Of a stretch of DNA of 64,000 nt, positions 1 through 64,000 are shown piece after piece. Source of the stretch: Chondrosia reniformis. Its lineage: Eukaryota; Porifera; Demospongiae; Chondrillida; Chondrillidae. The translations under genes and the position numbers were made by a program. Numbering within the stretch: the first letter of the stretch is position 1; each line of letters starts with the position of its first letter. Below the pieces are notes generated by a model. That model saw only the letters and a list, made by a program, of their open reading frames with translations. It was not told the origin of the DNA and searched no databases. The stretch covers positions 64,501-128,500 of the forward strand of contig OX359196.1 in assembly GCA_947172415.1 (NCBI GenBank). The letters run 5' to 3'.

Positions 1-3000
1 CTGTCTCATCTGCTCAAAGGTGAACTGAACATTTGCTTGCTCCTGTAACTGTGCATTGACGTCATCCAGTTTCTCCTTTAGCTCCCGCTGAGCCTGTCAT
101 TAAAGTGAATTTCAAGGACTGGATTGGTGGGCGTGGCTAATGGTGGGCAAAACTCACTTTTTGTTGAAACTTATTTTTAAGTACTTCAACATCCTTTTTG
201 TCAATAAAGTTCTCAGCTACATAAGTCTACATGAATATACATACGCACGTACATATGTACAACTCTTTGATTGGAAAAGGCTGGAGAGATTTGAATTGAA
301 TCTCTACCTACGCAAGATGAATGGAAAGCGGCTTACTTGGTAATTTGCAAGTTCTTCTTTCAACTTCCGGCTTCCTTTCTCTAGTTTCAAAGCTTCCTTT
401 TCCTTATTCAGTTTAGAGGCATGGCTCTTTGCAATTTGCTGACTGAGGTGGTCCACTTCTATATATGGAATGCACTGCCATGGTAACAGTTATGGTCTAT
501 TAGTGACTTGTACATACGTACGTACCTTGTTGAAGTGATTTTGCCAAAAGTTCTACTTTATTCTTCACTTCACCTTCTCTCTGCAACTGTTCATAAGTTG
601 CTACCAGCTAAATATGGTTGAGGGTGTCAGGGTAAGGGAGGCCAAGGAGGGGAGGCTGTGAAGGGGAGGGTGTGGAGGGGAGGCGTGCGGGGGAGGGTGT
701 GGAGGGGAGGCCAAGGAGGGGAGGCTGTGGAGGGGAGGGCGTGTCTCAAAATACCTGCTGTTTCACTTTAGACAGTTCTGACTGTGCACTTCTACATGAT
801 TGCTCATATTCGGCTCTCAGAGCTGGCAAACAGGCAACTTGATCCTGCAGTTCCTTTATCCTTGAGCGGAACGACTTAAGTTTTGTTTTCAGTGAACTAT
901 TTTCATTCTCAAGATCTTTCACCCTATGACCAATAGAGGAAGCAACACCTCACATTCGCTGAGGACTGACAGTAAGCCTGCCTCAACTCACTTGACTTGC
1001 TCAACTTGAAGAGCAATTTCCACTGACTTTTGCATCTCTTGAGCCTTTTTTACTTTCCTGCGTTCCTATATACAGTATTAGAGGTCAGAGGTCAAAGGAC
1101 ATGGGTTCATAATGTGGCACGGAGTACTAACTGCATCCACTTTGGAATTGACAGAAGACTGACTGCTTTCCAAATCTTTAATCTGAAACAATATGCTGTG
1201 ATGACATGGTCACATGATAATCACATGATTATTGTTACCTTTAGTCCAAGCTTAGTTCTGCTCTTTGCCTCCATGTCCCAGAGGGCCTTTGACTCTGCAG
1301 CCATCCTGTCAGCTTCCTTGAATTTGGCAGTCATCTCATCCAACCTGATCTGCAGTTCCATGGCTTCTCCATGAGAGCGACGCACATTGGCCTCCAGGGA
1401 AGTATGCGCCTGCATATACAGTACACATGGTCACATGACAATCACATGATTAGCACTTGAGAATATACATCATACTTCAGTCTCTTGCTCCATCTGGTAC
1501 TTTAAATTTTCAATCTGCTGGTTGGCAAACTTGAGAGATTGCGTGGCTTGTGCAAATTCTGACTTCACTTCCCTCAAATCTCCTTCAACCTTTTGCTGCA
1601 AGAGACAAGTTCCGTAGCTTGTCAGGTCAATGGGACATGTACTTGATGGGACACCATCCTGCACTCACTCACCTTGCTAGTCCTCTCTCTGTCTAGCAGC
1701 GACTGTGTTTCAGTGACTTGCTGGAATGCCCTTTGATGCAGCTCTTCTAACTGGGCCACCTTGAGATCCTTCTCTGCCAACAGCTGTCTCAACTCCGAGG
1801 CCTCCTCCAACACCTCCTTCAGACGAACATTTACAGTGTCAAACCTAATGTGAAAGGAGTCCTCAGGTAACCATGGGAATGTCATTGCCATGGTAACACT
1901 CATACTTGACAAAGGTTGTGGTATGCTCCTTATCAAGGTTTGTGTGTTCAAGAGTGAGGATCTTCAGCTTGTCCTCCATTTTACTGTTCTCAGACTCCAA
2001 CTGAAGTACTTTCTGAGCCAAATGGTCACACTTTGACTCCAAAACACTTTTATCAGTTGTAAGAGCAGCAGATATCTACAGATGTACGTGCACAGTCCAG
2101 TCAAGCCCTGTGACACGCCCACCCTCAAACATAAATACGTACCTGCTTCTGTTGAATTAAATCTTCTTCAACTTGGGAAGTCTTTGTTTCCATAGCAACC
2201 AAACTCTACAGTCAGGAATTCTGTGTCAAGTCCAAGATACCAATCAAATGTTCTTTACAAACCTTTTTCAAATCCATTGTTTGCTGCTCCAAACTGCTCT
2301 TTTCCGAGTGAGCCACCTTCAGCTGTTGTTCTAGTTCAACAACCTGACGCTTTACATCTCTTAGTTGTGTTTCCATTGCAGTTTTGCTTGAGTTCCATTC
2401 CAACTTCAGATTTGAGACCACAGTGCTATTGTGTTCAGTGATACTGTCAATCTTGTCTTGAGCCACAGAGAGATTGATCTGCTTCTGGTCCAGCTCATGC
2501 TGGAGAGCACTGATATGACTGCTCTTTTCTGTCAACAGTGACTGCAGTGACTTTGACTCACTCTCTCCCAAGTCCAACCTCCTCTGGGCACTCTCCAGTC
2601 GCTCCACCAGACCCTACAGCAGAACAGAGGGTAAAGATGGTGCTACCAGCCCATAACAAGATTTCTGCCAGCCCCTCCAGCAAGATGGCGCTGCCAGCCT
2701 ATAACAAGATTTCTGCCAGCCCCTCCAGCAAGATGGCGCTGCCAGCCTATAACAAGATGTCTGCCAGCCCCTCCAGCAAGATGGCACTGCCAGCTTCTAG
2801 CAAGTAGGCATTACCTGGTTCCTCTCCCTTGTGAGCTCCAGGTCTTTCTCCAGCTTGCTCCTCTCCACAATCCAGCTGGTAGCAGATGAGTGGCTCCCTC
2901 TATGTAACAAACATACACACGTTCACAAGGGGATAATATTGACTGAATGACTGCGCACTTTTCCAGGTCAGCCGCAAGACTTGTGAGTTGCTCCACTTTG

Positions 3001-6000
3001 GCCTGTGAGGCCTCCAGTTTAGCCTGTAACTCCATCACTTCCTTCTCCAAATGCTGCTTCTCTGATGCATATCGGTCGGAAAGAGAACTTAACATTTCAA
3101 CTTTTCCTTTCAGTTCAGTTAAGTTGACTTCGTCCTGCATCTTTGATTTTGCCATTTGCGTTTCCATGACAACCTAACATGTGACAGTCACACAGCTTTA
3201 CATGTCCAAAAAGGATCACTTCTCTACTTACAAGTTCACCCATTTTGTTGTTCAGCTCCTCTTTGAGAGCATCTGTCTCCTTCTCATGTTGCTCTACAGC
3301 ATCCTCTGACTCTCTCTTCTGCAGTGACAGTTCCTCGTTCACCCGCTGCAGAGCTCCCTGCTGCTGGGAGACCTTCTTGAGGAGGTCGTCTTTGGCTGCT
3401 TCCAACTCAAGCATCTCCTCCATCTTCCACGAGACACACAAGACAATCAGCAAGTGGTACACCACATGATATCACACATACGTACCTTTAGCTCCAGGGT
3501 GGCCTGCAATTTATCATTACTTTGCTGTAACTCCTTTTGATTAGCACAGGAGACAGTCAACTCTTCAACAAGATCCTTCACTTTGCGTTCCAACTGCAGG
3601 TGAGACACACATATTGATAAGTCACACGCTAGTCACATGAGTGTCACATGACCATACCTGCTGGTTGGTAGATACAAGGACTGGTTGCTCAATCTGTAGT
3701 TCTTTGCGCTTTAGATCAGCAGTTAGTCGATTTTTTCGTTCACTGCAATAACAAGTTTGTACATACGTAAGTACATACACACATATATACGTAGATATTT
3801 GAACTATGCATTCTTTAGTGGTTACCATGACAACAAACAAACCTATTCATCTCCTCTTCCAAGTGAGCCAGTCGCTGCTTCAGATGAGCTACAGTTTCCT
3901 CTGAAGATACTCTGTCGTCTGTTTCCATTTCCAATTTGTGTTGTAGTGTCTTGACTTTCATTTCATAATCCAGTTTACTCTGTTCCAGTTCTCGTTTCCT
4001 TGACAACAATCCCAGCACTTCCCTGAATTAACAACAAGACACTATTAAACTGTAAGAAGAGAACTGTCACTACATGTGCGTACGTACCTCTTCAAGCTTG
4101 TAGAGTGATCCTCCAATTTGTGCAACTTCCTCTGCACTTGCTCCCTCCCCTCCTCACTCGTATTGAGCTGCCTGTTCAAATGCTGTACTGTGTCCTTCAG
4201 TTGCAGGAGGTGTCCACTCTCCCCTGCACACACATGCACATCAGCTGACATATATTAGAAGCCCTTATGCACATACATACGTACATACGTACCTTGTCCC
4301 AGCACTGGAGACATGGCCTGTAAGCTTCTAATACTGGACCAGCTGGATGGGCGTGGCGTTGAGGCAGCCACACCTTCTTTCTCTTCAAGGTCAGAATCAC
4401 TTGTAAGAGTTGGTGTTAGATTATCTTCACTGTTGCCGTGGTTACTGATACCTGCATCTAGTACATATTTCAGTGGCTGTTCTGATGTTTTTAAATCATC
4501 AAGAGTCAAAGCAGAATCACGCCCACCACCCTCTTTGTCACGCCCACCACCCTCTTTGCCACGCCCACCACCCTCTTTGCCACGCCTACCAAGTATTGTA
4601 CTATCATTGCCACTAATTGGTTTTTCTGATGACTCAAATGAAGGAGTGACTTCATTGGTCACATGACTGTCAGGTGACTTGCTGGATAACAGGGAAGAGA
4701 ATATGCCTGATATCTTGCTTTGCTCAGATTTTCCCAGACTGGACTCAGTCACTGAATGTCGACTGCTTGCGGACTGGCCCTCCCAAAAATCCTTTGCAGA
4801 AGACACATTACTAGCAGAAGGCTCCACCTCAGGAGCGGGTGAGGTCACATTATTAGGTGTGGCCATATTGGTGGGTGTGGTTGTGTTGGTGGGTGTAGTC
4901 TCATTAGTAGGCGTGGTTGCATCCACCTTCTCCCTTCTCTTCTGAATGGCTCTTAGTAATTCAGTTTCTCTTGCCTGGAACCTTGCTGAACGGTCTGCCT
5001 CCATTTTCTCAAGGGAGTCGGTGCCTGTCTCCTCCTTAAAGGATACTTTCTTATCAGCGCTACTTCCGGTGGTTGCTAAGGGAGATTTGGTGCGTACATG
5101 ACCTGGTGAATGTACTTCAGGTTTCTGCAAAGGAGATGGAGTTCGCTGGAGAGGAGGCAGTGGAGATCTTCTGGCTAAAGAATGGTCTGGTAGATGAGAC
5201 TTGTCTGATGAAGGTGACACAGCCTGCTCTAATGAGTGAGGAGATTCAACTGGTTGACTTGACTTTATGTCAATTTCCCATTCGCTTTCTTCTTCTTCGT
5301 CAGACAAACTTGAATCAACTTGGTCACCAGTCTTGTCAACTTGGACACCAGTCTTGTCAACCTTGTCACCAGTCTTGTTAACTTGGTCACCAGTCTTGTC
5401 AACCTTGTCACCAGTCTTGTCAACCTTGTCACCAGTCTTGTCAATCTTGTCACCAGTCTTGTCAACCTTGTCACCAGTCTTGTCAACTTGGTCACCAGTC
5501 TTGTTACTGCTTGTCTCAGCCTGTGCTGGCTCAGTGGCAGTAGCTGGCTGTATAATATCTGAAATGATCTGCCTAACCTTATTGCCCTCCTTGGCTGGCA
5601 GATCTCCTTTAGCATGATCTTCCTCTTCATCACTTGAGCTGGAGAGCAGCGAAAAGAAATCTACTCTTCCTCCACCTCCTTTCTGTTGCATTTTCTTTGA
5701 AGAAGTTTTAAATGCCACTGTCCCCAGGGCTACACCTGCCACGTCCTCTTTTACAACTGACACATCCTCTCCTACACATATGAAAAACACTTTGATCTAC
5801 GTGCTTACACAAACAGAAAGTGCTATACATTCGTACGTACCTTTATCACTCTCGTCCCAACTGCTGTCGTGTGATTCCACATCCTTCCCCTCCTGAGGTT
5901 GGCCTCCTTTGCTGGTGGGCGTGTCCGGCACGGCCCCACCCCCAACACTGTCTCCCTCGTTGAACATGAAAGGGGTAAAGTTACCAGCTGTTAGAGGAGA

Positions 6001-8560
6001 TATAGTGACTGTGGGTGTGGCAGCAGTGGGTGGAGTCATTACATCAGACTTGTGTGAGTGGGTGGGTGACAACACGCCCCTTTTAAAAGACCCTTCCTCT
6101 TGAGATACAATTGATGGTACATATCCATCACCGGGAAGATCCACCTCAGAGTCAAATTCACTCTCTGTCACTGGCTGGTCTCCCAAAAGGTCAGCCATGA
6201 GGTCTTCAACTGCACTACCTGTGTTTAGCTGGACCACTCCCTCAGCCACACCCACTTCCTCCTCATCATGGCTATCTTGCTTGAAGTAGTTGTGTGACTT
6301 ATCAATAGGAACTTCACCTTCATCTTCATCTGTTGAGTCAAAGTCCGATTCCATTCTATCATTAGATGCAGCAGCCATTTTGGATGGGTCACTGGAGGCA
6401 GTAGCCATTTTGGATGGGTCACTGGAGGCAGTAGCCATTTTGGATGGGTCACTGGAGGCAGTAGCCATTTTGGATGGGTCACTGGAGGCAGTAGCCATTT
6501 TGGATGGGTCACTGGAGGCAGTAGCCATTTTGGATGGGTCACTGGAGGCAGTAGCCATTTTGGATGGGTCACTGGAGGCAGTAGCCATTTTGGATGGGTC
6601 ACTGGAGGCAGTAGCCATTTTGGATGGGTCACTGGAGGCAGTAGCCATTTTGGATGGGTCACTGGAGGCAGTAGCCATTTTGGATGGGTCACTGGAGGCA
6701 GTAGCCATTTTGGATGGGTCATTTTGTGGGTGTACATCATCACTTAGGTCACTGGCAGTGGAATGAAAACTGCTCTCAGATCCAATACTCAATTCTCTAG
6801 CAATACTGGAAGGTAGTGCTGAGGATTCCTGTGTGATAACAACTTTGGGAGGGTCGGCCATCTTGTCAGACTTACCCCCATCTCCCAGTCGCTGTCTGAG
6901 AGCAGCGCTGAGGTTCAACTTGGGCCCTTTGGCCGGCAGAGCTGCACTCTCCTCATCCGAGTCCCACTCCTCCCCCTGGTCCTTGGGCTCCTCCTCATCT
7001 GAAGGGGCTGGAAAGCAAGACCACGTATGTATATATATGTAGTATTGTCAACAGGTGATTGTTGTTAAAGGAACCTTTATCTTTTGTGCTTGTGTAGCTC
7101 GAATAATTGAAGTCTCCAAACACCGGATTTGGGCTCTTGACTCCTTCAAACATCCTTACACAGCTGTACATAGGTCAAGAGGAGTGGCAGTAATAGTGGG
7201 AGGGGGAGTGGCAGTAATAGTGGGAGGGGGAGTGGCAGTAATAGTGGGAGGGGGAGTGGCAGTAATAGTGGGAGGGGGAGTGGCAGTAATAGTGGGAGGG
7301 GGAGTGGCAGTAATAGTGGGAGGGGGAGTGGCAGTAATAGTGGGAGGGGGAGTGGCAGTAATAGTGGGAGGGGGAGTGGCAGTAATAGTGGGAGGGGGAG
7401 TGGCAGTAATAGTGGGAGGGGGAGTGGCAGTAATAGTGGGAGGGGGAGTGGTCTTGCCAGTACTTACGCCATGTGCCTGTTCTCCATGGCCAGGTCCAGG
7501 GCTGTCTTACCATCACTGCACTTGACTCTGTGATCTGCTCGCTTATCCACAAAGAGCTTCACAGCTGCAGTGTGTCCATTCATGGCAGAGAGCATCAGCG
7601 GTGTCCTGTACACCAAATGAATATCGGAAGGTCAACTTTACAGCCACTCAACACATCTATACTTCTCACTTTCCCTCCTTGTCCACTGCATTAATGTCGG
7701 CCCTTTGCTGCAGCAGATGTCGAATCATGTCAGAGTTCCCCTGAAGTGCTGCTATGTGCAACGGAGTGGATCCAATCTACAAGGAAGACACCTTGCAATG
7801 CACAAGAACAGGTAACCATGGTGATATCCATACATTGTTCTTCACATCCATGCTGGTGCCAACTGCCAGGAGCTCCTTCACAGTGACCAGGTCTCTCCGG
7901 TAGACAGCAATGTGCAGTGCTGTCAGACCACACCCATCAAATTTGTTAGGGTCTGCCCCGTTATTTAGCAGAAGCATCATTGTCTGCTCATGGCCAGAGT
8001 CAACTGACTTTAATAACGGGGTCCTCCCCTTATCATCCCGAGTATCAATGTTACCACCAAGACTGACAATGTATTCTGCCAACTTCAAGTGACCTCTAGC
8101 AGCCGCCAAGTGAAGACCAGTCCTGGAAACGGTTACCATGGTGATGGTATACCTGCAAAAGATATGCACGACATGTAATTTTTCGTACCTGCTGCACTTG
8201 TCCAACGCGTTCGGATCCACCCCTTTCTGGAGGTCCTCCGTCAGCTTCACTAGGTCGCCCCTCCAGCAGTGCTTGTGGAAGCGCGGGAGCGCCTTGTCGT
8301 TCTTAATCACGTAACCGCTCAGTTGCAGACCTGCGCAAAACAAAACGGGTCTAGCGGAACGGATAGTAAAGTGCGGCGTGCTCACCTTCGCCCTCGCCCT
8401 CTGACTGCCCTGCAGGACTGTGCTTGCTTCTGGAACTCAGAAAGCTTCGAAAACTCCTCTTACTCGCATTTGAGCCACCAGAGGCGACACTTCCGCCGTC
8501 TTCAGCACCTTTCCCCTTCTTTTTACCAATTGCAAGCTTTAAAATCTTGAACTTTGGCAT
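1..8560 (-). CDS. ANKRD26-like ankyrin-repeat / coiled-coil protein (3' end beyond window)
   Basis: Twenty-seven exons join in frame to 2,075 codons, beginning at the ATG at 8560 and leaving the window inside an exon (93..1). Exons, 5' to 3': 8386-8560, 8189-8330, 7834-8122, 7670-7776, 7468-7605, 7075-7163, 5841-7007, 4293-5771, 4088-4223, 3843-4022, 3658-3742, 3486-3593, 3232-3423, 2959-3173, 2815-2899, 2263-2613, 2143-2205, 1906-2075, 1673-1844, 1476-1595, 1239-1409, 1132-1182, 992-1065, 755-923, 526-607, 337-458, 1-93. Residues about 65-285 hold ankyrin repeats (TGLHLAAARGH, TALHIAVYRRD, TPLHIAALQGN, TPLMLSAMNGH). Residues about 300-1195 are acidic, low-complexity and repeat-rich. From about 1196 the chain is a continuous heptad-type coiled coil. 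The N-terminal GYVIKNDKALPRFHKH block resembles the segment before the repeats in vertebrate ANKRD26. Ankyrin repeats followed by a very long coiled coil fit that family, which acts at centriole distal appendages. UACA/RAI14-type proteins are the main alternative. Confidence 0.85.
615..750. repeat. Intronic G-rich minisatellite
   Basis: Imperfect GGAGGGGAGGC-type units lie in the intron between the 755-923 and 526-607 exons of the ankyrin/coiled-coil gene. On the coding strand the array is C/T-rich. Confidence 0.75.
2630..2807. repeat. Intronic 48-bp minisatellite, about 3.5 copies
   Basis: Units containing CAAGATGGCGCTGCCAGC and CCAGCCCCTCCAGC repeat with a 48-bp period just upstream of the 2263-2613 exon acceptor (coding strand is minus). 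Confidence 0.8.
5318..5512 (-). repeat. Coding 21-bp tandem repeat (DKTGDKV heptads)
   Basis: A 21-bp unit is repeated about nine times inside the large 4293-5771 exon. In the coding frame it gives Asp-Lys-Thr-Gly-Asp-(Lys/Gln)-Val heptads, strongly charged and probably disordered. The period is a multiple of three, so copy number can change without a frameshift. Confidence 0.9.
6361..6720 (-). repeat. Coding 30-bp tandem repeat (MATASSDPSK x 11 plus one variant)
   Basis: Eleven virtually identical 30-bp units (6391-6720) and one diverged unit at the downstream edge encode the decapeptide MATASSDPSK in exon 5841-7007. The lack of synonymous differences between units indicates recent expansion or homogenisation. 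Confidence 0.95.
7186..7450. repeat. Intronic 24-bp minisatellite, about 11 copies
   Basis: Identical 24-bp units (GTGGGAGGGGGAGTGGCAGT and four further bases) fill the intron between the 7468-7605 and 7075-7163 exons. On the coding (minus) strand the unit is pyrimidine-rich with an embedded CTATTACTG. Confidence 0.95.
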
Positions 8561-8764
8561 GGCTGCGGAAGTTCGGACGAAACACTTACGGGCCAAAACT
8601 CAAGTCACTGTGTCTGCATGAATAAGATACTTACTGCTTAATGCAGGAACTTGGAGACGCGCTCTACTAAAACAGAAGCTTTACAAATATCTCAATCGAA
8701 GGCGTCACAATTCAAACTGCGATACATCATACACTAACAACAGCGATGTCGCAATCAAAATAAA
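8561..8764. promoter_or_regulatory. Bidirectional promoter region between ANKRD26-like gene and POLR2K
   Basis: Only 204 bp separate two divergent start codons, so both transcripts must start inside this stretch. No TATA box is evident at a sensible spacing. Location is inferred from the flanking genes, not from a specific motif. Confidence 0.55.
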
Positions 8765-9102
8765 ATGGCCGATCAAGCGGGCGGACAAACCCCTATGCCG
8801 GGTACTTCTACTTCTCAGCAGCAATCTTCAAAACAAGCCATAACGTACATTTGTGGAGGTTAGCTAAAGTGTACGCCAATAGCCGTAAAGCGATAAATTA
8901 ATGGTCCATCCACCCCAACTGTTTAGAGTGCCATTCTGAGAACGAGATACGACCTCGTGATGCCATTCGATGTAGAGACTGCGGATATCGGATATTGTAC
9001 AAAAAGAGAACAAAACGAAGTCAGTAAATAAGTAACTTACTAAACGCATAATTACCACTTGCTTACGTTGTCTCTGTAGTGATTGTGTTTGACGCTCGGT
9101 AA
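8765..9102 (+). CDS. POLR2K: RNA polymerases I, II and III subunit RPABC4 (Rpb12)
   Basis: Three exons (8765-8858, 8927-9019, 9080-9102) with introns of 68 and 60 bp join to 70 codons (69 aa), too short to stand out as an open frame. The product keeps the full family signature: YICGECH, then [28 protein letters not shown] and C-terminal FDAR. Four cysteines in two CxxC pairs (YICGEC and IRCRDC) form the zinc ribbon. Rpb12 is shared by all three nuclear RNA polymerases and helps hold the assembly platform together. Length is slightly above the usual ~58 aa because of a Gln/Ser/Thr-rich N-terminus. The last intron splits the codon before the terminal hexapeptide; reading through instead would stop two codons later and lose it. 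Head-to-head with the ANKRD26-like gene and convergent with the PH gene. Confidence 0.97.
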
Positions 9103-9293
9103 AGGACTTGATGGACACTTTTACGAGAGTTGTAATTTGATTGCATTGTATCGTTATTCTTAACCAATGACTAGCATAATGTGATGAGCTTAAATGATGA
9201 GTTACAAGCTGAATTAAAAATGATTAATAACATTATATACACGTTAGCATTGTACTATATAAAAGAGTCTACAGTTTAGAGATTTAGCGTGTG

Positions 9294-12200
9294 TTAACAA
9301 ACTGTGTTCAGTAGAGTTGTGTTGGAATCCTCATCCCACTCAACCGTGGTGTCAAATACATGCATCGCTCGAGCTGAAGTGGGTGTGGTCCTGCCAGGGT
9401 GTGTCTGAACAGGCTGTTGCCTGCGAATATTGCGCTGTTTCTGCCAATTGTCCTTGGCAAGAGCCTTTGCATCACTCTTCTTCCACTGCTGGTCTCCTGC
9501 AGAGTCCGGAGGTGACGCTTTGGGAGAGTAGTAGGCGGCGTTGGGCAGGGCTGTATCACTCTTATTATGTGGATGGGGAGCCACCTCAGCATCAAGATCA
9601 GTAATGGCTCCAACCATCCTGGGGGTGGAGTTCCGGCTTGTCCTGCGAGGGCGTGGAGCAGGCAGTGTCATGTGATTTGATTGGCTAATGGGCCTGGCTG
9701 GGAAGGCAGTACGCAAACTGATTTCATGGACTGACTGGGAAGAGTTGGCCCACACTGGCTGGCTGAGGTTGACAGGTAGTACTTGCACTCCGTATTGGTG
9801 GTGGCCACCGCTGAGACGTTTCTCATTGTAGCGCTCCTGGCTAGTGGAACGGCCTGAACTCATTCGGAGGTCAGGAAAGATTTCTTCACGTCTGTTGAGT
9901 GAACTGAACTGTTGTTCATGCTCAAAGTCGTAACCAGTCTTGGGCCCCCTGCTGTCGTTTGGAGGGTAGTTGGGGTTCTTGGCAACAGATGTGGAGAGGG
10001 GCTGGACCATGTGGTTGTGTCTCCTTGCAGCTGGAGAACCATTCTCTTCCAGTGGAGTGGGGGGCAGCCTCCGAGAGGGAGAGATTGAGGGGAGTTTTCT
10101 GGGCTGTGACCCAGGGCTTGTTTTGGGTAGAGTGGGCGGGTCTCTTCTGGGTGGGGATGGTGGGCGCTGTCTGGGTGGGGATGGTGGGCGCTGTCTGGGC
10201 GGAGATGGTGGGCGCTGTCTGGGTGGAGTGGATGGTTGCCTGGGTGGGGAGGGTGGAGGGTGATTTGGAGGAGGAGACTTCCAAGATAGAGGAGGGTTCA
10301 TAGGAGCAGAGGAAATTGGAGAGGAACCAGTACCTTCACCAAAGAGTCGCCGTTTGATTTCATTAACTGACACTTTTGTGACTTCATCAACTTCTGGTTC
10401 ATAAGTTCCATTTTGTTGAGGTTGAGTAGGCGTGGCTGAGGGCGTGGTCTGACCAGCTCCAGTGATGTTCCAACTAGGGTTTGTGCCCTCAGACCTCTGT
10501 TGCTGCATGGGGAGGACAGTGGTCAGGTGGGACAGGAAATCCTTACTCACAACCTTTCTGAGAGACGGCTGCCGCTCATGATGGCTATCCAGTACAGCTT
10601 GAGCTGGCTCCTTCACAGGGACCCTGGGGGGCACCGGTGGGGGAGAGACCTCCTTGTTTTCGTTGGCCTCAGGAGTCTTTGATAAGGTTCTGGCAGTGAG
10701 CAGGGTCCCATGAGAGTGCTGCCTTCTGTTGGCCAAGGTGGAGGGCGGAGATCGGAACTGGGCTGTGTCTCCCAGTATGAGGTTGGCAGGAGCTGACATC
10801 TTTCTTCTGTGCATCTTAATCCGAGTGGAGTGTGTTTCATAAAAGTCTTCGCTGTACACATTTGGAAAGTTGTTTTTATCAGTTTGTGACTTGCCATCAG
10901 TAAGGTCTGCCTCCTTGTCCAACTGGGAGTTTGGATGAATGGGAATGGAAACTGGCTTGGGCAGCGTCCTTGCATGATATTCACCATTTGGCAGCAGTTG
11001 AGACGAATTGTCTGATTTGAAAGTGGAGAATGAGATTCTTTTTGTCTGACTCTCAGTGTCCGGAGATTTGATTGGTTGATCTCCCCCATCCGCCTCATCA
11101 GCATTACCAGGAGGGGAAAACAAGGTTGACAGAGCACCATGGGATGTGCTGAGACCACCAGGGGGTGGGGGTGGAGGGTCTCGAGGTGGGGAAAGGTTGC
11201 GACTTCCTGAATGTACAGGTTCAGTTCTGCGTCTCCTCCGGTGGGACCCCTCTCCCCCATCAGGTGAACAGAGCTCAGCCAGAATGTCTCCAGCACTCCA
11301 CGTCTCCCTTCTCTGCTTGTAATCAGAGCTCTGCCTCAAATCAGGGGTTAGGCGGGCTCTGTTGAGGTCCCCCACGTTGTCAGTTTCATTGTCACAGTCA
11401 CTTTCAGAGGACTCCTCATCTGACTGGTAATCCTCTGCCATTTGGGTGGGCATGTGGATGTCCGATGAGATGGACATGGTCTCGTCAGTCTGGGTTGACA
11501 TCTCCATCTTCACCTTGGAGGTCCTGGCCTTGAAGGCCTCCAGAGTGTCATGGACAGAAGAGAGCCATTCATGGATTTCATACCTGCGCAAAAAGAAAAT
11601 CCCACACATGAGCAAGTGGTTTTGGTAACACAACACTTTGCACTTTTTGACCAATCTATGATCTAACGTGTCCGATGTCTATTGAAACCAAATGATCACA
11701 CAGATCTCCTGTCACTATATGTGGAGGGGGACTGTATGTGACAGATACTTTTAATACATGCATTCAGTCAATCATAGTTTCTCTTAAGTCACTGAACCAA
11801 AAATATGCTTAAATAACTTGAATTAACTACAGCAAGTTACATGGTGTACTAGTGAATGCTAGCTAGTATACAAGAATTCATAGTTAGTATACTAGATAAT
11901 AATATAGCTAGTATACTGGATAATTAGTATAGATTAGACTGACCTGGTTTCAGCTGCTACAATGTACTGCATATGTTCCTTTTTGATAGCAATGCAGTTT
12001 GCGTACCACGGGTTTGGGTCCATAACTATGTTGTAAGACTCGCTGTTGTCCAGTCTAATGAAGCCTTGGTGCTTGGAACGCTTTATGTAATCCATTTCAC
12101 TCTTGAAACACAATAACCCAATTTGTCTTGGATCTTCAATCAGCAAAAACCAATAGCGACGCCACCTCTGGAAAGGGAAAGTTATGTCAAGGTCACCATT

Positions 12201-13570
12201 ACTTAAGGTGATGTAACAGCTGTTGATAGAATTACAACCTCTTTAAACCTTGTGGGAACTTTACAAGACTATTATCACTTGTATGTTACAATATAAACTG
12301 CCATATATAAAGTGTAGCCTTTAAAAGATTATACATACTATATAGACTGTGGTGGTCAGTGAATGTGACTGGCTACTGTAGGAGATTGGCCACTAATGTA
12401 GGAGACTGGCCACTAATGTAGGAGATTGGCCACTAATGTAGGAGACTGGCCACTAATGTAGTAGATTGGCCACTAATGTAGGAGATTGGCCACTAATGTA
12501 GGAGACTGGCCACTAATGTAGGAGACTGGCCACTAATGTAGGAGACTGGCCACTAATGTAGGAGATTGGCCACTAATGTAGGAGACTGGCCACTAATGTA
12601 GGAGATTGGCCACTAATGTAGGAGATTGGCCACTAATGTAGGAGACTGGCCACTAATGTAGGAGACTGGCCCTAATGTAGGAGACTGGCCCTAATGTAGG
12701 AGACTGGCCACTAATGTAGGAGACTGGCCACTAATGTAGGAGACTGGCCACTAATGTAGGAGACTGGCTGCCAATATGTATGACTTCACTCAATACTGTT
12801 GACAGATAAGTCCCAGTTGCTTAAGGTAACTGTGTAGATTAGGTAACCATGACAACATAGAGTGAAATTACCATCCATTCATTCCTTGGATGGATGGCAT
12901 ACAAAAGAGGTGAGTTACAACTGCTGACAGAATTTGGTTGCATTCCACTGAACTGAGTCGCTCAGTTAATAGCACCAACCCCCACTCACACTGACATGCA
13001 ATAGGACCCGTCTCCACTGACACCTTAACGAAGTGTGTACCAATTGCTAAATTAGTACATTATAGCAAGGTCTAACTTGAGTATCAAACTATGCTTAAAA
13101 TGAAAAAGAGTTTTTAACCCAAAAAAACATTTAATTAATCCCACAGATTAGTATCCAAAATATTTGATTTTGTTTTTCGGGTGCATCCACTCAAAACAAT
13201 ATAATACATCACTCCACAGCTCATTACACTCTACAATCACGTACAAATTAATGACAAATGTATACCCTCCACCAGCCAGCCCTTTCTCTTCGTTCCCTCC
13301 ACCAGCCAGCACTTTCCGTCTCTCTAGATCTCTCGCAACTACAGGTTCGTGTTTGTTTAAACGAATATAATATGTGTACTTTAGCCGTACCCACTGTATC
13401 ACAATATACCAGCTACTCAAGTCGTACTACACCGACGTGCTATATATCATAAACTATATAACCTCAGTCGCGACGGAGCAACGTACCTTGCGATCTTTGT
13501 GCTTTTTCGGCGATCCAAGAGGCGCTAACTGCAGAAAGCCCTGTTTGATCACTTTGTAATTGGACGCCAT
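9294..13570 (-). CDS. PH-domain scaffold protein with proline-rich tail
   Basis: Three exons (13487-13570, 11944-12167, 9294-11583) give 865 aa. The N-terminal ~115 residues are a pleckstrin homology domain: KQGFLQLAPLG opens it, RWRRYWFLLIED is the typical strand 3 region, and EIHEWLSSVHD is the C-terminal helix with its conserved Trp. PH domains usually bind phosphoinositides or partner proteins at membranes. The remaining ~740 residues look disordered: serine-rich, acidic near residue 150, then Pro-Arg repeats (PPSPPRQRP units about residues 480-530) that resemble SH3-binding sites. No PTB, SH2 or catalytic domain is visible. This PH-plus-tail layout is seen in adaptor families such as DOK or GAB, but I cannot assign it to one. 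The first intron (1,319 bp) holds a minisatellite. Divergent from the Ig/FN3 receptor, with 217 bp between start codons. Confidence 0.88.
12372..12772. repeat. Intronic 20-bp minisatellite, about 20 copies
   Basis: Unit GGAGAYTGGCCACTAATGTA (20 bp) is repeated about 20 times in the first intron of the PH gene. C/T alternation at one position and two units with a 2-bp deletion (GGCCCTAATGTA, near 12670-12690) give internal variants. Confidence 0.95.
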
Positions 13571-13787
13571 CTCTCTCAACAACCTGCGACCGATTTTTCA
13601 AGAATCTTCAAAGTCTTCCGAAGATAAGAACGGTTTGCGCTTAACTCGAGTGGCTACCAGACGATAGTACATATTTGTGGCTGGAAGTCGTAGATCAGCG
13701 CGCTCGCATACGATCGGAATTCGGAACCACACCCACTATGGTCCGACCCACCTCCCAGTTCTAAGGGTTGGAACAGTAGCGTGAGGA
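13571..13787. promoter_or_regulatory. Bidirectional promoter region, PH gene / Ig-FN3 receptor
   Basis: The 217 bp between two divergent start codons must contain both 5' UTRs and promoters. No individual motif is claimed. Confidence 0.5.
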
Positions 13788-16700
13788 ATGCAAGGTCTAT
13801 TGTTCAGCGTCCTCCTGTCTCTAGTGGTGCAACAAAGAGGTAAGGTATCAGTAGTCTACGGCTTGAGCTAGATTAATGAGAGGAGCGTTCAGCTTTCGGA
13901 ACGACCGTTGGCCTAGGCTACAGGTAGTAGATATTCAATTACTTTCGAATACCAATTTAATGGCTAATACTGAATACTAAAAAGTGTCGCTTCGCTGTGT
14001 ACCTGTAAATAGTCCTCTCCCCAGTACAACCTGAGGCAGACCACTTAGTAGTTGGTACCCAATCAAGGGTCGTGGCTGACTGAATGATATCATTTCAGTG
14101 GCCACTTGTGTACTGGTCGAGATTGTCTTTTAGTGAAGTAATTGAGTGCAACTTATTAGTGCATTCCTTTTGTCTGCAGGGACTGTCAGCCAAGGGGCAA
14201 ACCCTTTAATCAGTATATCTCTCATGCCATTGAACAGGATTGTTGTTTCAGAAAGTAGTACAACCTTTTCATGTGAAATTAATGAAGCTGAATTTTCAGC
14301 ACTTTCATATGCATGGTACCATGATGACGGTGAAGTTACATCTGGTGAAGGCGCCATTATCACGCCCAGCAATGGAGGACAGACATCCTCTCTAACTCTA
14401 ACGGTCACAGATGACCGTGTTGGCATGTACTGGTGCGTAGCCGATCTTGGTGCAGTAGGGTCTGTCACTTCTCTGAGAGCCCAACTACAAGCCGCTTGTA
14501 AGTTACCCAAACTGAATACATGATTCGTTTCAATGTTCCCAGTTTGTCAATAGACACACTTTACAGTTTACACATTGTCCATAGACACAGGTACTTTCGG
14601 TAGTAATTCAATGTCGTCACTGACAGTGTCTGAGGGGATTCCCCTTGCCATACCCTGTAACCCACCAGAGAGTGTGCCGAGTGCCACATTGGAGTGGTAC
14701 ATTGAGGGGGAGTCTGTAGACACACCAGTGACTGCTGACACAAGGATATCTGTGTCTCTTGAGGGAGCCCTAATCTTCAGCCCTGTCAGGTCGGGCGAAG
14801 ATGCAGGGCGGACATATTTCTGCCAAGTTACCAACACCGTGGATGCCAGCCTTGTTGAGACAGGCCCAAGGGTGGTTCTGATGGACTCGCAAGGTATTAC
14901 GGGAAGAGGGTGGCCATTTGCATGACTTGAGATGCTTGTCTCTTCTCTTACAGATCAGGGTCCAATATTTAGTGATCACACATTTGTGTCTCAGCCCTCC
15001 AATGCTTCTGTACTTGCAGGAGAAGATGCTACTTTTGGATGCTTTTCTAAAGGGAGGTGAGATACAGTTTATGCTACCACGCCCACTTTGTCACGCCCAC
15101 TTTGTCACGCCCCGTTCCTTTTGCAGTCCAGCGGACCAGGTCAAGTGGTTTAAGGATGGAACAGAAATAGCAGCAAATGAACAGATATCATTTTTACAGA
15201 ATAAAAGGATTTTATTCATTTCCTCTGTTCAATCTTCCAATGAAGGAAGGTACTATTGTCAAATTGAGCAAGTTGGTTTTGATAATGCTCTCAGCTCGAC
15301 AAGTGCATATTTGGAGATGCTAAGTGAGTGATAAACATGGTGCCAACACAATCATCTTGTTGTTATGGTAACCCAACCCCTCCCCAGACCCTCCTACAAT
15401 CACTCAACACCTGGCCAATCAGAGTGCAGAGGCGGAGACTGAGACCACTTTAAGGTGCGATGCCTCAGGCTCCACCCCCTTTACATGGAGCTGGATTCAT
15501 AACAGCACGCACATAGGATCTGGCAGCCATTTTGTTGTTGATGGAAATGAGTTGACAATCAATGACCTGGGTCACTCAGACAGTGGTGTGTTTCAGTGTG
15601 TAGTGGAGGGCATCAGAGCTGGACAAACTGCCCAATCAATTGGAATACTCAATGTTAACAGTGAGTTGTGAGAGGGCTGGCAGTGCTAGACCATTACTTT
15701 ACTAACTCTCCTATGGTACAGCATTTCTGCCTCACATCACTGTGTGGCCAAAGAGAGACATCCTGACCTTCAGTGGCTCCGAGGTCCAGCTGCCCTGTCT
15801 TGCTGAGGGGGCCCCTTCCCCGCAGTACTCCTGGACTCAGGACGGGACAGAGGTGCAGGGAGACAGGTTTGCTGTTGCCATGGGAACACTGACCATCTCA
15901 AATAGTTTGCCAAGTGACAGTGGAAGTTATGTCTGTGTAGCTAGTAATGATGTTGGTAGAACTGAAAGTTTACCAACTCTGGTTGATATAATCAGTGAGT
16001 AGACTCCCTCTCTCCTCCCTCTCCCTCTCCCTCACCCCCTCATCCTACCTCTCCCCTCCCCTCACCCTCTCCCTCCCTCTCCCTCCCCTCACCCCCCTCA
16101 TCCTACCTCTCTCCTCTCCTTCCTTCTCCCTCTCCCTCTCTCCTCATCCTCTCCCTACCTCTCCCCTCCCCTCACCCCCCTCATCCTACCTCTCTCCTCT
16201 CCTTCCCTCTCCCCCTCCCTCTCCCTCTCTCCTCATCCTCTCCCTACCTCTCCCCTCTCCTCACCCCCCTCATCCTACCTCTCTCCTCTCCTTCCCTCTC
16301 CCCCTCCCTCTCCCTCTCTCCTCATCCTCTCCCTACCTCTCCCCTCCCCTCACCCCCCTCATCCTACCTCTCTCCTCTCCTTCCCTCTCCCCTTCCCTCT
16401 CCCTCTCTCCTCATCCTCTCCCTACCTCTCCCCTCCCCTCACCCCCCTCATCCTACCTCTCCCTCTCCCTCACCCCCCTCATCCTACCTCTCCCTCTCCC
16501 TCACCCCCCTCATTCTACCTCTCCCTCTCCCTCACCCCCCTCATTCTACCTCTCCCCTCCCCTCACCCCCCTTATCCTTCCCACCCCTGCTCCCTCAGAT
16601 GAACTGCCTGTAGCCTCCTTCCCAGCAATGTCTGTTATTAAGGACAAAAGAGAGACAGTTAAATTTGAGTGTGAACTACAAACATCTTTGTACAGTATCA

Positions 16701-19633
16701 CTTATCAATGGACACATGATAGTCAGATTATAATTTCCAACTCCAGAATCATAATTGAGAATGGAAACCTCACCATACATAATCTGGCTGATTCGGACAC
16801 TGGAGAATACGAGTGTGTTGCTCAAATCAGTAAAGTTGGCAGTACTGCTACCAGTGTACAGCAAACTGTTGGGTCCACACAGGTTACCGTGACAACAGAG
16901 CCACACCCACCCAGGTCTCTTAGTGTCCACACAGCAAGCATTACCTCAAGTGCAGCTCTCCTCTCCTGGACTCCGCCCACAGATGACGGAGGAAGGGCAG
17001 TCACTGGATATTCCGTTGACTTGTTACTTGTTTCTGTATTTGGACCAGACCAACTTATTGAATCTGATTGGCTTAGAATCAACCAATCAAATTTGCCAAC
17101 AGTAATGACCTCATATGAGGTCACTGGACTGTTTCCATACACAGCGTATCAGTTTAGAGTACACGCTATAAATATCAATGGAGAAGGCTTGCCTTCTCAA
17201 CCCTCAGAGACCATCGTCACAAAACAATCAGGTAAGCCTTCCCTGTCTCCTCCCTCCCACACCCAGCTCCAACCTTACCTCCCTCCCACACCCAGCTCCA
17301 ACCTTACCTCCCTCCCACACCCAGCTCCAACCTTACCTCCCTCCCACACCCAGCTCCAACCTTACCTCCCTCCCACACCCAGCTCCAACCTTACCTCCCT
17401 CCCACACCCAGCTCCAACCTTACCTCCCTCCCACACCCAGCTCCAACCTTACCTCCCTCCCACACCCAGCTCCAACCTTACCTCCCTCCCACACCCAGCT
17501 CCAACCTTACCTCCCTCCCACACCCAGCTCCAACCTTACCTCCCTCCCACACCCAGCTCCAACCTTACCTCCCTCCCACACCCAGCTCCAACCTTACCTC
17601 CCTCCCACACCCAGCTCCAACCTTACCTCCCTCCCACACCCAGCTCCAACCTTACCTCCCTCCCACACCCAGCTCCAACCTTACCTCCCTCCCACACCCA
17701 GCTCCAACCTTACCTCCCTCCCACACCCAGCTCCAACCTTACCTCCCTTTGATGTTACTGTAAGCCAAACTGGTCAACAGGGTTTGCTGAATGTCTCATG
17801 GAATGTAAGTGGCAGTCACATGACAACAGTGTGACAGTCACACGACAGCTGCATATTTATTGCCTTGATCTAATTAGGATCCCCTGTTCCGACTTCCAAA
17901 TGGAAGAGGTAGAAACGGAATTGTAACCAGTAATACAGTATCCTATAGACTTGAAGGTGATGAATTTGTTAATAAGACAACTACACAAGCATTCCTCATA
18001 ATAAGCGATCTTGTAGTCAACGCACTCTATCAAGTCAAGGTCAGGTCCTCCACCATGGCTGGCGATGGTCCATTCAGTGATATAGTGACAGCCTCCACTG
18101 GTTAGCTGTGATTGCAACATCACAGCTACTGGTTACCATAACAACCAATGTCTGTATACATGTAGGTGCATTTAATACACTTCCGGTTGTAAACATGTCA
18201 GTGTCACTCATCAGTGACCTCTCTGATTCACGTGGAGCCGTGTTCAACGTCTCCTGGTTGCCCCCTAACATCTCTCAAGAGTTTCTCGCCTTCTTCAGTC
18301 CACTCTTTTACAGAATACGTTTTATTGACAGTGAGGTCGTAGAGAGGGAGGTCAATGTGACTGTTACCATGGCAACAGTACTCTTCCTCAACTGGGGACA
18401 GCAATACAATATTATAGTACATGTGTTCTATGATGGATATGAGGCCTTTGGACCACCATCAGTTGTTACCATGGCAACCCCCAAAGGTATAGTGGCAATT
18501 CTTTAAATTATATAAAGCAGTTTACAGCAACTTTTTTATTCTGTAGGTCCTCCAGGACCAGTTTCTGATCTAACATTTTCGGTTGAATCTGGAAATCTAA
18601 TTTTAAACTGGAAACTGCCACATGATGGAGGTGGAACTATAGCAAATATAACAATTGAAGGGTTTTCCTCAAGTAAGAGCATAATACCATCAGGTTTGAC
18701 ATACATAGGTGTGCCATTCTCTGGTCACGCCCCCTTAGATGAGGGAGAATGGAGTGTAATTGCTTCAAGTAACAATACGGAGGTAACCACTCTATCAATA
18801 GAGGAGATACATTCAACAGGTTTCACAGTTCTGAGAGTAGTTGCGTGCAGCAACCTGGGTTGTTCTTGGGGAGCAGACTTGTACAACGGTTGGTCACTAC
18901 TTCTGTGAGACTTGTCTATGCGTTTTATTTACATCTTTCATTTCTATAGTGACAGTTCCCATGGCAACCACCACTGAACCTTTTTATACCACAATATGGT
19001 TTATTGCTGTTGTATCTACTGTTAGCTTTATCCTTTTAATCATTGTACTTATTGTGGTTGCCATGGTAATCAAGAGGAGCTGTAACCGCTTAGGAAAGTC
19101 AGACACTTACATTTACAACAGTAAGCTTAAATTGTTTGACCTCATTGCTCCATTTGCCTTTCTCCTTCCTCTCAAGTGTCAGAGAATGCAGGCAGTGAAG
19201 CATCAATGTTTAGCATTCGACAAAGACATTTGGACTTTGTGTAAGATACAAGTTGACATATTTGCAAATTAATTAAAGGGAATTACTCCACCTCTGTAGC
19301 CATGCTACCAGTCAAAATGACTCTTTAGGAGAAGAGAGAGCAGACTCAACACTCCAGTTGGACACGCAGATAGGATTTGGACCGCCAGATAATGAGTTTG
19401 TATTTGCTCCACCTTCATCAGCCTCCCTCAACTCAGTCTCCTCCTCATCACAACTGAGAAGCACCAATTCACTGCTGCAGGCCAAATACAGTGGCACAGA
19501 GCACCATTGGCTGAATCAAGGCTTCTCTCAGGACACTCCAGAGCATCATCGAAGAAGAGACTTCATTCGAGGACTCAGTGAAGTGGATGGCAACAGTATC
19601 ATTGCAGAAAGTGTTGCTTCAACTTATGTTTAA
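13788..19633 (+). CDS. Single-pass cell-surface receptor with six Ig and four FN3 domains
   Basis: Fifteen exons (13788-13839, 14180-14497, 14585-14893, 14954-15056, 15127-15323, 15388-15660, 15722-15994, 16599-17231, 17731-17804, 17878-18100, 18166-18486, 18547-18888, 18950-19120, 19177-19240, 19312-19633) give 1,224 aa. MQGLLFSVLLSLVV is a signal peptide. Ig domains show paired Cys with Tyr-x-Cys ends (MYWC, TYFC, YYC, FQC, YVC, YEC) at about residues 20-610. FN3 domains follow (about 620-1040; LLSWTPPTDDGG, NVSWN, NVSWLPPN, LNWKLPHDGG). A membrane helix lies at about 1055-1078, then a ~145-residue cytoplasmic tail without recognisable enzyme domain. Most Ig domains are single exons with phase 1 borders. 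The layout is that of adhesion or guidance receptors (Robo, DCC, NCAM-like), but 6 Ig + 4 FN3 matches none exactly; orthology is not claimed. Confidence 0.9.
16005..16598. repeat. Intronic C/T-rich tandem repeat block
   Basis: Nearly pure pyrimidine sequence with ~55 to 95-bp higher-order units built from CTCCCCTCACCCCCCTCATCC and CCTACCTCT segments fills the intron before the 16599 exon. It remains open in one frame, so it looks like coding sequence although GTGAGT at 15995 and CTCAG at 16598 mark it as intron. Confidence 0.85.
17247..17745. repeat. Intronic 29-bp minisatellite carrying splice acceptors, about 17 copies
   Basis: Units of 29 bp (CTCCCTCCCACACCCAG, then CTCCAACCTTAC) fill the intron before exon 17731-17804. 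Each unit has a polypyrimidine tract and CAG; the final copy supplies the acceptor that restores frame, so the exon itself begins inside the last repeat unit. Confidence 0.9.
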
Positions 19634-19639
19634 TTGATT

Positions 19640-19799
19640 GGCATGTAAAGTGTTTTAACCCAAAATCTATATTGTATTACATTAAAATTTAATCACTCAC
19701 TCCGAAACTGAATTTATTCTATTTGCGTTATCTTACACCTATATACATACATCGATCCATAAAGCATGTACAGTGAGTTTTACAAATTTTGATGGTGAT
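19640..19799. other. 3' flank of receptor gene; nothing recognised
   Basis: AT-rich sequence after the receptor stop codon; likely 3' UTR. No ORF or repeat seen. Confidence 0.5.
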
Positions 19800-20010
19800 A
19801 AATGTGTACTATGTACGAATGGTTAATGACAAGGCAAATGTAAAGATCTATAAAAATTTCAAAAACTCATTGGAAATATTTCATACGTGTCTGTGAAAGC
19901 TGACACGTTTAAACTTCATATCTATCCATTTCACAGACATACAGCACTAAATGTACATTAAAATACTGCAGTATATTTAGTGCTTTAAGTCTGTGAAATG
20001 GATAGATATA
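19800..20010. repeat. Inverted satellite monomer at array edge (palindromic junction)
   Basis: The sequence at 19800-19975 is a diverged monomer in reverse orientation, followed at once by forward monomers. Perfect 20-bp arms (19919-19938 and 19989-20008) face each other across a 50-bp loop. Confidence 0.8.
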
Positions 20011-20514
20011 TATAAAGTTTCAAATTGGTGCCAGTTTTCACAGACATTTATGAACCATTTCCAAAGAGCTTTGGAATTTTTCAAAAATCTTTACATTTGC
20101 CTTATCTCTCACCATACATTAACTTTGTATACTAGATTTTAATGTACATTGAGGGCTGTACCTCTATCAAGTGGGGAGATATGAAGCTAACACTTTCTGT
20201 CAGCATTCACAGACATCTATAGAACATTTCCAATGAGTTCTTCAAATTTTGATGGAACTTAAAATTTGCCTTATCTCTCAACATACTTTAACTTTGTATA
20301 CCAGAACTTAATGTAAATTGAGGGCTGTAACTCTATCAAATGGAGAGATGTGAAGCTAATACTTGATGCCAGCACTCACAGACATGTATGAAACATTTCC
20401 AAAGAGTTCTAGAAGTTTCAATTTATATTCATATTTGAATTATCTCTCACCTTACATATGAGTATATCCTTCAATATAGTATTGGAGCTACAATTGCTTT
20501 CAAAGCATTATTTA

Positions 20515-21640
20515 GCCTAGAAATAAGAATCTATTTTTATCGGTACATTATTCTCTCAATTCTAAAATTTAAATCAGGAATTGAGTAATTCATACAGCCG
20601 ATCTAGTTGCAATATCGATCATAGACATTAATATCGTAGAGGCGATAAATATCAGTCTACTCGCAATATCTCTAATTTTCGGCATCAAGAAAAGTCGCTT
20701 TCCTCCCTCCATCAAGATACATACTGGCTTTTATCCATTTGCCACAGTTTTGAGATGTATTGGAAATACTGCGTATGCGTGTAAAATTGTTTGGAACGAT
20801 TCACTGGTCTGGAATTAAAGTGGAATAATTTGACGATTTCTCGAAAATAATTGGGATCAGAAAAGTCGTTCTCCTCGGCCCATCAAGACACTTACTGGTT
20901 TTTTTCCGCTTTCCCCAGTTTTCAGATGAACCACTAATACTGCCTATGTCTTTAAATTTGCTTGGAACAATTCACTGATCTGGAAATAACGAGAAATTTG
21001 TAAAAAAAGTGCCCCAACCACAACCGTTTTCTTTGGACAAAACTTCATATAAATAGAAGCGAAAAACCTTATAAAGTAGGCCTACCTGGACACATCTCTA
21101 TGGTGGTTGCGGTTCCCATAGAGGTTGGTAGCGCTTAGACTCTGAAGCTGTCTCCTAATCGGTTGGTGCCATAGAGACGTGCTCACCAATAATCCGGATT
21201 TCGGGGGGGTTCCACGTAATGTGGGATTGGCATCTGATATCTTAGGATTCATATGAGTCGGCCATATCGAGAAGAACTGGTTCTTCTCACGCAAGTGACA
21301 CCCAAAGCTCAACTCGGCAGAGCGTTACCACCGATCCCGGCCTCTGAGCGTCGTGGATGGTAGCGTTCGGTATGGTCCAACTTTTTTTCTTTGGAGTTTC
21401 GTTGGCCGTCGATCGGCAAAATTTCATTTTAACGACATCCATATATACATATGGATAGATAGTACTTCGATAACAATCAAGTACTACACAGTGCATATCC
21501 CTATGTATAAAAAATTGGAAAGTGTTCTAGATTTTCAGATATACAATGGAATGTTGTCTTTATTGTAAATCTTCTAACGGTCGGCCATATATAGTATTAC
21601 GCAATTTCATTAACAATTCAATACAATAATTGTAGTTCTC
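20515..21640 (+). mobile_element. 1.1 kb satellite-embedded element, copy 1
   Basis: Non-satellite unit starting near CTAGAAATAAGAATC and ending near CAATTGGATATATATGAAGC, where it passes into satellite. Copies 1 and 5 share extra upstream sequence (ATTGGAGCTACAATTG) that copies 2-4 lack, so these two may be closer to the original form. Carries a 76-codon minus-strand ORF (21082-21312) and TATA-like boxes near 21050-21075. Classed as mobile only because it is a dispersed multi-copy unit; no transposase, target-site duplication or terminal repeat was found. Confidence 0.55.
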
Positions 21641-24600
21641 TGTAACTCTATCAATTGGATATATATGAAGCTGTGACTTAGTGTCAGCATTCACAGACAT
21701 CTATTAAGCATGATTAATGAGTTTTTGAAATTTTGATGGAACATAAAATTTGCTCTATATCTCACCATACATTAATTTCATAAACTGGAATGTAATGTAC
21801 ATTGCCGGCTGTAACTCTATCAAATGGAGAGATATGAAGCTAACACTTTGTGTCAGCATTCATAGACATCGATAGAGAATGTCCAATAGGTTTTAAAATT
21901 TTGATGGAACATAAAATTTGCCCTATCTCTCACCATACATTAACTTTGAATACCAGAATTTAATGTACATTACGGGCTGTAACTCTATCAAATGGAGAGA
22001 TATGAAGCTAACACTTTGTGTCAGCATTCACAGACATCTATAGAGCATGTTCAATGAGTTTTTCAAAAATTTGATGGAACATAAAATTTGACTTATCTCT
22101 CCCCATACTTTAACTTTGAATACCAGAATTTAATGTACATTGAGGGCTGTAACTCTATCAAATGGAGAGATATGAAGCTAACACATTGTGTCAGCATTCA
22201 CAGACATCTATAGAGAATGTCCAATAGGTTTTTGAAATTTTGATGGAGCATAAAATTTGCCCTATCTCTCACCATACATTAATTTCGTATACTGGAATGT
22301 AATGTACATTGCTGGCTGTAACTCTATCAAATGGAGAGATATGAAGCTTACACTTTGTGTCAGCATTCACAGACATCGATAGAGAATGTCCAATAGGTTT
22401 TAAAAATTTTGATGGAACATAAAATTTGCCCTATCTCTCACCATACATTAACTTTGAATAGCAGAATTTAATGTACATTGAGGGCTGTAACTCTATCAAA
22501 TGGAGAGATATGAAGCTAACACTTTGTGTCAGCATTCACAGACATCTATAGAGCATGTCTAATGAGTTTTTGAAATTTGGATGGAACTTAAAATTTGCCT
22601 TATCTCTCCCCATACATTAACTTTGAATACCTGAATTTAATGTACATTGAGGGCTGTAACTCTATCAAATGGAGAGATATGAAGCTTACACTTTGTGTCA
22701 GCAATTACAGACATCTATAGAGCATGTCTAATGAGTTTTTGAAATTTTGATGGAACATAAAATTTGACTTATCTCTCACAATACTTTAACTTTGAATACC
22801 AGAATTTAATGTACATTGAGGGCTGTAACTCTATCAAATGGAGAGATATGAAGCTAACACTTTGTGTCAGCAATCACAGACATCTATAGAGCATGTCTAA
22901 TGAGTTTTTGAAATTTTGATGGAACATAAAATTTGACTTATCTCTCACCATACTTTAACTTTGTATACCAGAATTTAATGTACATTGAGGGCTGTAACTC
23001 TATCAAATGGAGAGATATGAAGCTAACACATGGTGTCAGCATTCACAGACATCTATAGAGAATGTCCAATAGGTTTTTGAAATTTTGATGGAGCATAAAA
23101 TTTGCCCTATCTCTCACCATACATTAATTTCGAATACCTGTATTTAATGTACATTACGGGCTGTATCTTTATCAAATGGAGAGATATGAAGCTAACACTT
23201 TGTGTCAGCATTCACAGACATCTATAGAGCATGTTCAATGAGTTTTGGAAATTTGGATGGAACTTAAAATTTGCCCTATCTCTCACCATACATTAATTTC
23301 GTATACTGTAATGTAATGTACATTGCCGGCTGTAACTCTATCAAATGGAGAGATATGAAGCTAACACTTTGTGTCAGCATTCACAGACATCTATAGAGAA
23401 TGTCCAATAGGTTTTTGAAATTTTGATGGAACATAAAATTTGACTTATCTCCCACCATACATTAACTTTGAATACCAGAATTTAATGTACATTGAGGGCT
23501 GTAACTCTATCAAATGGAGAGATATGAAGCTAACACTTTGTGTCAGCAATCACAGACATCTATAGAGCATGTCTAATGAGTTTTTGAAATTTTGATGGAA
23601 CATAAAATTTGACTTATCTCTCACCATACTTTAACTTTGTATACCAGAATTTAATGTACATTGAGGGCTGTAACTCTATCAAATGGAGAGATATGAAGCT
23701 AACACATGGTGTCAGCATTCACAGACATCTATAGAGAATGTCCAATAGGTTTTTGAAATTTTGATGGAGCATAAAATTTGCCCTATCTCTCACCATACAT
23801 TAATTTCGAATACCTGTATTTAATGTACATTACGGGCTGTATCTTTATCAAATGGAGAGATATGAAGCTAACACTTTGTGTCAGCATTCACAGACATCTA
23901 TAGAGCATGTTCAATGAGTTTTGGAAATTTGGATGGAACTTAAAATTTGCCCTATCTCTCACCATACATTAATTTCGTTTACTGGAATGTAATGTACATT
24001 GCCGGCTGTAACTCTATCAAATGGAGAGATATGAAGCTAACACTTTGTGTCAGCATTCACAGACATCTATAGAGCATGTTCAATGAGTTTTTGAAATTTG
24101 GATGGAACATAAAATTTGCCCTATCTCTCACCATACATTAATTTCATATACTGGAATGTAATGTACATTGCCGGCTGTAACTCTATCAAATGGAGAGATA
24201 TGAAGCTAACACTTTGTGTCAGCATTCACAGACATCTATAGAGCATGTTCAATGAGTTTTTGAAATTTGGATGGAACTTAAAATTTGCCCTATCTCTCAC
24301 CATACATTAATTTCGTATACTGGAATGTAATGTACATTGCCGGCTGTAACTCTATCAAATGGAGAGATATGAAGCTAACACTTTGTGTCAGCATTCACAG
24401 ACATCTATAGAGCATGTTCAATGAGTTTTTGAAATTTGGATGGAACTTAAAATTTGCCCTATCTCTCACCATACATTAATTTCGTATACTGGAATGTAAT
24501 GTACATTGCCGGCTGTAACTCTATCAAATGGAGAGATATGAAGCTAACACTTTGTGTCAGCATTCACAGACATCTATAGAGCATGTCTAATGAGTTTTTG

Positions 24601-26341
24601 AAATTTGGATGGAACATAAAATTTGCCCTATCTCTCCCCATACATTAACTTTGAATACCTGAATTTAATGTACATTGAGGGCTGTAACTCTATCAAATGG
24701 AGAGATATGAAGCTAACACTTTGTGTCAGCAATTACAGACATCTATAGAGCATGTCTAATGAGTTTTTGAAATTTTGATGGAACATAAAATTTGACTTAT
24801 CTCTCACAATACTTTAACTTTGAATACCAGAATTTAATGTACATTGAGGGCTGTAACTCTATCAAATGGAGAGATATGAAGCTAACACATGGTGTCAGCA
24901 TTCACAGACATCTATAGAGAATGTCCAATAGGTTTTTGAAATTTTGATGGAGCATAAAATTTGCCCTATCTCTCACCATACATTAATTTCGTATACTGGA
25001 ATGTAATGTACATTGCCGGCTGTAACTCTATCAAATGGAGATATATGAAGCTTACACTTTGTGTCAGCATTCACAGACATCTATAGAGAATGTCCAATAG
25101 GTTTTTGAAATTTTGATGGAACATAAAATTTGACTTATCTCTCACCATACATTAACTTTGAATACCAGAATTTAATGTACATTGAGGGCTGTAACTCTAT
25201 CAAATGGAGAGATATGAAGCTAACACTTTGTGTCAGCAATCACAGACATCTATAGAGCATGTCTAATGAGTTTTTGAAATTTGGATGGAACATAAAATTT
25301 GACTTATCTCTCACCATACTTTAACTTTGTATACCAGAATTTAATGTACATTGAGGGCTGTAACTCTATCAAATGGAGAGATATGAAGCTAACACATGGT
25401 GTCAGCATTCACAGACATCTATAGAGAATGTCCAATAGGTTTTTGAAATTTTGATGGAGCATAAAATTTGCCCTATCTCTCACCATACATTAATTTCGAA
25501 TACCTGTATTTAATGTACATTACGGGCTGTATCTTTATCAAATGGAGAGATATGAAGCTAACACTTTGTGTCAGCATTCACAGACATCTATAGAGCATGT
25601 TCAATGAGTTTTTGAAATTTGGATGGAACTTAAAATTTGCCCTATCTCTCACCATACATTAATTTCGTATACTGGAATGTAATGTACATTGCCGGCTGTA
25701 ACTCTATCAAATGGAGAGATATGAAGCTAACACTTTGTGTCAGCATTCACAGACATCTATAGAGCATGTTCAATGAGTTTTTGAAATTTGGATGGAACTT
25801 AAAATTTGCCCTATCTCTCACCATACATTAATTTCGTATACTGGAATGTAATGTACATTGCCGGCTGTAACTCTATCAAATGGAGAGATATGAAGCTAAC
25901 ACTTTGTGTCAGCATTCACAGACATCTATAGAGCATGTTCAATGAGTTTTTGAAATTTTGATGGAACATAAAATTTGTCTTATCTCTCACCATACATTAA
26001 CTTTGAATACTAGCATTTAATGTACATTGAGGGCTGTAACTCTATCAAATGGAGAAATGTGAAGCTAATACTTGATGTCAGCATTCACAGTCATCTATAG
26101 GGCATGTTCAATGAGTTCTAGAAATTTGGATGGAACTTAAAATTTGTTCTATCTCTCACCATACATTAATTTCATATACTGGAATGTAATGTACATTGCC
26201 GGCTGTAACTCTATCAAATGGAGAGATATGAAGCTAACACTTTGTGTCAGCATTCACAGAGCATGTTCAATGAGTTTTTGAAATTTTGATGGAACATAAA
26301 ATTTGCCTTATATCTCACAATACTTTAACTTTGTATACCTT

Positions 26342-27465
26342 GTCTAGAAATAAGAATCTATTTTTATCGGTACATTATTCTCTCAATTCTAAAATTTAAA
26401 TTAGGAATTGAGTAATTCATACAGCCGACCTAGTTGCAATATCGATCATAGACATTAATATCGTAGAGGCGATAAATATCAGTCTACTCGCAATATCTCT
26501 AATTTTCGGCATCAAGAAAAGTCGCTTTCCTATCTCCATCAAGATACATACTGGCTTTTATCCATTTGTCACAGTTTTGAGATGTATTGGAAATACTGCG
26601 TATGCGTGTAAAATTGTTTGGAACGATTCACTGGTCTGGAATTAAAGTGGAATAATTTGACGATTTCTCGAAAATAATTGGGATCAGAAAAGTCGTTCTC
26701 CTCGGCCCATCAAGACACTTACTGGTTTTTTTCCGCTTTCCCCAGTTTTCAGATGAACCACTAATACTGCCTATGTCTTTAAATTTGCTTGGAACAATTC
26801 ACTGATCTGGAAATAACGAGAAATTTGTAAAAAAATGCCCCAACCACAACCGTTTTCTTTGGCCAAAACTTCATATAAATAGAAGCGAAAAACCTTATAA
26901 AGTAGGCCTACCTGGACACATCTCTATGGTGGTTGCGGTTCCCATAGAGGTTGGTAGCGCTTAGACTCTGAAGCTGTCTCCTAATCGGTTGGTGCCATAG
27001 AGACGTGCTCACCAATAATCCGGATTTCGGGGGGGTTCCACGTAATGTGGGATTGGCATCTGATATCTTAGGATTCATATGAGTCGGCCATATCGAGAAG
27101 AACTGGTTCTTCTCACGCAAGTGACACCCAAAGCTCAACTCGGCAGAGCGTTACCACCGATCCCGGCCTCTGAGCGTCGTGGATGGTAGCGTTCGGTATG
27201 GTCCAACTTTTTTTCTTTGGAGTTTCGTTGGCCGTCGATCGGCAAAATTTCACTTTAACGACATCCATATATTATATATGGATAGATAGTACTTCGATAA
27301 CAATCAAGTACTACACAGTGCATATCCCTATGTATAAAAAATTGGAAACTGTTCTAGATTTTCAGATATAGAATGGAATGTTGTCTTTATTGTAAACCTT
27401 CTAACGGTCGGCCATATATAGTATTACGCAATTTCTCTAACAATTCAATACATTAACTGTAGTTC
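26342..27465 (+). mobile_element. 1.1 kb satellite-embedded element, copy 2
   Basis: Same orientation as copy 1. Entered from satellite through GTATACCTTGTCTAGAAATAAG, as in copies 3 and 4 (copy 4 with a one-base variant). Minus ORF at 26908-27138 is identical in translation to copy 1. Confidence 0.55.
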
Positions 27466-30400
27466 TGTAACTCTATCAATTGGATATATATGAAGCTGTG
27501 ACTTAGTGTCAGCATTCACAGACATCTATTAAGCATGATCAATGAGTTTTTGAAATTTTGATGGAACATAAAATTTGCCTTATCTCTCACCATACTTTAA
27601 CTTTGAATACCAGCATTTAATGTACATTGAGGGCTGTAACTCTATCAAACAAAGAAATGTGAAGCTAATACTTGATGTCAGCATTCACAGTCATCTATAG
27701 AGCATGTCAAATGAGTTTTTGAAATTTGGATGGAACTTAAAATTTGCCCTATCTCTCACCATACTTTAACTTTGTATACCAGAATTTAATGTACATTGAG
27801 GGCTGTAACTCTATCAAATGGAGAGATATGAAGCTAACACTTTGTGTCAGCAATCACAGACATCTATAGAGCATGTCTAATGAGTTTTTGAAATTTTGAT
27901 GGAACATAAAATTTGACTTATCTCTCACCATACTTTAACTTTGTATACCAGAATTTAATGTACATTGAGGGCTGTAACTCTATCAAATGGAGAGATATGA
28001 AGCTAACACATGGTGTCAGCATTCACAGACATCTATAGAGAATGTCCAATAGGTTTTTGAAATTTTGATGGAGCATAAAATTTGCCCTATCTCTCACCAT
28101 ACATTAATTTCGAATACCTGTATTTAATGTACATTACGGGCTGTATCTTTATCAAATGGAGAGATATGAAGCTAACACTTTGTGTCAGCATTCACAGACA
28201 TCTATAGAGCATGTTCAATGAGTTTTGGAAATTTGGATGGAACTTAAAATTTGCCCTATCTCTCACCATACATTAATTTCGTTTACTGGAATGTAATGTA
28301 CATTGCCGGCTGTAACTCTATCAAATGGAGAGATATGAAGCTAACACTTTGTGTCAGCATTCACAGACATCTATAGAGCATGTTCAATGAGTTTTTGAAA
28401 TTTGGATGGAACATAAAATTTGCCCTATCTCTCACCATACATTAATTTCATATACTGGAATGTAATGTACATTGCCGGCTGTAACTCTATCAAATGGAGA
28501 GATATGAAGCTAACACTTTGTGTCAGCATTCACAGACATCTATAGAGCATGTTCAATGAGTTTTTGAAATTTGGATGGAACTTAAAATTTGCCCTATCTC
28601 TCACCATACATTAATTTCGTATACTGGAATGTAATGTACATTGCCGGCTGTAACTCTATCAAATGGAGAGATATGAAGCTAACACTTTGTGTCAGCATTC
28701 ACAGACATCTATAGAGCATGTTCAATGAGTTTTTGAAATTTGGATGGAACTTAAAATTTGCCCTATCTCTCACCATACATTAATTTCGTATACTGGAATG
28801 TAATGTACATTGCCGGCTGTAACTCTATCAAATGGAGAGATATGAAGCTAACACTTTGTGTCAGCATTCACAGACATCTATAGAGCATGTCTAATGAGTT
28901 TTTGAAATTTGGATGGAACATAAAATTTGCCCTATCTCTCCCCATACATTAACTTTGAATACCTGAATTTAATGTACATTGAGGGCTGTAACTCTATCAA
29001 ATGGAGAGATATGAAGCTAACACTTTGTGTCAGCAATTACAGACATCTATAGAGCATGTCTAATGAGTTTTTGAAATTTTGATGGAACATAAAATTTGAC
29101 TTATCTCTCACAATACTTTAACTTTGAATACCAGAATTTAATGTACATTGAGGGCTGTAACTCTATCAAATGGAGAGATATGAAGCTAACACATGGTGTC
29201 AGCATTCACAGACATCTATAGAGAATGTCCAATAGGTTTTTGAAATTTTGATGGAGCATAAAATTTGCCCTATCTCTCACCATACATTAATTTCGTATAC
29301 TGGAATGTAATGTACATTGCCGGCTGTAACTCTATCAAATGGAGATATATGAAGCTTACACTTTGTGTCAGCATTCACAGACATCTATAGAGAATGTCCA
29401 ATAGGTTTTTGAAATTTTGATGGAACATAAAATTTGACTTATCTCTCACCATACATTAACTTTGAATACCAGAATTTAATGTACATTGAGGGCTGTAACT
29501 CTATCAAATGGAGAGATATGAAGCTAACACTTTGTGTCAGCAATCACAGACATCTATAGAGCATGTCTAATGAGTTTTTGAAATTTGGATGGAACATAAA
29601 ATTTGACTTATCTCTCACCATACTTTAACTTTGTATACCAGAATTTAATGTACATTGAGGGCTGTAACTCTATCAAATGGAGAGATATGAAGCTAACACA
29701 TGGTGTCAGCATTCACAGACATCTATAGAGAATGTCCAATAGGTTTTTGAAATTTTGATGGAGCATAAAATTTGCCCTATCTCTCACCATACATTAATTT
29801 CGAATACCTGTATTTAATGTACATTACGGGCTGTATCTTTATCAAATGGAGAGATATGAAGCTAACACTTTGTGTCAGCATTCACAGACATCTATAGAGC
29901 ATGTTCAATGAGTTTTTGAAATTTGGATGGAACTTAAAATTTGCCCTATCTCTCACCATACATTAATTTCGTATACTGGAATGTAATGTACATTGCCGGC
30001 TGTAACTCTATCAAATGGAGAGATATGAAGCTAACACTTTGTGTCAGCATTCACAGACATCTATAGAGCATGTTCAATGAGTTTTTGAAATTTTGATGGA
30101 ACTTAAAATTTGCCCTATCTCTCACCATACATTAATTTCGTATACTGGAATGTAATGTACATTGCCGGCTGTAACTCTATCAAATGGAGAGATATGAAGC
30201 TAACACTTTGTGTCAGCATTCACAGACATCTATAGAGCATGTTCAATGAGTTTTTGAAATTTTGATGGAACATAAAATTTGTCTTATCTCTCACCATACA
30301 TTAACTTTGAATACTAGCATTTAATGTACATTGAGGGCTGTAACTCTATCAAATGGAGAAATGTGAAGCTAATACTTGATGTCAGCATTCACAGTCATCT

Positions 30401-30648
30401 ATAGGGCATGTTCAATGAGTTCTAGAAATTTGGATGGAACTTAAAATTTGTTCTATCTCTCACCATACATTAATTTCATATACTTGAATGTAATGTACAT
30501 TGCCGGCTGTAACTCTATCAAATGGAGAGATATGAAGCTAACACTTTGTTTCAGCATTCACAGAGCATGTTCAATGAGTTTTTGAAATTTTGATGGAACA
30601 TAAAATTTGCCTTATATCTCACAATACTTTAACTTTGTATACCTTGTC

Positions 30649-31765
30649 TAGAAATAAGAATCTATTTTTATCGGTACATTATTCTCTCAATTCTAAAATT
30701 TAAATTAGGAATTGAGTAATTCATACAGCCGACCTAGTTGCAATATCGATCATAGACATTAATATCGTAGAGGCGATAAATATCAGTCTACTCGCAATAT
30801 CTCTAATTTTCGGCATCAAGAAAAGTCGCTTTCCTATCTCCATCAAGATACATACTGGCTTTTATCCATTTGTCACAGTTTTGAGATGTATTGGAAATAC
30901 TGCGTATGCGTGTAAAATTGTTTGGAACGATTCACTGGTCTGGAATTAAAGTGGAATAATTTGACGATTTCTCGAAAATAATTGGGATCAGAAAAGTCGT
31001 TCTCCTCGGCCCATCAAGACACTTACTGGTTTTTTTCCGCTTTCCCCAGTTTTCAGATGAACCACTAATACTGCCTATGTCTTTAAATTTGCTTGGAACA
31101 ATTCACTGATCTGGAAATAACGAGAAATTTGTAAAAAAATGCCCCAACCACAACCGTTTTCTTTGGCCAAAACTTCATATAAATAGAAGCGAAAAACCTT
31201 ATAAAGTAGGCCTACCTGGACACATCTCTATGGTGGTTGCGGTTCCCATAGAGGTTGGTAGCGCTTAGACTCTGAAGCTGTCTCCTAATCGGTTGGTGCC
31301 ATAGAGACGTGCTCACCAATAATCCGGATTTCGGGGGGGTTCCACGTAATGTGGGATTGGCATCTGATATCTTAGGATTCATATGAGTCGGCCATATCGA
31401 GAAGAACTGGTTCTTCTCACGCAAGTGACACCCAAAGCTCAACTCGGCAGAGCGTTACCACCGATCCCGGCCTCTGAGCGTCGTGGATGGTAGCGTTCGG
31501 TATGGTCCAACTTTTTTTCTTTGGAGTTTCGTTGGCCGTCGATCGGCAAAATTTCACTTTAACGACATCCATATATTATATATGGATAGATAGTACTTCG
31601 ATAACAATCAAGTACTACACAGTGCATATCCCTATGTATAAAAAATTGGAAACTGTTCTAGATTTTCAGATATAGAATGGAATGTTGTCTTTATTGTAAA
31701 CCTTCTAACGGTCGGCCATATATAGTATTACGCAATTTCTCTAACAATTCAATACATTAACTGTA
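30649..31765 (+). mobile_element. 1.1 kb satellite-embedded element, copy 3
   Basis: Part of the second half of the 4,304-bp duplication and practically identical to copy 2. Minus ORF at 31212-31442. Confidence 0.55.
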
Positions 31766-34700
31766 GTTCTGTAACTCTATCAATTGGATATATATGAAGC
31801 TGTGACTTAGTGTCAGCATTCACAGACATCTATTAAGCATGATCAATGAGTTTTTGAAATTTTGATGGAACATAAAATTTGCCTTATCTCTCACCATACT
31901 TTAACTTTGAATACCAGCATTTAATGTACATTGAGGGCTGTAACTCTATCAAACAAAGAAATGTGAAGCTAATACTTGATGTCAGCATTCACAGTCATCT
32001 ATAGAGCATGTCAAATGAGTTTTTGAAATTTGGATGGAACTTAAAATTTGCCCTATCTCTCACCATACTTTAACATTGTATACCAGAATTTAATGTACAT
32101 TGAGGGCTGTAACTCTATCAAATGGAGAGATATGAAGCTAACACTTTGTGTCAGCAATCACAGACATCTATAGAGCATGTTCAATGAGTTTTTGAAATTT
32201 GGATGGAACTTAAAATTTGCCCTATCTCTCACCATACATTAATTTCATATACTGGAATGTAATGTACATTGCCGGCTGTAACTCTATCAAATGGAGAGAT
32301 ATGAAGCTTACACTTTGTGTCAGCATTCACAGACATCTATAGAGCATGTCCAATGAGTTTTTGAAATTTGGATGGAACTTAAAATTTGCCCTATCTCACA
32401 CCATACTTTAACTTTGAATACCAGAATATAATTTACATTGAGGGCTGTAACTCTATCATATAGAGAGATGCGAAGCTAACACTTTGTGTCAGCAATCAGA
32501 GACATCTATAGAGCATGTTCAATGAGTTTTTGAAATTTGGATGGAACTTAAAATTTGCCCTATCTCTCACCATACATTAATTTCATATACTGGAATGTAA
32601 TGTACATTGAGGGCTGTAACTCTATCATATAGAGAGATGCGAAGCTAACACTTTGTGTCAGCAATCATAGACATCTATAGAGCATGTTCAATGAGTTTTT
32701 GAAATTTGGATGGAACTTAAAATTTGCCCTATCTCTCACCATACATTAATTTCATATACTGGAATGTAATGTACATTGCCGGCTGTAACTCTATCAAATG
32801 GAGAGATATAAAGCTTATACATTGTGTCAGCATTCACAGACATCTATAGAGAATGTCCAATAGGTTTTTGAAATTTTGATGGAACATAAAATTTGACTTA
32901 TCTCTCACCATACATTAATTTCATATACTGGAATGTAATGTACATTGCCGGCTGTAACTCTATCAAATGGAGAGATATAAAGCTTATACATTGTGTCAGC
33001 ATTCACAGACATCTATAGAGAATGTCCAATAGGTTTTTGAAATTTTGATTGAACATAAAATTTGACTTATCTCTCACCATACATTAATTTCATATACTGG
33101 AATGTAATGTACATTGAGGGCTGTAACTCTATCAAATGGTGAGATATGAAGCTAACACTTTGTGTCAGCATTCACAGACATCTATAGAGAATGTCCAATA
33201 GGTTTTTGAAATTTTGATGGAACATAAAATTTGCCCTATCTCTCACTATACATAAATTTCGTAAAACTGAATTTAATGTAAATTACGGGCTGTATCTCTA
33301 TCAAATGGAGAGATATGAAGCTAACACTTTGTGTCAGCATTTACAGACATCTATAGAGCATGTCCAATGAGTTTTTGAAATTTGGATGGAACTTAAAATT
33401 TGTCCTATCTCTCACCATACTTTAACTTTGTATACCAGAATTTAATGCACATTGAGGGCTGTAACTCTATCAAATGAAGAGATATGAAGCTAACACTTTG
33501 TGTCAGCATTCACAGACATCTATAGAGCATGTTCAAGGAGTTTTTGAAATTTGGATGGAACTTAAAATTTGCCCTATCTCACACCATACATTAATTTCGT
33601 ATACCTGAATTTAATGTACATTACGGGCTGTATCTCTATCAAATGGAGAGATATGAAGCTAACACTTTGTGTCAGCATTCACAGACATCTATAGAGCATG
33701 TTCAATGAGTTTTTGAAATTTTGATGGAACTTAAAATTTGCCCTATCTCTCACCATACATTAATTTCGTATACTGGAATGTAATGTACATTGCCGGCTGT
33801 AACTCTATCAAATGGAGAGATATGAAGCTAACACTTTGTGTCAGCACTCACAGACATCTATAGAGCATGTTCAATGAGTTTTTGAAATTTGGATGGAACT
33901 TATAATTTGCCCTATCTCTCACCATACATTAATTTCATATACTGGAATGTAATGTACATTGCCGGCTGTAACTCTATCAAATGGAGAGATATGAAGCTAA
34001 CACTTTGTGTCAGCATTAACAGACATCTATAGAGCATGTTCAATGAGTTTTTGAAATTTGGATGGAACATAAAATTTGCCTTATCTCTCACCATACATTA
34101 ACTTTGAATACCAGCATTTAATGTACATTGAGGGCTGTAACTCTATCAAATGGTGAGATCTAGATATGAAGCTAACACTTTGTGTCAGTATTCACAGACA
34201 TCTATAGAGAATGTCCAATAGGTTTTTGAAATTTTGATGGAACATAAAATTTGCCCTATCTCTCACTATACATTAATTTCGTAAAACTGAATTTAATGTA
34301 AATTACGGGCTGTATCTCTATCAAATGGAGAGATATGAAGCTAACACTTTGTGTCAGCATTTACAGACATCTATAGTGCATGTCTAATGAGTTTTTGAAA
34401 TTTTGATGGAACTTAAAATTTGACTTCTGACTCACCACACTTTAACTTTGTATACCAGAATTTAATGTACATTGAGGGCTGTAACTCTATCAAACGGAGA
34501 AATGTGAAGCTAATACTTTGTGTCAGCATTCACAGTCATCTATAGAGAATGTCCAATAGGTTTTTGAAATTTTGATGGAGCATAAAATTTGCCCTATCTC
34601 TCACCATACATTAATTTCATATACCTGAATTTAATGTACATTACGGGCTGTATGTCTATCAAATGGAGAGATATGAAGCTAACACTTTGTGTCAGCATTT

Positions 34701-35810
34701 ACAGATATCTATACAGCATTTCTGATGAGTTTTTTGAAATTTTGATGGAAAATAAAATTTGCCCTATCTCTCACCATACATTAATTTCATATACTGGAAT
34801 GTAATGTACATTGCCGGCTGTAACTCTATCAAATGGAGAGATATGAAGCTAACACTTTGTGTCAGCATTCACAGACATCTATAGAGCATGTCCAATGAGT
34901 TTTTGAAATTTGGCTGGAACTTAAAATTTGCCCTATCTCTCACCATACATTAATTTCGTATACTGGAATGTAATGTACATTGCCGGCTGTAACTCTATCA
35001 AATGGAGAGATATGAAGCTAACACTTTGTGTCAGCATTAACAGACATCTATAGAGCATGTTCAATGAGTTTTTGAAATTTGGATGGAACTTAAAATTTGT
35101 CTTATCTCTCACCATACATTAACTTTGAATACCAGCATTTAATGTACATTGAGGGCTGTAACTCTATCAAATGGTGAGATCTAGATATGAAGCTAACACT
35201 TTGTGTCAGTATTCACAGACATCTATAGAGAATGTCCAATAGGTTTTTGAAATTTTGATGGAACATAAAATTTGCCCTATCTCTCACTATACATTAATTT
35301 CGTAAAACTGAATTTAATGTAAATTACGGGCTGTATCTCTATCAAATGGAGAGATATGAAGCTAACACTTTGTGTCAGCATTTACAGACATCTATAGAGC
35401 ATGTCTAATGAGTTTTTGAAATTTTGATGGAACATAAAATTTGACTTCTGACTCACCATACTTTAACTTTGTATACCAGAATTTAATGTACATTGAGGGC
35501 TGTAACTCTATCAAACGGAGAAATGTGAAGCTAATACTTGATGTCAGCATTCACAGTCATCTATAGGGCATGTTCAATGAGTTCTAGAAATTTGGATGGA
35601 ACTTAAAATTTGCCCTATCTCTCACCATACATTAATTTCATATACTGGAATGTAATGTACATTGCCGGCTGTAACTCTATCAAATGGAGAGATATGAAGC
35701 TAACACTTTGTGTCAGCATTCACAGAGCATGTTCAATGAGTTTTTGAAATTTTGATGGAACATAAAATTTGCCTTATATCTCACCATACCTTAACTTTGT
35801 ATACCTTGTC

Positions 35811-36930
35811 TTGAAATAAGAATCTATTTTTATCGGTACATTATTCTCTCAATTCTAAAATTTAAATTAGGAATTGAGTAATTCATACAGCCGACCTAGT
35901 TGTAATATCGATCATAGACATTAATATCGTAGAGGCGATAAATATCAGTCTACTCGCAATATCTCTAATTTTCGGCATCAAGAAAAGTCGCTTTCCTCCC
36001 TCCATCAAGATACATACTGGCTTTTATCCATTTGCCACAGTTTTGAGATGTATTGGAAATACTGCGTATGCGTGTAAAATTGTTTGGAACGATTCACTGG
36101 TCTGGAATTAAAGTGGAATAATTTGACGATTTCTCGAAAATAATTGGGATCAGAAAAGTCGTTCTCCTCGGCCCATCAAGACACTTACTGGTTTTTTTCC
36201 GCTTTCCCCAGTTTTCAGATGAACCACTAATACTGCCTATGTCTTTAAATTTGCTTGGAACAATTCACTGATCTGGAAATAACGAGAAATTTGTAAAAAA
36301 ATGCCCCAACCACAACCGTTTTCTTTGGCCAAAACTTCATATAAATAGAAGCGAAAAACCTTATAAAGTAGGCCTACCTGGACACATCTCTATGGTGGTT
36401 GCGGTTCCCATAGAGGTTGGTAGCGCTTAGACTCTGAAGCTGTCTCCTAATCGGTTGGTGCCATAGAGACGTGCTCACCAATAATCCGGATTTCGGGGGG
36501 GTTCCACGTAATGTGGGATTGGCATCTGATATCTTAGGATTCATATGAGTCGGCCATATCGAGAAGAACTGGTTCTTCTCACGCAAGTGACACCCAAAGC
36601 TCAACTCGGCAGAGCGTTACCACCGATCCCGGCCTCTGAGCGTCGTGGATGGTAGCGTTCGGTATGGTCCAACTTTTTTTCTTTGGAGTTTCGTTGGCCG
36701 TCGATCGGCAAAATTTCACTTTAACGACATCCATATATTATATATGGATAGATAGTACTTCGATAACAATCAAGTACTACACAGTGCATATCCCTATGTA
36801 TAAAAAATTGGAAACTGTTCTGGATTTTCAGATATAGAATGGAATGTTGTCTTTATTGTAAACCTTCTAACGGTCGGCCATATATAGTATTACGCAATTT
36901 CTCTAACAATTCAATACATTAACTGCAGTT
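35811..36930 (+). mobile_element. 1.1 kb satellite-embedded element, copy 4
   Basis: Same structure as copies 2 and 3 with a few substitutions (TGTAATATCG instead of TGCAATATCG; TTCTGGATTTTCAG instead of TTCTAGATTTTCAG, the latter shared with copy 5). Minus ORF at 36374-36604. Confidence 0.55.
36345..36745 (+). other. Conserved core of the 1.1 kb element: candidate structured RNA
   Basis: This G/C-richer core is almost unchanged in all five copies. On the plus strand it follows TATA-like CATATAAATAG and CTTATAAAG. Strong stems are visible: CTCTATGG (36388) with CCATAGAG (36408), the 20-nt self-complementary GAGAAGAACTGGTTCTTCTC, CGTTACCA paired with TGGTAGCG (one G-T), and a final GCCG..CGGC hairpin just after a T-rich run (ACTTTTTTTCTTTGG) reminiscent of an Sm site. 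The order promoter, hairpins, Sm-like run and 3' hairpin recalls an snRNA-type gene, but it matches no spliceosomal snRNA I know. Equally, it could be a conserved DNA element. Confidence 0.3.
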
Positions 36931-39900
36931 CTGTAACTCCATCAATTGGATATATATGAAGCTGTGACTTAGTGTCAGCATTCACAGACATCTATTAAGC
37001 ATGATCAATGAGTTTTTGAAATTTTGATGGAACATAAAATTTGCCCTATCTCCCACCATACTTTAACTTTGAATACCTGAATTTAATGTACATTATGGGC
37101 TGTATCTCTATCAAATGGAGAGATATATGAAGCTAACACTTTGTGTCAGCATTCACAGACATCTATTAAGCATGATCAATGAGTTTTTGAAATTTTGATG
37201 GAACATAAAATTTGCCTTATATCCCACCATACATTAATTTTGTAAACCTGAATTTAATGTACATTATGGGCTGTATCTCTATCAAATGGAGAGATATGAA
37301 GCTAACACTTTGTGTCAGCATTCACAGTCATCTATAGAGCATGTCCAATGAGTTTTTGAAATTTGGATGGAACTTAAAATTTGCCTTATCTCTCACCATA
37401 CATTAATTTCGTATACCTGAATTTAATGTACATTACGGGCTGTATCTCTATCAAATGGAGAGATATGAAGCTAACACTTTGTGTCAGCATTCACAGTCAT
37501 CTATAGAGCATGTCCAATGAGTTTTTGAAATTTGGATGGAACTTAAAATTTGCCCTATCTCTCACCATACTTTAACTTTGTATACCAGAATTTAATGTAC
37601 ATTGAGGGCTGTAACTCTATCATATAGAGAGATATGAAGCTAACACTTTGTGTCAGCATTCACAGACATCTATAGAGCATGTTCAATGAGTTTTTGAAAT
37701 TTGGATGGAACTTAAAATTTGCCCTATCTCTCACCATACATTAATTTCATATACTGGAATGTAATGTACATTGCCGGCTGTAACTCTATCAAATGGAGAG
37801 ATATGAAGCTTACACTTTGTGTCAGCATTCACAGACATCTATAGAGCATGTCCAATGAGTTTTTGAAATTTGGCTGGAACTTAAAATTTGCCCTATCTCA
37901 CACCATACTTTAACTTTGAATATCAGCATTTAATGTACATTGAGGGCTGTAACTCTATCATATAGAGAGATGCGAAGCTAACACTTTGTGTCAGCATTAA
38001 CAGTCATCTATAGAGCATGTCCAATGAGTTTTTGAAATTTGGATGGAACTTAAAATTTGCCCTATCTCTCACCATACTTTAACTTTGTATACCAGAATTT
38101 AATGTACATTGGGGGCTGTAACTCTATCATATAGAGAGATATGAAGCTAACACTTTGTGTCAGCATTCACAGACATCTATAGAGCATGTTCAATGAGTTT
38201 TTGAAATTTGGATGGAACTTAAAATTTGCCCTATCTCTCACCATACATTAATTTCATATACTGGAATGTAATGTACATTGCCGGCTGTAACAAATGGAGA
38301 GATATGAAGCTTACACTTTGTGTCAGCATTCACAGACATCTATAGAGCATGTCCAATGAGTTTTTGAAATTTGGATGGAACTTAAAATTTGCCCTATCTC
38401 ACACCATACTTTAACTTTGAATATCAGCATTTAATGTACATTGAGGGCTGTAACTCTATCATATAGAGAGATGCGAAGCTAACACTTTGTGTCAGCAATC
38501 ACAGACATCTATAGAGCATGTTCAATGAGTTTTTGAAATTTGGATGGAACTTAAAATTTGCCCTATCTCTCACCATACATTAATTTCATATACTGGAATG
38601 TAATGTACATTGCCGGCTGTAACTCTATCAAATGGAGAGATATGAAGCTTACACTTTGTGTCAGCATTCACAGACATCTATAGAGCATGTCCAATGAGTT
38701 TTTGAAATTTGGATGGAACTTAAAATTTGCCCTATCTCTCACCATACATTAACTTTGAATACCAGAATTTAATGTACATTGAGGGCTGTAACTCTATCAT
38801 ATAGAGAGATGCGAAGCTAACACTTTGTGTCAGCAATCAGAGACATCTATAGAGCATGTTCAATGAGTTTTTGAAATTTGGATGGAACTTAAAATTTGCC
38901 CTATCTCTCACCATACATTAACTTTGAATACCATCATTTAATATACATTGAGGGCTGTAACTCTATCAAATGGTGAGATATGAAGCTAACACTTTGTGTC
39001 AGCATTCACAGACATCTATAGAGAATGTCCAAAAAGTTTTTGAAATTTTGATGGAGCATAAAATTTGCCCTATCTCTCACCATACAATAATTTCGTATAC
39101 CTGAATTTAATGTACATTACAGGCTGTATCTCTATCATATAGAGAGATATGAAGCTAACACTTTGTGTCAGCATTCACAGACATCTATAGAGCATGTTCA
39201 ATGAGTTTTTGAAATTTGGATGGAACTTAAAATTTGCCCTATCTCTCACCATACAATAATTTCATATTCTGGAATGTAATGTACATTGCCGGCTGTAACT
39301 CTATCAAATGGAGAGATATGAAGCTTACACTTTGTGTCAGCATTCACAGACATCTATAGAGCATGTCCAATGAGTTTTTGAAATTTGGCTGGAACTTAAA
39401 ATTTGCCCTATCTCTCACCATACATTAACTTTGAATACCATCATTTATTATACATTGAGGGCTGTAACTCTATCAAATGGTGAGATATGAAGCTAACACT
39501 TTGTGTCAGCATTCACAGACATCTATAGAGAATGTCCAAAAAGTTTTTGAAATTTTGATGGAGCATAAAATTTGCCCTATCTCTCACCATACAATAATTT
39601 CGTATACCTGAATTTAATGTACATTACAGGCTGTATCTCTATCATATAGAGAGATATGAAGCTAACACTTTGTGTCAGCATTCACAGACATCTATAGAGC
39701 ATGTTCAATGAGTTTTTGAAATTTGGATGGAACTTAAAATTTGCCCTATCTCTCACCATACAATAATTTCATATTCTGGAATGTAATGTACATTGCCGGC
39801 TGTAACTCTATCAAATGGAGAGATATGAAGCTTACACTTTGTGTCAGCATTCACAGACATCTATAGAGCATGTCCAATGAGTTTTTGAAATTTGGCTGGA

Positions 39901-40930
39901 ACTTAAAATTTGCCCTATCTCACACCATACTTTAACTTTGAATACCAGAATTTAATGTACATTGAGGGCTGTAACTCTATCAAATGGAGAGATATAAAGC
40001 TTACACTTTGTGTCAGCATTCACAGACATCTATAGAGCATGTTCAATTAGTTTTTGAAATTTGGCTGGAACTTAAAATTTGCCCTATCTCACACCATACT
40101 TTAACTTTGAATACCAGAATTTAATGTACATTGAGGGCTGTAACTCTATCATATAGAGAGATGCGAAGCTAACACTTTGTGTCAGCAATCACAGACATCT
40201 ATAGAGTATGTTCAATGAGTTTTTGAATTTTGGATGGAACTTAAAATTTGCCCTATCTCTCACCATACATTAATTTCGTATACCTGAATTTAGATATGAA
40301 GCTAACACTTTGTGTCAGCAATCACAGACATCTATAGGGCATGTCTAATGAGTTTTTGAAATTTTGATGGAACTTAAAATTTGCCCTATCTCTCACCATA
40401 CATTAATTTCGAATACCAGAATTTAATGTACATTGAGGGCTGTAACTCTATCATATAGAGAGATATGAAGCTAACACTTTGTGTCAGCATTCACAGACAT
40501 CTATAGAGCATGTCCAATGAGTTTTTGAAATTTGGATGGAACTTAAAATTTGCCCTATCTCTCACCATACTTTAACTTTGAATACCAGAATTTAATGTAC
40601 ATTGAGGGCTGTAACTCTATCATATAGAGAGATGCGAAGCTAACACTTTGTGTCAGCAATCACAGACATCTATAGAGCATGTTCAATGAGTTTTTGAAAT
40701 TTTGATGGAACATAAAATTTGCCCTATCTCTCACCATACATTAACTTTGAATACCATCATTTAATATACATTGAGGGCTGTAACTCTTTGAAATGGAGAG
40801 ATATGAAGCTAACACTTTGTGTAAGCATTCACAGATATCTATAGAGCATATCCAATGAGTTTTTTATATTTTGATGAACATAAAATTTGCCCTATCTCTT
40901 ATCATAAATACATATGTACATTAATTTCGT

Positions 40931-41345
40931 ATAGTTATTTTATGCGTGAGTAAATGTAAAGAATTATGAAAATTTCCAAAATTATTTGGCCATGTTGCAT
41001 AAATGTCTAGCACCGTTAAGCTCCGTATCTCTTATATTTGACATTCTTACTATACTACAGGCATACGAAATTGATTTATGGTGTGAGGGCAATTAAATAT
41101 TTATGCTCATCAAAATTTGCAAGACATACTTTATGAATGTCTGTGAATCCCATTTATCTTCGAGAAATCGTCAAATTAATTCACTTTAATTCTAGACCAG
41201 TGAGTCCTTCCAAACAATTTTACACTCATATGCAGTTTTAGTGACCTAAAAGCTGAGACAAATGGATAAAAGCCTGTATGTGTCTTGATGGAAGGAGAAT
41301 GACTTTTTGATGCAGTAATTTAGAGATAGTGCGAGATCCGATAAT
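40931..41345 (-). repeat. Inverted, diverged satellite and element fragment at right edge
   Basis: At 40960-41150 degenerate monomers run in reverse (TTTGCAAGAC, GAATGTCTGTGAATCC read as the complement of the monomer). 41157-41345 is a diverged reverse copy of the 5' part of the 1.1 kb element (CGAGAAATCGTCAAATTA, ACCAGTGAGTCCTTCCAAAC, GGATAAAAGCC). The satellite block is thus flanked by inverted segments on both sides. Confidence 0.75.
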
Positions 41346-41859
41346 TATCTCTGTAATCGCTTTTGTATGCTATAAAGATTTATTATCACAACTTTAGTGA
41401 ATGTTTTCACACTGTATAGAACTTACATGTAGTGACATGTAGTGACTGTATTGGCTTTCAAATGGTTTATTTATACATACATAGATAGATACACGTTATT
41501 TTTGTTTGCTTTTTTTTGTACTTTAACTTCATCCTTCAAAACATCAATACACCATTTATATTTTGATGACCATCCTTAGAGAGTACTGTCTGATATATAC
41601 ATGTTACACAATTCTTAGCTTGTTACTTCCAGACAGAAATTAATGTACAAGTCATGAGATGTGTAATTAAATTATTGAAAAATCACTGTAATTTATAGAA
41701 AGGCAGAGAGGTTGGGAGAGAAGTAAATGAACAGGTGATGATAAACGGTCTAGGATTGCATACAAGTCATCTCAATAGGGCAAACATACAGTGTCAATGC
41801 ATCTTAATAAAAAGAAATTTAAAGTGTCGACTATAAAGTTGTTTACACTCAGTCTAGGG
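41346..41859. other. 3' flank of BRPF gene; nothing recognised
   Basis: AT-rich sequence between the array and the BRPF stop codon, presumably 3' UTR and spacer. No gene or repeat seen. Confidence 0.5.
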
Positions 41860-44800
41860 CTATGCTACGCTTGAGACTTGACGCTGCCCATCAATAGTGT
41901 CCACTGAGGGTGCCTCTGAAATGAAGCTTCCCTGATCATCACAGTTCTTGTCTGAACAAAGAGTGGTGTCCATGTCTTGTGCGCTGCATGATGAAGACTT
42001 TTGCTGTAGTTGGTCAGGTACACTTGTAGCATTGCTAAGGCGCTTGTTGAGACTGTCACTTTCCGGATTAGGCTGATTACAGTTGCCAGATTCTGTGAAT
42101 GTTGCATTGTTGGAGCCATCGACACAATCCTGAAATGCCTCCTCCTCCTTGTCTTCCTCTGGTATATTCCTGGGTAGGTCTGACTGGTTTACTAGAGAAT
42201 CACACCTTTCGTCAATTGGATCAGCCCCCCTTGTCTCTCCTGCAAGATTATCCAGCTGTGCATCCATCTGACCAACTTCTGATCGAGGAGTAACCTTTAG
42301 TTCCATCTTGTCTGCCATCTGCACTGCCAACTCCAACTTCCTTCCAGCCTCCACTGTTTGCATAAACTGTCTAGCTCTACGATAGGCTTGCTGCACAGAT
42401 CTCTTGTTCCTCAACGGTGTATTCTTCAAAATGTTTTCATCAAGCTTTGGTTTGGAGCCAATCTTTTCAAGTTTTGCGCTTGGCAACCAGTACCTACACA
42501 CACGAGAGGTAACGAGACTGAGATACCACACAAGAAATTCAAGCAGTCCGCACTCCCAATTGGATGTACTTTCTATATGTAACTACAGGCACTTGTATGC
42601 TATCAACAAATAGTAACTATTCAAACTAGTATTCCTAAGCTTTACAGACTGTACCTCATATGGAACACACAACCTACCACGTTCTCCTTGCATCAAAGAA
42701 GTTCACTAAAAAGGTATCCTTTGCTGTCTTGCCTTTTAATTTAAACACATCATCATTTGGACACTTTACGGGAGCGCCAAAATATTTGATTCCTTTACGA
42801 GGCAAACGCGGATCAACTATCTGCAGTTATGAAAGACAAACCATTTCAAAGGTACAAGTACACATTCACTCACTCACCAAGGCAGGGAGGGACAGATATG
42901 TACATTCACTCACCAAGGCAGGGTAACGAGGGTAGCCTGGACACTTTGCCCAAACGACATCCCAGTGCTTGTAATCCTCTTCTTCGTATACCTGTTCTCC
43001 AAGGTCAAGGAAAGGAATGTGTTCTCCATTGGCGCCATCACTGGTGGAGCTCTCATCGCTAGACCTCCCACCTTCCTCATCAGTGGTACTCAAGTGATGG
43101 TCACTATTCTTCTCTTTGGCAGGAGGGGAGGGAGGCAGATTGTCAGTGGAGCTGTGACTGCCGGACAGTCTCTTTCTCTTCCCCTTTTGGTCACCTTCAT
43201 CATCTGTGACATCCTTGGAAGCAGCCTGTTTTAGACGGTTTGAAAGTGTTCGCTTTGAAGGAGTTGTTGATATCTTTAAGGATCCTCTCAACTTCCTGTT
43301 CCTGAAATCTTGAGGTACAGTGAGTGAGGCCTCGTTCAGTGCAGCTGGCACAGGAGGTGACTGCACTGTCTCCACCTTCTCCACTTCGTTGTTCAGCTGT
43401 GCAGCACTCTCTTGCTGTATGGGGGAAATAGCTTTCCCTTCCTTGTTAAAGTAATGCTGAATGTTCTTCTGTGACTTCCAGACTGACCAGCTTTGCTTCT
43501 TAGAACCAGCCCTCAATCTTCTGGTGTTATTTCTCAGTGAAGGACCTTTCCTTTTCTCTGCTTCTCCTTCAGAAACATGGTCCTCTGTGTCTGCCGCTAC
43601 ACCGTCACACAGATCACTCTGAGGAGTAAAGATGCCACGCCCAACCACAGCCAACCTCTCCCCATTGGTCTCACTGTCTGTGCTGTCCTGCCCTCGCTTC
43701 CGAGTTCTCTTCTTCCCGACTGAGGAGACCTCCTGTTGCTGCTGCTTCACTTCAGAATTTTGTGTATTTTTGCTGGCTGCTTCCTCCAATGCCTTCTCTG
43801 GCAGCTGCACTGTGGAGCTTGACTTTCTCCCTCGCCTCCTCTTAGGAACATGCTTCTGGTGGTCGTCTTGGTCCTTCTGCTTGAGATCAGACGATTCTGC
43901 TGTAATTGTTACATCATCTTCAGAAGATAACTTTAGTTCTGTTGCAACCTTCTCCGCTTTAGGCTGTCTCTTTCTGCTGACAGAAGTTGTGTTGCATGTA
44001 GAAATGGGCGGGGACGATGTGGGAGGTGATTCCTCAGGACGAGGCCTGCGGTTGGATGAAGTTGGTGTCTTCCGAGTTCTTGGAGTTCGGGAGGGAGATG
44101 GTAATAATATATCAAGCAGTATACTCGGATCTAAGGGATATAAATATAGCAACATACGTACGTACATATATATGTATGTACTCTTGGAATGGTAGGGGGA
44201 TGTCCCTTTTCTTGGCAAACTGACCTAAACAGCTGCTATTGATTGCTGCTTTTCTCTTTTGTTTCAAGTTCTTTCTCAGTTGAGCCACTTCATGTTCAAT
44301 TTCCTTCTTTTTCTGACTCCTAATATTAGCTATATAAGAGCAAGCCGCAAGTTCACTAATACAAAGTACATAACATTAGATAGTACATCAGATGTGAGAT
44401 CGAAGAGGCAAGAGCTTTACTGAAGACCATTTATTTAGGCATGTGAAGTGATAACTCACAGGGCAGTCTGCTACAAGAGTGGAGTTGGTTCTGCAGAATC
44501 TCCAGTTTCTCTTCCATTGCAGTCGGGCTCTCTGGTCCCTCCTCGTTCCCTACAACATGAGAGGACATCATCACTACACAACTCCCCATGCCATCCAGAA
44601 GTATGCACATACGTATGTACGTATACCAGCAAGTTATACAGGGCTGGCTGTACCAGACCGTGGTCAGCAGACTGCCACTCACTTGGTCGTTCGGTTGTCA
44701 CCTGTTCCTCCTCCGGATGGTGGCTCATTGCCTCCTCAAACATCTCCTCAAGATCAACCTGCAGAATGCCACTTGCTCGATCAATACTGCTCTGTTCCAG

Positions 44801-47800
44801 GTTCTCCCTGGCCATCTTTAGCATTCGAGTGCCCTCCATTTTAATCCTAACAGCCGCTCGGTAGTACACCGTGGAGGGGTCATTGTAGGTCATGGCGTTC
44901 TTCCACACTCTATTGAAGTCCTTTTCAAAGTCCTCCAGTGTTAGGTAGCAATTGGACTCAATTTTGGAGCTCATCGTGGAGAAGTCCATTGGCTCCTTAA
45001 TGACATCAAAGTAGTCCGACGCCTACAGTCACATACACACAAGTAGTCTGACACCTACAGTCACATACACACAAGTAGTCCGACGCCTACAGTCACATAC
45101 ACACAAGTAGTCCGACGCCTACAGTCACATACACACAAGTAGTCCGACGCCTACAGTCACATACACACAAGTAGTCCGACACCTACAGTCGCATACACAC
45201 AAGTAGTCCGACACCTACAGTCACATACACACAAGTAGTCTGACGCCTACAGTCACATACACACAAGTAGTCTGACGCCTACAGTCACATACACACAAGT
45301 AGTCCGACACCTACAGTCACATACACACAAGTAGTCTGACGCCTACAGTCACATACACACAAGTAGTCTGACGCCTACAGTCACATACACACAAGTAGTC
45401 CGACACCTACAGTCACATACACACAAGTAGTCTGACACCTACAGTCACATACACACCTTAACTAGAGTTATTGGGAACAGTTGAAGTGCAACGTCTCAGG
45501 TTTACTCAGATTTAAAAAGCTCGATTTCAATCAACACAGTTGACTGATTCAGTTGAAGAAATTCAAAACACACATCACAGCAAACCACAGACACACCCAC
45601 AAAATAATCTTATAATTTAATCTCCTTATCCTCCAGCCCCACCCCTCCACACTTCCTTACCCTCCAGCCCCACCCCTCCACACCTCCTTACCTTCCAGCC
45701 CCACCCCTCCACACCTCCTTACCTTCCAGCCCCACCCCTCCACACCTCCTTACCCTCCAGCCACGCCCCTCCACACCTCCTTACTCTCCAGCCCCACCCC
45801 TCCACACCTCCTTACTCTCCAGCCCCACCCCTCCACACCTCCTTACCTTCCAGCCCCACCCCTCCACACCTCCTTACTCTCCAGCCCCACCCCTCCACAC
45901 CTCCTTACCTTCCAGCCCCACCCCTCCACACCTCCTTACCTTCCAGCCCCACCCCTCCACACCTCCTTACCCTCCAGCCACGCCCCTCCACACCTCCTTA
46001 CTCTCCAGCCCCACCCCTCCACACCTCCTTACTCTCCAGCCCCACCCCTCCACACCTCCTTACCTTCCAGCCCCACCCCTCCACACCTCCTTACTCTCCA
46101 GCCCCACCCCTCCACACCTCCTTACCCTCCAGCCCCACCCCTCCACACCTCCTTACCTTCCAGCCCCACCCCTCCACACCTCCTTACTCTCCAGCCCCAC
46201 CCCTCCACACCTCCTTACCCTCCAGCCCCACCCCTCCACACCTCCTTACCCTCCAGCCCCACCCCTCCACACCTCCTTACCCTCCAGCCCCACCCCTCCA
46301 CACCTCCTTACCCTCCAGCCCCACCCCTCCACACCTCCTTACCCTCCAGCCCCACCCCTCCACACCTCCTTACCCTCCAGCCCCACCCCTCCACACCTCC
46401 TTACCCTACAGCCCCACCCCTCCACACTTCCTTACTCTCCAGCCCTGACATACTCACCTCTTCAATGGTGACTGGCTCCGCAAATATGTTAGCCGGGTCC
46501 TTCTTCTGAAGGTTGGACACTATCTTCCTCATGTAAGACAAGACGGGCCTAAGCTTCAATTCCATCATCTGCTGGTTCACAGTCATCTAATGTAAGAGAC
46601 ACACATTCACTCAATGAAGACCTGAATACTCACGAGACAAGAAGATTAGGTACTGGCTGCACTTGACAACAGTCACTCACAGATCTACCCACGTACGTAC
46701 GTATGTACATTCACGAGCTGTGGTCTCACCATTTCCCTCTTCTGCTTTTCTCTTAATCTTGACAGTTCGGCCAACATTCTGACTCTCTCCAGATCATGTC
46801 GCAATCGCTTCCAAATGGACAGCTGTTCCTTCAGCGTCTCCAACTCTTCCTCACTCAACTGACCAATCAAATAGCAGACAGTCAACCCACACAAATGATG
46901 TAAGCAGTGTGGTGCTGCTAACCTTATACATGTTGACGCGTTGCCCTTGGTTACTGGCCTGCAGCCTGCGGATGAGTGGGACACCATTTCTGGACTGTCT
47001 TTTCAGCTTCCAAAAGCTCACCAACATTGTAATGAACTGGGTCTTCCTCTGAATGTTCACTTTTGCTGATATTCTGTTTAGTCTACAATCAAATAGACAC
47101 AACTTTACAAATCAATATTACGTCTACTTACATATGGTATGTACCTTTCAATAAAACTGGCCGACTTACTTACACCCGTCCGTACCCATTTTAAAACCCG
47201 TTTCGTACATACATAAGTGACACATAAACCTTATACAATGTACATAATAGGCATACATAAACTAAATAATACTAGTGGTTATCAAGTTTATTATACGTAT
47301 TTCACTTATAATTACTTTGAAAGCGGTTCCTAAATCATCACATGTACGTAAATAGGATCCTTTCCAGTAACCGTCCGTATAGGGTACCGTAAGTATAATA
47401 TACCCGTATGTACATAAGCCTGTAAACTGGCCAGTTGAAAGGTACCGTACATACACAATTGTATTGCTAATTGTTACACAAATTGGATTGACTCACCTGT
47501 GTTGAGGAACAAACGGGAGGTTGACTATCGGTGACACAAGGGACTGTCTCCTAGCAACAATGTCATCATCACTGCTGACCTTCTCCCTTGGTTGGTCGCC
47601 ATCAGTACTGTCCCTGTCTCCCGCCAGATCAACATCGCAGTTCTGCTGCTCCTCAGAGTTGCTGGCTCTCCTCGGAGAGTGCTGGCTACAGTATGCCACC
47701 TTCCTTATCCCGCTCTCTGAGGTGGCACAAGGCTCCACCTTCATGTACAAACCCTTCTGCTGGGCACAGCTGACGTGGAAAGCCACGTAGCAGTTCTTAC

Positions 47801-49055
47801 TGGAACACTGGATGCAGGCACCGTGCCGACGGTGGCAGATGTAGCACGTGAGTTTCCATCTTGCCTGAGGGATCTTCTCAATATTATCTATTGGCTCCAG
47901 GAATACGGGATTGGCGAACTGGACCTCTGGGATCCAGAGGGCACACAGCATGTGGGCCCAGTGCCCATCGGAGGTCTGCTTAAAGGCGCCTCCTCTGATG
48001 GGGCAAAGGACGCATGAGACCACACGCGAAGGAGAGTGCATGCACCTACGGCAGAGCCACTGTCCCTCGGGGATGTAGGGCACTCCGTAGCACTCCTGGT
48101 GAACTGCTAGGTTGCACATGTCACAGAAAAGGATGGCGTTTGTGTTGTGGCATTCTCCATCATTGCAGATAACACAGACGGCATTCTCGTCAATGTTGTA
48201 CGGATTGTTGTCAGTCGGGTTAGTGGTCAAGTGGCTCTCAAAGAAGCACTCCTTCTCAAACCGGTCCATCAGGTATTCAAAGGACTCCTGTGACACAGTC
48301 GGGAGCCCGTCCTCCTTTCTCTTCTCGTTGGCAATAGCCAGCCACTGGTAGTCCTCATCATCCATGTCAAACTCCACCAACTCATCAAGTTCCTCTGGTG
48401 ACTGCTCAATGAAGCGATAAAATGCTCCCGGTCGATCTGGTGCGTCCACCAACAGACTCTCGTCCACCTCCTCAACGTCCACAGTCGGCAGTGGGATTGC
48501 CTCTCCTGGCCGCAACGGGTCATCACCCCCGTGAGTGGGCGTCATCTTTGAACGTCTTTTTGATTTAGACTTTGATTTGGAGCTCTTTGAACGGAGTGGA
48601 GTGAAACTGCCCTTTGGAGTTCCTGGGTTGCTATAGCAACCACTGTTGGCCACTTCTTCATCAGAATCCTTTCCACGTTCCTCCTCTATCTGCAAATCAT
48701 CTTCGATGGCAATACGGTGGTAGTCACTAGCAAGCTGTACCTCCACCAGACGCTGAGATTCTTCATATGTAAGTGGCTGCCGAACCTTCTTCCGCAGTGT
48801 GGCTGGGGACTGGGACCTGGAGGAGGCGTTGGGCGTGCTTCTCCCCACCCCCCTCGGCGTGTGTCCCGCTTGATACCCGGGAATGGTGCACTTTGGCACC
48901 AAATTTCCATTGGCCACGGCCCCGAGATGGTAGAGCGCCCCCGTTATGCTAGTGTATTGCCTATTGCAGAATAAACAGGGATACGGGGGACGCGAGTTCG
49001 CCTTGACATGATTTATGGCTTTTCTGACGTCCTCTTTATTGTGTGGATCTCCCAT
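41860..49055 (-). CDS. BRPF1: BRPF-family bromodomain, PHD finger and PWWP protein
   Basis: Ten exons (47497-49055, 46923-47082, 46730-46858, 46458-46586, 44683-45022, 44460-44549, 44225-44329, 42914-44130, 42678-42820, 41860-42493) give 1,501 aa. The start is the first ATG in frame (MGDPHNKEDV). Domains in order: N-terminal C2H2-like finger (PYPCLFCNRQY, residues 23-45); the PHD1-knuckle-PHD2 module (ENAVCVICNDGECHNTNAI through AFHVSCAQQKGLY, about 290-445); a helical linker with KLKRQSRNGVPLIRRLQ; a bromodomain (about 617-735) with the acetyl-lysine Asn in AMTYNDPSTV; a long basic/serine region; and a C-terminal PWWP domain (HWDVVWAKCPGYPRYPAL, about 1225-1310). BRPF proteins hold together MOZ/MORF or HBO1 acetyltransferase complexes and read chromatin in the nucleus. 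The symbol denotes the BRPF1/2/3 family; a pre-duplication orthologue is likely. Exon 5 acceptor and exon 8 donor are duplicated in flanking repeats. Confidence 0.95.
45023..45457. repeat. Intronic 32-bp minisatellite copied from an intron-exon junction, about 13 copies
   Basis: Each 32-bp unit, read on the gene strand, contains GTGTGTATGTGACTGTAG (intron end) followed by GCGTCGGACTACTT, the first 14 bases of BRPF exon 44683-45022. C/T variation at two sites distinguishes units. Confidence 0.95.
45625..46445. repeat. Intronic 31-bp minisatellite, about 26 copies
   Basis: Units of 31 bp with CCTTACCCTCCAGCCCCACC and CCTCCACACCT lie directly downstream of the BRPF 46458-46586 exon. On the gene strand each unit reads GGAGGGTAAGG or GGAGAGTAAGG, a donor-like sequence, next to the true donor GAG/GTGAGT. 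Confidence 0.95.
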
Positions 49056-49485
49056 AATAATCAATCATTTCATAGCTACAATTCTGTAAGTTGAAAGAGA
49101 GAATGACAGTGGTGGGCAATAATTAGAAGTGAAACGTAAACTCATAAACCCGATAACTTACTCAAAAAGAACGGCTTTCGACGCTTTAATGAAACTTTAA
49201 ATCACCACCGCAACACGAAGATCACTCGACAGCCTTGGAATTTACTCAAGAACGTCTAAAAAGCCAAATGTCTATTAGAAATTATGTCTACCCGCCGAAT
49301 ACAGGTATGATTGCGACATTTTCATGACGTCAGAGGGCAGGTCTTGAGGAAATGTCACGCCTCCTCAAATACCTGCAGTCGCGTGACCAGCGAAACCGCA
49401 TAAACGTACGTGACAACATAGAGGAAGTACTGCAAACAAATAATGATTAATATCCTTAGTAGTGAATTGGTAGTTATTTAGAAGT
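49056..49485. promoter_or_regulatory. Bidirectional promoter region, BRPF / ALAS
   Basis: 430 bp lie between divergent start codons. The stretch contains TGACGT at 49324-49334 (CATGACGTCAGAGG), a CRE/ATF-like palindrome TGACGTCA. Promoter role is inferred from position. Confidence 0.55.
49326..49333. promoter_or_regulatory. CRE-like palindrome TGACGTCA
   Basis: A perfect CREB/ATF consensus octamer lies about 150 bp upstream of the ALAS start codon and 270 bp upstream of the BRPF start. Vertebrate ALAS1 is known to respond to cAMP/CREB, so the site is a plausible shared regulatory element, though a single octamer can occur by chance. Confidence 0.45.
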
Positions 49486-52400
49486 ATGTTCGGCTCACTG
49501 TCAGCTGCAAATCCGATAACCTCAAGGTGTCCCTTCTTGTCCAAAGCCTCTCCCATGTTTATGAAAAGGGCGGGCAACTCGCTGGTCCTGTACGCCGAAA
49601 GATGTCCCGTGATGGGCGGCCTGTTACAGTCGGCCAGCTCTGCCACTAGTGAAGACCCGCATAGAGTGTTGCGACCAGGTAGGCGAGCGGAGAGTGTTTA
49701 CTGGTCGTTGTGTTGTGACAACGTCAATCCTTATGTCTCTTATTAGAAATGAAGTTGTCTGGTAACATGGGTTCTGTTCAGAGGGTACCAGACGCCCTGC
49801 GCGCGTCCATTGGCGCCTGTCCCTTCCTCAAGGAGGTGCATGGTCGAGCGATACACACTGACTCTTCTAAGCCTTCAACAGCTACTGCAGACAATACCAG
49901 ATCGACCAACCAATCTACCAGTGGCAGTACTTCAGGTGCGAATATTAATGCACGTCTCTACTCTCCCCCTCCCCAGGACACCCTCCCCAGCACACACCCT
50001 CCCCTCCCCAGGACACCCTCCCCTCCCCAGCACACACCCTCCCCTCCCCAGCACACACCCTCCCCAGCACACCCTCCCCTCCCCAGCACACCCTCCCCTC
50101 CCCAGCACACACCCTCCCCAGGACACCCTCCCCTCCCCAGCACACATCCTCCCCAGCACACACCCTCCCCAGGACACCCTCCCCAGCACACACCCTCCCC
50201 TCCCCAGCACACACCCTCCCCAGGATACCCTCCCCAGCACACACCCTCCCCAGGACACCCTCCCCAGCACACACCCTCCCCAGGACACCCTCCCCAGCAC
50301 ACACCCTCCCCAGCACACACCCTCCCCAGGACACCCTCCCCAGCACACACCCTCCCCAGGACACACCCTCCCCAGCACACACCCTCCCCAGGACACCCTC
50401 CCCTCCCCAGCACACACCCCCTCCAGAGTTTACATAGCTATTCATGTTTGTATGTACAGGAAAGTGTCCTTTCAGTTGGAAGGATCTGTTCCTAAACACT
50501 GTCAAAGGAGGTATTGGTCAAATGGTCAATCTTGTACCAGCTCAGATGCAAAGTAGGTTGCTAGGCAACTCCAAATTGCATATAATTTGTTGACATGACC
50601 ATAATTACCAGAGCTAATGTATCCACTTCTCCCAGGTGGTGCCAAAGTGTTTGACTACCAGAACTTCTTTCAGGACAAGATCCAAGCGAAAAAGAAGACG
50701 GAGAGCTATCGACAGTTTAGGGTGGTCCAGAGGAACACATCGTCCTTCCCAATAGCCAATGTAATTGATAACAGCAACCACAACCATTGTGACTCCAGGC
50801 CCATTACAGTTTGGTGCAGCAATGACTACCTGGGAATGAGCAGCCATCCTAAAGTCATTAACAGCACAATGTGAGTTTTCCTGTCCTGTGTGAGGTAGTT
50901 GTGTGTATTGAGTGAGGGGATTCCTCATTTCCTGACCTACCTTATTGATAAGTATCTATTGCACTGCCTTATTAGTGGGGTAGGTCATGCTTACATTGAC
51001 TGGAGAATGTTCAGTGCACCTGAGGAAGTCATATAAACACGCTCAGGTGTTCTCAGATATGCTGCTGTCTATGGCCCATTGAATACATATGCAGGTGTGT
51101 GTGTTATGGTGACCAAACAGTTGTGGTTTATTTATCACCAAATTAAACTTATATACTGCCTTGGGTATTTTGAACTGCTGTTGTTGACATGACTGTGGTC
51201 ATGTAGTTCTATAAAATACAACTGTCAACCAAATTTGTATCAATTGATATATATAACTATGTATTGTATCCTCTGTCCTCCCAGACGGTCCTATTGAGAG
51301 CATTGGGACATTAAGAGCACATTTGCCTTCCCATGCATCCTTGGCCATTCAGACATTTGTTGAATTAGATTACTGCTTATTGAATCACACCATTGTCCAT
51401 CCCCAACTATGCAGTCTTCTCCTTCAGGTTGTACTATAATGCAAGGCTTCTGTCTTACAAACATGACCTTCAATTTCACCACTAGTTTGCTTAAGTGCCA
51501 AGTGCCTCTCTCAAATGGAAGCTGTTGTGATCACAGTGCGTAACACTGGTACCGCCTGTTTTGGTGGGTGAACCAGGTATCTGACCAGTTGTCTAATTAG
51601 GTCTCAAGAATGAGATTTTTGCCATTTGTTGTGTAACACTAGCACTTTGTTCAAGTGAAGGTAATATGCGTAATAAGATAGCAAAAATAGAGAATGCTAG
51701 CTACTCATACGTACGTACATGCAGTGAAATATGTTTTATAGGTGATAGTGTGACGTGTGTTGATGTGTGGATAGTGTGATGTGTGTTGATGTGTGGATAG
51801 TGTGACGTGTGTTTATGTGTGGATAGTGTGACGTGTGTTGATGTGTGGATAGTGTGACATGTGTTGATGTGTGGTTAGTGTGACGTGTGTTGACATGTTA
51901 TGCCCGTTTTGTATAGGGAGGCGGTGAGGCAGTATGGTACGGGGGCGGGAGGCACTCGAAACATTTCTGGTACCAGCCCTTACCACTGCCAGTTGGAGGC
52001 GGAGTTGGCCCACATTCATCACAAGGAGGCGGCACTTGTATTCTCCTCCTGCTACGTCGCCAATGAGACCACTCTGACCACATTGGGAAGATACATCAAA
52101 GATTTGGTGTTCTTTTCTGATGAAAAGAATCACAATTCTATGATTGAAGGAATACGAAACAGCCACGCCCCCAAGGAGATTTACCGTCACAATGATCTGG
52201 CTGATTTGGAGAGAAAACTGAGCAGATATGATGTCAGCCGCCCCAAAGTGATAGCGTTTGAATCAGTTCACTCTATGTGTGGCACCGTCAGTCCGATCAA
52301 GGACATTTGCAGACTAGCCAAGAGGTACAATGCGTACACCTTTATTGATGAGGTCCACGCGGTTGGGCTCTACGGACAGAGAGGAGGTGGCATTGCTGAT

Positions 52401-53311
52401 CGAGATGGCCTCTGTGACCAGCTGGACATTATCACTGGCACGCTGGGGAAGGCCTTTGGAGTACAAGGCGGCTACATTGCCGGGTCGGCTGCTCTGGTGG
52501 ACTTTATTAGGAGCTATGGAGCAGGGTTCATCTTCACCACTGCCATGCCACCAATGCAAGCAGCAGCCACACTCACATCAGTTCAGGTAAGATCCCTGCC
52601 CAAATAGACTTGTATCATAGATTAAAGGCCCAAGTCTGGATATGAGATGTTCAACTTATGGCAACTACCTTATATGTATGTTCACATATGTAGTTGAATA
52701 AACAGTTACCAAGTTTGTAGGATCATCTAGTTGTGCAGAACTGACTCACTCCCTCTTCATTTTGACTGTCTCTTTCTCTTTTCTCTCTCTGCCAGATCCT
52801 CAACTCTGCTGAAGGGGAGCACTTGAGAGCTAGACATCAAGCTGCTGTAAAACAGATGTATGCAGCCTTCTTGGACGCAGGAATACCGGCTATGCCCACG
52901 CCCACTCACATCATTCCAGTGCATGTAAGCCACATTGTAACCATGACAACCACATAAGGTAACCATGGTAACACTTGGGTTATGTTTCTGTAGGTTGGAG
53001 ATGCAGGTTTGTGCAGAAAGGCCTCAAGGCTGTTGGAGCAGAAGCATGGCATCTACGTGCAAGATATCAACCATCCAACCGTCCCCCTGGGGGAGGAGAT
53101 GCTAAGGGTTGTAGTCACACCGCACCACACGGACACCATGAAGAAGCAGTTTGTGCAAGCACTACAATCAGTTTGGCAAGAACTAGGAATTTCCTTCAAG
53201 GAACCAGTTCCTCCTCACATAGCTTGCTCCAAGTTTGCCAAGGAGTATGGAGAGTGGAATGACTATACTGAATCTCCTTACCTGGCCCAGCCAGTAGCAA
53301 TCAAGGCCTAG
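49486..53311 (+). CDS. ALAS1: 5-aminolevulinate synthase, mitochondrial
   Basis: Seven exons (49486-49678, 49747-49935, 50460-50552, 50636-50870, 51917-52586, 52796-52924, 52994-53311) give 608 aa. The enzyme condenses glycine and succinyl-CoA, with pyridoxal phosphate, in the mitochondrial matrix: the first and rate-limiting heme step in animals. The core starts near residue 165 ([10 protein letters not shown]) with [36 protein letters not shown] and GTLGKAFG, whose Lys (about residue 415) forms the PLP Schiff base. The N-terminal region carries four Cys-Pro heme regulatory motifs (Cys 15, 40, 89 and 130), matching heme-sensitive presequences. Length is close to vertebrate ALAS1. No iron-responsive-element hairpin is seen upstream, so regulation by heme is more likely than by iron. 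The symbol stands for the single animal ALAS type, not a claim of ALAS1 versus ALAS2 orthology. Confidence 0.97.
49968..50422. repeat. Intronic C-rich minisatellite (ALAS intron 2)
   Basis: Units CCCTCCCCAGCACACA and CCCTCCCCAGGACA alternate irregularly between ALAS exons 2 and 3. Every unit contains a pyrimidine tract followed by CAG, an acceptor-like sequence, ahead of the true acceptor at 50459. Long open frames on both strands here are artefacts of the repeat. Confidence 0.95.
50871..51737. other. ALAS intron 4, unique part
   Basis: Part of a 1,046-bp intron, far longer than the other ALAS introns outside repeats. No ORF or RNA gene is supported. Confidence 0.6.
51738..51897. repeat. Intronic 26-bp minisatellite, about 6 copies
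   Basis: GATAGTGTGACGTGTGTTGA with ATGTGTG repeated with 26-bp period ends about 20 bp before the acceptor of ALAS exon 5. Confidence 0.9.
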
Positions 53312-53694
53312 GTGATATTATTTATCATGAAATAGAACACTATTATAAATATGGTTTCCTTTAGTTTTGTATTTGAACAGTTATGTTCGTCATTGTGTTT
53401 GAGTTGTAAGTGGAGAGGTTGCGAACATTGGTACGGCCGGTTGCAAGCATATGCATGTGACAAGTAATGAATATAATTTTCCATTCAAACTCCCTAATGT
53501 ATCAGTAGCAGTAGATTTTGTCAGCTAACACTTGAATAAGTATAAGGGCAACGGTGATGACGGATAATGGTTGTGGTTTCCTTATCTATTGTTCGCGAAT
53601 GTTACCTATGGAATGTATGCCTGCAAAGGTTTCGCATAGCTAGTGCAACCTGTGACTCTACAAATCGGCTACAGTCATCAATCCATCCTTCCAA
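53312..53694. other. Spacer between ALAS and ankyrin gene; nothing recognised
   Basis: 383 bp between co-oriented genes, expected to hold the ALAS 3' UTR and the next promoter. No motif claimed. Confidence 0.5.
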
Positions 53695-54482
53695 ATGTCA
53701 TTTGAGCAGTTGAAACTGGTAAGATAAAAGATCTGATCATTAACCTTTCCTCTTATTCGCGTTGCTGTTGTATCTTGTCCTCGTACATGCAGTTGTCGGT
53801 GTACGCCGTTCAGAGAGGAGACTACTTCTTCAGAAGGGCGCTGGAACTGAGACAATCTAGTCTAGAAGAATCGGACGACTTTGAACTGAAGGCGGTGGGC
53901 GAGTCACTCCAGTATTATCAAAAGGCAGCCAATAACGATCCTTTTAATGTTGAAATTCTCGGGAAAGAAGCTCTGGCGGCCTTGATGAGTGGGGAATATC
54001 GTTTGATGTGGCAACTGGTGGATCGCGTAATACAACTGTATCCTTGTTGTGCAGAGTGATGCAGAGCTCTGATGCAATTGTGTACATGTCGCTACTTTTA
54101 AGAGTTAATCTCCTCTCTCCATCTACCTTATATGGTAAGTTATTGGATACTGTTGTTACGTAGTATACTCTATTAGTCTTGATGTATTTCAGAAGACAAT
54201 CTCTGTCCTGATGCCAGCCTCTCACCACTCCATGTTGCCTGTTGGCATGGCAACCAAGAAGTGGTGCAGAAGCTCCTATCGGAGGGTTCTGACCCCAATG
54301 AATCTGGTTATCTTGGCCTGACCCCCATGCACATGGCCGGTGTAAAGGGGGACAGGGAGGTGATGAAGGTGCTCATCAAGTACGGAGGAGAGCTCTCACT
54401 CAGTGATCCAGGTCTGAATGTAGTGGAGTTTGCAATGTCAGCAAATCTGTCTTTCTGGAACAATCTGACTTATCTCCCCTGA
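53695..54482 (+). CDS. Small ankyrin-repeat protein
   Basis: Four exons (53695-53718, 53793-54026, 54065-54134, 54193-54482) give 205 aa. The first ~110 residues are helical and charged with no domain I recognise (KAVGESLQYYQKAANNDPFN looks like one TPR-style helix pair). The C-terminal half has two clear ankyrin repeats (SPLHVACWHGNQEVVQKLL, TPMHMAGVKGDREVMKVLI) and part of a third. The second intron would be only 38 bp (GTAATA to TGCAG); without it the frame stops at 54059 before the repeats. An in-frame alternative excising 17 bp was considered too short. Function unknown; ankyrin repeats usually bind other proteins. Convergent with the membrane protein gene at 54629. Confidence 0.75.
54027..54064 (+). 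other. Candidate 38-bp intron
   Basis: GTAATA at 54027 and TGATGCAG ending at 54064 bound a 38-bp segment containing an in-frame stop. Its removal joins LVDR to SSDAIVYM in frame and links the helical N-terminus to the ankyrin repeats. Confidence 0.5.
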
Positions 54483-54628
54483 CAATTTACAATGTAATTA
54501 AAATTCTTAATATTTGCTTTTAATCAATTTAAAATATAGTATTTTGCATTAATTTTATATGATCATTCAAAGTTTGCAATAATTGTAATTTATACATATA
54601 TACATTTATACAAAGCTGTACTATGTCG

Positions 54629-56288
54629 TCAGCTAGAGCAAGTTGATAATATCACATAGTTTGACTGACTCGCTTCCCTTGCCTGAGCTGACTTGGAAGA
54701 TGTTGACAACTTCCTTGCTCCGTGATGAAATCCTAGGTCGACAACAAGATCGACAACAAGAAGTTCTTGACTGGGAATTGATATATCTGTCGCTTCACTA
54801 CACTCTTCATCATCTTGACACTTTTCATCATTGTCACAGACTGTAGCTTTATCGAGGGACACCACCTCCAGGCTCATCTGATCAATGTTGACATGCTACA
54901 TGGGAAGACATATACAAATCTGATACACCACCAACCATATCACTTGTGAGACATTTGTCTTACTTCAGCTATTCTCCTTTTCCTTTTTAGAGTTGCACGT
55001 GTTCTCCTACGGGGGAAATTACACATACCTATATAGCACACATACTATGTTTATATTATGTATATGATATATGAATGATATTGTCTTTGTATTCTTTTTT
55101 AAATGTCAGACAGAACTCAACATTTGGGTACATGATGCACATTTGAGAGGAACGTCCAGAGATATTGCAAGAACCAAGTTCCATACCAAATTCAAAAATC
55201 CAAATTGTATTTACTTTTGGATTGTTAGAAGATACATGGCCAATGAGTGCATACACCTACCAGAGCCAGTACGGACACACCCCCATGATAACTGCCGCTA
55301 TTAGGAGCAGCAAGCAGCAGGCTACAACCAAGGAGATAGTTAGGGGACTATCTGATCCTACTGGTGCAGCGGGCACATTTGGTGACTGATTGAGAGCAAT
55401 ACTTGAAGAGGCAGTGATACTTGAAGAGGCAGTGATACTTGAAGAGGCAGTGATACTTGAAGAGGCAGTGATACTTGAAGAGGCAGTGATACTTGAAGAG
55501 GCAGTGATACTTGAAGTGTCAGTGCTACCTGAATTGGTAATTTGAAAAGGCAGTGATATTTAAAGAGGCAGTGACATTGTTACCTGGAATGTGCAGTAAT
55601 GGAACGTCTGTGCACATATAATTACTTACTGGTGGGACAAGTGTAATTGCCAATTTCAACTTTTGGGCCCCATGAATCATCTCCCAATATAAATAATCTT
55701 ATGATACAAGTGTTCACATAAATTGGTAAATATGTGTAGCATGACGTCGACGTTGATATTCTGAATTCAATCGACAGTTGTTCCTTTGTCAATCTGCTTA
55801 GTCTATATTGTTCCTGTTAATATACAGTAAATATACATATACAAGTAATATCCATGCAAGAGATATATTAGCAAGTAATATATTGACAATCTTCATATTT
55901 AATTTGCATATCTCTATAATGCAGGTACTTAATCAAATTCTACATCTATAGATACATTTTGGAATTTTTTCATTCAGTAACTTGTATATTATATATCTGG
56001 ATATATATGTGAGTGTATGTGTGTACATATATATCTTACACATGCAGTTGGTGTATTATTAGTATTTCTACATTCAGAAAATACATAAAAACCAGAATAA
56101 TGAGCACTCTCAACTGGTTGGGTGTCCAAGGGATGTGATATGAAGCCAGATATGACTGTCTGGGAGCATGACAAGTTTGTCAGAATAGCAACTGCAACAG
56201 ACATAAAGTACATTGAGATAGAAATGTAATAAAGTGTCAAATATATGACTAATTGTCTAATTAATAGAGACCTTGGTATAGGATACAT
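54629..56288 (-). CDS. Six-cysteine single-pass membrane protein with ITIM-like tail, paralogue 1
   Basis: Five exons (56040-56288, 55630-55813, 55261-55528, 54964-55006, 54629-54895) give 336 aa. A hydrophobic N-terminus (LVIYLTLYYISISMYFMSVAVA) acts as signal peptide. The ectodomain has six Cys (NLSC, FSEC, PTAC, STSC, VNTC, NYTC) spaced 31, 9, 24, 10 and 22. A Ser/Thr stalk made of ITASSS repeats follows, then a membrane helix (LVVACCLLLLIAAVIMGV), a basic stop-transfer (RATLKRKRRIAE) and an acidic tail ending in SNYVILSTCSS. S-x-Y-x-x-L fits the ITIM consensus. The start is uncertain: 56288 is the first in-frame ATG, but an acceptor-like TCTGTTGCAG before 56191 has the same position and phase as in paralogue 2, so a separate signal-peptide exon is possible. 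I do not recognise the ectodomain family. Confidence 0.75.
55401..55526 (-). repeat. Coding 18-bp tandem repeat (ITASSS stalk)
   Basis: Six identical 18-bp units and one diverged unit (55509-55526) encode a Ser/Thr stalk between the cysteine domain and membrane helix, probably O-glycosylated. The period keeps frame, so stalk length may vary between alleles. Confidence 0.9.
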
Positions 56289-56561
56289 GTGTGTGTATAG
56301 TAATGATATAATAATAATATGAAAGGGAGTTCAAAGGTCATGGTGTGATGTGTGAATATCTCTATCAGTGCATATTTCACCATAGGGTACCATGTCATTG
56401 GTGGATAGAAGCCTTAAATTTTAAACACACAGACTTCCAGAAACCCAACATATCACACAAATGGTTGAATATATAATTGTACCACAATATATTAAAACTT
56501 ATCAAGTCTGTACTGTACCATGGGGTGCCAAAGTGTCAAAATTACACTCTGTTAAGGATAT
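56289..56561. other. AT-rich spacer; nothing recognised
   Basis: Upstream of paralogue 1. May hold its promoter or a signal-peptide exon; neither could be fixed. Confidence 0.4.
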
Positions 56562-57108
56562 CATAGCCTGATATATACCCATATCATAGCCTGATATATA
56601 CCCATATCATAGCCTGATATATACCCATATCATAGCCTGATATATACCCATATCATAGCCTGATATATACCCATATCATAGCCTGATATATATACCCATA
56701 TCATAGCCTGATATATACCCATATCATAGCCTGATATATACCCATATCATAGCCTGATATATACCCATATCATAGCCTGATATATACCCATATCATAGCC
56801 TGATATATACCCATATCATAGCCTGATATATACCCATATCATAGCCTGATATATACCCATATCATAGCCTGATATATACCCATATCATAGCCTGATATAT
56901 ACCCATATCATAGCCTGATATATACCCATATCATAGCCTGATATATACCCATATCATAGCCTGATATATACCCATATCATAGCCTGATATATACCCATAT
57001 CATAGCCTGATATATACCCATATCATAGCCTGATATATATACCCATATCATAGCCTGATATATACCCATATCATAGCCTGATATATACCCATATCATAGC
57101 CTGATATC
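56562..57108. repeat. 23-bp AT-rich minisatellite, about 23 copies
   Basis: ATCATAGCCTGATATATACC with CAT, 23 bp per unit, nearly identical throughout; two units have an extra TA. Confidence 0.95.
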
Positions 57109-57110
57109 CA

Positions 57111-57139
<29 letters not shown>
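57106..57139. repeat. (ATT)n microsatellite
   Basis: Run of ATT triplets directly following the 23-bp repeat. Confidence 0.95.
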
Positions 57140-57142
<3 letters not shown>

Positions 57143-57267
57143 TGATGTACCCAAGGCACGCAACCCAGCCACATATACAGTCTATATAACCACATGAGGA
57201 GGATATAATCACATTTCCGAGAAAGTGAAAGTAGCACTAGAACTTGTGGAACATTTACTGTTGACCC

Positions 57268-57904
<637 letters not shown>

Positions 57905-60900
57905 GTACATTAACTCTGTTTACCAGCATTTAATATACATTGAGGGCTGTAACTCCATCAAAACTAACGATATGAAGCTAACACCTTGTGTCAGCATTCA
58001 CAGACATCTATAGAGCATGTCAAATGAGTTTTTGAAATTTGGATGGAACTTAAAATTTGCCCTATCTCTCAACATACTTTAACTTTGTATACCAGAATTC
58101 AATGTACATTGAGGGCTGTAACTCTATCAAATGGAGAGATGTGAAGCTAATACTTGATGTCAGCATTCACAGACATGTATGAAACATTTCCAAAGAGTTT
58201 TAGATGTTTCAATTTATGTTCATATTTGAATTATCTCTCACCTTACATATGAGTATATCCTACAATATAGTATTGGAGCTACAATTGCTTTCAAAGCATT
58301 ATTTAGCCTAGAAATAAGAATCTATTTTTATCGGTACATTATTCTCTCAATTCTAAAATTTAAATTAGGAATTGAGTAATTCATACAGCCGACCTAGTTG
58401 CAATATCGATCATAGACATTAATATCGTAGAGGCGATAAATATCAGTCTACTCGCAATATCTCTAATTTTCGGCATCAAGAATAGTCGCTTGCCTCCCTC
58501 CATCAAGATACATACTGACTTTTATCCATTTGTCACAGTTTTGAGATGTATTGGAAATACTGCGTATGCGTGTAAAATTGTTTGGAACGATTCACTGGTC
58601 TGGAATTAAAGTGGAATAATGACGATTTCTCGAAAATAATTGGGATCAGAAAAGTCGTTCTCCTCGGCCCATCAAGACACTTACTGGTTTTTTTCCGCTT
58701 TCCCCAGTTTTCAGATGAACCACTAATACTGCCTATGTCTTTAAATTTGCTTAGAACAATTCACTGATCTGGAAATAACGAGAAATTTGTAAAAAAATGC
58801 CCCAACCACAACCGTTTTCTTTGGACAAAACTTCATATAAATAGAAGCGAAAAACCTTATAAAGTAGGCCTACCTGGACACATCTCTATGGTGGTTGCGG
58901 TTCCCATAGAGGTTGGTAGCGCTTAGACTCTGAAGCTGTCTCCTAATCGGTTGGTGCCATAGAGACGTGCTCACCAATAATCCGGATTTCGGGGGGGTTC
59001 CACGTAATGTGGGATTGGCATCTGATATCTTAGGATTCATATGAGTCGGCCATATCGAGAAGAACTGGTTCTTCTCACGCAAGTGACACCCAAAGCTCAA
59101 CTCGGCAGAGCGTTACCACCGATCCCGGCCTCTGAGCGTCGTGGATGGTAGCGTTCGGTATGGTCCAACTTTTTTTCTTTGGAGTTTCGTTGGCCGTCGA
59201 TCGGCAAAATTTCACTTTAACGACATCCATATATTATATATGGATAGATAGTACTTCGATAACAATCAAGTACTACACAGTGCATATCCCTATGTATAAA
59301 AAATTGGAAACTGTTCTGGATTTTCAGATATAGAATGGAACTTTGTCTTTATTGTAAACCTTCTAACGGTCGGCCATATATAGTATTACGCAATTTCTCT
59401 AACAATTCAATACATTAACTGTAGTTCTGTAACTCTATCAATTGGATATATATGAAGCTGTGACTTAGTGTCAGCATTCACAGACATCTATTAAGCATGA
59501 TCAATGAGTTTTTGAAATTTTGATGGAACATAAAATTTGCCTTATCTCTCACCATACATTAATTTTGTACACCGGAATTTAATGTCATTTTACATTGAGG
59601 GCTGTAACTCTATCAAATGGAGAGATGTTGAGCTAATACTTGATGTCAGCATTCACAGACATCTATAGAGCATGTCCAATGAGTTTTTGAAATTTTGATT
59701 TCTACATAAAATTTGCCCTATCTCTCACCATACATTAACTTTGTACACCGGAATTTAATGTCATTTTACATTGAGGGCTGTTACTCTATCAAATGGAGAG
59801 ATGTGAAGCTAACACTTTGTGTCAGCATTCACAGACATCTATAGAGTATGTCCAATGAGTTTTTGAAATTTTGATGGAACATAAAATTTGCCCTATCTCT
59901 CACCATACTTTAACTTTGAATACCAGAATTTAATGTACATTGCCGGCTGTAACTCTATCATATAGAGAGATGTGAAGCCAACACTTGGTGTCAGCATTCA
60001 CAGACATCTATAGAGCATGTCAAATGAGTTTTTGAAATTTTGATTCTACATAAAATTTGCCCTATCTCTCACCATACATTAATTTTGTATACCAGAATTT
60101 AATGTACATTGAGGGCTGTAACTCTATCAAATGGAGAGATATATGAAGCTAACACTTTGTGTCAGCATTCACAGACATCTATAGAGTATGTCCAATGAGT
60201 TTTTGAAATTTTGATGGAACATAAAATTTGCCCTATCTCTCACCATACTTTAACTTTGAATACCAGAATTTAATGTACATTGCCGGCTGTAACTCTATCA
60301 TATAGAGAGATGTGAAGCCAACACTTGGTGTCAGCATTCACAGACATCTATAGAGCATGTCAAATGAGTTTTTGAAATTTTGATTCTACATAAAATTTGC
60401 CCTATCTCTCACCATACATTAATTTTGTATACCAGAATTTAATGTACATTGAGGGCTGTAACTCTATCAAATGGAGAGATATATGAAGCTAACACTTTGT
60501 GTCAGCATTCACAGACATCTATAGAGCATGTCTAATGAGTTTTTGAAATTTTGATGGAACTTAAAATTTGCCTTATCTCTCACCATATATTAATTTTGTA
60601 TACTGGAATGTAATGTACATTTAGGGCTGTAACTCTATCAAATGGAGAGATATGGAGCTAATACTTAATGTCAGCTTTCACAGACATCTATAGAGCATGT
60701 CCAATGAGTTTTTGAAATTTTGATGGAACATAAAATTTGCCCTATCTCTCACCATACTTTAACTTTGAATACCAGAATTTAATGTACATTGCCGGCTGTA
60801 ACTCTATCATATAGAGAGATGTGAAGCCAACACTTGGTGTCAGCATTCACAGACATCTATAGAGCATGTCAAATGAGTTTTTGAAATTTTGATTCTACAT

Positions 60901-62085
60901 AAAATTTGCCCTATCTCTCACCATACATTAATTTTGTATACCAGAATTTAATGTACATTGAGGGCTGTAACTCTATCAAATGGAGAGATATATGAAGCTA
61001 ACACTTTGTGTCAGCATTCACAGACATCTATAGAGCATGTCTAATGAGTTTTTGAAATTTTGATGGAACTTAAAATTTGCCTTATCTCTCACCATATATT
61101 AATTTTGTATACTGGAATGTAATGTACATTTAGGGCTGTAACTCTATCAAATGGAGAGATATGGAGCTAATACTTAATGTCAGCTTTCACAGACATCTAT
61201 AGAGCATGTCCAATGAGTTTTTGAAATTTTGATGGAACATAAAATTTGCCCTATCTCTCACCATACTTTAACTTTGAATACCAGAATTTAATGTACATTG
61301 CCGGCTGTAACTCTATCATATAGAGAGATGTGAAGCCAACACTTGGTGTCAGCATTCACAGACATCTATAGAGCATGTCAAATGAGTTTTTGAAATTTTG
61401 ATTCTACATAAAATTTGCCCTATCTCTCACCATACATTAATTTTGTATACCAGAATTTAATGTACATTGAGGGCTGTAACTCTATCAAATGGAGAGATAT
61501 ATGAAGCTAACACTTTGTGTCAGCATTCACAGACATCTATAGAGCATGTCTAATGAGTTTTTGAAATTTTGATGGAACTTAAAATTTGCCTTATCTCTCA
61601 CCATATATTAATTTTGTATACTGGAATGTAATGTACATTTAGGGCTGTAACTCTATCAAATGGAGAGATATGGAGCTAATACTTAATGTCAGCTTTCACA
61701 GACATCTATAGAGCATGTCCAATGAGTTTTTGAAATTTTGATGGAATATAAAATTTGCCCTATCTCTCACCATACTTTAACTTTGAATACCTGAATTTAA
61801 TGTTACATTTAGTACTGCAACTCTATCATATAGAGAGATGTGAAGCTAACACTTGGTGTCAGCATTCACAGACATCTATAGAGCATGTCCAATGAGTTTT
61901 TTAAATTTTGATGGAACATAAAATTTGCCCTATCTCTCACCATACATTAATTTTGTATACTGGAATGTAATGTACATTGCCGGCTGTAACTCTATCAAAT
62001 GGAGAGATATGAAGCTAACGCTTTGTGTCAGCATTCACAGACATCTATAGAGCATGTCTAATGAGTTTTGAAAATGTTGATGTGA
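57905..62085 (+). repeat. Second 169-bp satellite array
   Basis: About 18 monomers of the same family as the large array, split by element copy 5. From about 59972 higher-order repeats appear: GTGAAGCCAACACTTGG recurs at 59972, 60312, 60821 and 61330, i.e. a 340-bp dimer step and then 509-bp trimer steps. Subtypes with GATTCTACAT instead of GATGGAACAT are found only here. Confidence 0.95.
58310..59425 (+). mobile_element. 1.1 kb satellite-embedded element, copy 5
   Basis: Copy 22 kb from copy 4, same orientation. It shares the upstream ATTGGAGCTACAATTG extension and GGACAAAACTTC with copy 1, but the CATATATTATATATGG palindrome with copies 2-4. Minus ORF 58870-59100 is unchanged. Confidence 0.55.
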
Positions 62086-62511
62086 AAAACATTTCAATAT
62101 ATACATTAAGGTCTTCTATGATATGTACAGTGTACAGTTATATAGTGCTCTAGCTGGGCAAATATGAAGGTTAATATACTTGGCCATGGTGTGATGTATT
62201 CACATGTATATATCATGTTCATTGCATTTTTATATGTGTCATCATATTCAGGTATGGAGAAAGTTGTGTATGCATATATATGTTAATCAACTGTTTTGTC
62301 GGACATTTGCTAGATGTTCAATGATATCAATATTCTAGATTAGGTTAAACAATGGAGCTAACATTCCAGTGATTAATTGTTTTTGTGTCCTCCTGCTTCA
62401 AAGTTTATGAGTGTGGGAGCCAATTGAATAGGCTGTTTTTATAGTGAGTTTAAAATGTAGTAGTATGTAGGTGTCAAGCTACTGTTTATTAGGCAGGTGC
62501 ACATTATCCAA
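62086..62511. other. 3' flank of paralogue 2; nothing recognised
   Basis: AT-rich sequence between the second satellite array and the stop codon of the membrane protein gene, probably 3' UTR and spacer. Confidence 0.5.
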
Positions 62512-63861
62512 TCAGTTCATACTCATACTCCCAATGCAAATGTATCCAATTGGTGAAATTGGCACTTTGACATTTTCAGACTCTTTGTTTTGATCTTGTG
62601 CTAAGCTTGACAGTGTGTCCTGCTCCTTCTTATTGTCCTTTTCACTAAACTCTGTCCAATCTTGTATAATAGTTCCTGTGTCACTTGACATATTATCCAA
62701 TTCAATCAAGGTGATGTTATTTATTGCCTATACAATACAATATTTATATAACAGCCATATTTATCAACTTGTACAAAGGAGAAAGTGACATGAAACTGTA
62801 TCCTTATCCAAAGTTCTATAGGTTTTGGAAGAGGATGCTCTTTGGAACTTCAATCAAGCTCCTGAAATGGCTATATAGCTTAAATCTAGGTAATTGTATG
62901 GTGAATGTATATATTTCAGAAACACTCACATCTCTGACACATTTTTTTGAGATTTTATTTCTGTTTAACCTTGCACTATACAATAAATCAGTTTATGAGG
63001 CATTATACGCATAGTTTGTGAAAATATCATGTCAATGTTTACCTATATATATTAACATGCTTACTTCAAGATGCAAAGGGAAAGTCCCACAATGGCTAGA
63101 CCCCCAACTAAAGCAAGTGGAGTGACTACTGCAATCAGAGCTACATTTAGTTTTGCATAACCATCACTTCCTGTTGAATTATTCTGCTCATAATCAATAG
63201 CATCACCTATAGAGTTTGGCAACATTAGCTGATTTTTTGGTACATGTCTACAGTAGCATATATCGAGAAGTTAAATTTTGATTACAACAGTTTTTCATAT
63301 ACACATGCATACATGTATCTAAATGGTTATATGATAGATATTATAATAGTATGTGAACTGATACTATAGAATGACCAGAAACACTTTATAACCTGCAAAA
63401 GTGCAGTTTCCATAAATTGGGATTTGTTTCTCTTCCTTGATGTGATAAAGCTTAAGAATAACTTGGCAGTCTGTTTTCCCAACATTTCTACTCTCATTTG
63501 TAGCAACCTCATCACAACCATCCAAAATAAAGTCTTCAACAAGTGAATATGTTCCGTTTTTCAAAGGACTGCCTCCAAATCTACAAGTCAGCTATGAAAT
63601 GTACAATATAGGATAGTTATATATATATATATATATCTACCTAAAGCTATGCACAGACCTATATTCACATATTGCAGGTTGTGTTATAACAGTATATGTC
63701 TGTGCAGTTAATGCTCACTATCTCTACAGAGTCATCTTTGTATGTATAGCATTCCAGTTCTGGTTTGAAGTTGTAGTATGCACCAGGGTTGTAAAACATA
63801 GTTGTGAATGTCACATTTGGATGTCGTGTTCCATCCTCACAGGAAATATTAGGGAGAATCA
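62512..63861 (-). CDS. Six-cysteine single-pass membrane protein with ITIM-like tail, paralogue 2 (5' end missing)
   Basis: Five exons (63719-63861, 63393-63591, 63065-63206, 62930-62975, 62512-62727) encode 247 residues of a protein whose signal-peptide exon lies upstream, probably beyond the window. The first exon opens after TATTGTATAG; the frame continues further upstream without an ATG. The ectodomain again has six Cys (NISC, LEC, LTC, DGC, TDC, GNC) spaced 29, 12, 22, 15 and 20, with several N-glycosylation sites (NISC, NVT, NGT, NES, NCT). Membrane helix VALIAVVTPLALVGGLAIVGLSLC, then basic NARLNRNKISKK, then a tail ending IGYICIGSMSMN. I-x-Y-x-x-I fits the ITIM consensus. Intron phases after the first exon shown (0, 1, 2, 0) equal those of paralogue 1, and the 46-bp juxtamembrane exon matches its 43-bp counterpart. 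The stalk is short and lacks the ITASSS repeat. Confidence 0.75.
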
Positions 63862-64000
63862 CTATACAATAGAAAAGAACATTGAAACATTTAAGGAGAT
63901 TAAACACTGGCCCAAGCTTAACTGTGTACTCTTAGCCATAGGTCTCCGTGTCTGTATTTCAGATCTCAATTAATTACAGTACTAATCAATTAGTCAAGAT
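63862..64000. other. Upstream intron or leader of paralogue 2; nothing fixed
   Basis: An ATG at 63939 opens a short frame that cannot be joined to the 63861 exon in the right phase, so the true first exon is probably outside the window. Confidence 0.35.

Follow-up and report, generated by a model that had tools for sequence, protein, structure and literature searches.

A seven-gene cluster of six-cysteine, single-pass membrane proteins in the sponge Chondrosia reniformis: candidates for cell-surface recognition receptors

The ectodomains of the Hydractinia Alr proteins are divergent and Ig-like. Hydractinia carries 40 Alr/Alr-like genes on one chromosome (PMC11876637), and ITIM/ITAM-type motifs have been reported for the candidate Alr genes (as cited in PMC12065747). 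The FcoR genes in the fuhc locus of Botryllus encode surface receptors that contain Ig and sushi domains and long tails with ITIMs or the core Y-x-x-I/L/V; they lie in one locus and pair with fester genes (PMC12065747). Among vertebrate paired receptors, the KIR family (PMC12310515) and Siglec-11/16, which also undergo gene conversion (PMC5701461), are described as combining near-identical ectodomains with opposite outputs, and CD300A/C as having common ligands (PMC12447643). In sponges, the aggregation factor, described as an extracellular proteoglycan complex (PMC11999971), is a candidate recognition system (Grice et al. 2017, cited in PMC12065747). A 2025 review argues that allorecognition receptors of unrelated origin, from cnidarians to mammals, have convergently come to use ITAM/ITIM signalling; it also states that the proteins proposed for allorecognition in sponges, in cnidarians and in ascidians show no conservation between these groups (PMC12065747).

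Here, we describe seven genes (g1–g7) of Chondrosia reniformis that lie within ∼95 kb (C8:119-214 kb), two of which, g1 and g2, fall in a window of 64 000 nucleotides (the whole stretch of DNA that was analysed) except for the first exon of g2. Like the Alr genes, they are clustered surface-type genes of an early-branching animal; unlike them, they encode a six-cysteine ectodomain with no Ig model among its Pfam matches. The single locus and the long tails with an ITIM-like motif resemble Botryllus FcoR, whereas the Ig and sushi domains of the latter are absent from the sponge Pfam matches. The cluster joins the aggregation factor as a candidate sponge recognition system, but its genes encode membrane proteins with tails.

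Gene models and shared plan

The initial annotation of the window described g1 and g2 as two genes with a common plan: a leader, an ectodomain with six cysteines, one membrane helix, a basic exon of 43 or 46 bp and a tail. The gene models confirm this plan, and the intron phases, described there as identical, are indeed 1-0-1-2-0 in both. The family is larger than the two genes seen there, with five more (g3–g7) added by protein and HMM searches and gene models when the search for paralogues was carried beyond position 64 000, a check suggested in that annotation.

Gene 1 consists of six exons on the minus strand, with GT..AG introns and an open frame of 327 residues (gene model and translation). 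Exon 1 (57565..57634) contains the start codon and signal peptide, as judged from the translation and a hydropathy peak, and ends in phase 1. Exon 2 (56040..56191) encodes ectodomain cysteines C1–C3 (NLSC...SEC...TAC) and ends in phase 0 directly after C3, as read from the translation; in the gene model, exon 3 (55630..55813) encodes C4–C6 and ends in phase 1. The cysteine spacing of 31-9-24-10-22 was reproduced when counted by eye on the translation. Exon 4 (55261..55528), ending in phase 2, encodes a Ser/Thr repeat stalk and the membrane helix, assigned from the gene model and hydropathy; the peak hydropathy window covers residues 202–220 (55275..55331, derived by hand from the exon model). 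An 18-bp tandem repeat of ∼10 copies (55399..55574, minus strand; repeat detection and translation) is in frame where it overlaps exon 4, giving the SSITAS stalk, and its remainder lies in intron 3. The model is completed by the 43-bp basic juxtamembrane exon 5 (54964..55006, phase 0 at its end) and exon 6 (54629..54895) with the cytoplasmic tail and stop, in which a motif scan located the ITIM-like SNYVIL five residues before the C-terminus (54647..54664, by hand).

Gene 2, also with six exons on the minus strand and phases 1,0,1,2,0 as in gene 1, has an open frame of 280 residues, or 277 with another donor. Its first exon (C8:128593-128689, equivalent to window positions 64093-64189) is placed by the gene model 93–189 bases beyond the window end. 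Exon 2 (63719..63861, with alternative donors that move its end to 63728 or 63669) encodes C1–C2, and exon 3 (63393..63591, with an alternative acceptor that moves its start to 63580) encodes C3–C6. The spacing originally given, 29-12-22-15-20, holds for the donor at 63719 and becomes 29-9-22-15-20 with that at 63728; splicing from donor 63669 to acceptor 63580, the third option that keeps the frame, would yield eight cysteines, a possible splice form. A short stalk and the membrane helix follow in exon 4 (63065..63206; hydropathy and gene model), with the peak window at residues 168–186 (63088..63144, by hand). The gene model then gives the 46-bp basic juxtamembrane exon 5 (62930..62975) and exon 6 (62512..62727) with the tail and stop. 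The motif scan found the ITIM-like IGYICI six residues before the C-terminus (62533..62550, by hand); it is similar to LGYVPI of g5 and g7.

The seven gene models are consistent with each other. The first four introns have phases 1, 0, 1 and 2 at equivalent places in all seven (the first follows the leader, the second falls at C3 or two codons ahead of it, the third follows C6 and the fourth the helix), and six ordered cysteines followed by one membrane helix are likewise present in each, with g2 depending on splice choice and g3 having two extra cysteines between C6 and the helix. The tiny basic exon, by contrast, is separate in g1 and g2 only and is fused with the tail exon in the models of g4, g5 and g7. 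HMMs trained on g1–g5 recovered g6 and g7 (exon 2, E values of 1.1e-18 and 1.9e-18). The plan is thus beyond chance, since five further genes repeat it and two of these were found by HMMs trained without them. Searches of the C. reniformis genome with single proteins found no family members elsewhere. They covered one assembly; an alternate haplotype (GCA_947172445.1) has been deposited, and a public RNA-seq run (ERR10177766) and Ensembl and BRAKER3 gene models are listed in PMC12181767. A DNA pattern search of the same genome gave six matches, of which five are g3–g7 and the other, on C1, is probably a chance match because the reversed control gave nine.

Ectodomain identity and family membership

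The description of an unrecognised six-cysteine, single-pass family has held up. No Pfam family reached its cut-off for the five query proteins (maximum E of 10), the matches below it being unrelated, and NCBIfam gave weak sub-cut-off matches only, for one of two proteins. Models for Ig, SRCR, CUB and C-type lectin domains were not among the Pfam matches of the five proteins, in a search in which the HMMER filters drop most weak matches, and the ectodomain may have a divergent Ig fold. PDB profile matches of the ectodomain were chance-like. Among the sponge literature matches listed, judged from titles and the starts of abstracts, none describes such a family, and the best 8 of 14 532 matches for Chondrosia grafting held nothing useful.

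Judged by sequence, g3–g7 are clearly homologues of each other: ectodomain similarity among g3, g4 and g7 gave a joint z of 16.6–19.9 in the three pairs tested. Genes 1 and 2 belong with them by architecture and, weakly, by sequence. The g1/g2 ectodomains gave joint p values of 0.013–0.095 in seven pairs; leave-out HMMs for exons 2 and 3, built as profiles of the remaining members, miss both genes, and in protein searches of the whole genome each of the two retrieves only itself. Between g1 and g2, for which low similarity had been noted, the ectodomain signal is near noise (shuffles with the 63728 form: exon 2 p of 0.04, exon 3 p of 0.44, joint p of 0.09). The two may be direct paralogues, as judged from architecture, position and weak tail similarity rather than from ectodomain sequence. 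MAFFT alignments of six members misplaced C4–C6 of g1 and g2 and were rejected as evidence. These negative searches and the joint p of 0.09 are what would be expected if g1 and g2 lay outside the g3–g7 family, perhaps unrelated even to each other, with plan and phases shared by chance. We consider this improbable: the phases agree at equivalent places in all seven models, the six cysteines keep their order in a common 95-kb cluster, and g2 and g7 share GY[VI]xIGS[LM]. Uncorrected for the many pairs compared, joint p values of 0.0175 (g1–g4) and 0.013 (g2–g4) and a tail p of 0.0025 (g1–g7) point the same way. We take g1 and g2 to be probable homologues of g3–g7.

Tails, recombination and selection

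Four proteins (g1, g2, g5 and g7) have long tails of 87–138 residues with an ITIM-like/YxxPhi motif at the end, and three (g3, g4 and g6) have short tails. The pattern [ILVS]xYxx[ILV] occurs near the C-terminus as SNYVIL in g1, IGYICI in g2 and LGYVPI in g7, with shuffle P values of 0.016, 0.017 and 0.033, respectively, for its occurrence among the last 20 residues; the motif was spotted by eye first and tested after, and single short motifs are weak evidence. Gene 5 also carries LGYVPI, as seen in its translation (the shuffle run left g5 out). The pattern is absent from the g3 and g4 tails, and the 23-residue tail remnant of g6 fits it by a different, membrane-near sequence, VKYRNI. The genome also contains an SHP2-like gene: exons on C3 encode, in order, SH2, SH2 and phosphatase domains, and the best PDB matches of the two SH2 exons are PTPN11/SHP2 chains (E values of 3.8e-33 and 3e-21).

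The same motifs admit a different function. YVIL, YICI and YVPI all match YxxPhi, and the proteins could be trafficking or lysosomal-type membrane glycoproteins in which the C-terminal GYxxI/YxxL is a sorting signal for adaptor complexes, as in LAMP, with no signalling; N-glycosylation sequons in the family ectodomains and a PDB profile match of exon 2 to LAMP2 agree with this. That match, however, is at chance level (E of 9.9), and a LAMP luminal domain is absent from the Pfam matches. In LAMP proteins the tail is very short and the motif forms its extreme end, in contrast to the long tails here, and recombining ectodomains and short-tail copies would be unexpected. A sorting role is accordingly rather unlikely.

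Ectodomain and tail have recombined between copies. Gene 5 differs from g4 by a dS of 0.026 in the ectodomain and 1.15 in the tail; against g7, the values are 0.98 and 0.012, the two tails being almost alike. This contrast identifies recombinant genes, with a switch point in g5 near the membrane exon and intron 4. What is new here is that g4 and g5 have one ectodomain and different tails, the g5 tail being almost that of g7. Near-identical ectodomains with different tails, in g4/g5 and g6/g7, recall the vertebrate paired receptors (KIR, Siglec-11/16 and CD300A/C), although those are Ig-fold proteins. Activating partners in such pairs typically use a charged helix residue. Inspection of the translations by eye found none in the helix core of g3, g4 or g6, so the short-tail copies are not classical activating partners.

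Selection bears on a further reading, in which the cluster encodes surface glycoproteins for adhesion or matrix anchoring, multiplied by tandem duplication and without discrimination or signalling, the variety of tails reflecting decay and gene conversion. The truncated tails of g3, g4 and g6, which may be decaying copies, would fit, as would the Ser/Thr repeat stalk of gene 1. Exons 1–4 of g4 and g5 differ by 13 nonsynonymous and three synonymous changes (428 and 130 sites), about what neutrality would predict; we considered positive selection and make no claim of it, and the changes also fit relaxed constraint. Genes 6 and 7 differ by four nonsynonymous and five synonymous changes. Yet the g4 and g7 ectodomains remain under coding constraint at just 49% identity (dN of 0.39, dS of 0.97, dN/dS of ∼0.4), and the motif persists near the C-terminus of g1, g2 and g7 despite otherwise divergent tails. 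On balance, a purely adhesive role is doubtful.

A candidate family of recognition receptors

Three features strengthen the suggestion of surface recognition made in the initial annotation: the clustering of the genes, the recombination between ectodomain and tail, and the coexistence of long and short tails. On sequence grounds the genes are good candidates for sponge cell-surface recognition receptors. Our best reading is a family of recognition receptors, few in number and subject to recombination, that may be paired and coupled to SHP2. More specifically, we tentatively favor, at somewhat under an even chance, g1 and g2 as members of a seven-gene cluster of type I single-pass receptors with a new six-cysteine ectodomain, motif-bearing tails that signal through SH2 proteins and short-tail decoys. 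Ectodomains diverge, while membrane and tail exons have been exchanged between some copies, so that a given ectodomain can occur with either a long or a short tail. At the cell surface, where the proteins are presumably located, the ectodomain would bind a ligand presented by another cell or by a microbe. In the long tails of g1, g2, g5 and g7, phosphorylation of the C-terminal tyrosine motif would bring in an SH2 protein, in the simplest case the SHP2-like phosphatase, to set a threshold; g3, g4 and g6 would engage identical or related ligands but lack this output, as competitors or decoys. A full paired-receptor system, in which shuffling combines the ectodomain with either long, inhibitory tails coupled to SHP2 or short, silent ones for self/non-self or microbe recognition, is a more speculative and, at present, unlikely extension. 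If true, it would extend the ITIM logic of ascidian and cnidarian allorecognition to sponges, on a domain without an Ig model match. With such a cluster, which combines tails resembling ITIMs with interchangeable ectodomains in a genome that has an SHP2-like partner gene, the ITAM/ITIM convergence would become testable in sponges. Should signalling play no part, population studies of sponge individuality still gain a useful locus, where recombination between ectodomain and tail is visible in an ectodomain family not described before.

Gene structures and further members

The two minus-strand genes of the initial annotation (g1 and g2) were checked in the window (C8:64501–128500, contig OX359196.1) and in the genome to which it belongs (117,379,552 bases, 15 contigs). 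As exon chains both held up: all introns proposed for them have GT..AG borders, and joining the exons leaves an open reading frame in each gene. Translation of the joined exons of g1 gives a product of 327 residues, with a Ser/Thr stalk encoded by an in-frame 18-bp repeat that was absent from the earlier description. Exon 1 of g2 was found by reading past the window (C8:128689–128593) and completes a frame of 280 residues with a hydrophobic leader at its start. The intron phases are 1, 0, 1, 2, 0 in both genes, identical as had been claimed, and Kyte–Doolittle analysis gives one leader and one strong helix per gene. The six-cysteine count of g2 stands for two of the three in-frame joins of exons 2 and 3 (window 63580–63728) and fails for the third, which brings in two extra cysteines to give eight. 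Intron 1 of g1 contains a 23-bp minisatellite of about 24 copies (window 56558–57107) and a long AG repeat (window 57268–57440). Elsewhere in the window, open frames resembling Ig and fibronectin III domains, proline-rich repeats and a hydrophobic segment, all read by eye at 14882–19272 on the plus strand, suggest an Ig/FN3 receptor gene.

The check for more paralogues past position 64000 yielded five further genes on C8 (g3–g7). Reading past the window end gave g3, g4 and g5 (C8:130162–138537, plus strand), and g6 and g7 (C8:214250–208374, minus strand) were found with HMMs of exons 2 and 3, which encode the ectodomain. These were trained on g1–g5, with g6 and g7 outside the training set (exon 2 HMM, E of 1.1e-18 and 1.9e-18; exon 3 HMM, E of 4.3e-10 and 5.4e-10). 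Outside the seven genes, the best match in the scanned region (C8:1–227100, the window plus the loci) has an E of 0.022 and lies in an antisense frame over the first exon of g4. The first four intron phases in the g3–g7 models are the same as in g1 and g2. Single-protein searches of the genome listed matches on C8:119–214 kb only; queries from g3, g4 and g6/g7 recovered neither g1 nor g2, and g1 and g2 queries recovered none of those. The DNA pattern for WxxNFT[YF] has six matches in the genome, five at g3–g7 and one on contig C1; like the single-protein searches, it is blind to very divergent copies.

The family had been described as unrecognised, and Pfam indeed returned nothing above the cut-off for five query proteins (g1, g2, g3, g4 and a g6/g7 chimera). 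PDB profile searches gave two matches for exon 3 (E of 0.99 and 1.4) and, for exon 2, the SAKe6AR chain (nine positions, E of 1.1e-4, no single stretch passing alone) and LAMP2 (E of 9.9), all of which we regard as chance. The ectodomain may adopt a known fold, such as a diverged Ig-like one.

Relationship of g1 and g2 to the other genes

Judged by ectodomain sequence alone, g1 and g2 are weakly linked to the others. Leave-out HMMs recover neither gene, and the low similarity noted earlier between the two is close to noise in exon-wise tests against 2,000 shuffles (joint p of 0.09, uncorrected). The corresponding uncorrected joint p values against g3, g4 and g7 are 0.095, 0.0175 and 0.025 for g1 and 0.08, 0.013 and 0.046 for g2; pairs among g3, g4 and g7 reach z of 16.6 to 19.9. 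Tail tests, which covered g1, g2, g4, g5 and g7, gave uncorrected shuffle p values for g1 of 0.0025 (g7), 0.006 (g5), 0.06 (g2) and 0.57 (g4), and for g2 of 0.03 (g5), 0.042 (g7) and 0.10 (g4). The phases are placed alike, with 1 after the leader, 0 after the third cysteine, 1 after the sixth and 2 directly after the helix, except that the phase-0 intron of g2 lies two codons before the third cysteine. Owing to this gene structure and to the location in one cluster, we consider it highly probable that all seven genes are homologous.

Exchange between ectodomains and tails

The ectodomains of g4 and g5 are close (dS 0.026, dN 0.024), whereas their tails differ by a dS of 1.15 over 53 codons; the reverse is seen for g5 and g7, with ectodomains at dS 0.98 and dN 0.40 and tails at dS 0.012 and dN 0.016 over 135 codons. 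In blastn, g5 aligns with g4 over 734 bases (96.2% identity), ending just past exon 4, and with g7 over 532 bases that include the tail exon (94.7%); between the two alignments, across exon 4 and a section of intron 4, g5 and g7 match at 86.7%. The dS contrasts and blastn matches are most simply read as a g4-type ectodomain joined to a g7-type tail in g5, which would have arisen by conversion or an unequal crossover in the region of exon 4 and intron 4. The membrane exons of g4 and g7 are 97% identical over 110 bases, although their ectodomains are 49% identical. Between g6 and g7, ectodomain identity is 97%; the g6 tail exon follows exon 4 by ∼1.6 kb and its tail stops after 23 residues. The g3 tail is apparently 35 residues long, with an inferred last splice.

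A large share of the central window is taken up by arrays of a 169-bp satellite (20038–40906 and 57906–62082). The second stretch sits between the first exon of g1 and the 3′ end of g2, where it could favour unequal exchange within the cluster.

Tail motif, candidate partner and nature of the family

The tails of g1, g2 and g7 each contain one match to the ITIM-like pattern [ILVS]xYxx[ILV], located 5 (g1), 6 (g2) and 12 (g7) residues before the C-terminus. In 20,000 shuffles of each tail, P for a match no more than 20 residues from the end is 0.016, 0.017 and 0.033, and for a match anywhere 0.079, 0.060 and 0.184; the pattern was picked after the sequences were seen and these values are indicative only. 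The g5 tail carries LGYVPI, identical to the g7 motif, and the g3 and g4 tails contain no match. The short g6 tail matches through VKYRNI, which adjoins the membrane, so the pattern arises easily. The motif residues also fit a YxxPhi sorting signal, and trafficking glycoproteins are a live alternative to receptors.

The genome has 82 matches to PF00017 and at least 173 to PF00102 (150 of 531 candidates scored). On the minus strand of contig C3 (9106746–9116518), SH2, SH2 and phosphatase pieces follow in order, apparently twice, as tandem SHP2-like genes. In the first set, the one that was read (4,001 bases), the top PDB matches of both SH2 exons are PTPN11/SHP2 chains (whole-sequence E of 3.8e-33, two stretches counted, and 3e-21; single-domain SHP2 chains near 1e-15 and from 1e-10 to 5e-9, respectively), and the phosphatase exon was assigned by a PF00102 match and reading by eye. 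This shows only that the genome encodes the protein that an ITIM would require as its reader. Dense runs of exon matches to PF00102 (tyrosine phosphatase), seen by eye among the matches listed on contigs C6 (about 0.6–1.3 Mb) and C13 (about 1.65–1.96 Mb), point to a large phosphatase expansion.

The family would work like the Alr (Hydractinia), FcoR (Botryllus) and vertebrate KIR-type systems; it is not assignable to any of them, since its ectodomain is distinct as far as Pfam shows and its short-tail copies have no charged helix. Plain adhesion molecules are, like trafficking glycoproteins, a live rival reading. Of the surface recognition role first proposed, what stands as the best-supported reading of these sequences is a small, recombining family of putative surface recognition receptors, some of which carry a tail motif of phosphotyrosine type.
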